From NCBI GenBank assembly GCA_022360955.1, contig JAKSBV010000137.1, forward strand, positions 1 to 41,461: a stretch of 41,461 nucleotides of DNA. Reading direction: 5' to 3'. Source of the stretch: Bacillota bacterium. Its GTDB lineage: Bacteria; Bacillota; Clostridia; SK-Y3. The notes beneath the pieces are model-generated. The model made no database searches and was not told the DNA's origin. It saw only the letters and a list, made by a program, of their open reading frames with translations. Below are positions 1 through 41,461 of the stretch, piece by piece. Each line of letters starts with the position of its first letter. Position 1 is the stretch's first letter. Made by a program: the position numbers and the translations under genes.

Positions 1-43
1 AAAAGAGGTATTATACATATATACGTAAATGCGCCCACAAAAA

Positions 44-77
44 AAGGTGTGATCAACACCACACCTTAAATTTTTTT
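44..77. terminator. Probable bidirectional intrinsic terminator
   Basis: A GC-containing stem (AAGGTGT at 44-50 pairing with ACACCTT at 61-67) is followed by a T-run at 71-77 on the plus strand and by an A-run on its other side. It could therefore end both a plus-strand gene lying left of the window and the minus-strand VanZ-like gene. Seen directly; function inferred. Confidence 0.7.
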
Positions 78-192
78 ATAGATTTTTATAGATATAAAAC
101 GATAGATAACATGTTAATTCTTTATCGAGATTTACATAAATGCTATAGAAAAATCCCGCTAATCTTTCCCCCTGTACCCTGTATCCTAAATC

Positions 193-645
193 TCATCCTT
201 CCTCCCATCTCACCTTTTTCGACATTGCCAAATAAACACGAACGCAGCAAATCCCTATCAAAACACCTAGTGCGTCCAAAAGGACATCCGTGAACCGGGG
301 ACCGCGACCGGGTACAAAGTGCTGGATGGATTCGTCGATACACGCAACAACCGTTCCGACAGTCAACACCACCGCCGCTTTTTGCTTCACCGCACCTATG
401 AACAGGAGTGTAAGCAAAACACCCAATACGGTATATTCCATAACGTGAGCCAATTTTCTGATATGAACATTTTTCAGTTGTATCGGACTTTTATGGGCAA
501 TGACAGTGTTTTGTGCGATTACTTTGTTTACCTGCACACGAATTCTCTGGGACTTTTGCCGCGAGACTTCTGCGGGCTCCAATGAGAAGGAGAATATCGT
601 AATGATCCATATAATTGTAAGTAGTCCAATGATTGTTTTGTTCAT
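193..645 (-). CDS. VanZ-like family membrane protein
   Basis: A 150-residue integral membrane protein of the VanZ-like family. The family hallmark is visible: RKLAHVMEYTVLGVLL in the middle and DESIQHFVPGRGPRFTDVLLDALG near the C-terminal third (family residues E, DE.QQ/H, GR...DVLLD). It has an N-terminal hydrophobic segment, an extracytoplasmic loop and further membrane segments. The start at 645 is preferred over an upstream in-frame ATG at 678, because AAGGAG lies 9 bases upstream of it and the other start has no ribosome site. VanZ itself gives low-level teicoplanin resistance, but most chromosomal homologues have no known role. It lies downstream of phosphoglucomutase on the same strand (86 bp gap) and may be co-transcribed. 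Confidence 0.85.
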   Translation of the reverse strand: MNKTIIGLLTIIWIITIFSFSLEPAEVSRQKSQRIRVQVNKVIAQNTVIAHKSPIQLKNVHIRKLAHVMEYTVLGVLLTLLFIGAVKQKAAVVLTVGTVVACIDESIQHFVPGRGPRFTDVLLDALGVLIGICCVRVYLAMSKKVRWEEG

Positions 646-731
646 AACCTTTTGCTCCTTGTTGTTTTCCTTCGGCATTCGGAAATATTAGGGGGCATTC
701 TTCCCTTTTAAAAAACTGCCCAGCTAGCCTT

Positions 732-2465
732 CTATCCCTTCACAATCCCGGTCACAGCTTCTTTAAAGCTTTCCATCTTACTTTCCGCCTCCGCCATGGT
801 ATCGCCTGCTACCGAAAAATAGATTTTAATCTTCGGCTCCGTTCCGGAAGGTCTTACAACAAACCAGGATTGGTCTTCCAGCTCAAAGTACAACACATCG
901 GATGAGGGCAGGTCGATCGTCTCTTCCCTATGGTCAACCAAATCATATCTTTTGCTCACCTTATAATCTCTCAAGGCCGTTACCGTAACACCGTTGATCT
1001 TCTTCGGCGTATCGTTTCTCAACATTTCCATAATGGACTGCATCTTCTCTACACCCGTTTTGCCTTCGAGCACGATCGATTTCAGGCTTTCCAGATATAC
1101 GCCGTATTTTTCGTACAGCTCCTGCATGCCCTCATAAAGTGACATGCCCCTGGACTTATACCATGCGGCCATCTCCGCAATCAGCATGGAGGCGACCACT
1201 GCATCCTTATCTCTCACATAGGTGCCTGCAAGATATCCGTAGCTTTCTTCAAAGCCAAACACATATTGTTTATCATATCCGTTTTCCTCAAAGGCCTTCA
1301 TCTTTTCACCGATAAACTTAAATCCTGTCAGCACGTCCATGATTTCTACACCGTAATTTGCGGCAACTGCCCGGGCCATCTCCGTAGTGACAATAGTTTT
1401 AATAACAACGCCATTGGCAGGCAACGTACCCTTTTCTTTTTTCTGGGACAATATGTACTCGGTGAGCAGTACACCTACCTGGTTCCCTGTCATGGTAACG
1501 TACTGTCCCTCTTTATTTCTGACCACAATACCCACCCGGTCACAGTCGGGATCGGTCGCGATAATCAAATCCACATCTGCTTGCTCCGCTTTTTCAATGG
1601 CAATGGCAAACCCTTCTTTTTCTTCGGGGTTCGGCGATTTTAACGTCGAGAAAGCCGGGTCTGGCTGTTCCTGTTCTTTAATCACAATAACATGTTTCAA
1701 TCCGATCATTTCCAGTATTTTTCTGACCGGTTTGTTCCCGGCACCGTGGAAAGGCGTATAAATCATTTTGAACTCATCGGCAACCTGTGCGACTACCTCC
1801 GGATTAATGCTTTGTTCCTTGACCTTTGCAAGGAATTTGCGATCGATTTCTTCACCGATGATTTCAATAAGGCCCTGCGCCTTTGCTTGTCCTTCATCCA
1901 TCACCTTCACATCTTTAAAAATGTCCAGGCCATTGATTGCTTCCAGCACTGCATCCGCACTTTCCGGCGGCAGCTGCCCGCCGTCTTCCCAATAGGCCTT
2001 GTAGCCGTTATATTGAGCCGGATTGTGACTGGCGGTAATTACAATACCTGCAATCGCTTTCAATTCTCTTACTGCAAAGGATAGTGCTGGCGTAGGACGA
2101 AGCTCATCAAATACATAGGCTTTGATACCGTTCGCTGCCAGTACCTTTGCCGATTCCATCGCAAATTCCGGTGACCTGTATCTTGAGTCATAAGCGATGA
2201 CAACCCCCTTCTTTCGGGCTTCTTCTCCCTGCCTGCATATGTACGCTGCCAGACCCTGCGTGGCCTTTCTGACGGTATATCGATTGATACGGTTGGTGCC
2301 GGCACCGATAATCCCCCGAAGGCCCCCGGTACCAAAGGCCAAATTGGTATAAAATCTTTCTTCTATTTCCTTCCGATCGTTTTCTATCTGCTTTAATTCT
2401 TCTTTTGTCTGCCCATCGACTACATCACTTTCCAGCCAGTATTGATAGCTTTTCATATAGTTCAT
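732..2465 (-). CDS. pgcA: Phosphoglucomutase / phosphomannomutase (alpha-D-phosphohexomutase family)
   Basis: A full-length 577-residue phosphohexomutase that interconverts glucose-6-phosphate and glucose-1-phosphate (or mannose phosphates), feeding cell-envelope and glycogen precursors in the cytoplasm. All four family signatures are present: the phosphoserine loop TASHNP at 144-149 (catalytic Ser146), the Mg-binding DPDCDR at 305-310, the sugar-binding GFEESYGY, and the phosphate-binding RPSGTEPK starting at residue 538. The ATG at 2465 has AGGAGGCG just upstream. Length matches the Bacillus/Clostridium PgcA type (about 575-580). A large copy of the dispersed repeat (2486-2775) begins about 20 bp upstream of the start, so it would lie in the 5' leader. 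Glucose versus mannose preference cannot be told from sequence. Confidence 0.95.
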   Translation of the reverse strand: MNYMKSYQYWLESDVVDGQTKEELKQIENDRKEIEERFYTNLAFGTGGLRGIIGAGTNRINRYTVRKATQGLAAYICRQGEEARKKGVVIAYDSRYRSPEFAMESAKVLAANGIKAYVFDELRPTPALSFAVRELKAIAGIVITASHNPAQYNGYKAYWEDGGQLPPESADAVLEAINGLDIFKDVKVMDEGQAKAQGLIEIIGEEIDRKFLAKVKEQSINPEVVAQVADEFKMIYTPFHGAGNKPVRKILEMIGLKHVIVIKEQEQPDPAFSTLKSPNPEEKEGFAIAIEKAEQADVDLIIATDPDCDRVGIVVRNKEGQYVTMTGNQVGVLLTEYILSQKKEKGTLPANGVVIKTIVTTEMARAVAANYGVEIMDVLTGFKFIGEKMKAFEENGYDKQYVFGFEESYGYLAGTYVRDKDAVVASMLIAEMAAWYKSRGMSLYEGMQELYEKYGVYLESLKSIVLEGKTGVEKMQSIMEMLRNDTPKKINGVTVTALRDYKVSKRYDLVDHREETIDLPSSDVLYFELEDQSWFVVRPSGTEPKIKIYFSVAGDTMAEAESKMESFKEAVTGIVKG

Positions 2466-2485
2466 ATCGACGCCTCCTATTTTTC

Positions 2486-2775
2486 TTTATGGATACCGAA
2501 CTTTAATTTAAAAATCGGCAGTTCGGTAGCTTTATAGACAACGTACACTAGCATTAGAAATATAATCGTGGAAGCAGCCTTATGAACCGGAGATCGGAGG
2601 GCAGAAGTCGGAATATAACCTGAACAGGAACACAAAAGAATCAGCGACAAGGTGTCAAAAACGGTGGACGGTTCATTCTCAACCCTCATCTCTCAGCCCT
2701 CAACTATTTTTCAGCTTCGGAATACCAGTTGCTGCAATACTATTATATTTCAACCTTTGCAGTGCGATATCTATA
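2486..2775 (-). repeat. Large copy (B1) of the dispersed inverted-repeat element
   Basis: This region is non-coding; the 70-codon frame at 2477-2689 is judged spurious. The outer ends resemble the ends of the 100-nt repeat family (GGATACCGAACTTTAA at the left, GTGCGATATCTATAAT at the right). Inside, arms such as GAAATATAATCGT with GGAAGCA (left), and TTGCTG with ATTATATTTCAA (right), are partly complementary. The same left and right blocks recur at 17146-17410. The middle contains TTGAGAATGAAC and a 23-bp stretch shared, inverted, with about 13889-13911. The element ends about 20 bp upstream of the phosphoglucomutase start. Confidence 0.7.
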
Positions 2776-2881
2776 ATATTTAGTATTCTTAAAATTATCA
2801 TACAGTATTTGCCTGAATTTGTCCATATGTGCCCCTGCCAAAATCTATAGGAGACGGCGTAGAAGTGCTTTTGCATTGGAA

Positions 2882-2926
2882 AAGAAAACGCAGCCGGGCA
2901 GATAATACCGACCCCTACGTTTTCTT
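2882..2926 (-). terminator. Possible terminator of the holin-fold gene
   Basis: AAGAAAACG (2882-2890) pairs with CGTTTTCTT (2918-2926) across a 27-nt loop, just downstream of the minus-strand gene ending at 2945. On the minus strand the second arm ends in CTTTT. The long loop makes this only moderately convincing. Confidence 0.45.
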
Positions 2927-2944
2927 CCCGCTATCGTTACCTCA

Positions 2945-3316
2945 TTACATTGCTTTGCCCGGAATAATTGCATCCACAATGCCGAAAATGATGGCTGCAA
3001 TAATCGCTCCAAATAGGCTTACATTGTATCCGGGTACGATGAAATTAATTGCATAGATAATAATGGCCGCCAGTATAAATCCTACTATTCCTCTTCCAAA
3101 AGGAGATGCGTCCACTTTAAATACTCTTGCAAGGCCATAGTCCAGCAATGATAACACCACAGCTGCAACAATCAGTGTCCATATGCTTGCTATGGTAAAT
3201 CCCGGTGTAAAAAAGGCTGTAATTGCCAATATGATTGCAGCAGCAACCAGCCTCCCGACAATCGCACCAAACGCCCCTCTATCTTGGGTACGCTGCGCTT
3301 GATCATTTGTAGCCAT
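2945..3316 (-). CDS. Phage-holin-superfamily-IV (PF04020-type) membrane protein
   Basis: A 123-residue protein with a short hydrophilic N-terminus (MATNDQAQRTQDRG) and four hydrophobic segments at about 15-37, 43-63, 74-95 and 100-120. Segments 2 and 4 end in the LLDYGLARVF and GIVDAIIPG type motifs of the family annotated as mycobacteriophage-type four-helix holin. In Firmicutes, chromosomal members such as YvlD are ordinary membrane proteins, often stress-linked, and are not lysis genes. No prophage genes surround it, so a phage role is unlikely. The ATG at 3316 is preceded by AAAGGAAGAGGG. A full copy of the 100-nt hairpin repeat lies 36 bp upstream of the start. Confidence 0.8.
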   Translation of the reverse strand: MATNDQAQRTQDRGAFGAIVGRLVAAAIILAITAFFTPGFTIASIWTLIVAAVVLSLLDYGLARVFKVDASPFGRGIVGFILAAIIIYAINFIVPGYNVSLFGAIIAAIIFGIVDAIIPGKAM

Positions 3317-3352
3317 TTCCCTCTTCCTTTCTTGCTAAAATTATTTTTGGCC

Positions 3353-3456
3353 TATAGATACTCAACTTTAAAATCGAATTTATATTTGGACAAAAAACGC
3401 AGAACCATCGTTGTTTGATCCAAATGTATTTTTAGATTTAAAGTGCGCTATCTTTA
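3353..3456 (-). repeat. Full-length 100-nt hairpin repeat, copy A1
   Basis: This is one of the best-preserved copies. Read on the minus strand it starts TAAAGATAGCGCACTT, rises through CATTTGGATCAAACAACG, has apical loop ATGGTTCTG, and descends through CGTTTTTTGTCCAAATATAA to TTTTAAAGTTGAGTATCTATA. The two halves pair almost along their whole length. It lies 36 bp upstream of the holin-fold gene, in the same sense orientation as the copies at 34844, 38343 and 23010. Confidence 0.8.
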
Positions 3457-3630
3457 ATGTCATTTATATTGTTCTCTTCGGACTGCAAAGGATTGATTCA
3501 TTAATATTGTGGTTTTTTACATAAAAAACTATGCTTCCAATTTTTCGTATGCCTCTTGCTGCTGGAAATATGTTGCCGTTATAAACGGACGGATAAACGC
3601 AAAAAATAGAAACGTAGATGTTTAACAACT

Positions 3631-3660
3631 AAAAATACCAAACTGCAACCTAAAAATATA
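3631..3660 (+). repeat. Truncated repeat arm (A2) upstream of the thiamine-binding gene
   Basis: The segment AAAAATACCAAACTGCAACC followed by TAAAAATATA matches the 5' arm of the hairpin repeat (compare 34844-34870). The rest of the element is missing, and the ribosome site AAAGGAG of the next gene follows at once. The rest of the 3317-3674 spacer is AT-rich; no other feature is seen apart from copy A1. Confidence 0.5.
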
Positions 3661-3674
3661 AAGGAGCGTTTCAT

Positions 3675-3971
3675 ATGCCTATTTTAGAAATAAGTGTTAT
3701 CCCTGTAGGTACAAACAATGCCAGCATAGGGAATATGGTTTCGGAAGCATGCCAAAAGGTGAAGGACAAAGGACTGGAATATCAGATTACGGCAACCTCT
3801 ACGATTATAGAAGGGGACTTCCCGCAATTAATGGAAATTGCACAGGAAATGCACGCAATACCTTTTAAAACCGGCGCTCAAAGGGTTATCACCAACATGA
3901 CCGTCGACGAACGCCACGATAAACAGGACAGTATGGACGACAAAGTGGAAGAAGTAGTAGACAAAATGTGA
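3675..3971 (+). CDS. MTH1187-family thiamine-binding protein
   Basis: A 98-residue cytoplasmic protein of the MTH1187/YkoF-like family (formerly DUF77), whose members bind thiamine or hydroxymethylpyrimidine with a ferredoxin-like fold. The family pattern is clear: an N-terminal strand (MPILEISVIPVGT), a conserved small-residue turn (NNASIGNMVSEA), a central LEYQITATSTIIEGDF, and the helix with HAIPFKTGAQRVITNMTVDER. The length is normal. AAAGGAG sits 8 bases before the ATG. It stands alone on the plus strand between two minus-strand genes. A truncated repeat arm is directly upstream, so its leader may be shaped by that element. Confidence 0.88.
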   Translation: MPILEISVIPVGTNNASIGNMVSEACQKVKDKGLEYQITATSTIIEGDFPQLMEIAQEMHAIPFKTGAQRVITNMTVDERHDKQDSMDDKVEEVVDKM

Positions 3972-3983
3972 TTTTGTCAGCGT

Positions 3984-4030
3984 ACGGTGTACGGCGTACA
4001 AGATACAGGCACAGAAAAAACGTACACCGT
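3984..4030. repeat. Inverted repeat between convergent genes
   Basis: ACGGTGTACG (3984-3993) is matched by CGTACACCGT (4021-4030) across a 27-nt loop, in the spacer between two convergent genes. The units resemble the CTGTAYCC-type low-complexity DNA seen near 171-188 and 4356-4390. It may be a weak bidirectional terminator, but no proper T-run follows either arm. Confidence 0.45.
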
Positions 4031-4033
4031 CTG

Positions 4034-4246
4034 CTAAAAAAACAGCTTTACCACAGCAAACAAAACGGTGCCTCCGACGATATACGTCCAGCCTGCGTAT
4101 TTGGAAACCGCTGCCTCTTTATGATAGCCTCCACTCTGAATATACGGCGCTACGAAAAAAACGCACACGGCCCCGGCATAAAGGGTCAGCAGCAAAAAAT
4201 AAACGGACACAATCCCTGATATAATTCTAACAGCTTCCTCATACAT
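4034..4246 (-). CDS. Small two-TM membrane protein (possibly CLC_0170-like)
   Basis: A 70-residue protein with two hydrophobic segments: ISGIVSVYFLLLTLYAGAVCVFFVA and, after a short Lys/His-containing loop, AGWTYIVGGTVLFAVVKLF. The start at 4246 is the ATG behind GGGAGGTGAAGGG; an in-frame TTG five codons upstream would overlap that ribosome site. The layout (helix, charged loop, YI.G second helix, Lys near the end) is like the CLC_0170 family of clostridial small membrane proteins, but this assignment is from memory and weak. It lies upstream (in transcription sense downstream) of the ger operon on the same strand, so it may be the last gene of that transcript. Confidence 0.6.
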   Translation of the reverse strand: MYEEAVRIISGIVSVYFLLLTLYAGAVCVFFVAPYIQSGGYHKEAAVSKYAGWTYIVGGTVLFAVVKLFF

Positions 4247-4355
4247 CCCTTCACCTCCCAACGCTTATATTAACGCCATACGAAAACCAAAGTCCTCTAT
4301 CTCCTGACCCTACACTATTGATACACGCAATACCAATCATTACACTATCACCCAC

Positions 4356-4390
4356 ACCTGTACGCTGTATCCTGTACCCTGTACACTAAA
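4356..4390. repeat. Short degenerate tandem repeat (CTGTAYCC-type)
   Basis: Four to five consecutive copies of an approximately 8-bp unit (CTGTACGC, TGTATC, CTGTACC, CTGTACAC) lie just beyond the gerC stop. The same unit appears at 171-188 beyond the VanZ-like stop. Seen directly; its function is unknown. Confidence 0.55.
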
Positions 4391-4411
4391 ATGAATGCCC
4401 CCATTCATTTT
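4388..4411 (-). terminator. Terminator of the ger operon
   Basis: AAAATGAATG (4388-4397) and CATTCATTTT (4402-4411) form a perfect 10-bp stem with a four-base loop. It overlaps the gerC stop codon, and on the minus strand it ends in ATTTTAG. The T-tail is short, so it may be a leaky terminator or an RNA-stabilising hairpin. Confidence 0.55.
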
Positions 4412-5558
4412 AATCCACCAGCCCCACTCTTCTAATATCCACATTCACCTTCACACTCAACCTGGATTTTTTAAAAATCTTTCTCCACTCCGCTTCATGC
4501 TTTTCAAACCAACGACGGTCATAGTTTTTGACCAAAGCACCGAAGTTGAAAAACTCCGCTTCAAACTCTTCCTGGGCCTTTTTCATAATCTCTTCACATT
4601 CTTTTTTGATCTCTTGTTCTATTTTCCTTTCAACCGCGGTTATAAATTCCTCCGACGTGGTATCCGGAAAATCCAAATCCTCCAACTCTGCCACATCACC
4701 TTCTACACGTATAACGGCATCAAAATCGACACTTTCGTCGTGGATCTGCGGTGTGACCCGGGTCTTGCCTTCACTGATCTCAAAAACAATATGCCCCTGT
4801 ATACCGCCGATATCCTCGACAACAATGGTTCCCTGGGATATATCGTCAATAAGCCATTTTGTTTTCCTCACCTCTTCCGGGTCCAGATAGCCGATTAATT
4901 GATCTTTTCTGAATACCCCTGCACCGGTCATTTCTATATCTTTTTTCCCCGGCGCTACTTTTGCCACTATAAAGTCGGTCCCCCTTCTAAGATTTTTGGA
5001 CATTTTCAGCAAATCCACTTCGGAACTGATCCGGTGGACATCCTTTTCATTGAGCATAATAATCTCGGAGAGATAATCGGCCGTACTGTTGGCCGTAAGG
5101 GGAGCGATATCAAACAAATCCTCTGCCTTCCCTTCCGCAATCAGCACATCCATCCTTCTTCTGATATTGATTTCCCTCAAAAAGAAATCGATATACTCAT
5201 ACAGGCCTTCTTCGGCCAGCGCTTCCCCGATAATCAATACCTGGGTATGCTGCAGGTCGGGCACCCTGTTCATTCTGGTCAATATTTGTTTCTCGGCACG
5301 TATGACGCTCGGAGAAGTAGACGTAACATTCCAGACCTTTTCTCCGTCTCCGCCTCCGTTTCCGCCGGCGCCAAACATAGCCGAAGGTAGTGCAAACTGG
5401 TATGTCATCGCAATTTTGCCTTCACTTTCTGCTTTGTCCAATCCGATACCCAGCACAAAGCCCCTGTTCTCGATTTCCACTCTATCCCAGCATCCGGTAA
5501 AAAGAATAAGTACTGTCACCATCGTCACAAGATATGCTTTCTTTCTACGTATCTTCAC
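4410..5558 (-). CDS. gerC: Ger(x)C-family spore germination lipoprotein
   Basis: A 382-residue C subunit of a GerA-type germinant receptor, a lipoprotein on the outer face of the spore inner membrane. The start is GTG at 5558, with AAAGGAGG 8 bases upstream; the longer upstream frame lacks family similarity. The N-terminus is a lipoprotein signal (KIRRKKAYL, a hydrophobic core, then LFTGC with Cys23), followed by the family opening WDRVEIENRGFVLGIGLDKA. The C-terminal half carries the Glu/Lys-rich helix ending in the ALVKNYDRRWFEKHEAEWRK region typical of GerC domain 3. The gene overlaps the preceding gerB by 14 bases, indicating translational coupling. Length is normal. Confidence 0.93.
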   Translation of the reverse strand: MKIRRKKAYLVTMVTVLILFTGCWDRVEIENRGFVLGIGLDKAESEGKIAMTYQFALPSAMFGAGGNGGGDGEKVWNVTSTSPSVIRAEKQILTRMNRVPDLQHTQVLIIGEALAEEGLYEYIDFFLREINIRRRMDVLIAEGKAEDLFDIAPLTANSTADYLSEIIMLNEKDVHRISSEVDLLKMSKNLRRGTDFIVAKVAPGKKDIEMTGAGVFRKDQLIGYLDPEEVRKTKWLIDDISQGTIVVEDIGGIQGHIVFEISEGKTRVTPQIHDESVDFDAVIRVEGDVAELEDLDFPDTTSEEFITAVERKIEQEIKKECEEIMKKAQEEFEAEFFNFGALVKNYDRRWFEKHEAEWRKIFKKSRLSVKVNVDIRRVGLVD

Positions 5559-6651
5559 TTTTGCTTCCTCCTTTTTTGCGGGTGAATGCGACCGCAAGCA
5601 ATAGAACAGGAATAACGGCCACCAAACTGCCACCAAGATAAGATACCCATGTCGTAAATTGATTGACCTGAGCTACCTCCTGAGGCAGAAGAGATATAAC
5701 GTATATAACGGGTACAAATAAATAGGTAAAGGGCCTATAATTCTTCAGCCCGACTAACTTTGTCAGACTAATCGCCCCGAGATAGTAAAATATCACGACC
5801 GTAGTAAAAACAGCCAAAATCCAGAAAATCGCAAAGAACACATCAAACCTTTCCGCAAAAGCGCCGGGAAATGCAATAGTCTTCGCCAGTTCCAGCATCG
5901 GATAGATTTGGTATTTGAGCGAGTCCACCGAAAAAACCCCCACCGACAAAACCACCGCAGCCGTATAGGTCACTAAAGAAATCCCCACCCCGATCAGTCC
6001 GTTCCGCATTATTTTCTGCGGCTCAATCGTGAAAGCGCTCACAAATAACAATAATTCAAAGCCTAAATAGGAAATAACGGTTATCGGTATAATCTTTAGA
6101 ATGTCCGTCACGTTTATCTGTCCTAAAGAATAGAACTCCTTGATATTAAAGTTTTGCAGAGACAGCAGAAGTACTATAAAAATAGAACCGATAATAACAG
6201 GAAAAAAGGCCTCGCATATTCTGGCAATCGGGTTAATTCCGTTCTGCGCCAGATAAGCCGTGACGACCAGCATACTAAGGATGATAATCTCTATGGGCGT
6301 ATTCTCCAGCAAAAATGCTTTGATAGCATCGGCAAAAATCCGATGGACCACCCCCGTAAGGGCCGTAAAATACACCAACCAAAGCGTAATCATAACTTTT
6401 GAAAAGATCGGTCCCAGCAGATTTCTGCCGTATTCCAGTATGACGGCATCGGGAAATTTTCCGGCGAGCATTGCAATAAGGACGGTTAACAGCATACTTA
6501 TGACCCCGCCGACCACGAGCCCTATAACGCCATTCAGCCCTGCGTCCTCCACAACCGTTCTGGGGAGGGTACTGATCGTCACCCCTATAATGGCCGATGC
6601 CACCAGGCTGACCACTTGTACATTGCTCAATAAATCTTTGTTTCTACCCAT
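5545..6651 (-). CDS. gerB: GerB-family spore germination permease, second copy
   Basis: A 368-residue membrane protein of the GerAB/ArcD/ProY branch of the APC superfamily, with about ten hydrophobic segments. It opens with NVQVVSLVASAIIGVTISTLPR, corresponding to the first unwound helix of APC transporters, and contains the family segments PIEIIILSMLVVTAYLAQNGINPIARICEAFFP and FPGAFAERFDVFFAIFWILAVFTT. GerB proteins are the usual determinants of germinant specificity. The ATG at 6651 follows AAAGGAGATGGGAG. It closely resembles the gene just upstream (6684-7793), so the operon encodes two different B subunits. Confidence 0.92.
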   Translation of the reverse strand: MGRNKDLLSNVQVVSLVASAIIGVTISTLPRTVVEDAGLNGVIGLVVGGVISMLLTVLIAMLAGKFPDAVILEYGRNLLGPIFSKVMITLWLVYFTALTGVVHRIFADAIKAFLLENTPIEIIILSMLVVTAYLAQNGINPIARICEAFFPVIIGSIFIVLLLSLQNFNIKEFYSLGQINVTDILKIIPITVISYLGFELLLFVSAFTIEPQKIMRNGLIGVGISLVTYTAAVVLSVGVFSVDSLKYQIYPMLELAKTIAFPGAFAERFDVFFAIFWILAVFTTVVIFYYLGAISLTKLVGLKNYRPFTYLFVPVIYVISLLPQEVAQVNQFTTWVSYLGGSLVAVIPVLLLAVAFTRKKGGSKSEDT

Positions 6652-6683
6652 CGTGAGCTCCCATCTCCTTTGTACCGCTGTCT

Positions 6684-7793
6684 CTACGCCTTTCCAATAT
6701 TTTTTCCCCCTTTACCCCTTAGGATAGCCGCAGCAAAAAGCAAACCGGGAATAACGGCCGCCGCAGCCGTCCCCAGATAGATGATCCATTGCGCCAGCAG
6801 CCTGACCTGATATACATTTTGGGGTAAAAGCGCTATAACATATATACCGGGCAGAAGCAGATAACAAAAGGGTCTGTAGTTCCTCATGCCGATTAATTTC
6901 GTTACGCTGAAAGCCGCCAGATAATAATAGGTCACAATAGAGGTAAAAACAGCTATGGTCCAGAAGATTGCAAAGAAAATATCAAACCTTTCCGCAAAAG
7001 CACCGGGGAAATCAATAGACTTGGCCAGTTCCAGCGTAGGGTATACCTGATATTTCAACGTATCGATGGAGAATACGCCGATACATGCCGTTACCGTAGC
7101 CACGTATATCACAATGGCCGTTACTACACCACCCACACTATATTTGGTCATCTTTTGAGGCTCAAGCATAAAGGCACCTGCAAACAACAGTATTTCAAAC
7201 CCAAAATAGGCTATTTCCGTCACGGGCACCGCTTTGACCACCTTGACGATATTCACCTGCCACACCGGATAGACCTCTTTGATATCAAAGTTTTGTAAAG
7301 ACAATAAAAGCAATAGCAGTATGGAGCCTACCACCACCGGAAAAAAGGCCTCACATATTCTGGCGATCGGATTAATCCCGTTTTGTACCAGGTAAACCAC
7401 CACCGGCAGCATAGCCAATATAAGAATCTCTATCGGCGTATTTTCCAACAAAAATACTTTGGCTGCATCGGCAAATATTCTAAGAATCAATCCTGAAAAA
7501 GTGATAAAATACACTACAAAAACAATATTAACGATTTTAGCCGGAATCGTTCCCAATAAATCTTTACTATAGTCCAGCACTGTCCGATTAGGAAACCTCT
7601 TGGAAAGCATTGACATTACCACCGTGAGCACAACGGCCATCAATCCTGCAATCAGCGTAACCATGATTCCGTTTGCATCGGATGCCTGCACAACATCTCT
7701 AGGGAGTTTCATCAACCCGCTGCCTACGATAATCAATGCCACCAAAGCCGTGACCTGTACCCCGCTGAGCCTGTCACTGTTCTTACCTGCCAT
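6684..7793 (-). CDS. gerB: GerB-family spore germination permease, first copy
   Basis: A 369-residue paralogue of the next gene with the same architecture: N-terminal GVQVTALVALIIVGSGLMKLPRDVV, the nearly identical QNGINPIARICEAFFPVVVGSI block, and FPGAFAERFDIFFAIFWTIAVFTS. The two copies differ most in the first helix (GSGLMKLPRD against GVTISTLPRT) and in the C-terminus, as expected if they bind different ligands. The ATG follows AAAGGAGATGTGAGGA, and the start is 3 bases beyond the gerA stop. Both copies look intact, with no frameshift. Confidence 0.92.
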   Translation of the reverse strand: MAGKNSDRLSGVQVTALVALIIVGSGLMKLPRDVVQASDANGIMVTLIAGLMAVVLTVVMSMLSKRFPNRTVLDYSKDLLGTIPAKIVNIVFVVYFITFSGLILRIFADAAKVFLLENTPIEILILAMLPVVVYLVQNGINPIARICEAFFPVVVGSILLLLLLSLQNFDIKEVYPVWQVNIVKVVKAVPVTEIAYFGFEILLFAGAFMLEPQKMTKYSVGGVVTAIVIYVATVTACIGVFSIDTLKYQVYPTLELAKSIDFPGAFAERFDIFFAIFWTIAVFTSIVTYYYLAAFSVTKLIGMRNYRPFCYLLLPGIYVIALLPQNVYQVRLLAQWIIYLGTAAAAVIPGLLFAAAILRGKGGKNIGKA

Positions 7794-7796
7794 TCC

Positions 7797-9440
7797 TCAC
7801 ATCTCCTTTACAGGATCCTGTTCATTTCTATCAATATCAACGGGATTGATGTATTCCGGCCGCCTTTGCATCCACTGTAAAGGCACCCGTATAAAAACAT
7901 CCTTCCAATCACGGATTTGAATCGGTGCCACCGGGGACATATAATTACTGCCAAAGCTTTTTAACAGAATCATATGCACATTGATAAATATAAAGGCCAG
8001 CATCACGCCATACAGTCCCAGCGTTGCTGCCAATACCATAATCGGAAAACGTATCACCCTGAAAGCAATGGCTACATTGTAGGAAGGAATAATAAAGGAA
8101 GAAATAGCTGTAATCGCCACGATAATCACCATGAACGGACTGGCAATACCGGCCCTGACGGCAGCATCCCCGATGATAATACCTCCTACGATACCTATTG
8201 TCTGGCCTATCGCCTTGGGCAGGCGTGCTCCGGCTTCCCGCAGCAATTCTATGGTTGTTTCCATTAACAAGGCTTCTACAAAAGCGGGAAAAGGCACAGT
8301 CTCCCTTGTAGCCGCTACCGATAAGGCCAGTTCCGTAGGCAGCATACCCGGATGATAAGAAACAATGGCAATATACAGGGCCGGTGCGAAAGTCGCCAAA
8401 AAAGAACCGGCCCATCTCAGCAGCCTTAACAGCGAACCTATAATCCATCGTTCATAATAATCTTCCGGACTTTGAAAAAATTGATACAAGCCTGCCGGCG
8501 CAATCAGCACAAAAGGCGTGCCGTCTACCAATATGGTCACACGGCCTTCCATCATAGCGGCTACCGCTTTATCCGGACGCTCCGTACTCTGCAGCTGCGG
8601 AAAGGGCGTGATCTTATTATCTTCCAGGAATTGTTCGATCTCACCGGATTCGTGAATATCATCCACATCTATTTTCCCGATCTTCTCTTCAACCATCTGT
8701 ACCAAGTCAGGCCGTGCGATCCCTTTTACATAACTGACCACTACATTGGTTTTGGACCGTCTGCCCACGGTCATATTCTTTATTACCAGATTAGGGTCCC
8801 TTATCCTTCTCCGCAGCAGCGCGGTATTAAAGCGCAGGGTTTCGGTAAATCCGTCTCTCGGACCCCGAATAACTGTTTCGCTGGGGGGCTCCTGTACACT
8901 CCGGGCAGCCCACTGCCGTGTACCTATAATCATCGCCTTATCATATCCGTCTACGAGTAAAACCGTTTCGCCGGACAACACCGGCAGCATGGCTTCGTCA
9001 AGATTTTGCGCCTCTTTTACCTCTGCTGCCGTAACAATACGTTCCATCAATATTTTTGCAGTATTTGCTTCGGCTACCGACTCCTGGTCGGATTTTTCAA
9101 GCTGTCCTGCACCCAGAATAATAGGGTTGATCACATCTCTTTGCACCCAATCCTTACTGACCAATCCGTCAATAAAAACAACACCGCATTTGGTATTGCC
9201 TATTGGGGACGTGAATCTCCGAAAGACTACATCTTGTCCGTCTTTTAAGTAGACTTTAAATTTTTGAAAATTCTCATCAAAATCTTTAGAAAAAACCGGT
9301 GACACCGTTTCCTCCGGAACTGCCGCCCCGTCTTTATTGTTGTCTTGCCCCTGCTGCCCATTCGTATTCCCTTTATTTTTATTCTTTTTAATAATTTTTA
9401 CCACACCATCACCATCCACCCAATATTTGCGTACAGCCAT
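7797..9440 (-). CDS. gerA: GerA-family spore germination protein (A subunit)
   Basis: A 547-residue A subunit of a germinant receptor in the spore inner membrane. It has a soluble N-terminal half beginning with a low-complexity linker rich in Lys, Asn, Gly and Gln, then the family blocks GNTKCGVVFIDGLVSKDWV, SVAEANTAKILMERIVTAAEV, LLVDGYDKAMIIGTRQWAARSVQEPPSE, RGPRDGFTETLRFNTALLRRRIRDPNL and ILVDGTPFVLIAPA. The C-terminal membrane region contains TREGVPFP-like TRETVPFPAFVEALLMETTIELLREAGARLP. The ATG at 9440 with GAAGG is chosen over an in-frame TTG five codons upstream. It follows the flavoprotein gene by 17 bases. Confidence 0.95.
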   Translation of the reverse strand: MAVRKYWVDGDGVVKIIKKNKNKGNTNGQQGQDNNKDGAAVPEETVSPVFSKDFDENFQKFKVYLKDGQDVVFRRFTSPIGNTKCGVVFIDGLVSKDWVQRDVINPIILGAGQLEKSDQESVAEANTAKILMERIVTAAEVKEAQNLDEAMLPVLSGETVLLVDGYDKAMIIGTRQWAARSVQEPPSETVIRGPRDGFTETLRFNTALLRRRIRDPNLVIKNMTVGRRSKTNVVVSYVKGIARPDLVQMVEEKIGKIDVDDIHESGEIEQFLEDNKITPFPQLQSTERPDKAVAAMMEGRVTILVDGTPFVLIAPAGLYQFFQSPEDYYERWIIGSLLRLLRWAGSFLATFAPALYIAIVSYHPGMLPTELALSVAATRETVPFPAFVEALLMETTIELLREAGARLPKAIGQTIGIVGGIIIGDAAVRAGIASPFMVIIVAITAISSFIIPSYNVAIAFRVIRFPIMVLAATLGLYGVMLAFIFINVHMILLKSFGSNYMSPVAPIQIRDWKDVFIRVPLQWMQRRPEYINPVDIDRNEQDPVKEM

Positions 9441-9457
9441 TTTTAGCCTTCGCAAAA

Positions 9458-10585
9458 TCAGGAAGAATTATGCATCCTATATGCTTTGGGGTTCTTCATG
9501 ATGTGCATAATATCCGCCAAAAACCGGTCCGCCTTTGGGGTACCCGCACAAATAGATCTCTTGGTGCCGCTGCGCAGCGCCTTTGCCAGGGAGCAGTAAA
9601 AGTCATAATAAAATGCCTGCTTGCACCTTTTCCTATAATTCGCACCGGCGTCATAGTCGCCTTTGACCATGCTTTTGACAACTTCCGATGCAGCTATTTC
9701 ACCACTCCTTATCCCGTAATAAATGCCCTCACCGGAAAAAGGGTCCACAAATCCTCCGCAATCCCCTGTAAGCAGCACAGACCGGCTGCCCAATTTTCTC
9801 GGAAATCCTCCCGCCGGCATATAGCTGCCCTGAAAACGGGGGGCCTCCTGCCCTATATTTTTAAGCCGGCACACCTGTGCTAAAAAGGGGGTAACATATC
9901 GATAAAGGGCATGGGCCTGGCACGCCCAGCTGCCCACACCGATATTATAGCCGTCTCTTAAAGGGAATGCCCACCCGAAGCCGCCTAAAAAAGGGATACA
10001 ATACAATTCCACATAAGGCACTGCTTGTTCTGCAGCCCTTTGTCCGCCTTTTATAACCGTGGTAAGCGTAAACCCCCACTGCCATTTTCTCCATTTCTTT
10101 TGCAATCCTGCTCTTTGGGCGACAACCCCATTGGCCCCCTCTGCGACAATGACTTTTTTGGCGGCCAGCATCCCGTCCGCCGTATACACATGGACCTTTT
10201 GAAAACCTTCAACAGGCTGGACGTACCGTACTTTTAACGGACTTATAAATTGAGCGCCTGCCCGCACCGCTTCCTGTACAAGATGCTGGTCGAATTGATC
10301 TCGCCTTACCGTTACACCCAACAGACCCGGTTCTTTTTTTTGTATAAAACGATAGTGCCCGTCATATAACCTTACACCATAAATAGATTGCTCAACCACC
10401 TTGTCCGGCAACGGTTCTGCCAGCAGCCGCAATGTTTTGCAGGATAAATATCCGCCGCACACTTTTTCCCTCGGAAAGGCTTTTTGGTCCAAAAGCAGGA
10501 CCTCCAGTCCGTTTTTTGCAGCAATTCTTGCGGCCGTACTGCCGGAAGGCCCCGCTCCAACCACAATAACATCATATATCTGCAA
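9458..10585 (-). CDS. FAD-dependent oxidoreductase, geranylgeranyl-reductase family
   Basis: A 375-residue flavoprotein of the geranylgeranyl/digeranylgeranyl reductase group (p-hydroxybenzoate-hydroxylase fold). It has the N-terminal dinucleotide motif VVGAGPSGSTAARIAAKNG (GxGxxG at 10-15), the conserved KVCGGYLS block that follows the first strand-helix, and the C-terminal FAD site LTGDCGGFVDPFSGEGIYYGIRSGE. Family members reduce isoprenoid double bonds or act on other polycyclic substrates; the substrate here cannot be named. The start is TTG at 10585 behind GAGGTGG. It ends 17 bases upstream of gerA on the same strand, so it may be the first gene of the ger transcript, which is an unusual partner. 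Confidence 0.88.
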   Translation of the reverse strand: MQIYDVIVVGAGPSGSTAARIAAKNGLEVLLLDQKAFPREKVCGGYLSCKTLRLLAEPLPDKVVEQSIYGVRLYDGHYRFIQKKEPGLLGVTVRRDQFDQHLVQEAVRAGAQFISPLKVRYVQPVEGFQKVHVYTADGMLAAKKVIVAEGANGVVAQRAGLQKKWRKWQWGFTLTTVIKGGQRAAEQAVPYVELYCIPFLGGFGWAFPLRDGYNIGVGSWACQAHALYRYVTPFLAQVCRLKNIGQEAPRFQGSYMPAGGFPRKLGSRSVLLTGDCGGFVDPFSGEGIYYGIRSGEIAASEVVKSMVKGDYDAGANYRKRCKQAFYYDFYCSLAKALRSGTKRSICAGTPKADRFLADIMHIMKNPKAYRMHNSS

Positions 10586-10825
10586 TACCTTTCCACCTCA
10601 GATCATTTTTACTGTTAATGTACCCCCTATGCGTTCTTGTTATACGAAGCCCAGGGCAAACCCGGCGAGAGCTGCCCGCTTTCTTCGGTCAAAGAGAGAA
10701 CTTCCTCCGGTTCGCCTGCTTTCAATGATTTTCTTATCACCAATTACATAAAACAGGCATATTATGTAATAAGACATAAATATCTCAGGAATTGTTTTGA
10801 GCTTTGTGAAGGGAGGTTGTATGGA

Positions 10826-11020
10826 ATGAGCACTTGCGGCGGTCAATATTATCATGGCAACAGCGAAATATTGTTTTTCATCTTGCTTTTCCTCCTTTTG
10901 TTCTATGATAATAGCCCACTATACCGATTTAATTGTCCAACAAGAGGTCTGGTAAGACAATGTGACAACAGCATTTTATTTTTTATACTGATATTCTTAC
11001 TTCTGTTCTATAAAAAATAA
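10826..11020 (+). CDS. Small protein with a duplicated hydrophobic segment, sporulation-type
   Basis: A 64-residue protein read from the ATG at 10826, with GGGAGG 9 bases upstream. Its sequence is an internal duplication. NSEILFFILLFLLLFYDNS near the middle is repeated as NSILFFILIFLLLFYKK at the end, with a Cys/Arg-rich linker (RFNCPTRGLVRQC) between. Small clostridial proteins of this style (a Gly/Cys-rich start followed by D/N-S-x-LFFILLFLLLF) are common and are often sporulation or coat-associated, in the manner of YjcZ; that similarity is from memory. A terminator lies downstream at 11156-11183. No neighbour shares its strand within 300 bp upstream. Confidence 0.6.
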   Translation: MSTCGGQYYHGNSEILFFILLFLLLFYDNSPLYRFNCPTRGLVRQCDNSILFFILIFLLLFYKK

Positions 11021-11346
11021 TTTAGTGTAACACTTTTTACCCGGTGCTCATATCATAAAGTGTGGGTATCGGGACATTTATTTCCAAAACATGTTGAAAG
11101 GAGGGATAAAAAACACATATATCCTGTATTATGAAGTGATAATTACATACACCGCACCATACATATTAGTGTATGGTTTTTTCTATGAATGACGCTTGTA
11201 TCACTAGGGAATAACGGATAACAAAAAACCAAAGCTTAAAATAGACGGATATCCCCTCTGCGATCAATAGGATTAGGTCTAACGCCGGATATCTTTAGTG
11301 TACCTATATAAAAATAAATTTTGCACAGAGAAAGGGAGGAAGTTCA
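11021..11346. other. Spacer with a terminator, otherwise empty
   Basis: Apart from the terminator at 11156-11183 I see no gene. A good ribosome-site-like AAAGGAGGG near 11097-11105 is not followed by a usable open frame. The part after 11190 should hold the promoter of the three-gene unit beginning at 11347, but no convincing -35/-10 pair was found. Confidence 0.5.
11156..11183 (+). terminator. Intrinsic terminator downstream of the small hydrophobic protein
   Basis: ACCATACA (11156-11163), a six-base loop, and TGTATGGT (11170-11177) are followed directly by TTTTT. This is a clear plus-strand terminator. Confidence 0.8.
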
Positions 11347-11676
11347 ATGTTTCCAAAATTAAACAAAAAACTGCAGCAAATGATTAACAATATGGACCCT
11401 GAGGCGCTGGAAAATGGCCTTAAAACCATATCGGAGATCATGAATACCGACCAAGGCAAACAGCTTGCGGAACAAATCAATAGCATCGATAAACAAAAAT
11501 TGATGGAGCGGCTAAAGGATATGAACGAAGGAGAACTTATGGATCGATTGGATAACATAGATGTTGATAATCTTTCCAAACAAATCAACGACATGGATAA
11601 GGAAAAGCTTATTGGTGAATTAACCAGCAATGCGGAAATGATGGAAAAATTACGACAATTTATGGACCAAGAATAA
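11347..11676 (+). CDS. Unknown helical protein with an internal repeat
   Basis: A 109-residue, highly charged protein that I do not recognise. It is almost certainly all-helical, and is built from repeated units of the pattern I/M-D-x-(E/D)-x-L-x-x-x-L/I: NNMDPEALENGLKTI, NSIDKQKLMERLKDM, NEGELMDRLDNI, DVDNLSKQINDM, DKEKLIGELTSN. It has no signal peptide, cysteine or membrane segment. The ATG follows AAAGGGAGGAAGTTCA. It is the first of three same-strand unknown genes (11347-12686). The third has a C-terminal membrane anchor, so the group may form a membrane-attached assembly; this is inference. Confidence 0.7.
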   Translation: MFPKLNKKLQQMINNMDPEALENGLKTISEIMNTDQGKQLAEQINSIDKQKLMERLKDMNEGELMDRLDNIDVDNLSKQINDMDKEKLIGELTSNAEMMEKLRQFMDQE

Positions 11677-11811
11677 AAAGATGGCGTGCTTTAAACCTGT
11701 TCCATGATTTGAACAAAATATAATCCAGGCATAGATTTGATTTTAAAGTGCCCTGTCTGTAAAGCTGCTTTATTTGTGAATCATATAAATCTAATCTTGG
11801 AGGGATGAAAC

Positions 11812-12285
11812 ATGGCCGACGATTTTGATAAAAAAATGGACCAAGTTAAAAATTTATTAAGTAATGACAAGATGGTTGATAACTTAAAAATGCTTATGGG
11901 TGTACTGGAAAATTCGATGAAAAAAAATACCGATGAAAGCAGCGCACCTCAGCGTACCGAGCCCATTGACATAAGAGAGCCCGATGATCCGCCTCAAATG
12001 CAATCACCGGAGATCCCGCCTGTAACTGCACCCGCTTCAAATTTTGCCGCAGATATAAGCAGGATGGAAACCGTTATGAAAATTAAAACAGTTATTGATC
12101 GCATTACGAATCCCAATGATCAGGATGTAAACTTTCTAACGGCACTTAAGCCCTATCTCAGCTCTAAACGGCAGGAAAAGATCGATACTGCCATAAAGCT
12201 GGTAGGTATAAGCAAGCTTCCGTCCGTCATACGGGAATTGGAACAAGAGCAATCCGGTGTACGCAATGAAACCGGAAATCTGTAA
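11812..12285 (+). CDS. Unknown protein with a conserved-looking C-terminal helical domain
   Basis: A 157-residue protein in three parts. The first is an N-terminal charged helix (MADDFDKKMDQVKNLLSNDKMVDNLKMLMGVLE). The second is a Pro/Glu-rich linker at about 45-85 (REPDDPPQMQSPEIPPVTAP). The third is a helical C-terminal domain containing FLTALKPYLSSKRQEKIDTAIKLVGISKLPSVI. That last block resembles the C-termini of several uncharacterised clostridial proteins (LxALxPYLSxKRQxKIDxAxxLxxISK), but I cannot name a family. The ribosome site is GGAGGGATGAA. It lies 135 bp after the previous gene and 17 bp before the next, with which it is very likely co-transcribed. Confidence 0.7.
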   Translation: MADDFDKKMDQVKNLLSNDKMVDNLKMLMGVLENSMKKNTDESSAPQRTEPIDIREPDDPPQMQSPEIPPVTAPASNFAADISRMETVMKIKTVIDRITNPNDQDVNFLTALKPYLSSKRQEKIDTAIKLVGISKLPSVIRELEQEQSGVRNETGNL

Positions 12286-12302
12286 ACGTAGGGGGGGCAT
12301 AC

Positions 12303-12686
12303 ATGTATAGGCGATATTATCAAGGATATAACGGTTTTAACGGAGAGCCGCAAAGGCCTATAGGTGAAGAAACCAATAACAGCAATGCATCATCGGAAAA
12401 CAGCACCGGCAGAAATAGTGAAAAACAGCAGCGCACCGCACAAAAACCGGAAATCATCATCCCTGAGAAACCTTCACAGGATCAGGAGTCCCATTCTACG
12501 CTCACTGAAACGGATTATGCCGGCTCAAAACTTAGTGAGGCAAGTGCAAACCTTATAAACTTTTTCAGAAGGTTTAAACGAGATGATTTCCTTATTCTTG
12601 CATTAATTCTTCTGTTTCTGCTGGAAGGCAGAAAAAATGAAGGGATTGTAGTTGTCTTAATATTCCTTTTCTTTGTAGGACTATAA
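12303..12686 (+). CDS. Unknown protein with a C-terminal double hydrophobic anchor
   Basis: A 127-residue protein. Residues 1-85 are hydrophilic and low-complexity (Tyr/Arg/Gly at the start, then Asn/Ser/Glu/Gln). Residues 86-127 contain FKRDDFLILALILLFLLEGRKNEGIVVVLIFLFFVGL, two short hydrophobic stretches separated by a charged turn. The C-terminal style (DDFLILALILLFLLEGR) recurs in many small clostridial proteins linked to sporulation. The ATG follows a run of seven G residues. It is the last gene of the 11347-12686 group. Function unknown; the segments look too short to cross a membrane independently, so a hairpin insertion is more plausible. Confidence 0.65.
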   Translation: MYRRYYQGYNGFNGEPQRPIGEETNNSNASSENSTGRNSEKQQRTAQKPEIIIPEKPSQDQESHSTLTETDYAGSKLSEASANLINFFRRFKRDDFLILALILLFLLEGRKNEGIVVVLIFLFFVGL

Positions 12687-12736
12687 TACATATTTTACGG
12701 TTTGACAACAGGCAATGACGCAGTGGCGTTATACAT

Positions 12737-12792
12737 ATAGATACCCGGCTTTGAAATTTAATTTATATTTAGATTGCAGTTGGTTATCTTTA
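12737..12792. repeat. Deleted copy (A3) of the hairpin repeat
   Basis: ATATAGATACCCGGCTTTGA joins via AATTTATATTTAGA to TTGCAGTTGGTTATCTTTA. Both ends of the element are present, but the apical third with the conserved loop is missing. It sits between the 3' ends of two convergent genes. Confidence 0.6.
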
Positions 12793-12800
12793 TTCAAAGG

Positions 12801-12830
12801 CAAACAAGGGGACGCACTTCTCCTTGTTTG
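12801..12830. terminator. Hairpin between convergent genes, likely terminator
   Basis: CAAACAAGG (12801-12809) pairs with CCTTGTTTG (12822-12830) around a 12-nt loop starting GGACGC. It lies two bases beyond the stop of the minus-strand gene. The tails are only moderately T-rich, so termination is inferred from position. Confidence 0.55.
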
Positions 12831-12832
12831 TC

Positions 12833-13651
12833 TTAATGATTGAAAGAAATCTCAGCGACAACCGGTAAGTGATCAGACGCATCACTTGGGACAGTTTTGC
12901 TGCTCCCTACTGCCATGTCCTTGGATACAAAGATATAATCAATCCTTGCCTCCGGCCGATCGGTAGAAAAGGTATTATATTCTTCTTGGCCCGCCGTATC
13001 CTGCATGATAGCAGAAATCTTCCCCATTTGTTCCGATGACGGACAATCATTAAAGTCACCCATTAATATAGCAGGCTTCGATATCTCTTTTAACTTGCCG
13101 ACGATGAAATCGATTTGCCCGGGACGCTCTTCCGTTATAAGGGATAAATGGGTGATAAATACCTTTACATCTTGCCCGTCAATATCCAGCTCCGCCTCGA
13201 TTAAGCCTCTCGGTTCCGTAATCTTCCGCTCTAAAGAAGGCAAATGATGATTTGTCCATGATTTTATAGGATATTTGGTTAATAGGGCATTGCCGTATTT
13301 GAGACCAAAATTGATATTATAGCCATAGGCTACATAATACCCTAATTTCTCGGCAATGATTTCATCCTGTTTTTGCATCCGTGAACGCGGCATTCTATGG
13401 TCAACTTCATTTAAAGCGACAATATCCGGATCAACCCCTTTGATGGTTTCAATAACTCTTTCCAGATTTAATTGATCGTCTATACCTACCCCATGCCTGA
13501 TGTTATAGGTCATAAGCTCCAAAGACCTGGTTGTAGATTCCAACATTTGCATCGTCATCATTTCCGTATTCTCTTGCGATAGGGTTTCCACCGATCCGTG
13601 GCTATAAAAAATCCAGAATACACATGCCGTCATGGTCATAAGCACTAACAT
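12833..13651 (-). CDS. Endonuclease/exonuclease/phosphatase-family protein, membrane-anchored or secreted
   Basis: A 272-residue protein with an N-terminal hydrophobic signal or anchor (LVLMTMTACVFWIFYSHG) and a complete EEP catalytic domain from about residue 45: LMTYNIRHG (Asn50), IVALNEVDH (Glu82), THLS (His169), GDFND (198-202) and SDHLPVVAEI (His261). EEP enzymes cleave phosphodiester or phosphomonoester bonds in nucleic acids, phospholipids or inositol phosphates; the substrate is not predictable. The start is uncertain: the ATG at 13651 is about 20 bases from GGAGGGG, whereas an ATT six codons upstream (reading I-S-K-W before the ATG) would have ideal spacing. A hairpin follows the stop. 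Confidence 0.82.
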   Translation of the reverse strand: MLVLMTMTACVFWIFYSHGSVETLSQENTEMMTMQMLESTTRSLELMTYNIRHGVGIDDQLNLERVIETIKGVDPDIVALNEVDHRMPRSRMQKQDEIIAEKLGYYVAYGYNINFGLKYGNALLTKYPIKSWTNHHLPSLERKITEPRGLIEAELDIDGQDVKVFITHLSLITEERPGQIDFIVGKLKEISKPAILMGDFNDCPSSEQMGKISAIMQDTAGQEEYNTFSTDRPEARIDYIFVSKDMAVGSSKTVPSDASDHLPVVAEISFNH

Positions 13652-14086
13652 CCATTTAGAAATCCTAATCCCCTCCAGAAGAAAACAGGAGATCCTTCCC
13701 TCTGTTTCCGTAAAGATCCGTATCTTTGCGCACAGATTTTGTCGGTATACGGGCAGCCGTACCCTGTCATCCGATCCATGGTGTCCTATAGATTTAAAGA
13801 AATAAAGATATTATGTATACTTATATTATAGCATATGTTTCTCTATTAGCGTAGTGGAAGAATTTAGTCAAGAGCTATGAGGACTTGTTGAAAAATAGTT
13901 GAGGGCTGAGAACGGATGACTTGCCGCTGATGATACCTTGTTGCTGCTTCTTCCCCACACTGCGCAGCCAGCCGCTAAAACAACCTATGAATTCGCTTTT
14001 TGTTTAGAATCCTTCATGAATCCCAAAACTCCAATTATTCATTATTAATTATTCATTATTAATTGTTTTTCTGTTTTGGGATAAAA
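13652..14086. other. Gene-free spacer with an unexplained leader and short tandem repeats
   Basis: The 150 bp next to the EEP gene (13670-13800) contains several small complementary segments (AAACAG with CTGTTT; AAAGAT with ATCTTT; GGTATACGG with CCGTACC), which could fold as a leader RNA. Around 13889-13911 is a 23-bp stretch also found, inverted, inside the large repeat at 2690-2715. At 14034-14066 a 16-bp AT-rich unit (ATTATTCATTATTAAT) is repeated twice in tandem, flanked by CCCAAAAC and GTTTTGGG. I see no gene. Confidence 0.55.
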
Positions 14087-14108
14087 AAAAAGCGCTTACG
14101 CGCTTTTT
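14087..14108 (-). terminator. Intrinsic terminator of the leuCDB operon
   Basis: On the minus strand GCGC, a four-base loop and GCGC are flanked by A- and T-runs, ending in nine T residues. It directly abuts and partly overlaps the leuB stop codon at 14108-14110. This is strong and unambiguous. Confidence 0.88.
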
Positions 14109-15166
14109 TACAAGGCTTGAATCACCAATGCTCCCATTTCTTTCGTGCCGACGAGCTTCATGCCTTCACTCATAATGTCACCGGTCCGGCAGCCTTTGTC
14201 CAGCACCTTGCCTACCGCTTCTTCAACGGCATCCGCTTCTGCTGCCAGCCCAAACGAATACCTGAGCATCATTGCGGCCGATACGATGGTCGCAAGCGGG
14301 TTGGCTTTATCCTGCCCCGCAATATCCGGTGCCGACCCGTGTACCGGCTCATACATGCCTATTTTGCCTGTACCTAAGCTTGCCGAAGGCAGCATGCCGA
14401 TAGACCCGGTAATCATTGACGCTTCATCGGATAATATATCCCCAAACATATTGCCCGTTACAATCACATCAAATTGCTTCGGATTTCTCACCAGCTGCAT
14501 TGCAGCATTGTCTACATACATATGATCGACTTCTACTTCCGGATATTCCCGGGCCAGTTTATCAACAACGCTGCGCCATAATCTTGACGTATCCAAAATA
14601 TTTGCTTTGTCCACGGAAAGCAATTTCTTGTTTCTTTTGCCGGCAATTTCAAAAGCCGTACGGGCGATTCTTTCAACCTCTTCCTCGCTGTACCGCATCG
14701 TATCATAAGCTTCATTTCCCTTGGTCTCCCGGGCCCCGAAATAGATACCGCCGGTCAATTCTCTTACAACCATTATATCCAATCCGTCCCCGATGATTTC
14801 CGGCTTTAACGGAGATGCGTCTTTCAATGCCCGGTGCAGTACTGCCGGACGAAGATTTGCAAACAGCCCTAATCCTTTTCTCAGGCCCAACAGGGCTTGT
14901 TCCGGCCGCTGATTGCCGGGCAGGGTATCCCATTTGGGCCCGCCCACTGCACCCAATAGCACCGAATCACTCTGCTTACAAACCTCCAAGGTCGCCTGAG
15001 GTAAGGCTTCTCCATATTTATCAATGGCACAGCCCCCTGCGTCCACTTCCGTCATCTCAAAGCTGTGTCCGAACTTTTCACCTACAGCCTTTAATACCTC
15101 CACTGCTTGCACTGTCACTTCTCTGCCGATTCCGTCACCGGGAATAACCGCTATTTTGTAGTTCAT
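14108..15166 (-). CDS. leuB: 3-isopropylmalate dehydrogenase
   Basis: A 352-residue NAD-dependent enzyme converting 3-isopropylmalate to 2-oxoisocaproate (leucine synthesis). Diagnostic sequences are [10 protein letters not shown] at the N-terminus, the substrate-loop arginines in [25 protein letters not shown], the metal and substrate residues in [14 protein letters not shown] and [41 protein letters not shown], and the NAD-binding [20 protein letters not shown]. The ATG at 15166 is set by the family N-terminus (MNYKIAVIP); the longer open frame upstream runs into repeat-like G/C-rich spacer. No good ribosome site precedes this ATG, which is odd for the operon. It is last in leuC-leuD-leuB. 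Confidence 0.97.
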
Positions 15167-15172
15167 ATATAG

Positions 15173-15390
15173 TGAGGAGTGGGGAGCGGGGAGTGGGGGG
15201 ATTAAATACCTGTTTCCCACTCTCCTGCTCCGCCGTACTCCATTTCCTCCCTTCCGGATGTTCATTTTTATTGTTATTATCAACTATTCAGCCCATACGG
15301 CTATACACGCCTATAGACTTCCTGGGAAAATAGATAGCCGGTGCAGAGATTTCTCTCTCCTCCCCACACCCTACTCCCCGCTCTTCATTG
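15173..15390. repeat. Inverted G-rich/C-rich blocks in the leuD-leuB gap
   Basis: The gap between leuD and leuB is unusually long (204 bp). It starts with a block rich in GAGGAGTGGGGAGCGGGGAG (15173-15198) and ends with its approximate complement, CTCCTCCCCACACC and TACTCCCCGCTCTTC (15355-15388). In leader RNA these would pair and enclose about 150 nt, hiding the leuB start region. On the minus strand the C-rich arm is next to leuB, so no purine-rich ribosome site is seen there. Confidence 0.55.
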
Positions 15391-15868
15391 CCTTAATATA
15401 CTCAATCAGGCCGTTCTTGGCAATAATCTCCTGCATGAACTTGGGAAACGGTGTGCTCTTGTATACCTTGTCTTTGGTGATATTGACAATGACACCTTTA
15501 TCAAAATCCACCTCTACTTCATCCCCGTCTTCGATATCTTTGGATGCTTCGGGGCACTCCAGAATAGGCAGACCGATATTAATCGCATTGCGATAGAAAA
15601 TTCTTGCAAAGGTTTCGGCAATCACGCAGGAAATCCCCGAGGCCTTAATAGCAATCGGCGCATGTTCCCTGGAAGAACCGCAGCCAAAGTTTTTTGCCGC
15701 AACCATAATATCGCCTTTTTTAACTTTGTTTAGAAACTCTTTATCCAAATCTTCCATACAATGCTTCGCCAATTCTGCCGGATCCGAGGTATTCAGATAC
15801 CTTGCGGGAATAATAACGTCGGTATCTACATTGTCTCCGTATTTTATAACCTTGCCATGTGCGATCAT
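15371..15868 (-). CDS. leuD: 3-isopropylmalate dehydratase small subunit
   Basis: A 165-residue small subunit of isopropylmalate isomerase, the short (archaeal/clostridial) form. It shows the swivelling-domain signature: [21 protein letters not shown] at the start, and [43 protein letters not shown] in the middle, including the substrate-binding GCGSSREH. It works with LeuC on 2-isopropylmalate. The ATG at 15868 follows GAGGAGG by 10 bases, two bases after the leuC stop. Its C-terminus ([15 protein letters not shown]) is complete. Confidence 0.96.
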
Positions 15869-15870
15869 CT

Positions 15871-17133
15871 CTACTCAACCTCCTCTGGTGAAACAATTTT
15901 GCCTGCGAGTGCAGATGCAGCTGCTACGGCAGGACTGGCCAAATACACTTCGCTCTCCGGGTGACCCATTCTGCCTACAAAGTTTCGATTGGTCGTTGCA
16001 ATCGCTCTTTCACCCTTTGCCAGGATCCCCATATGCCCGCCAAGGCATGGTCCGCAAGTGGGTGTGCTTACCACCGCACCCGCCTCTACGAAGATCTTCA
16101 GCAGGCCTTCTTCCATGGCTTGAAGATAAACCTTTTGTGAACCCGGGAAAACAATGGTTCTCACATGGGGCGCCACCTTTTTATCTTTCAATATATTGGC
16201 CGCAATCCTTAGATCACTGATTCGCCCGTTGGTACAAGACCCGATAACCGACTGATCGATATTCACCTCGCCCACCGCATCAATGGTTCTTGTATTCTCC
16301 GGAAGATGGGGAAATGCGACGGTGGGTCTAATGTCGTTTAAGTCAATCACATAGGTGTGGGTATATTCCGCATCCGCATCGGCTTGATAACATTTGTATG
16401 CCTTCTCAGAATGTTCTTTAACATAGGCCAATGTCTGTTCGTCCGCTTCAAAAATACCGTTCTTGGCCCCTGCTTCAATGGCCATATTGGTGATGGTAAA
16501 ACGATCGTCTATGGGCAATGCCTTTACACCGTCACCCACAAACTCCATGGATTTGTAAAGGGCCCCGTCTACCCCTATCATCCCGATGATGTGCAGGATA
16601 ACGTCTTTACCGCTCGCCCACTTGCTCAATTTGCCTTTCAATTCAAATTTAATGGCCTCAGGCACTTTAAACCATGCTTCTCCCGTTGCCATTCCCGCTG
16701 CCATATCGGTACTGCCCACACCTGTGGAAAAAGCCCCCAGGGCCCCATAAGTGCAGGTATGAGAATCGGCACCGATAACTACATCGCCGGGCACAACCAG
16801 ACCTTTTTCCGGAATCAGTACATGCTCAATCCCCATTTGCCCTATTTCAAAATAGTTTACAATACCCTTCTCTTTGGCAAATTCACGAATATATTTACAC
16901 TGCTCCGCCGACTTAATATCTTTATTGGGCGTAAAATGATCCGGTACAATTGCCACTTTGTTTACGTCAAACACACGATCTATTCCGATTTTTTCAAATT
17001 CTTTTACGGCTACCGGCGTCGTTACGTCATTGCCCAATACCAGGTCCAACTTGGCCTGTATCAATTGACCCGGCACCACTTTATCCAATCCCGCATGAGC
17101 TGCAAGGATCTTTTGCGTCATTGTCATTCCCAT
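15871..17133 (-). CDS. leuC: 3-isopropylmalate dehydratase large subunit
   Basis: A 420-residue aconitase-superfamily enzyme carrying a [4Fe-4S] cluster; with LeuD it isomerises 2-isopropylmalate to 3-isopropylmalate. The three cluster cysteines are present: Cys300 in GSCTNGR, and Cys360 and Cys363 in CGPCLGGH. Other family blocks are [25 protein letters not shown] and the terminal [20 protein letters not shown]. The short length marks the HacA/archaeal-type LeuC. The ATG at 17133 follows GAAGGAGG. A large repeat copy starts about 13 bp upstream. No T-box element was recognised in the leader, although leucine operons in Firmicutes often have one. Confidence 0.97.
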
Positions 17134-17145
17134 CGATAATACCTC

Positions 17146-17410
17146 CTTCTTTAACCTATAAATAACACACTAGCATTAGAAATAAATCGTATGGAAGCAA
17201 CCTTATGAACCGGAGATCGGAGGTCAGAGGGCGGAGGTCGGAATATGACCCAACAGGAGAGCATTCAATACACTTCTTATCCGACTTCCGATTTCGGACT
17301 TCTGACTTCCGGTACGGTGTGTCCCCTTACCTTAATCCAAGCTCTTAGATTCGGAATACCCGTTGCTGGAGTACGATTATATTTCAAGCTTTACTGTGCG
17401 TTATCTATGT
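17146..17410 (-). repeat. Large copy (B2) of the dispersed inverted-repeat element
   Basis: This shares both end blocks with 2486-2775. The left block is ACACTAGCATTAGAAATA followed by GGAAGCAACCTTATGAACCG and GAGATCGGAGG. The right block is TTCGGAATACCCGTTGCTGG followed by ATTATATTTCAAGC and GTGCGTTATCTATG. The two ends are complementary over about 50 bp (ATAAATAACACAC against ATAGATAACGCAC when inverted). The interior differs from B1 and is rich in GGAGGTCGGA and its complement TCCGACTTCCG. It begins 13 bp upstream of leuC. Confidence 0.7.
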
Positions 17411-17482
17411 TTACTGTATTGTTTTATTCATTTTAAAATAGATACTGCAAAATTTCTTCCCAATAACGATTTAAAGCAACCC

Positions 17483-17517
17483 AAAAAAATAACGTTTCCT
17501 GCTACGGAAACATTATT
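17483..17517 (-). terminator. Terminator of the AraC-family gene
   Basis: On the minus strand GTTTCC, a six-base loop and GGAAAC are followed by GTTATTTTTTT. It starts inside the last codons of the regulator gene. Confidence 0.7.
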
Positions 17518-18436
17518 TTACGGAACCATGAATTTTATTCATCCTTTCCGCCTTCACCTGCTTTCTATATTTCAGCGGTGTGGTGCCTACATGCTTCTTA
17601 AATATATCGTTATAACGCTGCTGGCTGGCGAAACCCACGCTGAGTGCTACATCACTGATCTTTAAATCCGTTTTCTCCAGCAATTCCTTTGACTTTTCCA
17701 CCCGCACACCCAGCAAAAAGCTTTTGGGGCTGATGCCGAATTCTTCTTTAAAGGCGTGTGCAAAATAGCTCTGGCTCAGAAATATATATTTTGCAACGTC
17801 GGTGAGGGTTATATCTTTTCCGTAATTGGTTTCCATATATTTTTTCGCAATTTGCATTAATTCTTTCAACTTTAAGCTTTTGCTTTTTATGTTTTCTTCC
17901 CATTCCATCTTCAAGGAACGGGAAATAAGCACAAACAGCTCCATAATCAGCAAATAGGTCAGATAGTCTCCCCATAAGTCTTTCTTTTCTCTCTCTTTCA
18001 AGATTCTATTCATTACATAAACGATATCGTTTTTGCGACTTAATTTAAGACTGATGTACGCACCACTTTCCTTATTTTTTACGAATTCTATAAAATCATT
18101 GAGTGAAACATCGGAATATTCATTATTACGCTGATTGCGGAATTTAAAGCTTAAGACCATGAATTCGCAACCGGTCGGCGATTTCACATCAAACTTGTGC
18201 GGCTGGTGCGGCTTGATAATAACAATATCGTTAGGACCTAATTTCACATTATGCCCTGCAATTTGAAACACCGCATTTCCGCGCTTAATATAGACCATTT
18301 CAAAATGGTCATGCTGATTGAGCGCCATTGACCAACTCGTATTATGAATGCGTTGTATAGTTTTCACAATAACAGGTAAAAATGTCCTCTGATTGATTAA
18401 CCCTTCCCATGTTTTGGGCAACATCGTATTTGCCAT
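17513..18436 (-). CDS. AraC-family transcriptional regulator with N-terminal cupin
   Basis: A 307-residue regulator. The N-terminal half is a cupin-type sensing domain (HDHFEMVYIKRGNAVFQIAGHNVKLGPNDIVIIKPHQPHKF). The C-terminal 100 residues are the double helix-turn-helix of the AraC/XylS family: DITLTDVAKYIFLSQSYFAHAFKEEFGISPKSFLLGVRVEKSKELL followed by KISDVALSVGFASQQRYNDIFKKHVGTTPLKYRKQ. Such proteins usually respond to sugars or other small ligands. The ATG at 18436 is preferred over a GTG three codons upstream because AAAGGTGGGA lies in front of it. Its ligand and targets are not evident: neither neighbour is a sugar operon. Several hairpin-repeat copies lie upstream. Confidence 0.92.
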   Translation of the reverse strand: MANTMLPKTWEGLINQRTFLPVIVKTIQRIHNTSWSMALNQHDHFEMVYIKRGNAVFQIAGHNVKLGPNDIVIIKPHQPHKFDVKSPTGCEFMVLSFKFRNQRNNEYSDVSLNDFIEFVKNKESGAYISLKLSRKNDIVYVMNRILKEREKKDLWGDYLTYLLIMELFVLISRSLKMEWEENIKSKSLKLKELMQIAKKYMETNYGKDITLTDVAKYIFLSQSYFAHAFKEEFGISPKSFLLGVRVEKSKELLEKTDLKISDVALSVGFASQQRYNDIFKKHVGTTPLKYRKQVKAERMNKIHGSVK

Positions 18437-18475
18437 AGTTCCCACCTTTTCGATCCTTATATATTGAACGCACTA

Positions 18476-18517
18476 AATATATACCGCTGCAACCTAAAAA
18501 TACATTATCAAATTTGT
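18476..18517. repeat. Partial repeat arm (A7) upstream of the AraC gene
   Basis: TATATACCGCTGCAACC followed by TAAAAATACATTATCAAA matches one arm of the hairpin repeat. The apex and the other arm are absent. Confidence 0.5.
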
Positions 18518-18539
18518 GCGATCAATGGGTTTATAGGGT

Positions 18540-18591
18540 ATAGGCTTTCACACTTTGTCATTGAAAATACAAAGCCACGTGTGAAGCCTAT
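18540..18591. repeat. Inverted repeat in the AraC upstream region
   Basis: ATAGGCTTTCACAC (18540-18553) is complementary to GTGTGAAGCCTAT (18579-18591) with a single bulged base and a 25-nt loop. It lies about 105 bp upstream of the AraC-family start. It could be a regulatory hairpin or an operator pair. No T-run follows on either strand, so it is not a standard terminator. Confidence 0.5.
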
Positions 18592-18701
18592 GGTTATTAT
18601 ACCATGAATCGTGAAAGATCAGCAAGAAAGGCAAATTGGAATATTTTGAAAAAACTCTTGATATTCTTGGTATATTTTGATTGCATTATGCGTATCATTG
18701 T

Positions 18702-18880
18702 GATATATAGGTATGGCACTTTAGAATCTAATTGTTATTTGAACAAAAAACACAGAATCATCATTGTGTTGGGTCGTGTGGATATCGCACTTTAAAATTG
18801 AATTGATATTTGGATAAAAAACGCAGAGCCATCGTTGTTTGTTCAAATGTATTTTAAGGTATACCGTGCGCTGTCTTTAT
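18702..18880 (-). repeat. Tandem hairpin-repeat copies (A5a partial, A5b full)
   Basis: A left-half copy (18702-18769, GGCACTTTAGAATC ... AACAAAAAACACAGAATCAT) is followed after a few bases by a full copy (18778-18880) with apical segment CGCAGAGCCATCGTTG and outer arms GATATCGCACTTTAAAATTG and GTGCGCTGTCTTTAT. Read on the minus strand, A5b has the same orientation as A1 and A13, here towards the AraC-family gene. The whole gap 18437-19192 is gene-free and consists mainly of these elements. Confidence 0.7.
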
Positions 18881-19035
18881 CCAATCCATAACCGTTCAAA
18901 AGGCGTTTCAAAAAACAGGCTGTATGCAGGTCCATTTTACACAGTAAAATCCGACCAAGATCAAAAGAGTTCAATGCCTTTGAGATTTTTTTAGCATTGG
19001 ATGCAAGTAAAATGAGTCATGTATGGTTTAAAACG

Positions 19036-19078
19036 TCCTTGTTCAAATGAAGGTTTAGGTTGCAGTGCCTTATCTTTA
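19036..19078 (-). repeat. Half copy (A6) of the hairpin repeat
   Basis: CTTGTTCAAATGAAGG followed by TTTAGGTTGCAGTGCC and TTATCTTTA matches the outer arm of the element; on the minus strand it reads TAAAGATAAGGCACTGCAAC. The apical loop and second arm are missing. Confidence 0.55.
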
Positions 19079-19192
19079 CTAAACTTGGTTCGATTAGAGT
19101 GCCTATTTTGTCTTACCTCCTTGGAATTTTGGAGTCATAGCGAAAAGCTGCTCTACCACGAAAAACCAAGACCATTAAAGGAGGTATGGACA

Positions 19193-19405
19193 ATGTCCGA
19201 TAAGACCATTACTTGTAAGGATTGCGGCAATGAATTCGTTTTTACCGAAGGAGAACAGCAGTTTTACGCTGAAAAAGGGTTTAACAATGACCCTGTAAGG
19301 TGTAAAGATTGCAGGGCCGCCAGAAAAGCACAAAGAAGGCCCTCTAATCATAGAGGCGCCAGCGACAACAACGGCTTTAATGCTCCCAGAATATCAAGAT
19401 TCTAA
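19193..19405 (+). CDS. Small zinc-ribbon protein
   Basis: A 70-residue protein with two CxxC knuckles, C8-K-D-C11 and C37-K-D-C40, separated by the conserved GNEFVFTEGEQQFYAEKGFNNDPVR. This matches the 'probable zinc-ribbon domain' family (PF13451 type), whose Firmicute members are short and of unknown function. The tail is basic and polar (RAARKAQRRPSNHRG), which would suit nucleic-acid contact; this is inference. The ATG at 19193 is fixed by AAAGGAGG 8 bases upstream, and the longer upstream frame runs through repeat DNA. A terminator follows at once, so it is monocistronic. Confidence 0.88.
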   Translation: MSDKTITCKDCGNEFVFTEGEQQFYAEKGFNNDPVRCKDCRAARKAQRRPSNHRGASDNNGFNAPRISRF

Positions 19406-19413
19406 GACAGGCC

Positions 19414-19446
19414 AAGCAACCGCATACTCCTATACGGTTGCTTTTA
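19414..19446 (+). terminator. Intrinsic terminator of the zinc-ribbon gene
   Basis: AAGCAACCG (19414-19422) and CGGTTGCTT (19434-19442) form a 9-bp stem followed by TTTATT. Confidence 0.8.
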
Positions 19447-19494
19447 TTCGGTCATTTTACAGGGGGAAATCTAACCCCAAACAAGCTCAACCCT

Positions 19495-21906
19495 TTATTC
19501 TACAAGTTTCTTTGCCAACTTCACCGCACCGTGGGCATCTTCCGAGTAGCCGTCGGCTCCTATTTCTTCCGCATACTGCTCACTGACAACGGCGCCGCCG
19601 ATCATGATTTTGCTGCCCGACTTTTCCTTTTTCGCCAATGCCACCACTTCTTTCATCTCCAGCATAGTGGTGGTCATCAACGCCGACAGTCCGATGATAT
19701 CCGCATTGATTTCTTTTGCCTTTTGTACAATCGTTTCGGCACTCACATCTTTCCCCAGGTCAACTACTTCAAATCCGTAATTTTTAAGCATCAGGCCTAC
19801 AATATTCTTCCCGATATCATGAATATCTCCTTTCACTGTGGCCAGTACGATTCTTGTCTTTGCTTGCTGCTGTTCCGAACCCTCCGTTTCCAGTAAAGGC
19901 TCCAGGTGTACAAAAGCTCTTTTCATGGTCTCCGCACTTTGTATCAACTGGGGAAGGAAATAGGTCTTCTGTTCGTATAGATTACCCACATGGGTAATGG
20001 CAGGAATTAAATATCGGTTCACAAGGTTCCCCGGGGTTGTGTTTTCCTCCAATGCACTGTCTATAAGCCGCCTGATGCTTTCTTTGTCTCCTTTGACAAC
20101 CGCATCATATACCTGGTCTGCCGGTGTCTTTATCTTCTGTTCCCGAGGGGAATCCAATACCTTTTTTTTATCTTGCGCAAAATAGTTTATATACCTGGTG
20201 CTGTTATCATCTTTGGCCGTCAATACATCACATGCCCTTTTCACATTCATTAACATCTCACCGGACGGATTGGCAATGGCCATGGTCAATCCGCTGCCGA
20301 TAGCCATGGCCAGAAAAGCCGTATTGACCCAGCTTCTTTGCGGCAGGCCGAAGGATATATTGGATAACCCTATAATCGTATTACACTCAAATGTATGGGC
20401 ACACCAGTCAATCACTTTTAGTGTCTCCCGGGCGGCTTTCTGATCGGAAGATACCGTCATCACCAGCCCGTCTACTACGATATCCTCTTTATCATATCCA
20501 TACCTTCGGGCCTCGTGATACACTGTTCGGATCAGTTCGATTCGTTCGTCCGCCGTTTCAGGCACCCCTTTATCACTCAGCGGGAGTAAAATAAACATTG
20601 CACCGTATTTTGCAGCAACCGGCAGCAATGTCTCCAATTTTGCTTTTTCTGCAGATATGGAATTGATCAGCGCTCTGCCGGGATAAATACGCAATGCCGC
20701 TTCAAGAACATCAACGGAAGATGAGTCCAGGCATAGAGGCATGTGCACACTGCCGGACAGCAGCTCGACTACCTTCACCATGGTCTCCTTCTCATCTATG
20801 CCGGGCATCCCTACGTTAACATCCAGTATCACAGCCCCTTGGTCCTGCTGATCCAACGCAAAATCCAGCACCTGCTCCGTACGACCTTCCCTCAGTTCTG
20901 CCTGAAATGCCTTCTTACCCGTCGGATTAATCCGCTCTCCTACAACGGCTACAGGGTGGTTCCGTCCCACACATAAGGTTTGGCGGGCCGATGTCACCGC
21001 ACTAAAGGGCTTGTTTTGCGGTACTGCCGGTTTTAAGCCTTCTGCGTTTTTTCTTATTTGTTCGATATATGCGGGAGACGTGCCGCAGCACCCGCCGATG
21101 GCCGCCACACCCGCTTCTATAAATGCTTCGATATAGGTTCCGAACGCCTCCGCATCCATATCAAATACCGTTTGACCGTCAACCAATTTAGGCAGGCCGG
21201 CATTAGGCTTTGCAATGAGAGGCACTTTTGCATATGTGCGCATCTCAGCAATAAATACAAGCATTTTCTCGGGGCCTGTGGAGCAATTACAGCCTATCGC
21301 ATCTGCCCCAAGGCTCTGCAGTGTAATAACCGCCGTAGCAGGGTCCGTCCCGGTCAGCGTTCTGCCGTCTTCATTAAATGTCATACTGACGCATACGGGT
21401 AAATCACAGGTCTCTTTAACCGCCAGCAGCGCTGCTCGGGCTTCCTGAATGTCCATCATGGTTTCAATGACAAAAAAATCTACGCCGCCTTCCAGCAAGC
21501 CTTGCACCTGTTCTTTATAAATCTCAACCGCTTGTTCAAAGGATAACTCCCCTAAGGGCTTTATAAATTGACCGGTAGGCGCAAGGTCTCCGGCCACAAA
21601 ACCATCCGGGCCTGCTGCTTCTCTTGAAAGCTGTGCCAGCTTTTTATTCATCTCTACAACCTTGTCGCCGAAACCAAACTCATCCAACTTAATGCGATTA
21701 CCACCGAAGGTGCAGGTATATAAGGTATTTGCTCCTGCCTCCACATATGCCTTTTGCACTTCTACAATGACATCAGGATGGTCCAACACCCATCGTTCGG
21801 GGCAAACCCCTTGAGGCATCCCCCTTTTCTGAAGCTGTGTACCGGTTGCACCATCAAGGATCATGATATGTTCTTGTAAATATTTTCTAAAATCCTGCTT
21901 ATTCAT
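19495..21906 (-). CDS. metH: Cobalamin-dependent methionine synthase, without the activation domain
   Basis: An 803-residue enzyme transferring the methyl group of methyltetrahydrofolate to homocysteine through B12. Domains in order are: homocysteine-binding (about 1-290; DGATGTQLQKRG near 18, and the zinc cysteines in IGCNCSTGPEKM and GGCCGTSPAYI); pterin-binding (about 310-570; VGERINPTGKKAF, VDGLVMTVSSDQ); cobalamin cap (about 590-680); and cobalamin-binding, with DIHDIGKN at 694-701 placing the cobalt-ligand histidine at 696. E. coli MetH has a further 300-residue reactivation domain. Here a shortened version is the upstream gene, which overlaps by 8 bases. The ATG at 21906 follows AGGGTGA. 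Confidence 0.96.
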   Translation of the reverse strand: MNKQDFRKYLQEHIMILDGATGTQLQKRGMPQGVCPERWVLDHPDVIVEVQKAYVEAGANTLYTCTFGGNRIKLDEFGFGDKVVEMNKKLAQLSREAAGPDGFVAGDLAPTGQFIKPLGELSFEQAVEIYKEQVQGLLEGGVDFFVIETMMDIQEARAALLAVKETCDLPVCVSMTFNEDGRTLTGTDPATAVITLQSLGADAIGCNCSTGPEKMLVFIAEMRTYAKVPLIAKPNAGLPKLVDGQTVFDMDAEAFGTYIEAFIEAGVAAIGGCCGTSPAYIEQIRKNAEGLKPAVPQNKPFSAVTSARQTLCVGRNHPVAVVGERINPTGKKAFQAELREGRTEQVLDFALDQQDQGAVILDVNVGMPGIDEKETMVKVVELLSGSVHMPLCLDSSSVDVLEAALRIYPGRALINSISAEKAKLETLLPVAAKYGAMFILLPLSDKGVPETADERIELIRTVYHEARRYGYDKEDIVVDGLVMTVSSDQKAARETLKVIDWCAHTFECNTIIGLSNISFGLPQRSWVNTAFLAMAIGSGLTMAIANPSGEMLMNVKRACDVLTAKDDNSTRYINYFAQDKKKVLDSPREQKIKTPADQVYDAVVKGDKESIRRLIDSALEENTTPGNLVNRYLIPAITHVGNLYEQKTYFLPQLIQSAETMKRAFVHLEPLLETEGSEQQQAKTRIVLATVKGDIHDIGKNIVGLMLKNYGFEVVDLGKDVSAETIVQKAKEINADIIGLSALMTTTMLEMKEVVALAKKEKSGSKIMIGGAVVSEQYAEEIGADGYSEDAHGAVKLAKKLVE

Positions 21907-22543
21907 TGGTCTTCACCCTTTCTATCCCCGCGATCGCTATTACCGATTTTTCCGGAACCAGCATATATTTTTCCGTAAGTTTAAGATCCAGCTTTTGTAG
22001 GCCCAGCTTCTCAAAAATGTGTGCTTGATTTTCCAGCAACAAATCACCATACCCGGGACTATAGCGATGTTTCGTTATTTTTTTGTCTTCCCGTTTGATC
22101 ATCGCAGCGATATATTTGATCATCCATCCCAGGGCTTCATCCGCCGCCTGTGACGCTACCGCGTCCATAATCACACCCAGGGTGGCATCGCCGCTGTCGA
22201 TTTCGGCAAATATTCTTTCCACCACTTCTTTTCCCGCCGTAGATGCCAGCAGGATCACCTCATCACTTTGCAGCAGCAATTTGGAAAGACTTTTGCTTTT
22301 CAGCACATATCCGTCTTCCAGCCTCACAAAGTCAGAATGACGGGCAATAATATCAAATCGTCCGATCGCGCCTTTAAGACGACACAACGACACCCCTTTT
22401 TGTATCCCTCGTGCGAGCATTCTTTGATGCTCCTCCGTCAATACGGTCACATGATTTCTGTATCCCAATCGCATATAGATTTTATCTTGATTGGGCACAA
22501 CCGGTATATTTTCAAAATACGTAATTTTTTTATATTCTCTCAT
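21899..22543 (-). CDS. Stand-alone methionine synthase activation-domain protein
   Basis: A 214-residue protein of the 'vitamin B12-dependent methionine synthase, activation domain' family. It shows the domain's SAM-side signature KHRYSPGYGDLLLENQAHIFEKLGL (compare RPAPGYPACPDH of E. coli MetH) and the final KLTEKYMLVPEKSVIAIAGI, corresponding to the family's pSVSGl strand. It would bind S-adenosylmethionine and help re-methylate oxidised cobalamin on MetH. It overlaps metH by 8 bases, supporting obligate co-expression. The N-terminal half (EVILLASTAGKEVVERIFAEIDSGDATLGVIMDAVASQAADEAL) is typical of the short clostridial form. Its ribosome site is weak (AGGGTAAGG close to the ATG). Confidence 0.9.
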   Translation of the reverse strand: MREYKKITYFENIPVVPNQDKIYMRLGYRNHVTVLTEEHQRMLARGIQKGVSLCRLKGAIGRFDIIARHSDFVRLEDGYVLKSKSLSKLLLQSDEVILLASTAGKEVVERIFAEIDSGDATLGVIMDAVASQAADEALGWMIKYIAAMIKREDKKITKHRYSPGYGDLLLENQAHIFEKLGLQKLDLKLTEKYMLVPEKSVIAIAGIERVKTNE

Positions 22544-23009
22544 CCTTACCCTACCCCTGCACTCACACCCAATTCCTCAACGCTCTGCCTCTCTCTAATC
22601 CTATCCTTTAAAAACTCCCCACGCCAAACCCCAAACTCCGTACTATTCACATTTTATTATATCATATATCAATACCTACAGGTTTTCAACCATATGTCCG
22701 TGACGGCATCAATTTTACCAATCCCCCTCCCTCCCCTACACTAACAAAATCTAAAAACTCTAGAATCATCCATAACTCCCCAAAACCTAATTCTTCATCC
22801 TTAATTCTTCATTCTTCATTAATAACTAGCTTTCTTTCTCCGCAAAGGGTATATTTTCAAATTTGTCAATAGGATTTTAGTAGTAATTTTCTTGACACCT
22901 TAAAACTGAAATAGTAAAATATTCTTGACGAAATCAATAGTATTTTGTGTATCTGAGTCGAATATTGTTGTTTTTACGTTTTAACGATAGATTAGCATCC
23001 TAAACATAT
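22544..23009. other. Gene-free spacer with C-rich and TTCTTCAT repeats
   Basis: From 22545 to 22745 the plus strand is C-rich and purine-poor. From 22785 to 22826 it contains imperfect tandem copies of TTCTTCATTAA-like units (TAATTCTTCATCC, TTAATTCTTCATTCTTCATT). I found neither a SAM (S-box) nor a cobalamin riboswitch in the metH leader. A promoter facing the other way is at 22892-22920. Confidence 0.5.
22892..22920 (+). promoter_or_regulatory. Sigma-A-type promoter for the CBS-GGDEF pair
   Basis: A perfect -35 (TTGACA, 22892-22897), a 17-bp spacer and TAAAAT (22915-22920). Transcription would start near 22927 and run through hairpin-repeat copy A8 (23010-23115) before the start codon at 23147, giving a leader of about 220 nt. 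Confidence 0.65.
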
Positions 23010-23115
23010 TATAGATATCGCACTTTACAACTATCCGTTCATTTTGAACAAACAGCGAGGATGTTGTATTTTTTGTTCAAACATATATTCCATTTTAAAG
23101 AACGATATCTATATA
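23010..23115 (+). repeat. Full-length hairpin repeat, copy A8
   Basis: TATAGATATCGCACTTTACA at the left pairs with TTTTAAAGAACGATATCTAT at the right, and inner arms TTTTGAACAAACAGCG and TTTTTTGTTCAAA enclose a diverged loop. It is the most divergent full copy, yet its end pairs are preserved by matching changes. It ends 32 bp upstream of the start at 23147. Confidence 0.7.
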
Positions 23116-23146
23116 ACTCGTGACAAAATAAAGGGGTTTGTATTTT

Positions 23147-23494
23147 ATGCATTCATATGATTCAAATAGAAAAGCTGAGGTAAATATGAGATTTTCAGAG
23201 TTTGAAATACCACCTATGCAAGATATCCTTCTAGTCGGAAAAAAAGCGCCCATTGGTCCTGAAGCCGTTCGCAGAATGGTAGACGTCCTGTCTCCGGATC
23301 AATACGAAATTATCAAAGTTGACCATGCGGTGATAGAAGCCATCGTCATTCGCAAATCGCTTACAACAATGATATCGCAAAAACGCTTGATTTCAATTAT
23401 CTTGGATGAAGGAGGGAAGGTTACTAACGAAGCAACCGTTATTAAAGCACAGATTAACGTAAAGCTTCATGTTAGTAAATCCATTGACTTATGA
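23147..23494 (+). CDS. Unknown protein coupled to a CBS-GGDEF cyclase
   Basis: A 115-residue cytoplasmic protein that I do not recognise. The ATG at 23147 has AAGGGG 10 bases upstream; another ATG at 23186 (protein of 102 residues, MRFSEFEIPPMQD) has GAGGT closer and is also possible. It has no signal, membrane segment or cysteine. Its features are a Pro-containing start (FEIPPMQDILLVGKKAPIGPEAVRRMVDVLSPDQYEII), a central alternation of Ile/Val suggesting beta structure (VDHAVIEAIVIRKSLTTM), and ILDEGGKVTNEATVIKAQINVKLHV. Its stop overlaps the next start (ATGA), so the two proteins are translationally coupled and probably act together. Confidence 0.72.
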   Translation: MHSYDSNRKAEVNMRFSEFEIPPMQDILLVGKKAPIGPEAVRRMVDVLSPDQYEIIKVDHAVIEAIVIRKSLTTMISQKRLISIILDEGGKVTNEATVIKAQINVKLHVSKSIDL

Positions 23495-24333
23495 TAGTAA
23501 ATATATCTCATATCATGAAGCAAGATGTTTTCACAGTCCACCCTTTTGATGGTCTGAGAAAATCACAGCAGATCATGCTGGAAAACAAAATAAGCTGCCT
23601 GCCCGTTATCGAAGACAATAAGCTTATCGGCCTTCTAACCCTCCGGGATATTTTGGGCAGTCATCCCAATAGAATTGTTGCCGATGCAATGGATCTGCAC
23701 ATCATCTCCGTTCATCCCCACTATTCTTTATGGGCGGCAAAAGAACTCTTCGAACAGCATAATATTGAGAATTTGCCGGTAACCGAAGACGACATGCTCC
23801 ACGGCCTGGTTACCAAAGCTTCCCTTTACAGCGAATTGGGGAAATATATGGATTTGCTCACAGGTCTCTATCAACGCCATTATCTCTATGATAGGGGGAT
23901 TGAATTGTTGAAAAAAGGTGCAAAAATATCTATCATTTTTATTGATATTAACAAATTCGGCTCTATCAATAAAGAGCATGGACATGTAATAGGAGATACC
24001 ATTATTAAAGAGATGAGCCGCCTATTAAAAAATCATATTCCCGATGATTGCGTATTGTGCAGATATGGTGGGGATGAGTTTGCGGTGCTGAGTGCCTACC
24101 CTCTGGAAGCATGCAAAAAACTTGCAATCAATATTTTAATTTCTTTCTCCCAATATTCCTTTTGCAACAATATAACGATTTCGGCATGTGCAGGTATTGC
24201 AATCCAAAACACCGCTGCAGATCCAAAGCCCGATGACTTACTTGAAACGCTGTATGGTCTCATCAATATGGCCAGCCTCGCTTCAACACAGGCTAAATCC
24301 GAAGGTGAAAATATTGTCGTTGTCGGTGCTTAA
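23491..24333 (+). CDS. CBS-pair diguanylate cyclase (GGDEF) protein
   Basis: A 280-residue cytoplasmic signalling protein. Two CBS motifs span about residues 8-115 (KQDVFTVHPFDGLRKSQQIMLENKISCLPVIEDNKLIGLLTLRDIL, and SVHPHYSLWAAKELFEQHNIENLPVTEDDMLHGLVT), a module that usually binds adenine nucleotides. The GGDEF domain follows the normal DLLTGLYQRHYL entry. Its active site RYGGDEF is intact at 191-197, as are DINKFGSIN and GHVIGD, so it may make c-di-GMP. The inhibitory site RxxD expected at 184-187 is P-D-D-C, so product inhibition there is probably lost. It overlaps the preceding gene by ATGA and its stop overlaps the converging YihY stop. Confidence 0.92.
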   Translation: MIVNISHIMKQDVFTVHPFDGLRKSQQIMLENKISCLPVIEDNKLIGLLTLRDILGSHPNRIVADAMDLHIISVHPHYSLWAAKELFEQHNIENLPVTEDDMLHGLVTKASLYSELGKYMDLLTGLYQRHYLYDRGIELLKKGAKISIIFIDINKFGSINKEHGHVIGDTIIKEMSRLLKNHIPDDCVLCRYGGDEFAVLSAYPLEACKKLAINILISFSQYSFCNNITISACAGIAIQNTAADPKPDDLLETLYGLINMASLASTQAKSEGENIVVVGA

Positions 24334-25187
24334 TACTTTTTGCCCTTGGGTTTTTCTTTCCCTTCCCTGTCAAAGGCAAGGGTCGCATTCAATTCTCCCC
24401 CTAACAGAACAATCATTGCACTGATAAACAACCAGATCAGCAGGACAATCACGCCTCCAATACTGCCGTAAATTTTAGAATAATTTGTAAAATTATTTAC
24501 ATAGCATGCAAATCCTAGTGAAGTAAGCACCCATCCGAATGTAGCAAAAATCGCACCCGGCATTACTTCCCTCCACGTCAATATACGATTAGGCGTATAA
24601 TGGTATAAAGCTGCAAAAACTATAATCATCATAATCAGCATCACCCCATACCTCAATACGTTCCAAGCCCTGTAAACATCCTCCGGCAGCCCCAGCCATG
24701 TCGAAAGATACTGCCATACATTCCTTCCGAAAATCAATAATAGAAAAGTAAATACTATAACGACAACAAGGGCAACGGTGAATAAGATCGCCTCGCCTTT
24801 GACTTTCCAAAACGGACGCACCTCTTCTTCGTCATAGGCCTTATTCAACCCCCTAATCACCGCTCCCACACCGTTGGACGCTGCCCAAAGGGTGGTAATA
24901 ATTCCGAAAGATAGCAATCCGCTGTTTTTGTAGTCTGCCACAAGAGAAATATTATCTCGAATAAGCAGAAAAACAGTTTCGGGAAAAATATGAGACGCCA
25001 TTTGCAATACCTCTTCGCCGGACACGGGACTAAACCCCACCAGCGTCATTAGAAAAATAAGAAACGGAAAAAATGCCAGTAAAAAGTAGTAGGCCAATTG
25101 TGCGCCCAGCGCAGGGACTTCATCATCGTAAAAGCGGAAATACAGATTTTTTACACACTTCACAAGTTTTGCGAAACGCATGCGCAA
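24330..25187 (-). CDS. YihY/BrkB-family inner-membrane protein
   Basis: A 285-residue membrane protein with a short basic N-terminus and six hydrophobic segments. Family marks are YDDEVPALGAQLAYYFLLAFFPFLIFL, the LWAASNGVGAVIRGLNKAYDEEEVRPFWKVKGEA block, YHYTPNRILTWREVMPGAIFATFGWVLTSLGFACYVNNF and YGSIGGVIVLLIWLFISAMIVLLGGELNATL. It was once annotated as ribonuclease BN or virulence factor BrkB; the true function is unknown, possibly transport. It is convergent with, and overlaps by 4 bases, the CBS-GGDEF gene. A short repeat-like fragment (25227-25265) lies upstream. Confidence 0.92.
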   Translation of the reverse strand: MRMRFAKLVKCVKNLYFRFYDDEVPALGAQLAYYFLLAFFPFLIFLMTLVGFSPVSGEEVLQMASHIFPETVFLLIRDNISLVADYKNSGLLSFGIITTLWAASNGVGAVIRGLNKAYDEEEVRPFWKVKGEAILFTVALVVVIVFTFLLLIFGRNVWQYLSTWLGLPEDVYRAWNVLRYGVMLIMMIIVFAALYHYTPNRILTWREVMPGAIFATFGWVLTSLGFACYVNNFTNYSKIYGSIGGVIVLLIWLFISAMIVLLGGELNATLAFDREGKEKPKGKKY

Positions 25188-25226
25188 TGAGAATCCCTCC
25201 TATTGAATATAAGTAAAATGAATACT

Positions 25227-25265
25227 GTATCTTTGCAGATTTAAAATAATTGGTTATCTTTATTA
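25227..25265. repeat. Possible remnant (A9) of the hairpin repeat
   Basis: GTATCTTTGCAGATTTAAAA followed by TAATTGGTTATCTTTA carries the repeat's terminal words (TATCTTTA, GGTTATCTTTA) but nothing of the loop. It could be chance in AT-rich DNA. Confidence 0.3.
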
Positions 25266-25319
25266 TTCTCTAATTTATTCTGATTTTTATTCTTTGAATA
25301 TAAAATCCTAAAAAAATAC

Positions 25320-25348
25320 TTGATCGCATCTGTAGAATCCTATACAAT
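25320..25348 (+). promoter_or_regulatory. Promoter of the B6-type operon
   Basis: TTGATC (25320-25325), a 17-bp spacer and TACAAT (25343-25348). A start near 25355 would put the first perfect hairpin (25372-25436) almost at the 5' end of the mRNA. Confidence 0.55.
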
Positions 25349-25371
25349 TATCATTGGATATTACAAAGCAG

Positions 25372-25436
25372 TAGAACAGGGGACGGTTCTCTGTTTTATC
25401 GTTTTTCAATCAAACAGAGAACCGTCCCCTGTTCTA
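25372..25436 (+). repeat. Perfect 25-bp inverted repeat C1, upstream of the kinase gene
   Basis: The arms 25372-25396 and 25412-25436 are exact complements over 25 bp, beginning TAGAACAGGGGACGGTTCTC, with a 15-nt loop. No T-run follows, so it is not an ordinary terminator. It ends 18 bp before the start codon, just ahead of the ribosome site AAAGGAG. Confidence 0.9.
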
Positions 25437-25454
25437 TTTATAAAGGAGATTACT

Positions 25455-26330
25455 ATGCAAAATATTATACCTCGTATTGCAGCGATTCATGATCTTTCAG
25501 GCTTCGGCAGGTGTTCATTGACCGTCATTATCCCCATTTTATCTGCAATGGGCATGCAGGTATGTCCGTTGCCTACCGCTGTGCTCTCAACACATACGGG
25601 AGGATTTGAAAACTATACATTTGTTGATCTCACGGATCATATGCAAGACTATATAGAGCATTGGAAAAGTTTAGATTTAAGGTTTGATTGCATTTATAGC
25701 GGCTTTCTGGGCTCAGTACGCCAGATTGCAATCGTAGGTAATTTTATCAAAGCATTTCGTAAGCAAAAGCAGCTTGTTGTCGTCGACCCTGTCCTTGGAG
25801 ATGACGGTAAGCTCTATGATACCTTCGGGGAAGAAATGATACAAAAAATGGGTGAATTGGTGCAGTTTGCCGATATCATTACTCCCAATATGACGGAAGC
25901 AGCTTTTTTATTGAATGAACCTTACCCGGAAAACATGGACGAATCCAAATTAAAATCCTGGCTGCTTCGCCTGGCAGATAAAGGACCCAATACGGTCATC
26001 ATTACAAGCGTTCCCGATCATATGTCCGAAAACAAAACCGCTGTTGTTGCATATAATCGCAAAGACCAAAAAATCTGGAAAGTATCCTGTGATTATATCC
26101 CCACCGATTACCCCGGTACCGGTGATATCTTTACCAGCGCACTTATCGGAAGCCTGCTGCAGGGAGACAGTCTGCCCATTGCCCTTGATAGAGCCGTTCA
26201 ATTTTTATCAATGGCGATTCGCTCTACTTTTGGCTATCAATGTCCTACAAGAGAAGGGGTATTGATCGAAAGACTATTGGAAAATTTAAAAGCACCCATT
26301 ATATCAAGCAGCTATCAGATGCTTGAGTAG
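25455..26330 (+). CDS. pdxY: Pyridoxamine/pyridoxal kinase (PfkB/ribokinase superfamily)
   Basis: A 291-residue ATP-dependent kinase phosphorylating pyridoxal, pyridoxamine or pyridoxine. Family sequences are AAIHDLSGFGRCSLTVIIPILSAMGMQVCPLPTAVLSTHTGGF at the start, DCIYSGFLGS, VVDPVLGDDGKLYDTF, ITPNMTEAAFLL, and the catalytic-base region DYPGTGDIFTSALIGSLLQG, where GTGD holds the catalytic aspartate. The ATG at 25455 with AAAGGAG is the true start; the frame upstream runs through the hairpin repeat and encodes no family sequence. It heads a three-gene plus-strand operon with an ECF transporter and a HAD phosphatase. Confidence 0.93.
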   Translation: MQNIIPRIAAIHDLSGFGRCSLTVIIPILSAMGMQVCPLPTAVLSTHTGGFENYTFVDLTDHMQDYIEHWKSLDLRFDCIYSGFLGSVRQIAIVGNFIKAFRKQKQLVVVDPVLGDDGKLYDTFGEEMIQKMGELVQFADIITPNMTEAAFLLNEPYPENMDESKLKSWLLRLADKGPNTVIITSVPDHMSENKTAVVAYNRKDQKIWKVSCDYIPTDYPGTGDIFTSALIGSLLQGDSLPIALDRAVQFLSMAIRSTFGYQCPTREGVLIERLLENLKAPIISSSYQMLE

Positions 26331-26334
26331 AACG

Positions 26335-26401
26335 ATAGAACAGGGGACGGTTCTCTGTTTTATCGATTTTTAATCAAACAGAGAACCGTCCCCTGTTCTA
26401 T
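26335..26401 (+). repeat. Perfect 26-bp inverted repeat C2, upstream of the ECF gene
   Basis: Arms 26335-26360 and 26376-26401 are exact complements over 26 bp with a 15-nt loop. They are nearly identical to C1, including the loop pattern TATCG-TTTT-AATC. It begins five bases after the kinase stop codon and ends 20 bp before the next start. Confidence 0.9.
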
Positions 26402-26421
26402 AAGCTTTAGGAGGAGCAAAA

Positions 26422-27204
26422 ATGCAAAACCGTGATATTAAAAAAATAACTTATGCCGGACTGATGATGGCTTTGGTATTCGTCGCCACCGCCTTCTTGC
26501 CCCGCATACCCATTCCTTTTGCACAACAAAGTTATATTCATGTCGGAGACAGTATGATTTTTATTACCGCTATTTTATTTGGCTGGAAATATGGTGCTGT
26601 TGTCGGCGGAATTGGCTCTTCACTGGCCGATATTGTTGTGGGTGCTACTGTTTGGGCCATCCCCACATTGATTACTAAGGCAGTTATGGGCGCTATTGTT
26701 GGATTTATGGCTGGAGAAACCAAAGATAAAAAAGGCAAGTATGCCAAAAATATTTTTTCTTTGTGCATTGGGGGAAGCTGGATTGTACTAGGTGTTTATT
26801 TCCATCAATTGTTGGGAAATATTTCTGATTCAGCCTTCGCGGCCTTTTTAGTAAAAGAATTAAAATTAAAAGGACCCGACGAATTACATCGACTTGCCGA
26901 TACCGTCCGGAACGTCTTACTGTCGGCCGTAATCCTGATCCCCATCATCATTATGGTCTTATTTATATTTTTAAACAAAAAAGACAAGACCTTATTTAGC
27001 ATCAACAGCTTGATGGGCACGACGCTTGGCGGCCTGTGCATGGTGATTGGCTATTATATTGCGGAAATATTGATTGTGGGAAATATTATTGTACCCATAT
27101 TCAGCATCCCTCTTAACCTCGTACAATTTATCGGTAGTGCAGTCATTGCGTTCATTATATTGATTCCGTTAAAAAATAGAACAGGGGATGGTTCTCTGTT
27201 TTAA
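26422..27204 (+). CDS. ECF transporter S component, probably for a vitamin-B6-type substrate
   Basis: A 260-residue membrane protein with about six hydrophobic segments. The N-terminal ITYAGLMMALVFVATAFLPRIPIPFAQQSYIHVGDSMIFITAILFGWKYGAVVGGIGSSLADIV is the typical ECF S-component opening, with the AxxxA helix that docks to EcfT. Adjacency to a pyridoxamine kinase suggests uptake of pyridoxine or a relative, for use with a shared EcfAAT module encoded elsewhere; this is inference. The last nine residues (NRTGDGSLF) and the stop codon are encoded by repeat C3, so the natural C-terminus has been replaced or extended. The ATG follows AGGAGGAGC. Confidence 0.88.
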   Translation: MQNRDIKKITYAGLMMALVFVATAFLPRIPIPFAQQSYIHVGDSMIFITAILFGWKYGAVVGGIGSSLADIVVGATVWAIPTLITKAVMGAIVGFMAGETKDKKGKYAKNIFSLCIGGSWIVLGVYFHQLLGNISDSAFAAFLVKELKLKGPDELHRLADTVRNVLLSAVILIPIIIMVLFIFLNKKDKTLFSINSLMGTTLGGLCMVIGYYIAEILIVGNIIVPIFSIPLNLVQFIGSAVIAFIILIPLKNRTGDGSLF

Positions 27205-27240
27205 TGTTCTCGACAAAACAGAGAACCATCCCCTGTTCTA
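27177..27240 (+). repeat. Perfect 26-bp inverted repeat C3, upstream of the HAD gene
   Basis: Arms 27177-27202 and 27215-27240 are exact complements over 26 bp with a 12-nt loop. Relative to C1 and C2 one base in each arm has changed together (GGGGACGG to GGGGATGG, and CCGTCCCC to CCATCCCC), which keeps the pair. It overlaps the end of the ECF gene and supplies its stop codon. Confidence 0.9.
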
Positions 27241-27267
27241 AAACCAACTATAGAAAGGTAGATGTAT

Positions 27268-27930
27268 ATGTTTGCAAATATAGAGGCCGTTATTTTTGAT
27301 TTGGACGGTACGTTAATTGATTCCGTATGGGTATGGAAAGAAATTGATATTGAATATATGAGGCAAAAGGCTTTGGATCTCCCCGAGGACTTACAGACCT
27401 GTATTGAAGGAATGAGTTTTACCGAAACCGCCCTGTACTTTAAAGAACGCTTCAACATTGAAGGCACAGTTGAAGAAATTAAGGAAGAATGGCATTGTAT
27501 GGCAGAAGCGTATTATATGAATAAGATTCCTCTAAAAGAGGGCGTCCATGATATGATTCAACTTATCAGAAGCAAAGGAATCAAGCTGGGTGTCGGTACA
27601 AGCAGCAGCCAGGCATTAACCAGAACCATATTGAAAAAACACAATCTGCTTCACTATTTTGATGTCATCGTGACCTCCTGTGAGGTCAAAAAGGGCAAAC
27701 CTCATCCCGATGTGTTTCTAAAAGCGGCGGAACGTCTGGCAGTCAAACCGGAAAAATGCCTGGTCTTTGAAGATACTTATGCAGGTGTTCTAGCGGCTAA
27801 ACAGGCCAATATGAAAGTTTTTGCGGTAGAGGACGAATGTTCTTTGCCCAATAAAGAAAAGATTATGGAACTTGCAGATCGTTATATTACAGGCTTTATT
27901 GAGATAACAGGCTGCAGTAATCGTTGTTAA
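27268..27930 (+). CDS. HAD-superfamily phosphatase (beta-phosphoglucomutase-like)
   Basis: A 220-residue HAD hydrolase of subfamily IA. Motif I is DLDGTLIDS with the nucleophile Asp and acid Asp; motif II is VGTSSSQAL; motif III's lysine is in VKKGKPHPDVFLKAAERL; motif IV is LVFEDTYAGVLAAKQANM. The inserted four-helix cap follows motif I. Such enzymes dephosphorylate small phosphates. Being third in an operon with a pyridoxal kinase and an ECF importer, it may act on pyridoxal phosphate or a related vitamin phosphate, but this is only context. The ATG at 27268 is preferred (9 bases after AAAGG) over the one at 27262. Confidence 0.9.
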   Translation: MFANIEAVIFDLDGTLIDSVWVWKEIDIEYMRQKALDLPEDLQTCIEGMSFTETALYFKERFNIEGTVEEIKEEWHCMAEAYYMNKIPLKEGVHDMIQLIRSKGIKLGVGTSSSQALTRTILKKHNLLHYFDVIVTSCEVKKGKPHPDVFLKAAERLAVKPEKCLVFEDTYAGVLAAKQANMKVFAVEDECSLPNKEKIMELADRYITGFIEITGCSNRC

Positions 27931-28108
27931 TACGTAAAAAATAAGGAATGGTCGTTACCACAAGAACATATTACATATTATATCGTGCGAGTGCATAACC
28001 TAAAGGCCCACAAGCCGCCGTTGGGTTATGCACTTTGCTGTAAACTAGCTGAGGCTTGGACAGCAGAAGGAAATTACACGCTTGGGGACATTCCCTCTGT
28101 CTCAGCCG

Positions 28109-29230
28109 CTAGCGACTTTCATTCTTTTTGTGCATCAACCCAAAGCTTATTGCCGTAATCGGTATAGCGAATATTAATCCGATGCTTCCCGCTATCGAAC
28201 GTATAATCTCCGTAGCTACAAAGTCAAAGTTAATAATGTCGTTGACGGGTCTTGGGTAAACCACAAACAATAATATCATAGAAAGCGCTCCGCCGGTATA
28301 AGCCAGTATCAATGTATTGGACATTGTCCCCATGATATCTTTTCCTATATTCATGCCATGCTTAAGAATCTGTCTGAAAGTCAGGTTTCTATCTTTCTGT
28401 ATTAGCTCCGTTAATGCGGAAGCAATAGAGACAGATACATCCATGGCAGCACCTAATGCGCCGATGAGTATTCCTGCAAACAGCAGGCCGCGAAAATCAA
28501 ATTTTACTTGCTGGGGAATGTCTAATAACATCTGTGCTTCCACCTCGCTAAGACCTGTGAGCTGTGCCAGCAATCCGTATAAATAGGCAATACCGCCTCC
28601 CGCCGTAATGCCTCCGATCGTACCTATAATTGCGGCAAGTGACTTCTTGTTCCAACCCGTTATGACTATCATTGTAATGATTGTCGCAGCTGCACATACC
28701 CCTATGGAAATAAAAATAGGACTGATGCCTTTGAGTAATAAAGGAATCATTACATAAAAAACAAGTCCTATCGTAACCCCTAATGAAACAATGGATTTTA
28801 AGCCCTTCCAGCCTCCGGCTATAACAAGCAACACTAAAAAAATACCTATGAGTTGGTAAACATACCGGGTTCTCTCATATCCTTTGACATGAAAAAGCCT
28901 CTCCCCATTTTCCCCTTGCTCCATGCCTAGCGAGATGATGTCTCCTTCTTTTAATTCTATGTCATATGCTGGGTTACCCGACATATTATTTTCAGCTTCC
29001 ACAATTTCGCCCTTTAATCCTCCATTCAGAATCCGAGCATCCACTTTCTGCTTTATGAGTGTAATATTGGCTTCCGGATATTCTTCTTTAATACTCTCTA
29101 TTTTCAACACTTTTGCGCGATATGTCTCTATCACAGGTTCTTCAGACATTGTCGTTTCATCGGCAAAACTTGTATTAACGGCACATACAAGGATAACAAC
29201 CGTTATAAATAATATGGATAAACGTTTCAT
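28109..29230 (-). CDS. YibE/F-family membrane protein, first paralogue
   Basis: A 373-residue protein with a cleavable-looking signal (MKRLSILFITVVILVCAVNTSFA), an extracytoplasmic domain to about residue 120 (YRAKVLKIESIKEEYPEANIT ... VKGYERTRYV), and seven or so membrane segments. The hallmark is LLFAGILIGALGAAMDVSVSIASALTEL with IGKDIMGTMSNTLILAYTGGALSMILL. The function of YibE/F is unknown; transport is suspected. The ATG at 29230 follows a G-rich site (GGGGGGA); the longer frame adds an implausible N-terminus. A second, diverged copy lies at 35497-36573. Confidence 0.9.
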   Translation of the reverse strand: MKRLSILFITVVILVCAVNTSFADETTMSEEPVIETYRAKVLKIESIKEEYPEANITLIKQKVDARILNGGLKGEIVEAENNMSGNPAYDIELKEGDIISLGMEQGENGERLFHVKGYERTRYVYQLIGIFLVLLVIAGGWKGLKSIVSLGVTIGLVFYVMIPLLLKGISPIFISIGVCAAATIITMIVITGWNKKSLAAIIGTIGGITAGGGIAYLYGLLAQLTGLSEVEAQMLLDIPQQVKFDFRGLLFAGILIGALGAAMDVSVSIASALTELIQKDRNLTFRQILKHGMNIGKDIMGTMSNTLILAYTGGALSMILLFVVYPRPVNDIINFDFVATEIIRSIAGSIGLIFAIPITAISFGLMHKKNESR

Positions 29231-29812
29231 ATAAAATCCCCCCGGGTCAATTTCATTAAAGCTCACCAGCTTTTTCTCTAATTTCCGCACTATTTCCTTT
29301 GATTTCCTTTTGAGCCATTCAACTTACATCGTTTTTGTAAAATTTTTTCTTCCATCTCTAAATTCCTTTTTTTAAAACGCTTAAGCTTTACAGCTATTTT
29401 AACATTCGGATTAACACATTTAGAAATAAATGGTCTTAAAAGTATGCGTTATGAATCTATCTTATCATAGAATAAACAAAGTGTACAAGACTTATTTGCG
29501 ACTATTTTTAGTCAAACCAATACGCTTTATTTCAGGGGCTTGCACTTTAAAACTGGCTTTTTGAATAAAAAAACACGCAGCATGATCCCGGTTCTGCCCA
29601 AAGGAACGGCGAGGATGAAAGCCCCCCTCAGCTTTCGGCGGATGCAAAAATATAAAAAAGTAAAGAGCAGAAAATAGCTTTACCGTCCAACCCCCTTGAA
29701 CAACAAAACCATTCACTGCCCCTATGCCGGCCTATATATTCTAAATCCTTAACGCTTCACGACGATTTTAACCGGCCGCTCTCTGTTCCTCACCAAATCC
29801 TTTACCTGGGTT
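29231..29812. other. Gene-free spacer with a weak repeat remnant
   Basis: The only structure seen is around 29531-29600 (GGGGCTTGCACTTTAAAACTG ahead of AAAAAAACACGCAG), resembling half of a hairpin repeat, followed by GGTTCTGCCCAAAGG. Open frames here (29492-29716, 29749-29973) have no family character and no ribosome site. Confidence 0.45.
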
Positions 29813-30175
29813 TTATGAATGCCCTCCGCATTCGTCCGCATGTTGATGCCGATTACAAACACTTGCCGAAGATTTGAGTCTTCCTGCAAGATATGCATTG
29901 ACAACACCTCTGACATTTCCGGCCGCACCGGTAATGACATGAATACCTTTTTCATTAAAGATTTCGATGGCACCGCCCCCCATGCCTCCTGCTATAATAA
30001 CGTTTATACCCTGTTCATATAAATAGTTCGGGAGAAAACCCGGTCTGTGTCCCGGATTTGCAATAAAGGCATCCCTTTTTATTTCCGTTCCTTCTACATC
30101 GTAAATTGTAAATCCGTCACAATGCCCAAAGTGTTGTGACACAACACTGCCTTCCGATGCAATAGCTATTTTCAT
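29813..30175 (-). CDS. NifX/NifB-family (dinitrogenase cofactor-type) protein, second copy
   Basis: A 120-residue protein of the NifX/NafY/NifB C-terminal family (PF02579), which in nitrogen fixers carries Fe-Mo cluster precursors; non-nitrogenase members probably bind Fe-S or other metal clusters. The fold signature is clear: MKIAIASEGSVVSQHFGHCDGFTIYDVEG, NVIIAGGMGGGAIEIFNEKGIHVITGAAGNVRGVVNAYLAG. The C-terminus is Cys/His-rich (SVCNRHQHADECGGHS), a likely metal-binding tail absent from the first copy (32023-32391). The ATG follows AAAAGGAG. It is last in the MerR-Mrp cluster, after a 109-bp gap. Confidence 0.9.
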   Translation of the reverse strand: MKIAIASEGSVVSQHFGHCDGFTIYDVEGTEIKRDAFIANPGHRPGFLPNYLYEQGINVIIAGGMGGGAIEIFNEKGIHVITGAAGNVRGVVNAYLAGRLKSSASVCNRHQHADECGGHS

Positions 30176-30284
30176 TTTGCAACACTCCTTTTGTATTTGT
30201 GGGGAGTCGGGCGTTTGTGGCGTGGAGAATCCTCACCTTATTCCGCCGGCTCCCGTTGATAAAAATAATTTGACGGCTTTCATT

Positions 30285-31163
30285 TTAAACCGCCCTTAAA
30301 AATGTGCATACATTGAGCCATAGCTGCTCCGCTGCCCGGGCGGCAGGACTTTCGGGATATTCAACAATGGTCCGATTGCTGTTTACTGCTTGAATCACTG
30401 TCGGGTCGTAGGGAATCCTGCCTGCTTGACGGATTCCTTCCGTGTCACAATACTTTTCAATTTTCTGTGTGATTTCAATATTGACATCGTATTTATTAAT
30501 ACACACTGCACAGGGTACTTCGAATCTGCGCGCTGTTTCCACCAATCTCTTGAGGTCATGCAGACCGGATAAGCTGGGCTCGGTCACGACCAATACGGCA
30601 TTTGTCCCGGTAACAGATGCGATCACCGGACACCCTATCCCCGGCGAACCATCGATTATAACAAGGTTTTCAAACGCAATGGCATGCATTAGCTTTTTCC
30701 GTACTTCTGTTACCAGCTTACCCGAGGCACCGTTTCCGGTTGCTAATTGGGCGTGGGAAAATATTTCCCCTTGATGCCGGGATAGATAGGTATATCCCGA
30801 AATATGATCCTCCAAACGAATGGCCGCTTTTCCGCGAGCATCGGACACAGGACATACCCATTCACATACACCGCACCCTTCGCAACGGTATGGAATGACC
30901 TGTCCATCTTTAATGGCATCAAAGCGACAGTTTTCTTCACATTGGCCGCATTCAACGCAAAGCTCATGATATTTTACCGCTTTTTTTAAGGCGTAAAAAT
31001 CATCTTCCTGCAGCAATTGGCTGCTCTTTAACAGCAGATGAAGATTCGGGGCATCCACATCACAATCGGCAAATGCTTTGTTCTCTGCCAATCTTGTAAA
31101 AGCACCCGTAATCGTCGTCTTACCGGTCCCGCCCTTACCGCTGAGAATGACTAATTGTTTCAT
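30285..31163 (-). CDS. MinD-superfamily P-loop ATPase with inserted ferredoxin domain, copy 2
   Basis: A 292-residue cytoplasmic ATPase. A deviant Walker A (SGKGGTGKTT, 8-17) marks the MinD/Mrp group. Two [4Fe-4S] motifs are inserted: Cys69/72/75/79 (CVECGQCEENC) and Cys94/97/100/104 (CEGCGVCEWVC). The C-terminal half returns to the ATPase (LVIIDGSPGIGCPVIASVTG; LVVTEPSLSGLHDLKRL; CAVCINKYD). Members of this family (COG1149 type) are found in pairs in anaerobes and archaea and are thought to handle Fe-S or metal cofactors, but no reaction is established. The ATG at 31163 with GGAGGTGGCAGGAG overlaps the partner gene by 29 bases. Confidence 0.93.
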   Translation of the reverse strand: MKQLVILSGKGGTGKTTITGAFTRLAENKAFADCDVDAPNLHLLLKSSQLLQEDDFYALKKAVKYHELCVECGQCEENCRFDAIKDGQVIPYRCEGCGVCEWVCPVSDARGKAAIRLEDHISGYTYLSRHQGEIFSHAQLATGNGASGKLVTEVRKKLMHAIAFENLVIIDGSPGIGCPVIASVTGTNAVLVVTEPSLSGLHDLKRLVETARRFEVPCAVCINKYDVNIEITQKIEKYCDTEGIRQAGRIPYDPTVIQAVNSNRTIVEYPESPAARAAEQLWLNVCTFLRAV

Positions 31164-31995
31164 CTCCTGCCACCTCCTGCATTGCGCTATATAACGCAGC
31201 AAATTTCTGCCTGTATTGCGGTATTTTTTCACTGATCATTTCACCCTCTGAGCTAAGCTTGGCAATCCTTTTTTCATACGGCACTTCCATTAAGACCGGT
31301 ATGTCGTATTGCTTACAAAACCGCCGGGCAACTTCGTTTCCCGGTACGGCCTTGTTAATAACGACACCGCAAGGAATCGAAAATACCTTTGTTAACCCAT
31401 ACACCATCTTTAAATTATGAACGCCAAACAACGTCGGCTCCGCAACCAGTAGGCAGAAGTCACATCCCTCCATGCTTTCCATTGCCGTACAAGCGCTGCC
31501 GGGGGGACAATCTATAATAACCGGGCCCCCGTCCTGCACATCTGCCAATAAATGCTTAATGATCGGAACGCCGCTCGGCTCTCCTTGGCTTAAAATGCCG
31601 TGGGCAAAGGATGTATTGCCTGCCTTGCCCTTTTCAACGGTTCCGATGCATCTATCGGTTTCTCTTAACGCACCGGTCGGACAAACCTTTACACACCCGC
31701 CGCAGCTGTGACAGAGTTCCGGAAATATCATGACACTGTTCTTTACAAAGGCCAACGCATGAAACTGGCAAAAGTCAACGCATTTTCTGCAGCCCTTGCA
31801 TCTATCCTCAATACGTTGGGGTGTTTTCACATTGACCCACTGCGTGTGGACGATTCCAGGCTTGAGAAAGATAGCCCCATTCGGCTCTTCTATATCACAA
31901 TCAATATACCTTGCTTCATCAACGGAATGGGCCAAATTTACTGCAACAAGGGTTTTACCTGCTCCCCCTTTACCGCTCAGCACACATACTCTCAT
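31135..31995 (-). CDS. MinD-superfamily P-loop ATPase with inserted ferredoxin domain, copy 1
   Basis: A 286-residue partner of the following gene with the same architecture: deviant Walker A (LSGKGGAGKT, 6-15), cysteine motifs at 66/69/72/76 (CKGCRKCVDFC) and 95/98/101/105 (CHSCGGCVKVC), then the ATPase half (VIIDCPPGSACTAMESMEGCDFCLLVAEPTLFGVHNLKMV; CGVVINKAVPGN). The two copies are quite different in sequence, suggesting an old pair that forms a heterodimer; this is inference. The ATG follows AAAAGGGG. It lies 27 bases after the first NifX-like gene and overlaps the second ATPase gene, so all are one transcript. Confidence 0.93.
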   Translation of the reverse strand: MRVCVLSGKGGAGKTLVAVNLAHSVDEARYIDCDIEEPNGAIFLKPGIVHTQWVNVKTPQRIEDRCKGCRKCVDFCQFHALAFVKNSVMIFPELCHSCGGCVKVCPTGALRETDRCIGTVEKGKAGNTSFAHGILSQGEPSGVPIIKHLLADVQDGGPVIIDCPPGSACTAMESMEGCDFCLLVAEPTLFGVHNLKMVYGLTKVFSIPCGVVINKAVPGNEVARRFCKQYDIPVLMEVPYEKRIAKLSSEGEMISEKIPQYRQKFAALYSAMQEVAGDETISHSQR

Positions 31996-32022
31996 ATCAA
32001 TCCCCTTTTCTACGGTTAACAG

Positions 32023-32391
32023 CTAAGACAAACGCTGCCCATGGTGTCCTGCATGAACATCCTCTAATGTTTCCAATTTCCCTTGTTTATACAGGTCAAC
32101 TACTTCTGCGATTGTTCCGGAAACAGCTTTCATCAATTTAACACCTGCCGGCATTAGAACATTTGCCGCATTCTGCCCGCAGCGCGGGGCGATCAGCACT
32201 TCTGCGCCGCTGTCCGCAACAATTTGTGCCGCCTGTATGCCTGCCCCTCCGCCGGCATTCATTGCAGCATTGTCGATACTCTCATACGCCATGGATTCGC
32301 TATCCACAATCAAAAAATAAGGTGCTCTTCCAAAAGCTTGATAGATCGGTCCATTTATATTTTTTTCCGAGCAAGGTACCGCTATTTTCAT
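32023..32391 (-). CDS. NifX/NifB-family (dinitrogenase cofactor-type) protein, first copy
   Basis: A 122-residue member of the PF02579 family. It has the family opening MKIAVPCSEKNINGPIYQAFGRAPYFLIVD, then GGGAGIQAAQIVADSGAEVLIAPRCGQNAANVLMPAGVKLMKA, and a tail with HAGHHGQ. It lacks the Cys-rich end of the second copy but keeps cysteines at residues 7 and about 81. It would be a small carrier or scaffold for a metal cluster delivered by, or to, the Mrp and MinD-type ATPases on either side. The ATG follows GGAGTGAG, six bases after the Mrp stop. Confidence 0.9.
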   Translation of the reverse strand: MKIAVPCSEKNINGPIYQAFGRAPYFLIVDSESMAYESIDNAAMNAGGGAGIQAAQIVADSGAEVLIAPRCGQNAANVLMPAGVKLMKAVSGTIAEVVDLYKQGKLETLEDVHAGHHGQRLS

Positions 32392-32397
32392 ATATAC

Positions 32398-33207
32398 TCA
32401 CTCCCTAAATTTATTTTCAATGTAATTGATACATTCATCCAGATACGTCGCATCATATTTTTCAATCTCGCCTTTGTCGCTCAACATACTGATTTGAGGA
32501 TCCAGCGGAAGCTGTGCCAATAATTTTAAATCCATCTCTTTTGCTGCTTCCTCCACTTTACTCTTTCCGAAAATATCAATTCTTTTGTCGCAATCGGGAC
32601 ATTGTATATAACTCATATTTTCGATCAAGCCCAAAATAGGAATATGCATTTCTTTTGCCATGTTATATGCCTTCTTCACAATCAAGGAAACCAGGTCCTG
32701 AGGAGATGTTACAATAACAATGCCGTCCAGCGGAATGGACTGAAATACGGTGAGGGGCACGTCTCCTGTCCCCGGCGGCATATCAATGAAAAGATAATCC
32801 AAGTCTCCCCAGATGACGTCTGTCCAAAATTGTTTCACGGTATTGGCAATGATCGGCCCTCTCCAAATAACCGGCGCATCTGCTTTATCCAATAATAAAT
32901 TGATTGACATGATCTGGATGTCATTATGGGTCCTTTTCGGGAAAATGCCGTATTCATTTCCCTCTACTCTTCCTTTTACATCAAACATTTTGGGAATGGA
33001 CGGCCCGGTGATATCGGCATCCAAGACGCCGACTTTAAATCCCTTTCTCCTCATCATAACAGCAAGAAGAGACGTGGCCAGTGATTTTCCCACACCCCCT
33101 TTTCCACTTAATACCGCAACTACCTTTTTGATATGATTGCGTTCATTGGTTTCACACAAAAAATCTGTTCTCCTGCTTTGATTCGATTCACAAGAAGTTT
33201 GTTGCAC
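32398..33207 (-). CDS. Mrp/NBP35-family Fe-S carrier ATPase
   Basis: A 269-residue cytoplasmic ATPase of the Mrp/ApbC/NBP35 family, which binds a bridging [4Fe-4S] cluster and passes it to target proteins. It shows Walker A SGKGGVGKS (34-42), VGVLDADITGPSIPKMF, FIDMPPGTGDVPLTV (Walker B region), PQDLVSLIVKKAYNMA, and the essential CxxC at 203-206 (CPDC). Two extra cysteines are at 6 and 18 in a short N-terminal extension. The start is GTG at 33207, 8 bases after AGGAG; a GTG three codons upstream overlaps that site. It lies between the MerR regulator and the first NifX-like gene. Confidence 0.94.
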   Translation of the reverse strand: MQQTSCESNQSRRTDFLCETNERNHIKKVVAVLSGKGGVGKSLATSLLAVMMRRKGFKVGVLDADITGPSIPKMFDVKGRVEGNEYGIFPKRTHNDIQIMSINLLLDKADAPVIWRGPIIANTVKQFWTDVIWGDLDYLFIDMPPGTGDVPLTVFQSIPLDGIVIVTSPQDLVSLIVKKAYNMAKEMHIPILGLIENMSYIQCPDCDKRIDIFGKSKVEEAAKEMDLKLLAQLPLDPQISMLSDKGEIEKYDATYLDECINYIENKFRE

Positions 33208-33358
33208 TTTTATCACTCCTATCTTCGTTTTAGTTTAGGGTTCGGAGATTTTTATTTTAAAACAGTTCCTTCTCCCTGAGGCTCCCGCCAAAATTATACG
33301 TTTTTATTGATGTAAGTTAAATAAAATCATTTAACTATTTGTCAAAAAAATAACAAGT

Positions 33359-33796
33359 TCATTGGTGCGGCATGTCATCCTGCGAAACAACCTTATCGCA
33401 TCCGTGGCAATGCTTGTATACACTGCAAGCGCCGCACATTTCGGCCTTGTCGTTAGGCTTAAAACAAAAGCTGCCTTCAATCTTCCAGCAGGGTTTTGCA
33501 TAATTGACAGGTATGGAACTGCTTTGTTGAGGACCGCCCTTACAATTTCTCATATACCAGCACGGGTACATACGGACGACCTGTTTGACCCCTGCAAGAT
33601 TAAGCCCCTTTTCATCTATTAAATGTTTTATAAATTTTAACCTTTTCAAATCATTGTTAGAATATCTGCGCTGATTATTGACCCTGTCCGGCTGAACAAT
33701 ACCATTTCTCTCCCATACCCTTAAGGTCTCCGGATGTTCTTCAATAATTTCGGCAACCGTGCCAATGGTATATAGGCCTTTTTCTTCGTCTATCAT
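33359..33796 (-). CDS. MerR-family regulator with a cysteine-rich C-terminal domain
   Basis: A 145-residue regulator. The N-terminal winged helix (LYTIGTVAEIIEEHPETLRVWERNGIVQPDRVNNQRRYSNNDLKRLKFIKHLI) is of the MerR/HspR/GlnR type. In place of a long coiled coil it ends in a compact domain with eight cysteines, at 79, 85, 103, 111, 121, 124, 130 and 133 (PCWYMRNC, PCWKIEGSFC, CGACSVYKHCHGC). This suggests a bound Fe-S cluster or metal and a sensing role; this is inference. It is the first gene of the Mrp/NifX/MinD-Fd unit and the obvious candidate for its regulator. The ATG follows GGTGAGAAG. Confidence 0.9.
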   Translation of the reverse strand: MIDEEKGLYTIGTVAEIIEEHPETLRVWERNGIVQPDRVNNQRRYSNNDLKRLKFIKHLIDEKGLNLAGVKQVVRMYPCWYMRNCKGGPQQSSSIPVNYAKPCWKIEGSFCFKPNDKAEMCGACSVYKHCHGCDKVVSQDDMPHQ

Positions 33797-33872
33797 CTTC
33801 TCACCATCCGTCTTTTGATACAGGACCCCAGCGACCCGCCGTTCTCCCTAACCCTTTTGATCCCTACCACAT

Positions 33873-33901
33873 ATTATATACAATTATTTTAAAAACTTCA
33901 A
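33873..33901 (-). promoter_or_regulatory. Promoter of the MerR-Mrp-NifX-ATPase operon
   Basis: On the minus strand TTGAAG (33901-33896), a 17-bp spacer and TATAAT (33878-33873), giving a start near 33866 and a 70-nt leader. The spacer is the normal 17 bp rather than the 19-20 bp of classical MerR-activated promoters, and I see no clear dyad over it. Confidence 0.7.
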
Positions 33902-34134
33902 TATTATTTTTGAATAAATATCAAAAATATATAAACAAAAAACAACTTCTCGTACAAGCCGTTTTCAAAAATCGCCTGTTTTGCTGCTCACTGCCGCTAC
34001 CAACCCCTTGCTATCCTCGCACCAACCCAAATAGTACTGATAGACAAGAAAGCACACTGCAATGCTTATGTTACAGCCTGCTAAGAATGTTACAAAAATT
34101 TTTTATCTCTTTCCTATAATCATTTATGCATAAT

Positions 34135-34159
34135 TTATTCCTTTACTATTCATACTATA
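34135..34159 (+). promoter_or_regulatory. Possible sporulation (sigma-E/K-type) promoter of the coat genes
   Basis: CATACTATA (34151-34159) fits the mother-cell -10 pattern CATANNNTA, and an AT-rich -35-like GCATAATT lies about 15 bases upstream. A start near 34166 would give a 23-nt leader. This suits coat genes, but the -35 match is loose. Confidence 0.45.
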
Positions 34160-34188
34160 TGTGAAAATACATGAAAGGAGTGTTCTTT

Positions 34189-34374
34189 ATGGCACAATTA
34201 AACCAGCAAGAACTTCAAAATCTAAGACATCTTATTGGTTCTCACGAGACAGCGCATCAAAAGTTAAATACTTATGCACAACAGTGCAGCGATCCGCAAA
34301 TTAAGCAGATGTTTCAACAATCTGCCCAGGATGCACAAAATACAAAACAAAAATTGATGTCATTTTTAGCCTAA
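34189..34374 (+). CDS. Small CotF-like spore coat protein
   Basis: A 61-residue, Gln-rich helical protein (MAQLNQQELQNLRHLIGSHETAHQKLNTYAQQCSDPQIKQMFQQSAQDAQNTKQKLMSFLA). It has the LxxLIxxHxxxxxKLxxYAxxCxDPxxKxMFxxxA pattern found in the N-terminal half of CotF-like and other clostridial coat proteins. The ATG at 34189 follows AAAGGAG; an ATG six codons upstream overlaps that site. It is followed after 14 bases by a second CotF-like gene, as if a two-repeat coat protein were split into two chains. Confidence 0.78.
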   Translation: MAQLNQQELQNLRHLIGSHETAHQKLNTYAQQCSDPQIKQMFQQSAQDAQNTKQKLMSFLA

Positions 34375-34388
34375 GGGAGGGTGATAGC

Positions 34389-34634
34389 ATGCAAGAAAAA
34401 GATATGGTAAACGACGTTCTTTCCATGTTAAACAGCAGTATTACCGGTTATGCCAATGTCATTGCGCAGTCGAGCAATCAACAGTTCAGGCAAACCATTC
34501 AACAAGTGCGAAACAATTGTGAAATGTTCCAGTACAATCTATATCAAGTTGCAGAACAAAAAGGATATTACAAACCTGCCGCACAAGCCGACCAAAGCGA
34601 TATCCAACAAGTTAAAACCCAGCTGGGCGGCTGA
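34389..34634 (+). CDS. CotF-family spore coat protein
   Basis: An 81-residue protein of the Coat_F (PF07875) type, with the second-half family pattern EKDMVNDVLSMLNSSITGYANVIAQSSNQQFRQTIQQVRNNCEMFQYNLYQVAEQKGYYKPAAQAD. In CotF proteins this ferritin-like helical bundle ends in the GYYxPA motif seen here. It is expressed in the mother cell and placed in the spore coat (family knowledge). The ATG follows GGGAGGGTGATAGC. A terminator follows. With the upstream gene it forms a two-gene operon. Confidence 0.88.
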   Translation: MQEKDMVNDVLSMLNSSITGYANVIAQSSNQQFRQTIQQVRNNCEMFQYNLYQVAEQKGYYKPAAQADQSDIQQVKTQLGG

Positions 34635-34670
34635 TCATGTAGAGTGCGCTATTTCCGTACTTATTAAAAG

Positions 34671-34706
34671 AGACCGTTGCCCCTTATCGGCGACGGTTTC
34701 CTTTAT
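34671..34706 (+). terminator. Terminator of the coat operon
   Basis: ACCGTTGCC pairs with GGCGACGGT (one G-U pair) around a short loop, followed by TTTCCTTTAT. It lies about 40 bp after the second coat gene. Confidence 0.7.
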
Positions 34707-34807
34707 GAATTAAGGCCATTCGGCATTGTAAAACCTGATTAAATTTTAAATAACTCACTGCTCTTTCGACTTCATTTAAAAAATATCATTATTTTTGATT
34801 TTCTTTA

Positions 34808-34835
34808 TTGATAAAATCTAATATAGTGGTATAAT
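34808..34835 (+). promoter_or_regulatory. Promoter of the Fur-family gene
   Basis: TTGATA (34808-34813), a 16-bp spacer and a perfect TATAAT (34830-34835). Transcription would start near 34842, two bases before repeat copy A11, so the mRNA would begin with the repeat hairpin. Confidence 0.7.
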
Positions 34836-34843
34836 AAATATAG

Positions 34844-34942
34844 TAAAGATATCCAACTACAACCTAAAAAAAACACTTACACAAGCAACGACGGTTCTGC
34901 ATTTTTTGTGTAAATATAAATTCAACTTTAACGTTGGGTATT
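34844..34942 (+). repeat. Full-length hairpin repeat, copy A11
   Basis: Read on the plus strand: TAAAGATATCCAACTACAAC, inner arm TACACAAGCAACG, loop ACGGTTCT, inner arm GCATTTTTTGTGTAAATATA, and outer arm TTTAACGTTGGGTATTT. ATATCCAAC and GTTGGGTAT at the ends pair, although other copies have different bases there. It lies between the promoter and the start of the Fur-family gene, which is 53 bp further on. Confidence 0.8.
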
Positions 34943-34995
34943 TACATGTAATTTTTGATTCTTTATGTTTATTACATATAAAAGAGGGAAGCCGC

Positions 34996-35445
34996 ATGAA
35001 TGATATGATTAACAACTTTGAAACAACATTAAAAGAAAATGGTTACAAACTCACGGTCCAGCGCAGAGTAATCCTCAATCTGTTAATAGAGCATGAAGAG
35101 AAACATTTGAGTACGGAAGAGATTTATGAGCTTGTGAAAAAAAAGTATCCGCAAATCGGTTTGGCTACCGTTTATAGGACGTTGATGCTTTTTGACAAGT
35201 TGGGATTGATTTATAAGCTGGATTTCGATGATGGTTTTAGCAGGTATGAGCTCAATAAGAGGGAAGCCGACCACAGGCATCATCATTTGATTTGTACCCA
35301 ATGCGGAAATGTGGAAGAAGTGCGAGAAGATTTACTGGATTCCATAGAAGAAGACATTTTATTCAAAAACGGATTTTTGGTAAAAGATCATCGGGTAAAA
35401 TTTTATGGCCTGTGCAAACATTGCAGAGAAAGTACTGACGAATAG
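34996..35445 (+). CDS. Fur-family transcriptional regulator
   Basis: A 149-residue metal-dependent repressor. The N-terminal winged helix contains LTVQRRVILNLLIEHEEKHLSTEEIYELVKKKYPQIGLATVYRTLMLFDKLGLI, whose recognition helix GLATVYRTL is the family hallmark. The metal-site region ADHRHHHLICTQCGNVEEV and the final FYGLCKHC give two CxxC pairs for structural zinc. Fur, PerR and Zur cannot be told apart with certainty, but the Fur-like operator upstream of the ABC importer at 41312 fits iron sensing. The ATG at 34996 follows AGAGGG; the longer frame upstream runs through repeat A11. Confidence 0.93.
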   Translation: MNDMINNFETTLKENGYKLTVQRRVILNLLIEHEEKHLSTEEIYELVKKKYPQIGLATVYRTLMLFDKLGLIYKLDFDDGFSRYELNKREADHRHHHLICTQCGNVEEVREDLLDSIEEDILFKNGFLVKDHRVKFYGLCKHCRESTDE

Positions 35446-35480
35446 GTTGACAGCAGAAAATAGGCTGTCAACCTGTTTTT
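35445..35480 (+). terminator. Intrinsic terminator of the Fur-family gene
   Basis: GGTTGACAGC (35445-35454) and GCTGTCAACC (35464-35473) form a perfect 10-bp stem followed by TGTTTTT, starting on the stop codon of the gene. Confidence 0.9.
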
Positions 35481-35496
35481 ATTAGGTACCGGGTAA

Positions 35497-36573
35497 CTAT
35501 TTATACACAAAAGCGCCCATCAATGAGGTGAATGGCACCGTTAATATCAGGCCTATGCTGCCGCACAGCGAACGTATGATTTCCGTCGCAATCATTTCAG
35601 AGTTAATGATGTTGGCTGTATTCGTCTCCATAAAGCTGAATAAAACAAACATGGACAGGGATGTACCTACATACGCCAGGATCAGGGTATTGACCATTGT
35701 CGCCATAATATCTCTCCCTACACGTAATCCGGAAATGACCAGATCACCGGAAGATATTTTCCTGTGGCGTTCTCTGATTTCATGCAGCAGAGAGCTGATG
35801 GACATGCTGACATCCATCACGGCGCCTATAGCCCCAAGCACAATACCGCTAAACAACAGCCCCTTAAAATTTATTTGTACGCCCAGCTCCGTAATTAAAA
35901 ACCGCGTATCTTCACTGCCTACCCCGGTTATATACCCTATCTTGCTAAAATAAGCCGCCATGATTCCGGCTGCCAGCGTGCCCGCCGTGGTCCCCGCAAC
36001 GGCTACCAGGGTCTTTTTTGTAAACCCGCTGATCATGATAAAAGAGACCACAATAATAATCACCGCTACCAATATAACACCCGAAACGGGGTCTTTCCCC
36101 GCCACCACCCAGGGAATATACACTTTTATAATCATAAACGCCGTAAACAAAAGGGAAATGGCCGAGCTAACCCCTTTCAGCATCCCAAATAGCAAAAGTA
36201 CTATAAAAAAACACAGGGCCAGCAGGGTAATACTCCTTTCCCTTGAGACATAAGCCAAGGATGCGCTCACGCGCTGATTGTCGTCGATATGGAGGGATAT
36301 ATAGATCTCACTGTCTTTCATAAGCCTAAAATCATTGGACGAATATTTCGTAATATATCTTTGCAATACTACTTCTTGACCTCTATAAGGCCCGGCCGTC
36401 ACTCTCGCTGTAAGATATTGCTTCTCGGCTCCCGCTTCAACGGTGTTTTCAACCTCAATGACTCGGGCTTTGACGGTATTGCTCTTGCTGACCAAATCAA
36501 CATCTCCATATACACTTTCTCCTATTAAAATCAGTACTGCAAGCACCACAAATATACCCATCCACTTTTTCAC
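35497..36573 (-). CDS. YibE/F-family membrane protein, second paralogue
   Basis: A 358-residue protein with the same plan as 28109-29230: an N-terminal signal (VKKWMGIFVVLAVLILIGESVYG), an extracytoplasmic domain (KARVIEVENTVEAGAEKQYLTARVTAGPYRGQEVVLQRYI) and a polytopic region with FKGLLFSGIVLGAIGAVMDVSMSISSLLHEI and VGRDIMATMVNTLILAYVGTSLSMFVL. The start is probably GTG at 36573, 10 bases after GAAGGG; ATG at 36561 is an alternative. It converges on the Fur-family gene terminator. Having two YibE/F genes is common in clostridia, but the reason is not known. Confidence 0.88.
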   Translation of the reverse strand: MKKWMGIFVVLAVLILIGESVYGDVDLVSKSNTVKARVIEVENTVEAGAEKQYLTARVTAGPYRGQEVVLQRYITKYSSNDFRLMKDSEIYISLHIDDNQRVSASLAYVSRERSITLLALCFFIVLLLFGMLKGVSSAISLLFTAFMIIKVYIPWVVAGKDPVSGVILVAVIIIVVSFIMISGFTKKTLVAVAGTTAGTLAAGIMAAYFSKIGYITGVGSEDTRFLITELGVQINFKGLLFSGIVLGAIGAVMDVSMSISSLLHEIRERHRKISSGDLVISGLRVGRDIMATMVNTLILAYVGTSLSMFVLFSFMETNTANIINSEMIATEIIRSLCGSIGLILTVPFTSLMGAFVYK

Positions 36574-36759
36574 AAGAATCGATCCCTTCTCCAAAATATT
36601 CGTACAAGTCCCTTTATTGATGTATATGGATTGATCTATCAATATATGCTTTAAACTATGTAAAGAAGGTGCAGGGCACTTGTATCTCAAGCACCCGGCA
36701 CCTTATAAAAATTCGCAGCATTATCCCTATGGAAATCGCCCTCTAAAGCGGCCTCTGTC

Positions 36760-36832
36760 TTTAAACCTAAACACAGCAGCCCGGTTTTTGTTCAAAGGAA
36801 CGGATAGGTTACGCAGGCTGTCTTTATCAGTC
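36760..36832. repeat. Weak partial copy (A12) of the hairpin repeat
   Basis: TTTTTGTTCAAAGG and GTTACGCAGGCTGTCTTTAT resemble the descending arm and end of the element, but the match is poor. The rest of the 36574-36837 gap shows nothing else. Confidence 0.35.
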
Positions 36833-36837
36833 AAGCA

Positions 36838-37287
36838 TTAAAAATGCTTTTTTACCATTTCATTAGCCCTTTCCATAAAAGCTTTAATGACCTTTGCATG
36901 ATCCTCTTCCAGTCCGTCTAAAAAGTCATACATAGGATGATCGCTTGCAAGATGGAAGGCATGATGGGCATCATAGGCCTTTTGGCCGCGCTTAGTCAAA
37001 TACAGGCACACCCGCTTCTTATCGGACGGATCTTCTTCTTTACGTACAAAACCGTTCCTTTCTAATTTAATAACCGTCTTTGATACAACCGCACGGGTAA
37101 TGTTAAAATGCCTGGCCAGCTCAGATACATAGATACCCGAATAATCGCCAATCACTTTTATCATATGGATTTCACCCCTGTAGAAGACCATGTCCCCGCC
37201 AAAATCCAATACCTTCCTCTTGCCATTGGCCACTACTTCTATTAATTTTAAAAAATCGCCCATTATTTCATACGTTTTATCTTTCAT
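36838..37287 (-). CDS. MarR-family transcriptional regulator
   Basis: A 149-residue winged-helix regulator. The MarR core is clear: GEIHMIKVIGDYSGIYVSELARHFNITRAVVSKTVIKLERNGFVRKEEDPSDKKRVCLYLTKRGQKAYDAH, including the D-x-R/K wing. It is followed by a helical dimerisation end. The ATG at 37287 has no ribosome site; instead a near-consensus promoter ends six bases upstream, suggesting a leaderless mRNA. It lies 30 bp after the methyltransferase gene and may control it or the ABC importer; this is inference. A shorter mRNA could also come from read-through. Confidence 0.92.
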   Translation of the reverse strand: MKDKTYEIMGDFLKLIEVVANGKRKVLDFGGDMVFYRGEIHMIKVIGDYSGIYVSELARHFNITRAVVSKTVIKLERNGFVRKEEDPSDKKRVCLYLTKRGQKAYDAHHAFHLASDHPMYDFLDGLEEDHAKVIKAFMERANEMVKKHF

Positions 37288-37293
37288 ACTTTA

Positions 37294-37321
37294 ATTATAT
37301 TCAAAACAATAGGATTTTCAA
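37294..37321 (-). promoter_or_regulatory. Promoter giving a possibly leaderless MarR transcript
   Basis: On the minus strand TTGAAA (37321-37316), a 16-bp spacer and TATAAT (37299-37294), then six bases to the ATG at 37287. The -35 overlaps the stop codon of the methyltransferase gene. Confidence 0.6.
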
Positions 37322-38328
37322 CCTTTAATATAAATTTCCCCCCGCAAGCTCTCCATCATCCCTTTAATATCCGTTTTATCCAGTTCTTTAAAGCCGCCCG
37401 ATTCCAAAGCATTGCAGACACTTTTCTTATCAAGCAAAACATCCAGTCCCTCCAGATGACCGGATAACCATCCGACAATCGACTCTTTTGGGGCCGTATG
37501 GTCTTCATTGACATCGTGGGATACAAGATACAAATATCCGCAGGGTTTTAACGCATGGTACAGCTTTGCCACCATATTGTCCAAACTGCCTTTGGCAAAA
37601 TCCAATACACCGGAAGCAATGATAATATCATACCCCTTTCCGATCTCATCAATCGTAAAATCCCCGGACAGCACTTCCATACGATCCTCAAGCCCCATTT
37701 CCTCAGCTAACGTTTTAGGAAGCGGCGATACGGAAGGATGTTCAAACACGACCCCCAGTGCACGGGGATATTGCTTTACGAATTCCATGGCCATAATCCC
37801 CGGTCCACCCCCTAAATCCAGTATTTTCAGAGTCTCCTCTTCATTGAACAGGCATTTTAAAGCTTTTAAAAAGGATTGCACTCTTCCGGCATACATTTCT
37901 TTAACCGTCAGCTTTGCCAGTTTATAAAAGTCATAGGTCTCAACCCCTTTATTATGCTTCGCTGTCTCTTGCACCGGACCATTTTTAACCCGTTCCCGCA
38001 CATGGGTCAGTGCCGTCATTTCTTCTCTAAATAAAATATACTCTCCTAAATAGAGGTCCCTGTTTTGATTCAGGTAGCAGTCCACTACCGGGGTATTTTT
38101 GTAATTGTCACCCTGTTTTTCTATTAAACCGATTGCCACCAGGCCATTTAAAAAAAGTCTGAGATTCCTTTCATGATAGCCTGTTTTGGAAGCAACCGTT
38201 TTGAAATGGGTAAAGCCTTCCAAGTGGGAAAACACATCCAGCTCTATTGCTGCAAACAGCAGCTGGGCCTCTTTATAATGCTGCACCCTCTTATAAAAAC
38301 ATTGGGGACTGTACGTGATTTGTTCCAA
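37318..38328 (-). CDS. SAM-dependent O-methyltransferase-like protein with winged-helix N-terminus
   Basis: A 336-residue protein of the Methyltransf_2 type. Residues 1-100 form the dimerisation winged helix (LLFAAIELDVFSHLEGFTHFKTVASKTGYHERNLRLFLNGLVAIGLIEKQGDNYKNTP). From about 165 the Rossmann domain carries SAM motif I ILDLGGGPGIMAMEFVKQYP, then VVFEHPSV and YDIIIASGVLDF. The substrate is unknown; relatives methylate hydroxyls of aromatic or antibiotic compounds. The start is TTG at 38328, behind GGAGGAGACGATA. Position between an iron/haem-type importer and a MarR gene hints at metallophore or tetrapyrrole chemistry, or detoxification, but nothing proves it. A full hairpin repeat lies 14 bp upstream. 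Confidence 0.85.
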   Translation of the reverse strand: MEQITYSPQCFYKRVQHYKEAQLLFAAIELDVFSHLEGFTHFKTVASKTGYHERNLRLFLNGLVAIGLIEKQGDNYKNTPVVDCYLNQNRDLYLGEYILFREEMTALTHVRERVKNGPVQETAKHNKGVETYDFYKLAKLTVKEMYAGRVQSFLKALKCLFNEEETLKILDLGGGPGIMAMEFVKQYPRALGVVFEHPSVSPLPKTLAEEMGLEDRMEVLSGDFTIDEIGKGYDIIIASGVLDFAKGSLDNMVAKLYHALKPCGYLYLVSHDVNEDHTAPKESIVGWLSGHLEGLDVLLDKKSVCNALESGGFKELDKTDIKGMMESLRGEIYIKG

Positions 38329-38342
38329 TATCGTCTCCTCCT

Positions 38343-38444
38343 ATGGATACCAACCTTTAAAATCGAATTTGTATTTGAACCAAAACCGTAGAACCATCGT
38401 TATTTGTTCAAATGCATTTTAAGGTCTAACATTCGGTATCTTTA
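38343..38444 (-). repeat. Full-length hairpin repeat, copy A13
   Basis: On the minus strand it starts TAAAGATACCGAATGTTAGA, then CATTTGAACAAATAACG, loop ATGGTTCT, the descending arm with TTTTGGTTCAAATACAAATT, and ends AAAGGTTGGTATCCATAG. It begins on the stop codon of the ABC ATPase gene (the TAA of TAAAGATA) and ends 14 bp before the methyltransferase start. Confidence 0.8.
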
Positions 38445-39188
38445 ACTAATTTTAAAATTAAACCACTCTTGCGAGAGTTCAAAGGTTTTAGACAAGTTTT
38501 TCTTATTCAAGATATCCCGGGTCCTGCCATACATGTATTGAAAATCTTTCATCAACAATAAGGATTTGTGTCCGTATCGAAGGGCATTGATAGGATGGTG
38601 GGTATTGACGATACATCCGATGCCCTTCGAGGCAACCAGCTCGACCAATACATCAAAAATTCTTGCCTGATTTGCCAGGTCCAGATTCAGCTCAGGTTCA
38701 TCGAGAATCAACAGCTCCGGCTCGGCCACTAAGGCCCTTGCTATTAAAAGCATCTGTATTTCCCCGCCGCTTAGCTTGTTGATCTGTTTCTTCTTCAAGT
38801 GCTCAAGATTAAAGGCCTCAAATATCCTGTCCACATGATCGTAATCCTCCTTTTTGGGCTTTGAAAAGAAATTTATATAGGGGTTCCGCCCCATCAATAC
38901 CAGGGATTCTGCCGTATAGGAGAAGGGCAGGCTTTTCATCTGAGGGACATAGCCTATCTTTTTCCATAATTGATTTCGGGCATAGTTTTTGATAGGGTAT
39001 TCATCTATCAAGGTATCCCCTTGGCTCCATTCCAAAAAGCCCAGCATGCACTTGACCAAAGTAGTTTTGCCTACGCCGTTAGGTCCCAGGATTGTCAGCA
39101 ATTCGCCTTTGCTTATTTGAAAGTTTATATTTTTTAAAATAGGCACATCCTTGTAATAGAAATACCCGTTTCCAACCTTAAAGGTCAT
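38442..39188 (-). CDS. ABC importer ATPase (FecE/BtuD type)
   Basis: A 248-residue ATP-binding subunit of an iron-siderophore/haem/B12-type importer. Walker A GPNGVGKTT, Q-loop in YVPQMKSLPF, signature LSGGE, Walker B LLILDEPELNLDLA and the H-loop histidine in NTHHP are all in order. The ATG at 39188 is chosen over a TTG two codons upstream, as AGGAGG is 9 bases before it. It overlaps the permease stop as ATGA, so the two are translationally coupled. Its own stop codon TAA is the first triplet of repeat A13, which suggests that the repeat inserted at, or replaced, the original end. Confidence 0.95.
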   Translation of the reverse strand: MTFKVGNGYFYYKDVPILKNINFQISKGELLTILGPNGVGKTTLVKCMLGFLEWSQGDTLIDEYPIKNYARNQLWKKIGYVPQMKSLPFSYTAESLVLMGRNPYINFFSKPKKEDYDHVDRIFEAFNLEHLKKKQINKLSGGEIQMLLIARALVAEPELLILDEPELNLDLANQARIFDVLVELVASKGIGCIVNTHHPINALRYGHKSLLLMKDFQYMYGRTRDILNKKNLSKTFELSQEWFNFKIS

Positions 39189-40195
39189 ATCCAATTGCCT
39201 CCTGTCTTTTTTAAAAGCACACCAAAAATCGGTGCTCCGATTAAAGCCGTTAACACCGAAAGGGGGAGCTCAGCGCTATACAGCAATCGGCAAAGGTTAT
39301 CTATGAACAACAAGTAAATGCCTCCAATCATAATGGAAACGGGCATTAATTTTTCATGATCGGTCCCGACAAGCATTCGGCCGATATGGGGCGTAATAAG
39401 CCCTACCCACCCGATCATCCCGCACATCGACACTGCCGTGGCCGAAATAACAGTGGAGGAGATAATCACCAGTATCCTGTAAAGCTTCACGTGAAGACCA
39501 AGGGCTTCCGCCTCCTCATCGGAAAGTGAAAGCATATTGAGCTTCCATCTGATCATAAAGAGAAGCCCCACCGAAAGCACAATAGGCAAAAAAACTATTT
39601 TTACATCCTGCAGCTCTACCCCGGATAAACTGCCCATAAGCCAATAAATCATTGAGGGCAGTTCCGTATCTACCTCCGCACTATACTGTACCAATGATAG
39701 TAATGACGTAAAAACGGCACTTACAATGAGACCTGCCAGCACCAGTACAATAACCGAAGAAGATTTGCTGCTTTTCCCGATGATATAAGTAAACAGTACG
39801 GCTGCAATCCCCCATATAAATGCCATAAGCTGTATAAATACAATGTTGTTATAAATTAAAATACCAAGGGCAACACCAAAGCTTGCTCCCGCCGATACCC
39901 CCAGCATTCTGTCGCTCACCAGCGGGTTCTTAAAAACGGCCTGCATACCTGCACCCGCTGCGGCAAGTCCGCTTCCGATAAGGACTGCCATGAAAATCCT
40001 GGGCAGTCTCACCGAAAAAATGACAAAGGCCGGCATCTCATCCATGGAGAGCTCATTGGACCAAGCATTCTTTAAAATCCGCCATAAATCATGTTTGGAA
40101 ATCTCATATTTCCCAATGGTCAACGAAACAATTACGAGACCTAGCAACAGCAGGCTAAGCATGATGTAATATCCCTTAAGGTTCTTATCCTTCAT
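39185..40195 (-). CDS. FecCD-family ABC importer permease
   Basis: A 336-residue permease with about ten membrane segments, of the BtuC/FecCD family. Marks are the N-terminal GYYIMLSLLLLGLVIVSLTIG, RLPRIFMAVLIGSGLAAAGAGMQAVFKNPLVSDRMLGVSAGASFGVALG (the RLPR..........G..QA....PLA.P..LG.S.GA family block), and MCGMIGWVGLITPHIGRMLVGTDHEKLMPVSIMIGG (G.I.FVGL..PH..R...G.DHR). The ATG at 40195 is 7 bases after the binding-protein stop. The ribosome site is weak (GAGAAAGAGAG), so translation may depend on coupling to the upstream gene. Confidence 0.95.
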   Translation of the reverse strand: MKDKNLKGYYIMLSLLLLGLVIVSLTIGKYEISKHDLWRILKNAWSNELSMDEMPAFVIFSVRLPRIFMAVLIGSGLAAAGAGMQAVFKNPLVSDRMLGVSAGASFGVALGILIYNNIVFIQLMAFIWGIAAVLFTYIIGKSSKSSSVIVLVLAGLIVSAVFTSLLSLVQYSAEVDTELPSMIYWLMGSLSGVELQDVKIVFLPIVLSVGLLFMIRWKLNMLSLSDEEAEALGLHVKLYRILVIISSTVISATAVSMCGMIGWVGLITPHIGRMLVGTDHEKLMPVSIMIGGIYLLFIDNLCRLLYSAELPLSVLTALIGAPIFGVLLKKTGGNWI

Positions 40196-40202
40196 GGTAT
40201 GT

Positions 40203-41312
40203 TTACTCTCTTTCTCTATTGGGTTCAAGAATCGAAGCAAGCATTGCATCGGTTAACGTTATATGGTAATGCTCCTTATAATAGGCCTTAACAATATTGT
40301 TGAATTCATCTCCGCTAAAAGAGGAGGGATCGTTTTTTGTCAGCATCCACCGTACCATTAAAGGCGAATCGGCACTAGGCGCCGCCCATGCAAATATCCC
40401 TTTCGGCACATCATATACTCTCTTTTCTTGCACAGCCTTAACCCTGGACCAGTCCTGCCCCTCTATCCCCTGTAAGTAATTGGAGGCCTTTTCTCCCATA
40501 AACACATAAATGATGTCCGGGTTCCACTGGTAAATCTGCTCCATGCCCACTTCCTTTTCTCCGTCAATCTCATCTGCCCCATTTATCAATCCGCTCATTT
40601 CCAGCCAATAATCACCGTAGGTATGATCACCGCTGACCATGATCTTACCGCTATTGTTGCTGAATATCATTAGCCCCGTTAATCTTTCGTCTTCTGCTTT
40701 TTTGAGAGAAACTGCCAAATCCGCCTCCAATCGCTCCCATTCTTCCGCTATTGTTTTTCCGTTTTTTACGTCAAAAATATCCCTTATCAATCCTTCCCAC
40801 GCGCTCGTAACCGTAATGGGGTCTCTATCCTTCGGATTCATAAAGTCAACGATGGGCACCTTTAAATTTTCCAGCCCCTTTTTGAGCTGCGGTCCGTAGT
40901 AGAAAACGATATCCGGGTTAAGGTTTAGAACTGCTTCCGTATTTACGTTAAATCCCTTGATAAAACCGCTATCCACCTGATCCAAATTTGTAAAAACCTT
41001 TTGTATAATGCCGGGATTGGCATTCCGGAACGTAAGCGGATGCACTGCAACAATCCTGCTCGTATCTTTAAGGACACTGTATTGTATGGATGAAATGGGG
41101 GGCGAAAGAATCACCACACGATTTAATTTTTCAGCCGGCGGTACTTTCACAACATTTCCGCCTAAATCCGTTATTTCTCGCTGAACCGGTTCAGGCGGCT
41201 TATTGCTTTCAGCTGTCCCAACCTGCTCTTGCCCTGCTCTTTCCTGCTGCGCACATCCATAAAACCCCAATGCTGTTGCCATGATTAGCAAAAAAATAAA
41301 CATTTTTTGCAT
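40203..41312 (-). CDS. ABC importer substrate-binding lipoprotein (FecB/BtuF type)
   Basis: A 369-residue lipoprotein that captures an iron chelate, haem or corrinoid at the cell surface. The signal ends in the lipobox LGFYGC with Cys20, followed by a polar linker. The helical-backbone binding fold shows REITDLGGNVVKVPPAEKLNRVVILSP at the start, FNVNTEAVLNLNPDIVFYYGP, and EQIYQWNPDIIYVFMGEKASNYL. The ATG at 41312 follows AAAGGAGGTG. It is first in a three-gene operon with permease and ATPase. A Fur-like box overlaps its promoter, which favours an iron-containing substrate over B12. Confidence 0.93.
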   Translation of the reverse strand: MQKMFIFLLIMATALGFYGCAQQERAGQEQVGTAESNKPPEPVQREITDLGGNVVKVPPAEKLNRVVILSPPISSIQYSVLKDTSRIVAVHPLTFRNANPGIIQKVFTNLDQVDSGFIKGFNVNTEAVLNLNPDIVFYYGPQLKKGLENLKVPIVDFMNPKDRDPITVTSAWEGLIRDIFDVKNGKTIAEEWERLEADLAVSLKKAEDERLTGLMIFSNNSGKIMVSGDHTYGDYWLEMSGLINGADEIDGEKEVGMEQIYQWNPDIIYVFMGEKASNYLQGIEGQDWSRVKAVQEKRVYDVPKGIFAWAAPSADSPLMVRWMLTKNDPSSFSGDEFNNIVKAYYKEHYHITLTDAMLASILEPNRERE

Positions 41313-41358
41313 TTTAACACCTCCTTTGTATGCCAGGCATACATAATGATAAAAAAAT

Positions 41359-41373
41359 TGAGAAGCATTCTCA
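41359..41373 (-). promoter_or_regulatory. Fur-like operator
   Basis: TGAGAAGCATTCTCA is a 15-bp dyad (6-3-6, or 7-1-7 with one mismatch), matching the Gram-positive Fur box pattern TGATAATnATTATCA at most positions. It lies at the predicted transcription start of the ABC importer operon, where bound repressor would block transcription. PerR or Zur boxes have similar form, so the metal is inferred. Confidence 0.65.
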
Positions 41374-41379
41374 TTAAAT

Positions 41380-41408
41380 ATTCTAGCATAGATCGGCTAG
41401 CGTGTAAA
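41380..41408 (-). promoter_or_regulatory. Promoter of the iron-type ABC importer operon
   Basis: On the minus strand TTTACA (41408-41403), a 17-bp spacer and TAGAAT (41385-41380), placing the start near 41373 inside the Fur-like operator and giving a leader of about 60 nt. Confidence 0.7.
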
Positions 41409-41461
41409 GCCTTTTTTAATACCGCGGATATATAAATTCCGGATGATGATAAAAGCATTTA

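Follow-up and report, generated by a model that had tools for sequence, protein, structure and literature searches.

Three hairpins in a clostridial pyridoxamine kinase operon as probable REPIN-like elements of a TIRYT transposase family

The arrangement in which a transposase gene is enclosed by its own terminal inverted repeats (TIRs), known as TIRYT or TIRtron, was named by Di Nocera 2013 (PMC3733652), and the TIRYTs belong mostly to RAYT subclass 2.1 (Quentin 2018, PMC6006769). The consensus GGGGWSAS is common to many, not all, of the published TIRs, and the term 'Firmicutes' is absent from the main text of the 2013 TIRtron paper (PMC3733652). Small hairpins are what IS200/IS605 and RAYT-type enzymes recognise (PMC6006769). 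Related systems are the REPINs of Pseudomonas and the REPs of Escherichia coli; for the latter, lowered translation was reported when a copy is less than 16 nt from a stop codon, as far as an earlier study is recounted in PMC12306157.

In the following, three hairpins (C1, C2 and C3) of a vitamin operon are described, which lie in the window, i.e. the whole 41,461-nucleotide stretch of clostridial DNA that was analysed. Very probably they are REPIN-like dispersed miniature elements moved by a TIRYT, which settled in the gaps of one operon in a local burst of insertion.

The hairpins and the genes that they touch

The operon and its hairpins are arranged as follows:

25320..25348, + strand: promoter-like site TTGATC-17-TACAAT, upstream of C1; comparable sequence and spacing in two relatives
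25372..25437, no strand: C1, two-arm (REPIN-like) element with core GGGGACGGTTCT in either arm, in the pdxK 5' leader; arms 25372-25396 and 25412-25436, 25 nt, exact; loop 15 nt
25455..26330, + strand: pdxK-type pyridoxamine kinase gene (NF005491, 415 bits)
26335..26401, no strand: C2, two-arm element beginning 4-5 nt past the pdxK stop; arms 26335-26360 and 26376-26401, 26 nt, exact; loop 15 nt, almost identical to that of C1
26422..27204, + strand: ECF transporter S component gene, its 3' end formed by C3
27177..27240, no strand: C3, two-arm element in which C>T is compensated by G>A, and whose left arm forms the end of the ECF gene; arms 27177-27202 and 27215-27240, 26 nt, exact; loop 12 nt
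27262..27930, + strand: HAD-family phosphatase gene

An earlier note on this DNA had described three perfect inverted repeats with a compensatory change in the third. Both statements were confirmed, the exact arms being 25-26 nt long with loops of 12-15 nt, and the two arms of C3 containing GGGGATGG and CCATCCCC, i.e. C>T in one and G>A in the other. Arm matches in the window number 6, against 0.57 expected from shuffled sequence, and the predicted RNA folding energies of the three elements are -45 to -46 kcal/mol. The note had also placed one hairpin before each gene of the operon. The distances agree with this, the hairpins ending 17-27 nt ahead of the next start codon, but the upstream stop codon is the more telling landmark, and C1 does not lie between cistrons, being found in the 5' leader just past the promoter-like site. 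A scan for sites of this promoter-like kind gave a count not above chance.

All three hairpins leave the ribosome-binding sites free and occupy sites expected to be transcribed, where a hairpin of such predicted stability would plausibly be a candidate RNase III substrate or exonuclease barrier. These features, together with the compensatory change in C3, would suit cis-acting RNA elements (RNase III sites or 3' stabilisers) selected here to uncouple the pdxK, ECF and HAD genes, an explanation which is weighed below against the distribution of the repeat and the structure of the operon in relatives. A known structured RNA was rejected, the matches in an Rfam search scoring far below the gathering scores of the families and being mostly microRNA hairpins.

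The ECF gene reads into C3, so that its last codons and stop (...LKNRTGDGSLF, then the stop) are inside the left arm; in this frame the C-to-T change of C3 is synonymous (GAC to GAT). The Petroclostridium ECF orthologue has the C-terminus LIPLKQTGLFK, and the ECF protein as a query against the genome contigs gave no match. A second gene ended by the repeat (L044, 16277-16900) encodes the C-terminus ...RRTRDGSLF, to be compared with NRTGDGSLF of the ECF protein (27177-27204); thus, coding sequences have been extended by the repeat in more than one gene. The C-terminus of the pdxK product is native, as compared with that of its orthologue L095.

A dispersed repeat family and its probable transposase

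The source genome, of 4.64 Mb, is available as 522 contigs with 4.4% contamination, and in this fragmented assembly the search for the arm proposed in the earlier note, allowing at most one mismatch, gave 74 matches, versus 2 for the reversed-pattern control. In the stretches fetched from this genome, on which the context tests were carried out with approximate gene calls from a simple hexamer-model caller, 37 two-arm and 26 one-arm copies were found. They adjoin dozens of unrelated genes (leuS, thrS, recQ, yraN, flgE and others), and the two-arm copies are mostly extragenic, only 1 of the 37 being inside a called gene. Three main arm subtypes can be distinguished (TARAACAGGGGACGG..., GAGTCAAGGGGACGG... 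and AAACAGGGGACGGTTCTTTGTTCTAG...), the elements of the window belonging to the TARAACAGGGGACGG subtype. Since the same element is found near dozens of unrelated genes, C1, C2 and C3 are not operon-specific co-regulator sites, and a regulator of the vitamin operon, one of the roles suggested in the earlier note, was rejected. The same distribution speaks against selected cis-acting RNA elements. The note had counted abundant scatter without relation to genes as adverse to its proposals; scattered copies are indeed abundant, but a relation to genes exists, namely to their stop codons.

Intrinsic (bidirectional) transcription terminators, spread by recombination, are a very improbable reading of the palindromes. 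Several copies do separate convergent genes and make up nearly all of the intergenic DNA there (L069, L041), and in C1 and C2 the hairpin of the left arm is followed, within the loop, by five T. However, no T-run directly follows the full stem at C1, C2 or C3, as the earlier note had stated in judging them not to be plain terminators; terminator-like sites number 5 versus 2.4 expected (sd 1.4), which is not clearly above chance; most copies are between co-directional genes; and the loops vary from copy to copy.

A probable source of mobility is found among the several Y1/HuH transposase genes of the same genome. In particular, contig C278 carries an intact TIRYT gene (253 aa, NHVH and YIHQNP motifs, PF01797) between two inverted copies of the window arm, at 777 (+) and 1608 (-), which together form an element of about 850-870 bp. 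The tyrosine motif of its protein departs, at the residue preceding NP, from the YIELNP and Y[IV]HLNP published for subclass 2.1, and the C-terminal HTH, a trait of that subclass, gave weak sub-threshold matches in two of six TIRYT proteins and none in the C278 protein. A second TIRYT of the source genome is flanked by arms of the GAGTCA type, of which miniature copies occur too. Three further TIRYT genes (L033, L034 and L038, on contigs C192, C384 and C203) have perfect TIRs of 26-31 nt with other sequences, such as GGGGTCAGGCTT... and GGTGCCGGGTGC..., and GGGGTCAGGCTT has 28 exact genomic copies.

The association extends through the class. TIRYT genes of five other genomes of the family and class (G165, G200, G002, G003 and G004) are bounded by GGGGACGG-type ends, a TIR core that departs from the published consensus GGGGWSAS at position 7. 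The exact 12-mer core is present in 72 of 196 genomes of the class, many with tens of copies and with controls near zero, in agreement with the statement in the earlier note that some anaerobic Firmicutes commonly have GGGGACGGTTCT palindromes; a literature description of the GGGGACGG/GGGGACGGTTCT core motif was searched for and none was found in the papers covered. TIRYT homologues, detected with a profile built from the six TIRYTs, occur in 65 genomes, i.e. in 45 of the 72 with the core versus 20 of the 124 without it (Fisher p 6.6e-11, uncorrected for shared ancestry). They are found in 23 of the 28 genomes with at least 10 core copies, the other five being without a TIRYT at the threshold used. 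The closed genome of Petroclostridium sp. X23 (G004) contains five 869-bp TIRYT elements with identities of 98.4-100% and the TIR core GGGGACGTGCC, a variant of that of the window; being nearly identical and at five different sites, they indicate that elements of the TIRYT class have moved recently.

The pairing of changes between arms is likewise found beyond the operon. An identical core deviation in both arms of one element was counted 8 times, versus about 0.2 expected under independent change, and nearly all such two-arm deviations are private to a single element, so that the process behind them acts within elements, whether as correction between the arms or as selection. The compensatory change is thus a property of the whole family and no evidence for a role in the vitamin operon, and its occurrence in elements genome-wide speaks against selected cis-acting RNA elements. 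Furthermore, the elements are clustered (25 pairs within 10 kb versus 2.9 expected), and their inner sequences are more similar when near than when far (0.62 versus 0.23, a value reached in none of 20,000 permutations). Neighbouring copies being alike, the spread is local, and three copies in one operon need no operon-specific cause. Dispersed copies, a transposase gene with matching ends and alike neighbouring loops all favour what had been only one option in the earlier note, a REP-like palindrome that expanded locally.

The element consists of two inverted units of about 25 nt around the core GGGGACGGTTCT, with a short variable loop between them, each unit being the TIR of the TIRYTs, Y1/HuH single-strand transposases related to RAYTs. 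A single arm also folds alone, into a small hairpin of about -9 to -16 kcal/mol across the subtypes. A TIRYT would act on the two-TIR element in trans, transposing it by way of a single-stranded hairpin and mostly to nearby sites; the three hairpins would then most likely go back to a local insertion burst in a single operon, whose gaps received them. Any effect on the mRNA (exonuclease barrier, RNase III cleavage or, as has been suggested for the REPs of E. coli, slowed terminating ribosomes) would be secondary.

The element boundaries show some features of their own. TIR tips are repeated in tandem just outside many elements (L130, L132, L136 and L141 in G004; L112, L117 and L124 in G003), and the repeat unit sometimes encloses 4-5 nt of host flank, as with GTATGGTATATGGGGACG, which is present twice in L130; a weaker case in the window (26333-26342) is TAGAACGA ahead of TAGAACAGGGG at C2. 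An extra TARAAC is found at 7 of 66 element boundaries in the source genome (G000), versus 2.4 expected. A 53-nt GCGACAGGGGACGG unit is present three times in tandem in G003, directly behind a stop codon (L115, 6352-6470). An inverted repeat extending into the host flanks, a sign of template switching, was rejected as not above permutation beyond position -8.

Placement at stop codons and the operon in relatives

Among the gap elements next to a gene 3' end, 23 of 30 are within 10 nt of the stop codon, versus 7.5 expected from uniform placement in the same gaps (200,000 simulations, largest simulated count 16). A weaker bias is found in G003 (21 of 54 versus 11.2 expected, P 3.5e-5). The stop coincides exactly with the outer triplet of the element at 13 boundaries, as TAA, TAG and once TGA. 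For the genes with an informative curated profile (YraN, glucuronate isomerase, KDPG aldolase, LeuS, FlgE and ThrS), the encoded proteins reach the profile end or almost so; therefore, the adjoining genes have not been truncated by the elements. C1 is an exception to this placement, being, like two other elements, in a divergent gap.

Such a distribution would be accounted for if the elements were targeted to translation stops, or were kept there through an action on terminating ribosomes, an idea compatible with the TIRYT explanation, to which it adds. It has in its favour the peak at stop codons and its replicate in G003, the 13 boundaries at which TAA, TAG or TGA all serve, the full length of the genes with informative profiles and, as far as it is described in PMC12306157, the precedent of the E. 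coli REPs. However, a preference for a TAR trinucleotide combined with the loss of intragenic insertions could yield the same peak, and C1 and the two other elements in divergent gaps do not fit, so that this addition is possible but rather doubtful. A more specific formulation, namely that TIRYT-borne miniature hairpins are preferentially inserted at the stops of intact genes, whichever the stop codon, the link to gene 3' ends lying either in how the elements transpose or in a function for which they are retained, is put forward as a tentative and still somewhat less probable proposal.

The comparison with orthologous operons, also proposed in the earlier note, bears on the remaining case for selected cis-acting RNA elements. 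The closest pdxK orthologue found (L095; 82% identical, not a close strain) has no hairpin upstream of pdxK at the site equivalent to C1, although its promoter-like site is comparable. In Petroclostridium X23, the pdxK-ECF gap does contain a hairpin, which favours such a role, but it comes from an unrelated repeat family. This palindromic family, with core GGAGTGAGGAG, has 54 exact matches genome-wide in Petroclostridium sp. X23 and two copies at the operon (L081, 1426-1479 and 387-430), one in the pdxK-ECF gap and one upstream of the promoter-like site of pdxK. Since the latter hairpin precedes the promoter-like site, it is not equivalent to C1, and convergent acquisition of hairpins in the Petroclostridium operon was rejected, only one of the two being in an equivalent place. 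Overall, elements selected to uncouple the three cistrons are unlikely. As for the preferred explanation by TIRYT-mediated transposition, the insertion of C1, C2 and C3 is suggested, by sequence comparison, from the L095 orthologue without C1 and from the native gene ends.

Comparison with known systems

The present case links a widespread repeat of Clostridia to its probable transposase. It offers the miniature together with the autonomous element, which in a closed genome seems to have been active not long ago, and through the tight placement at stop codons it allows tests of why gene ends are occupied by REP-like hairpins.

With TIRtrons/TIRYT (PMC3733652, PMC6006769), the elements share the HuH/Y1 transposase gene inside long inverted TIRs with a GGGG motif, and the dispersal of TIRs in the genome as singles and dimers; they differ in that the core is GGGGACGG, one position off GGGGWSAS, and in the near-identical multi-copy TIRYT elements of Petroclostridium. 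Like the REPINs and RAYTs of Pseudomonas (Bertels and Rainey 2011, PMC3116915), they consist of two inverted units with a variable spacer that form one long hairpin, are mostly extragenic, commonly carry compensatory changes and are accompanied by a transposase with matching repeats. Unlike those REPINs, they lack the GTAG tag, the conserved core being GGGGACGG, the repeat is itself the TIR of the transposase element and, whereas REPINs were described as random in extragenic space, they are found at stop codons. The latter feature is shared with the E. coli REPs, which, in what PMC12306157 relates of them, include hairpins within 15 nt of stops with a possible translational effect, although the sequence is unrelated. 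The elements described here belong to a known kind of repeat and have an unusually precise placement.
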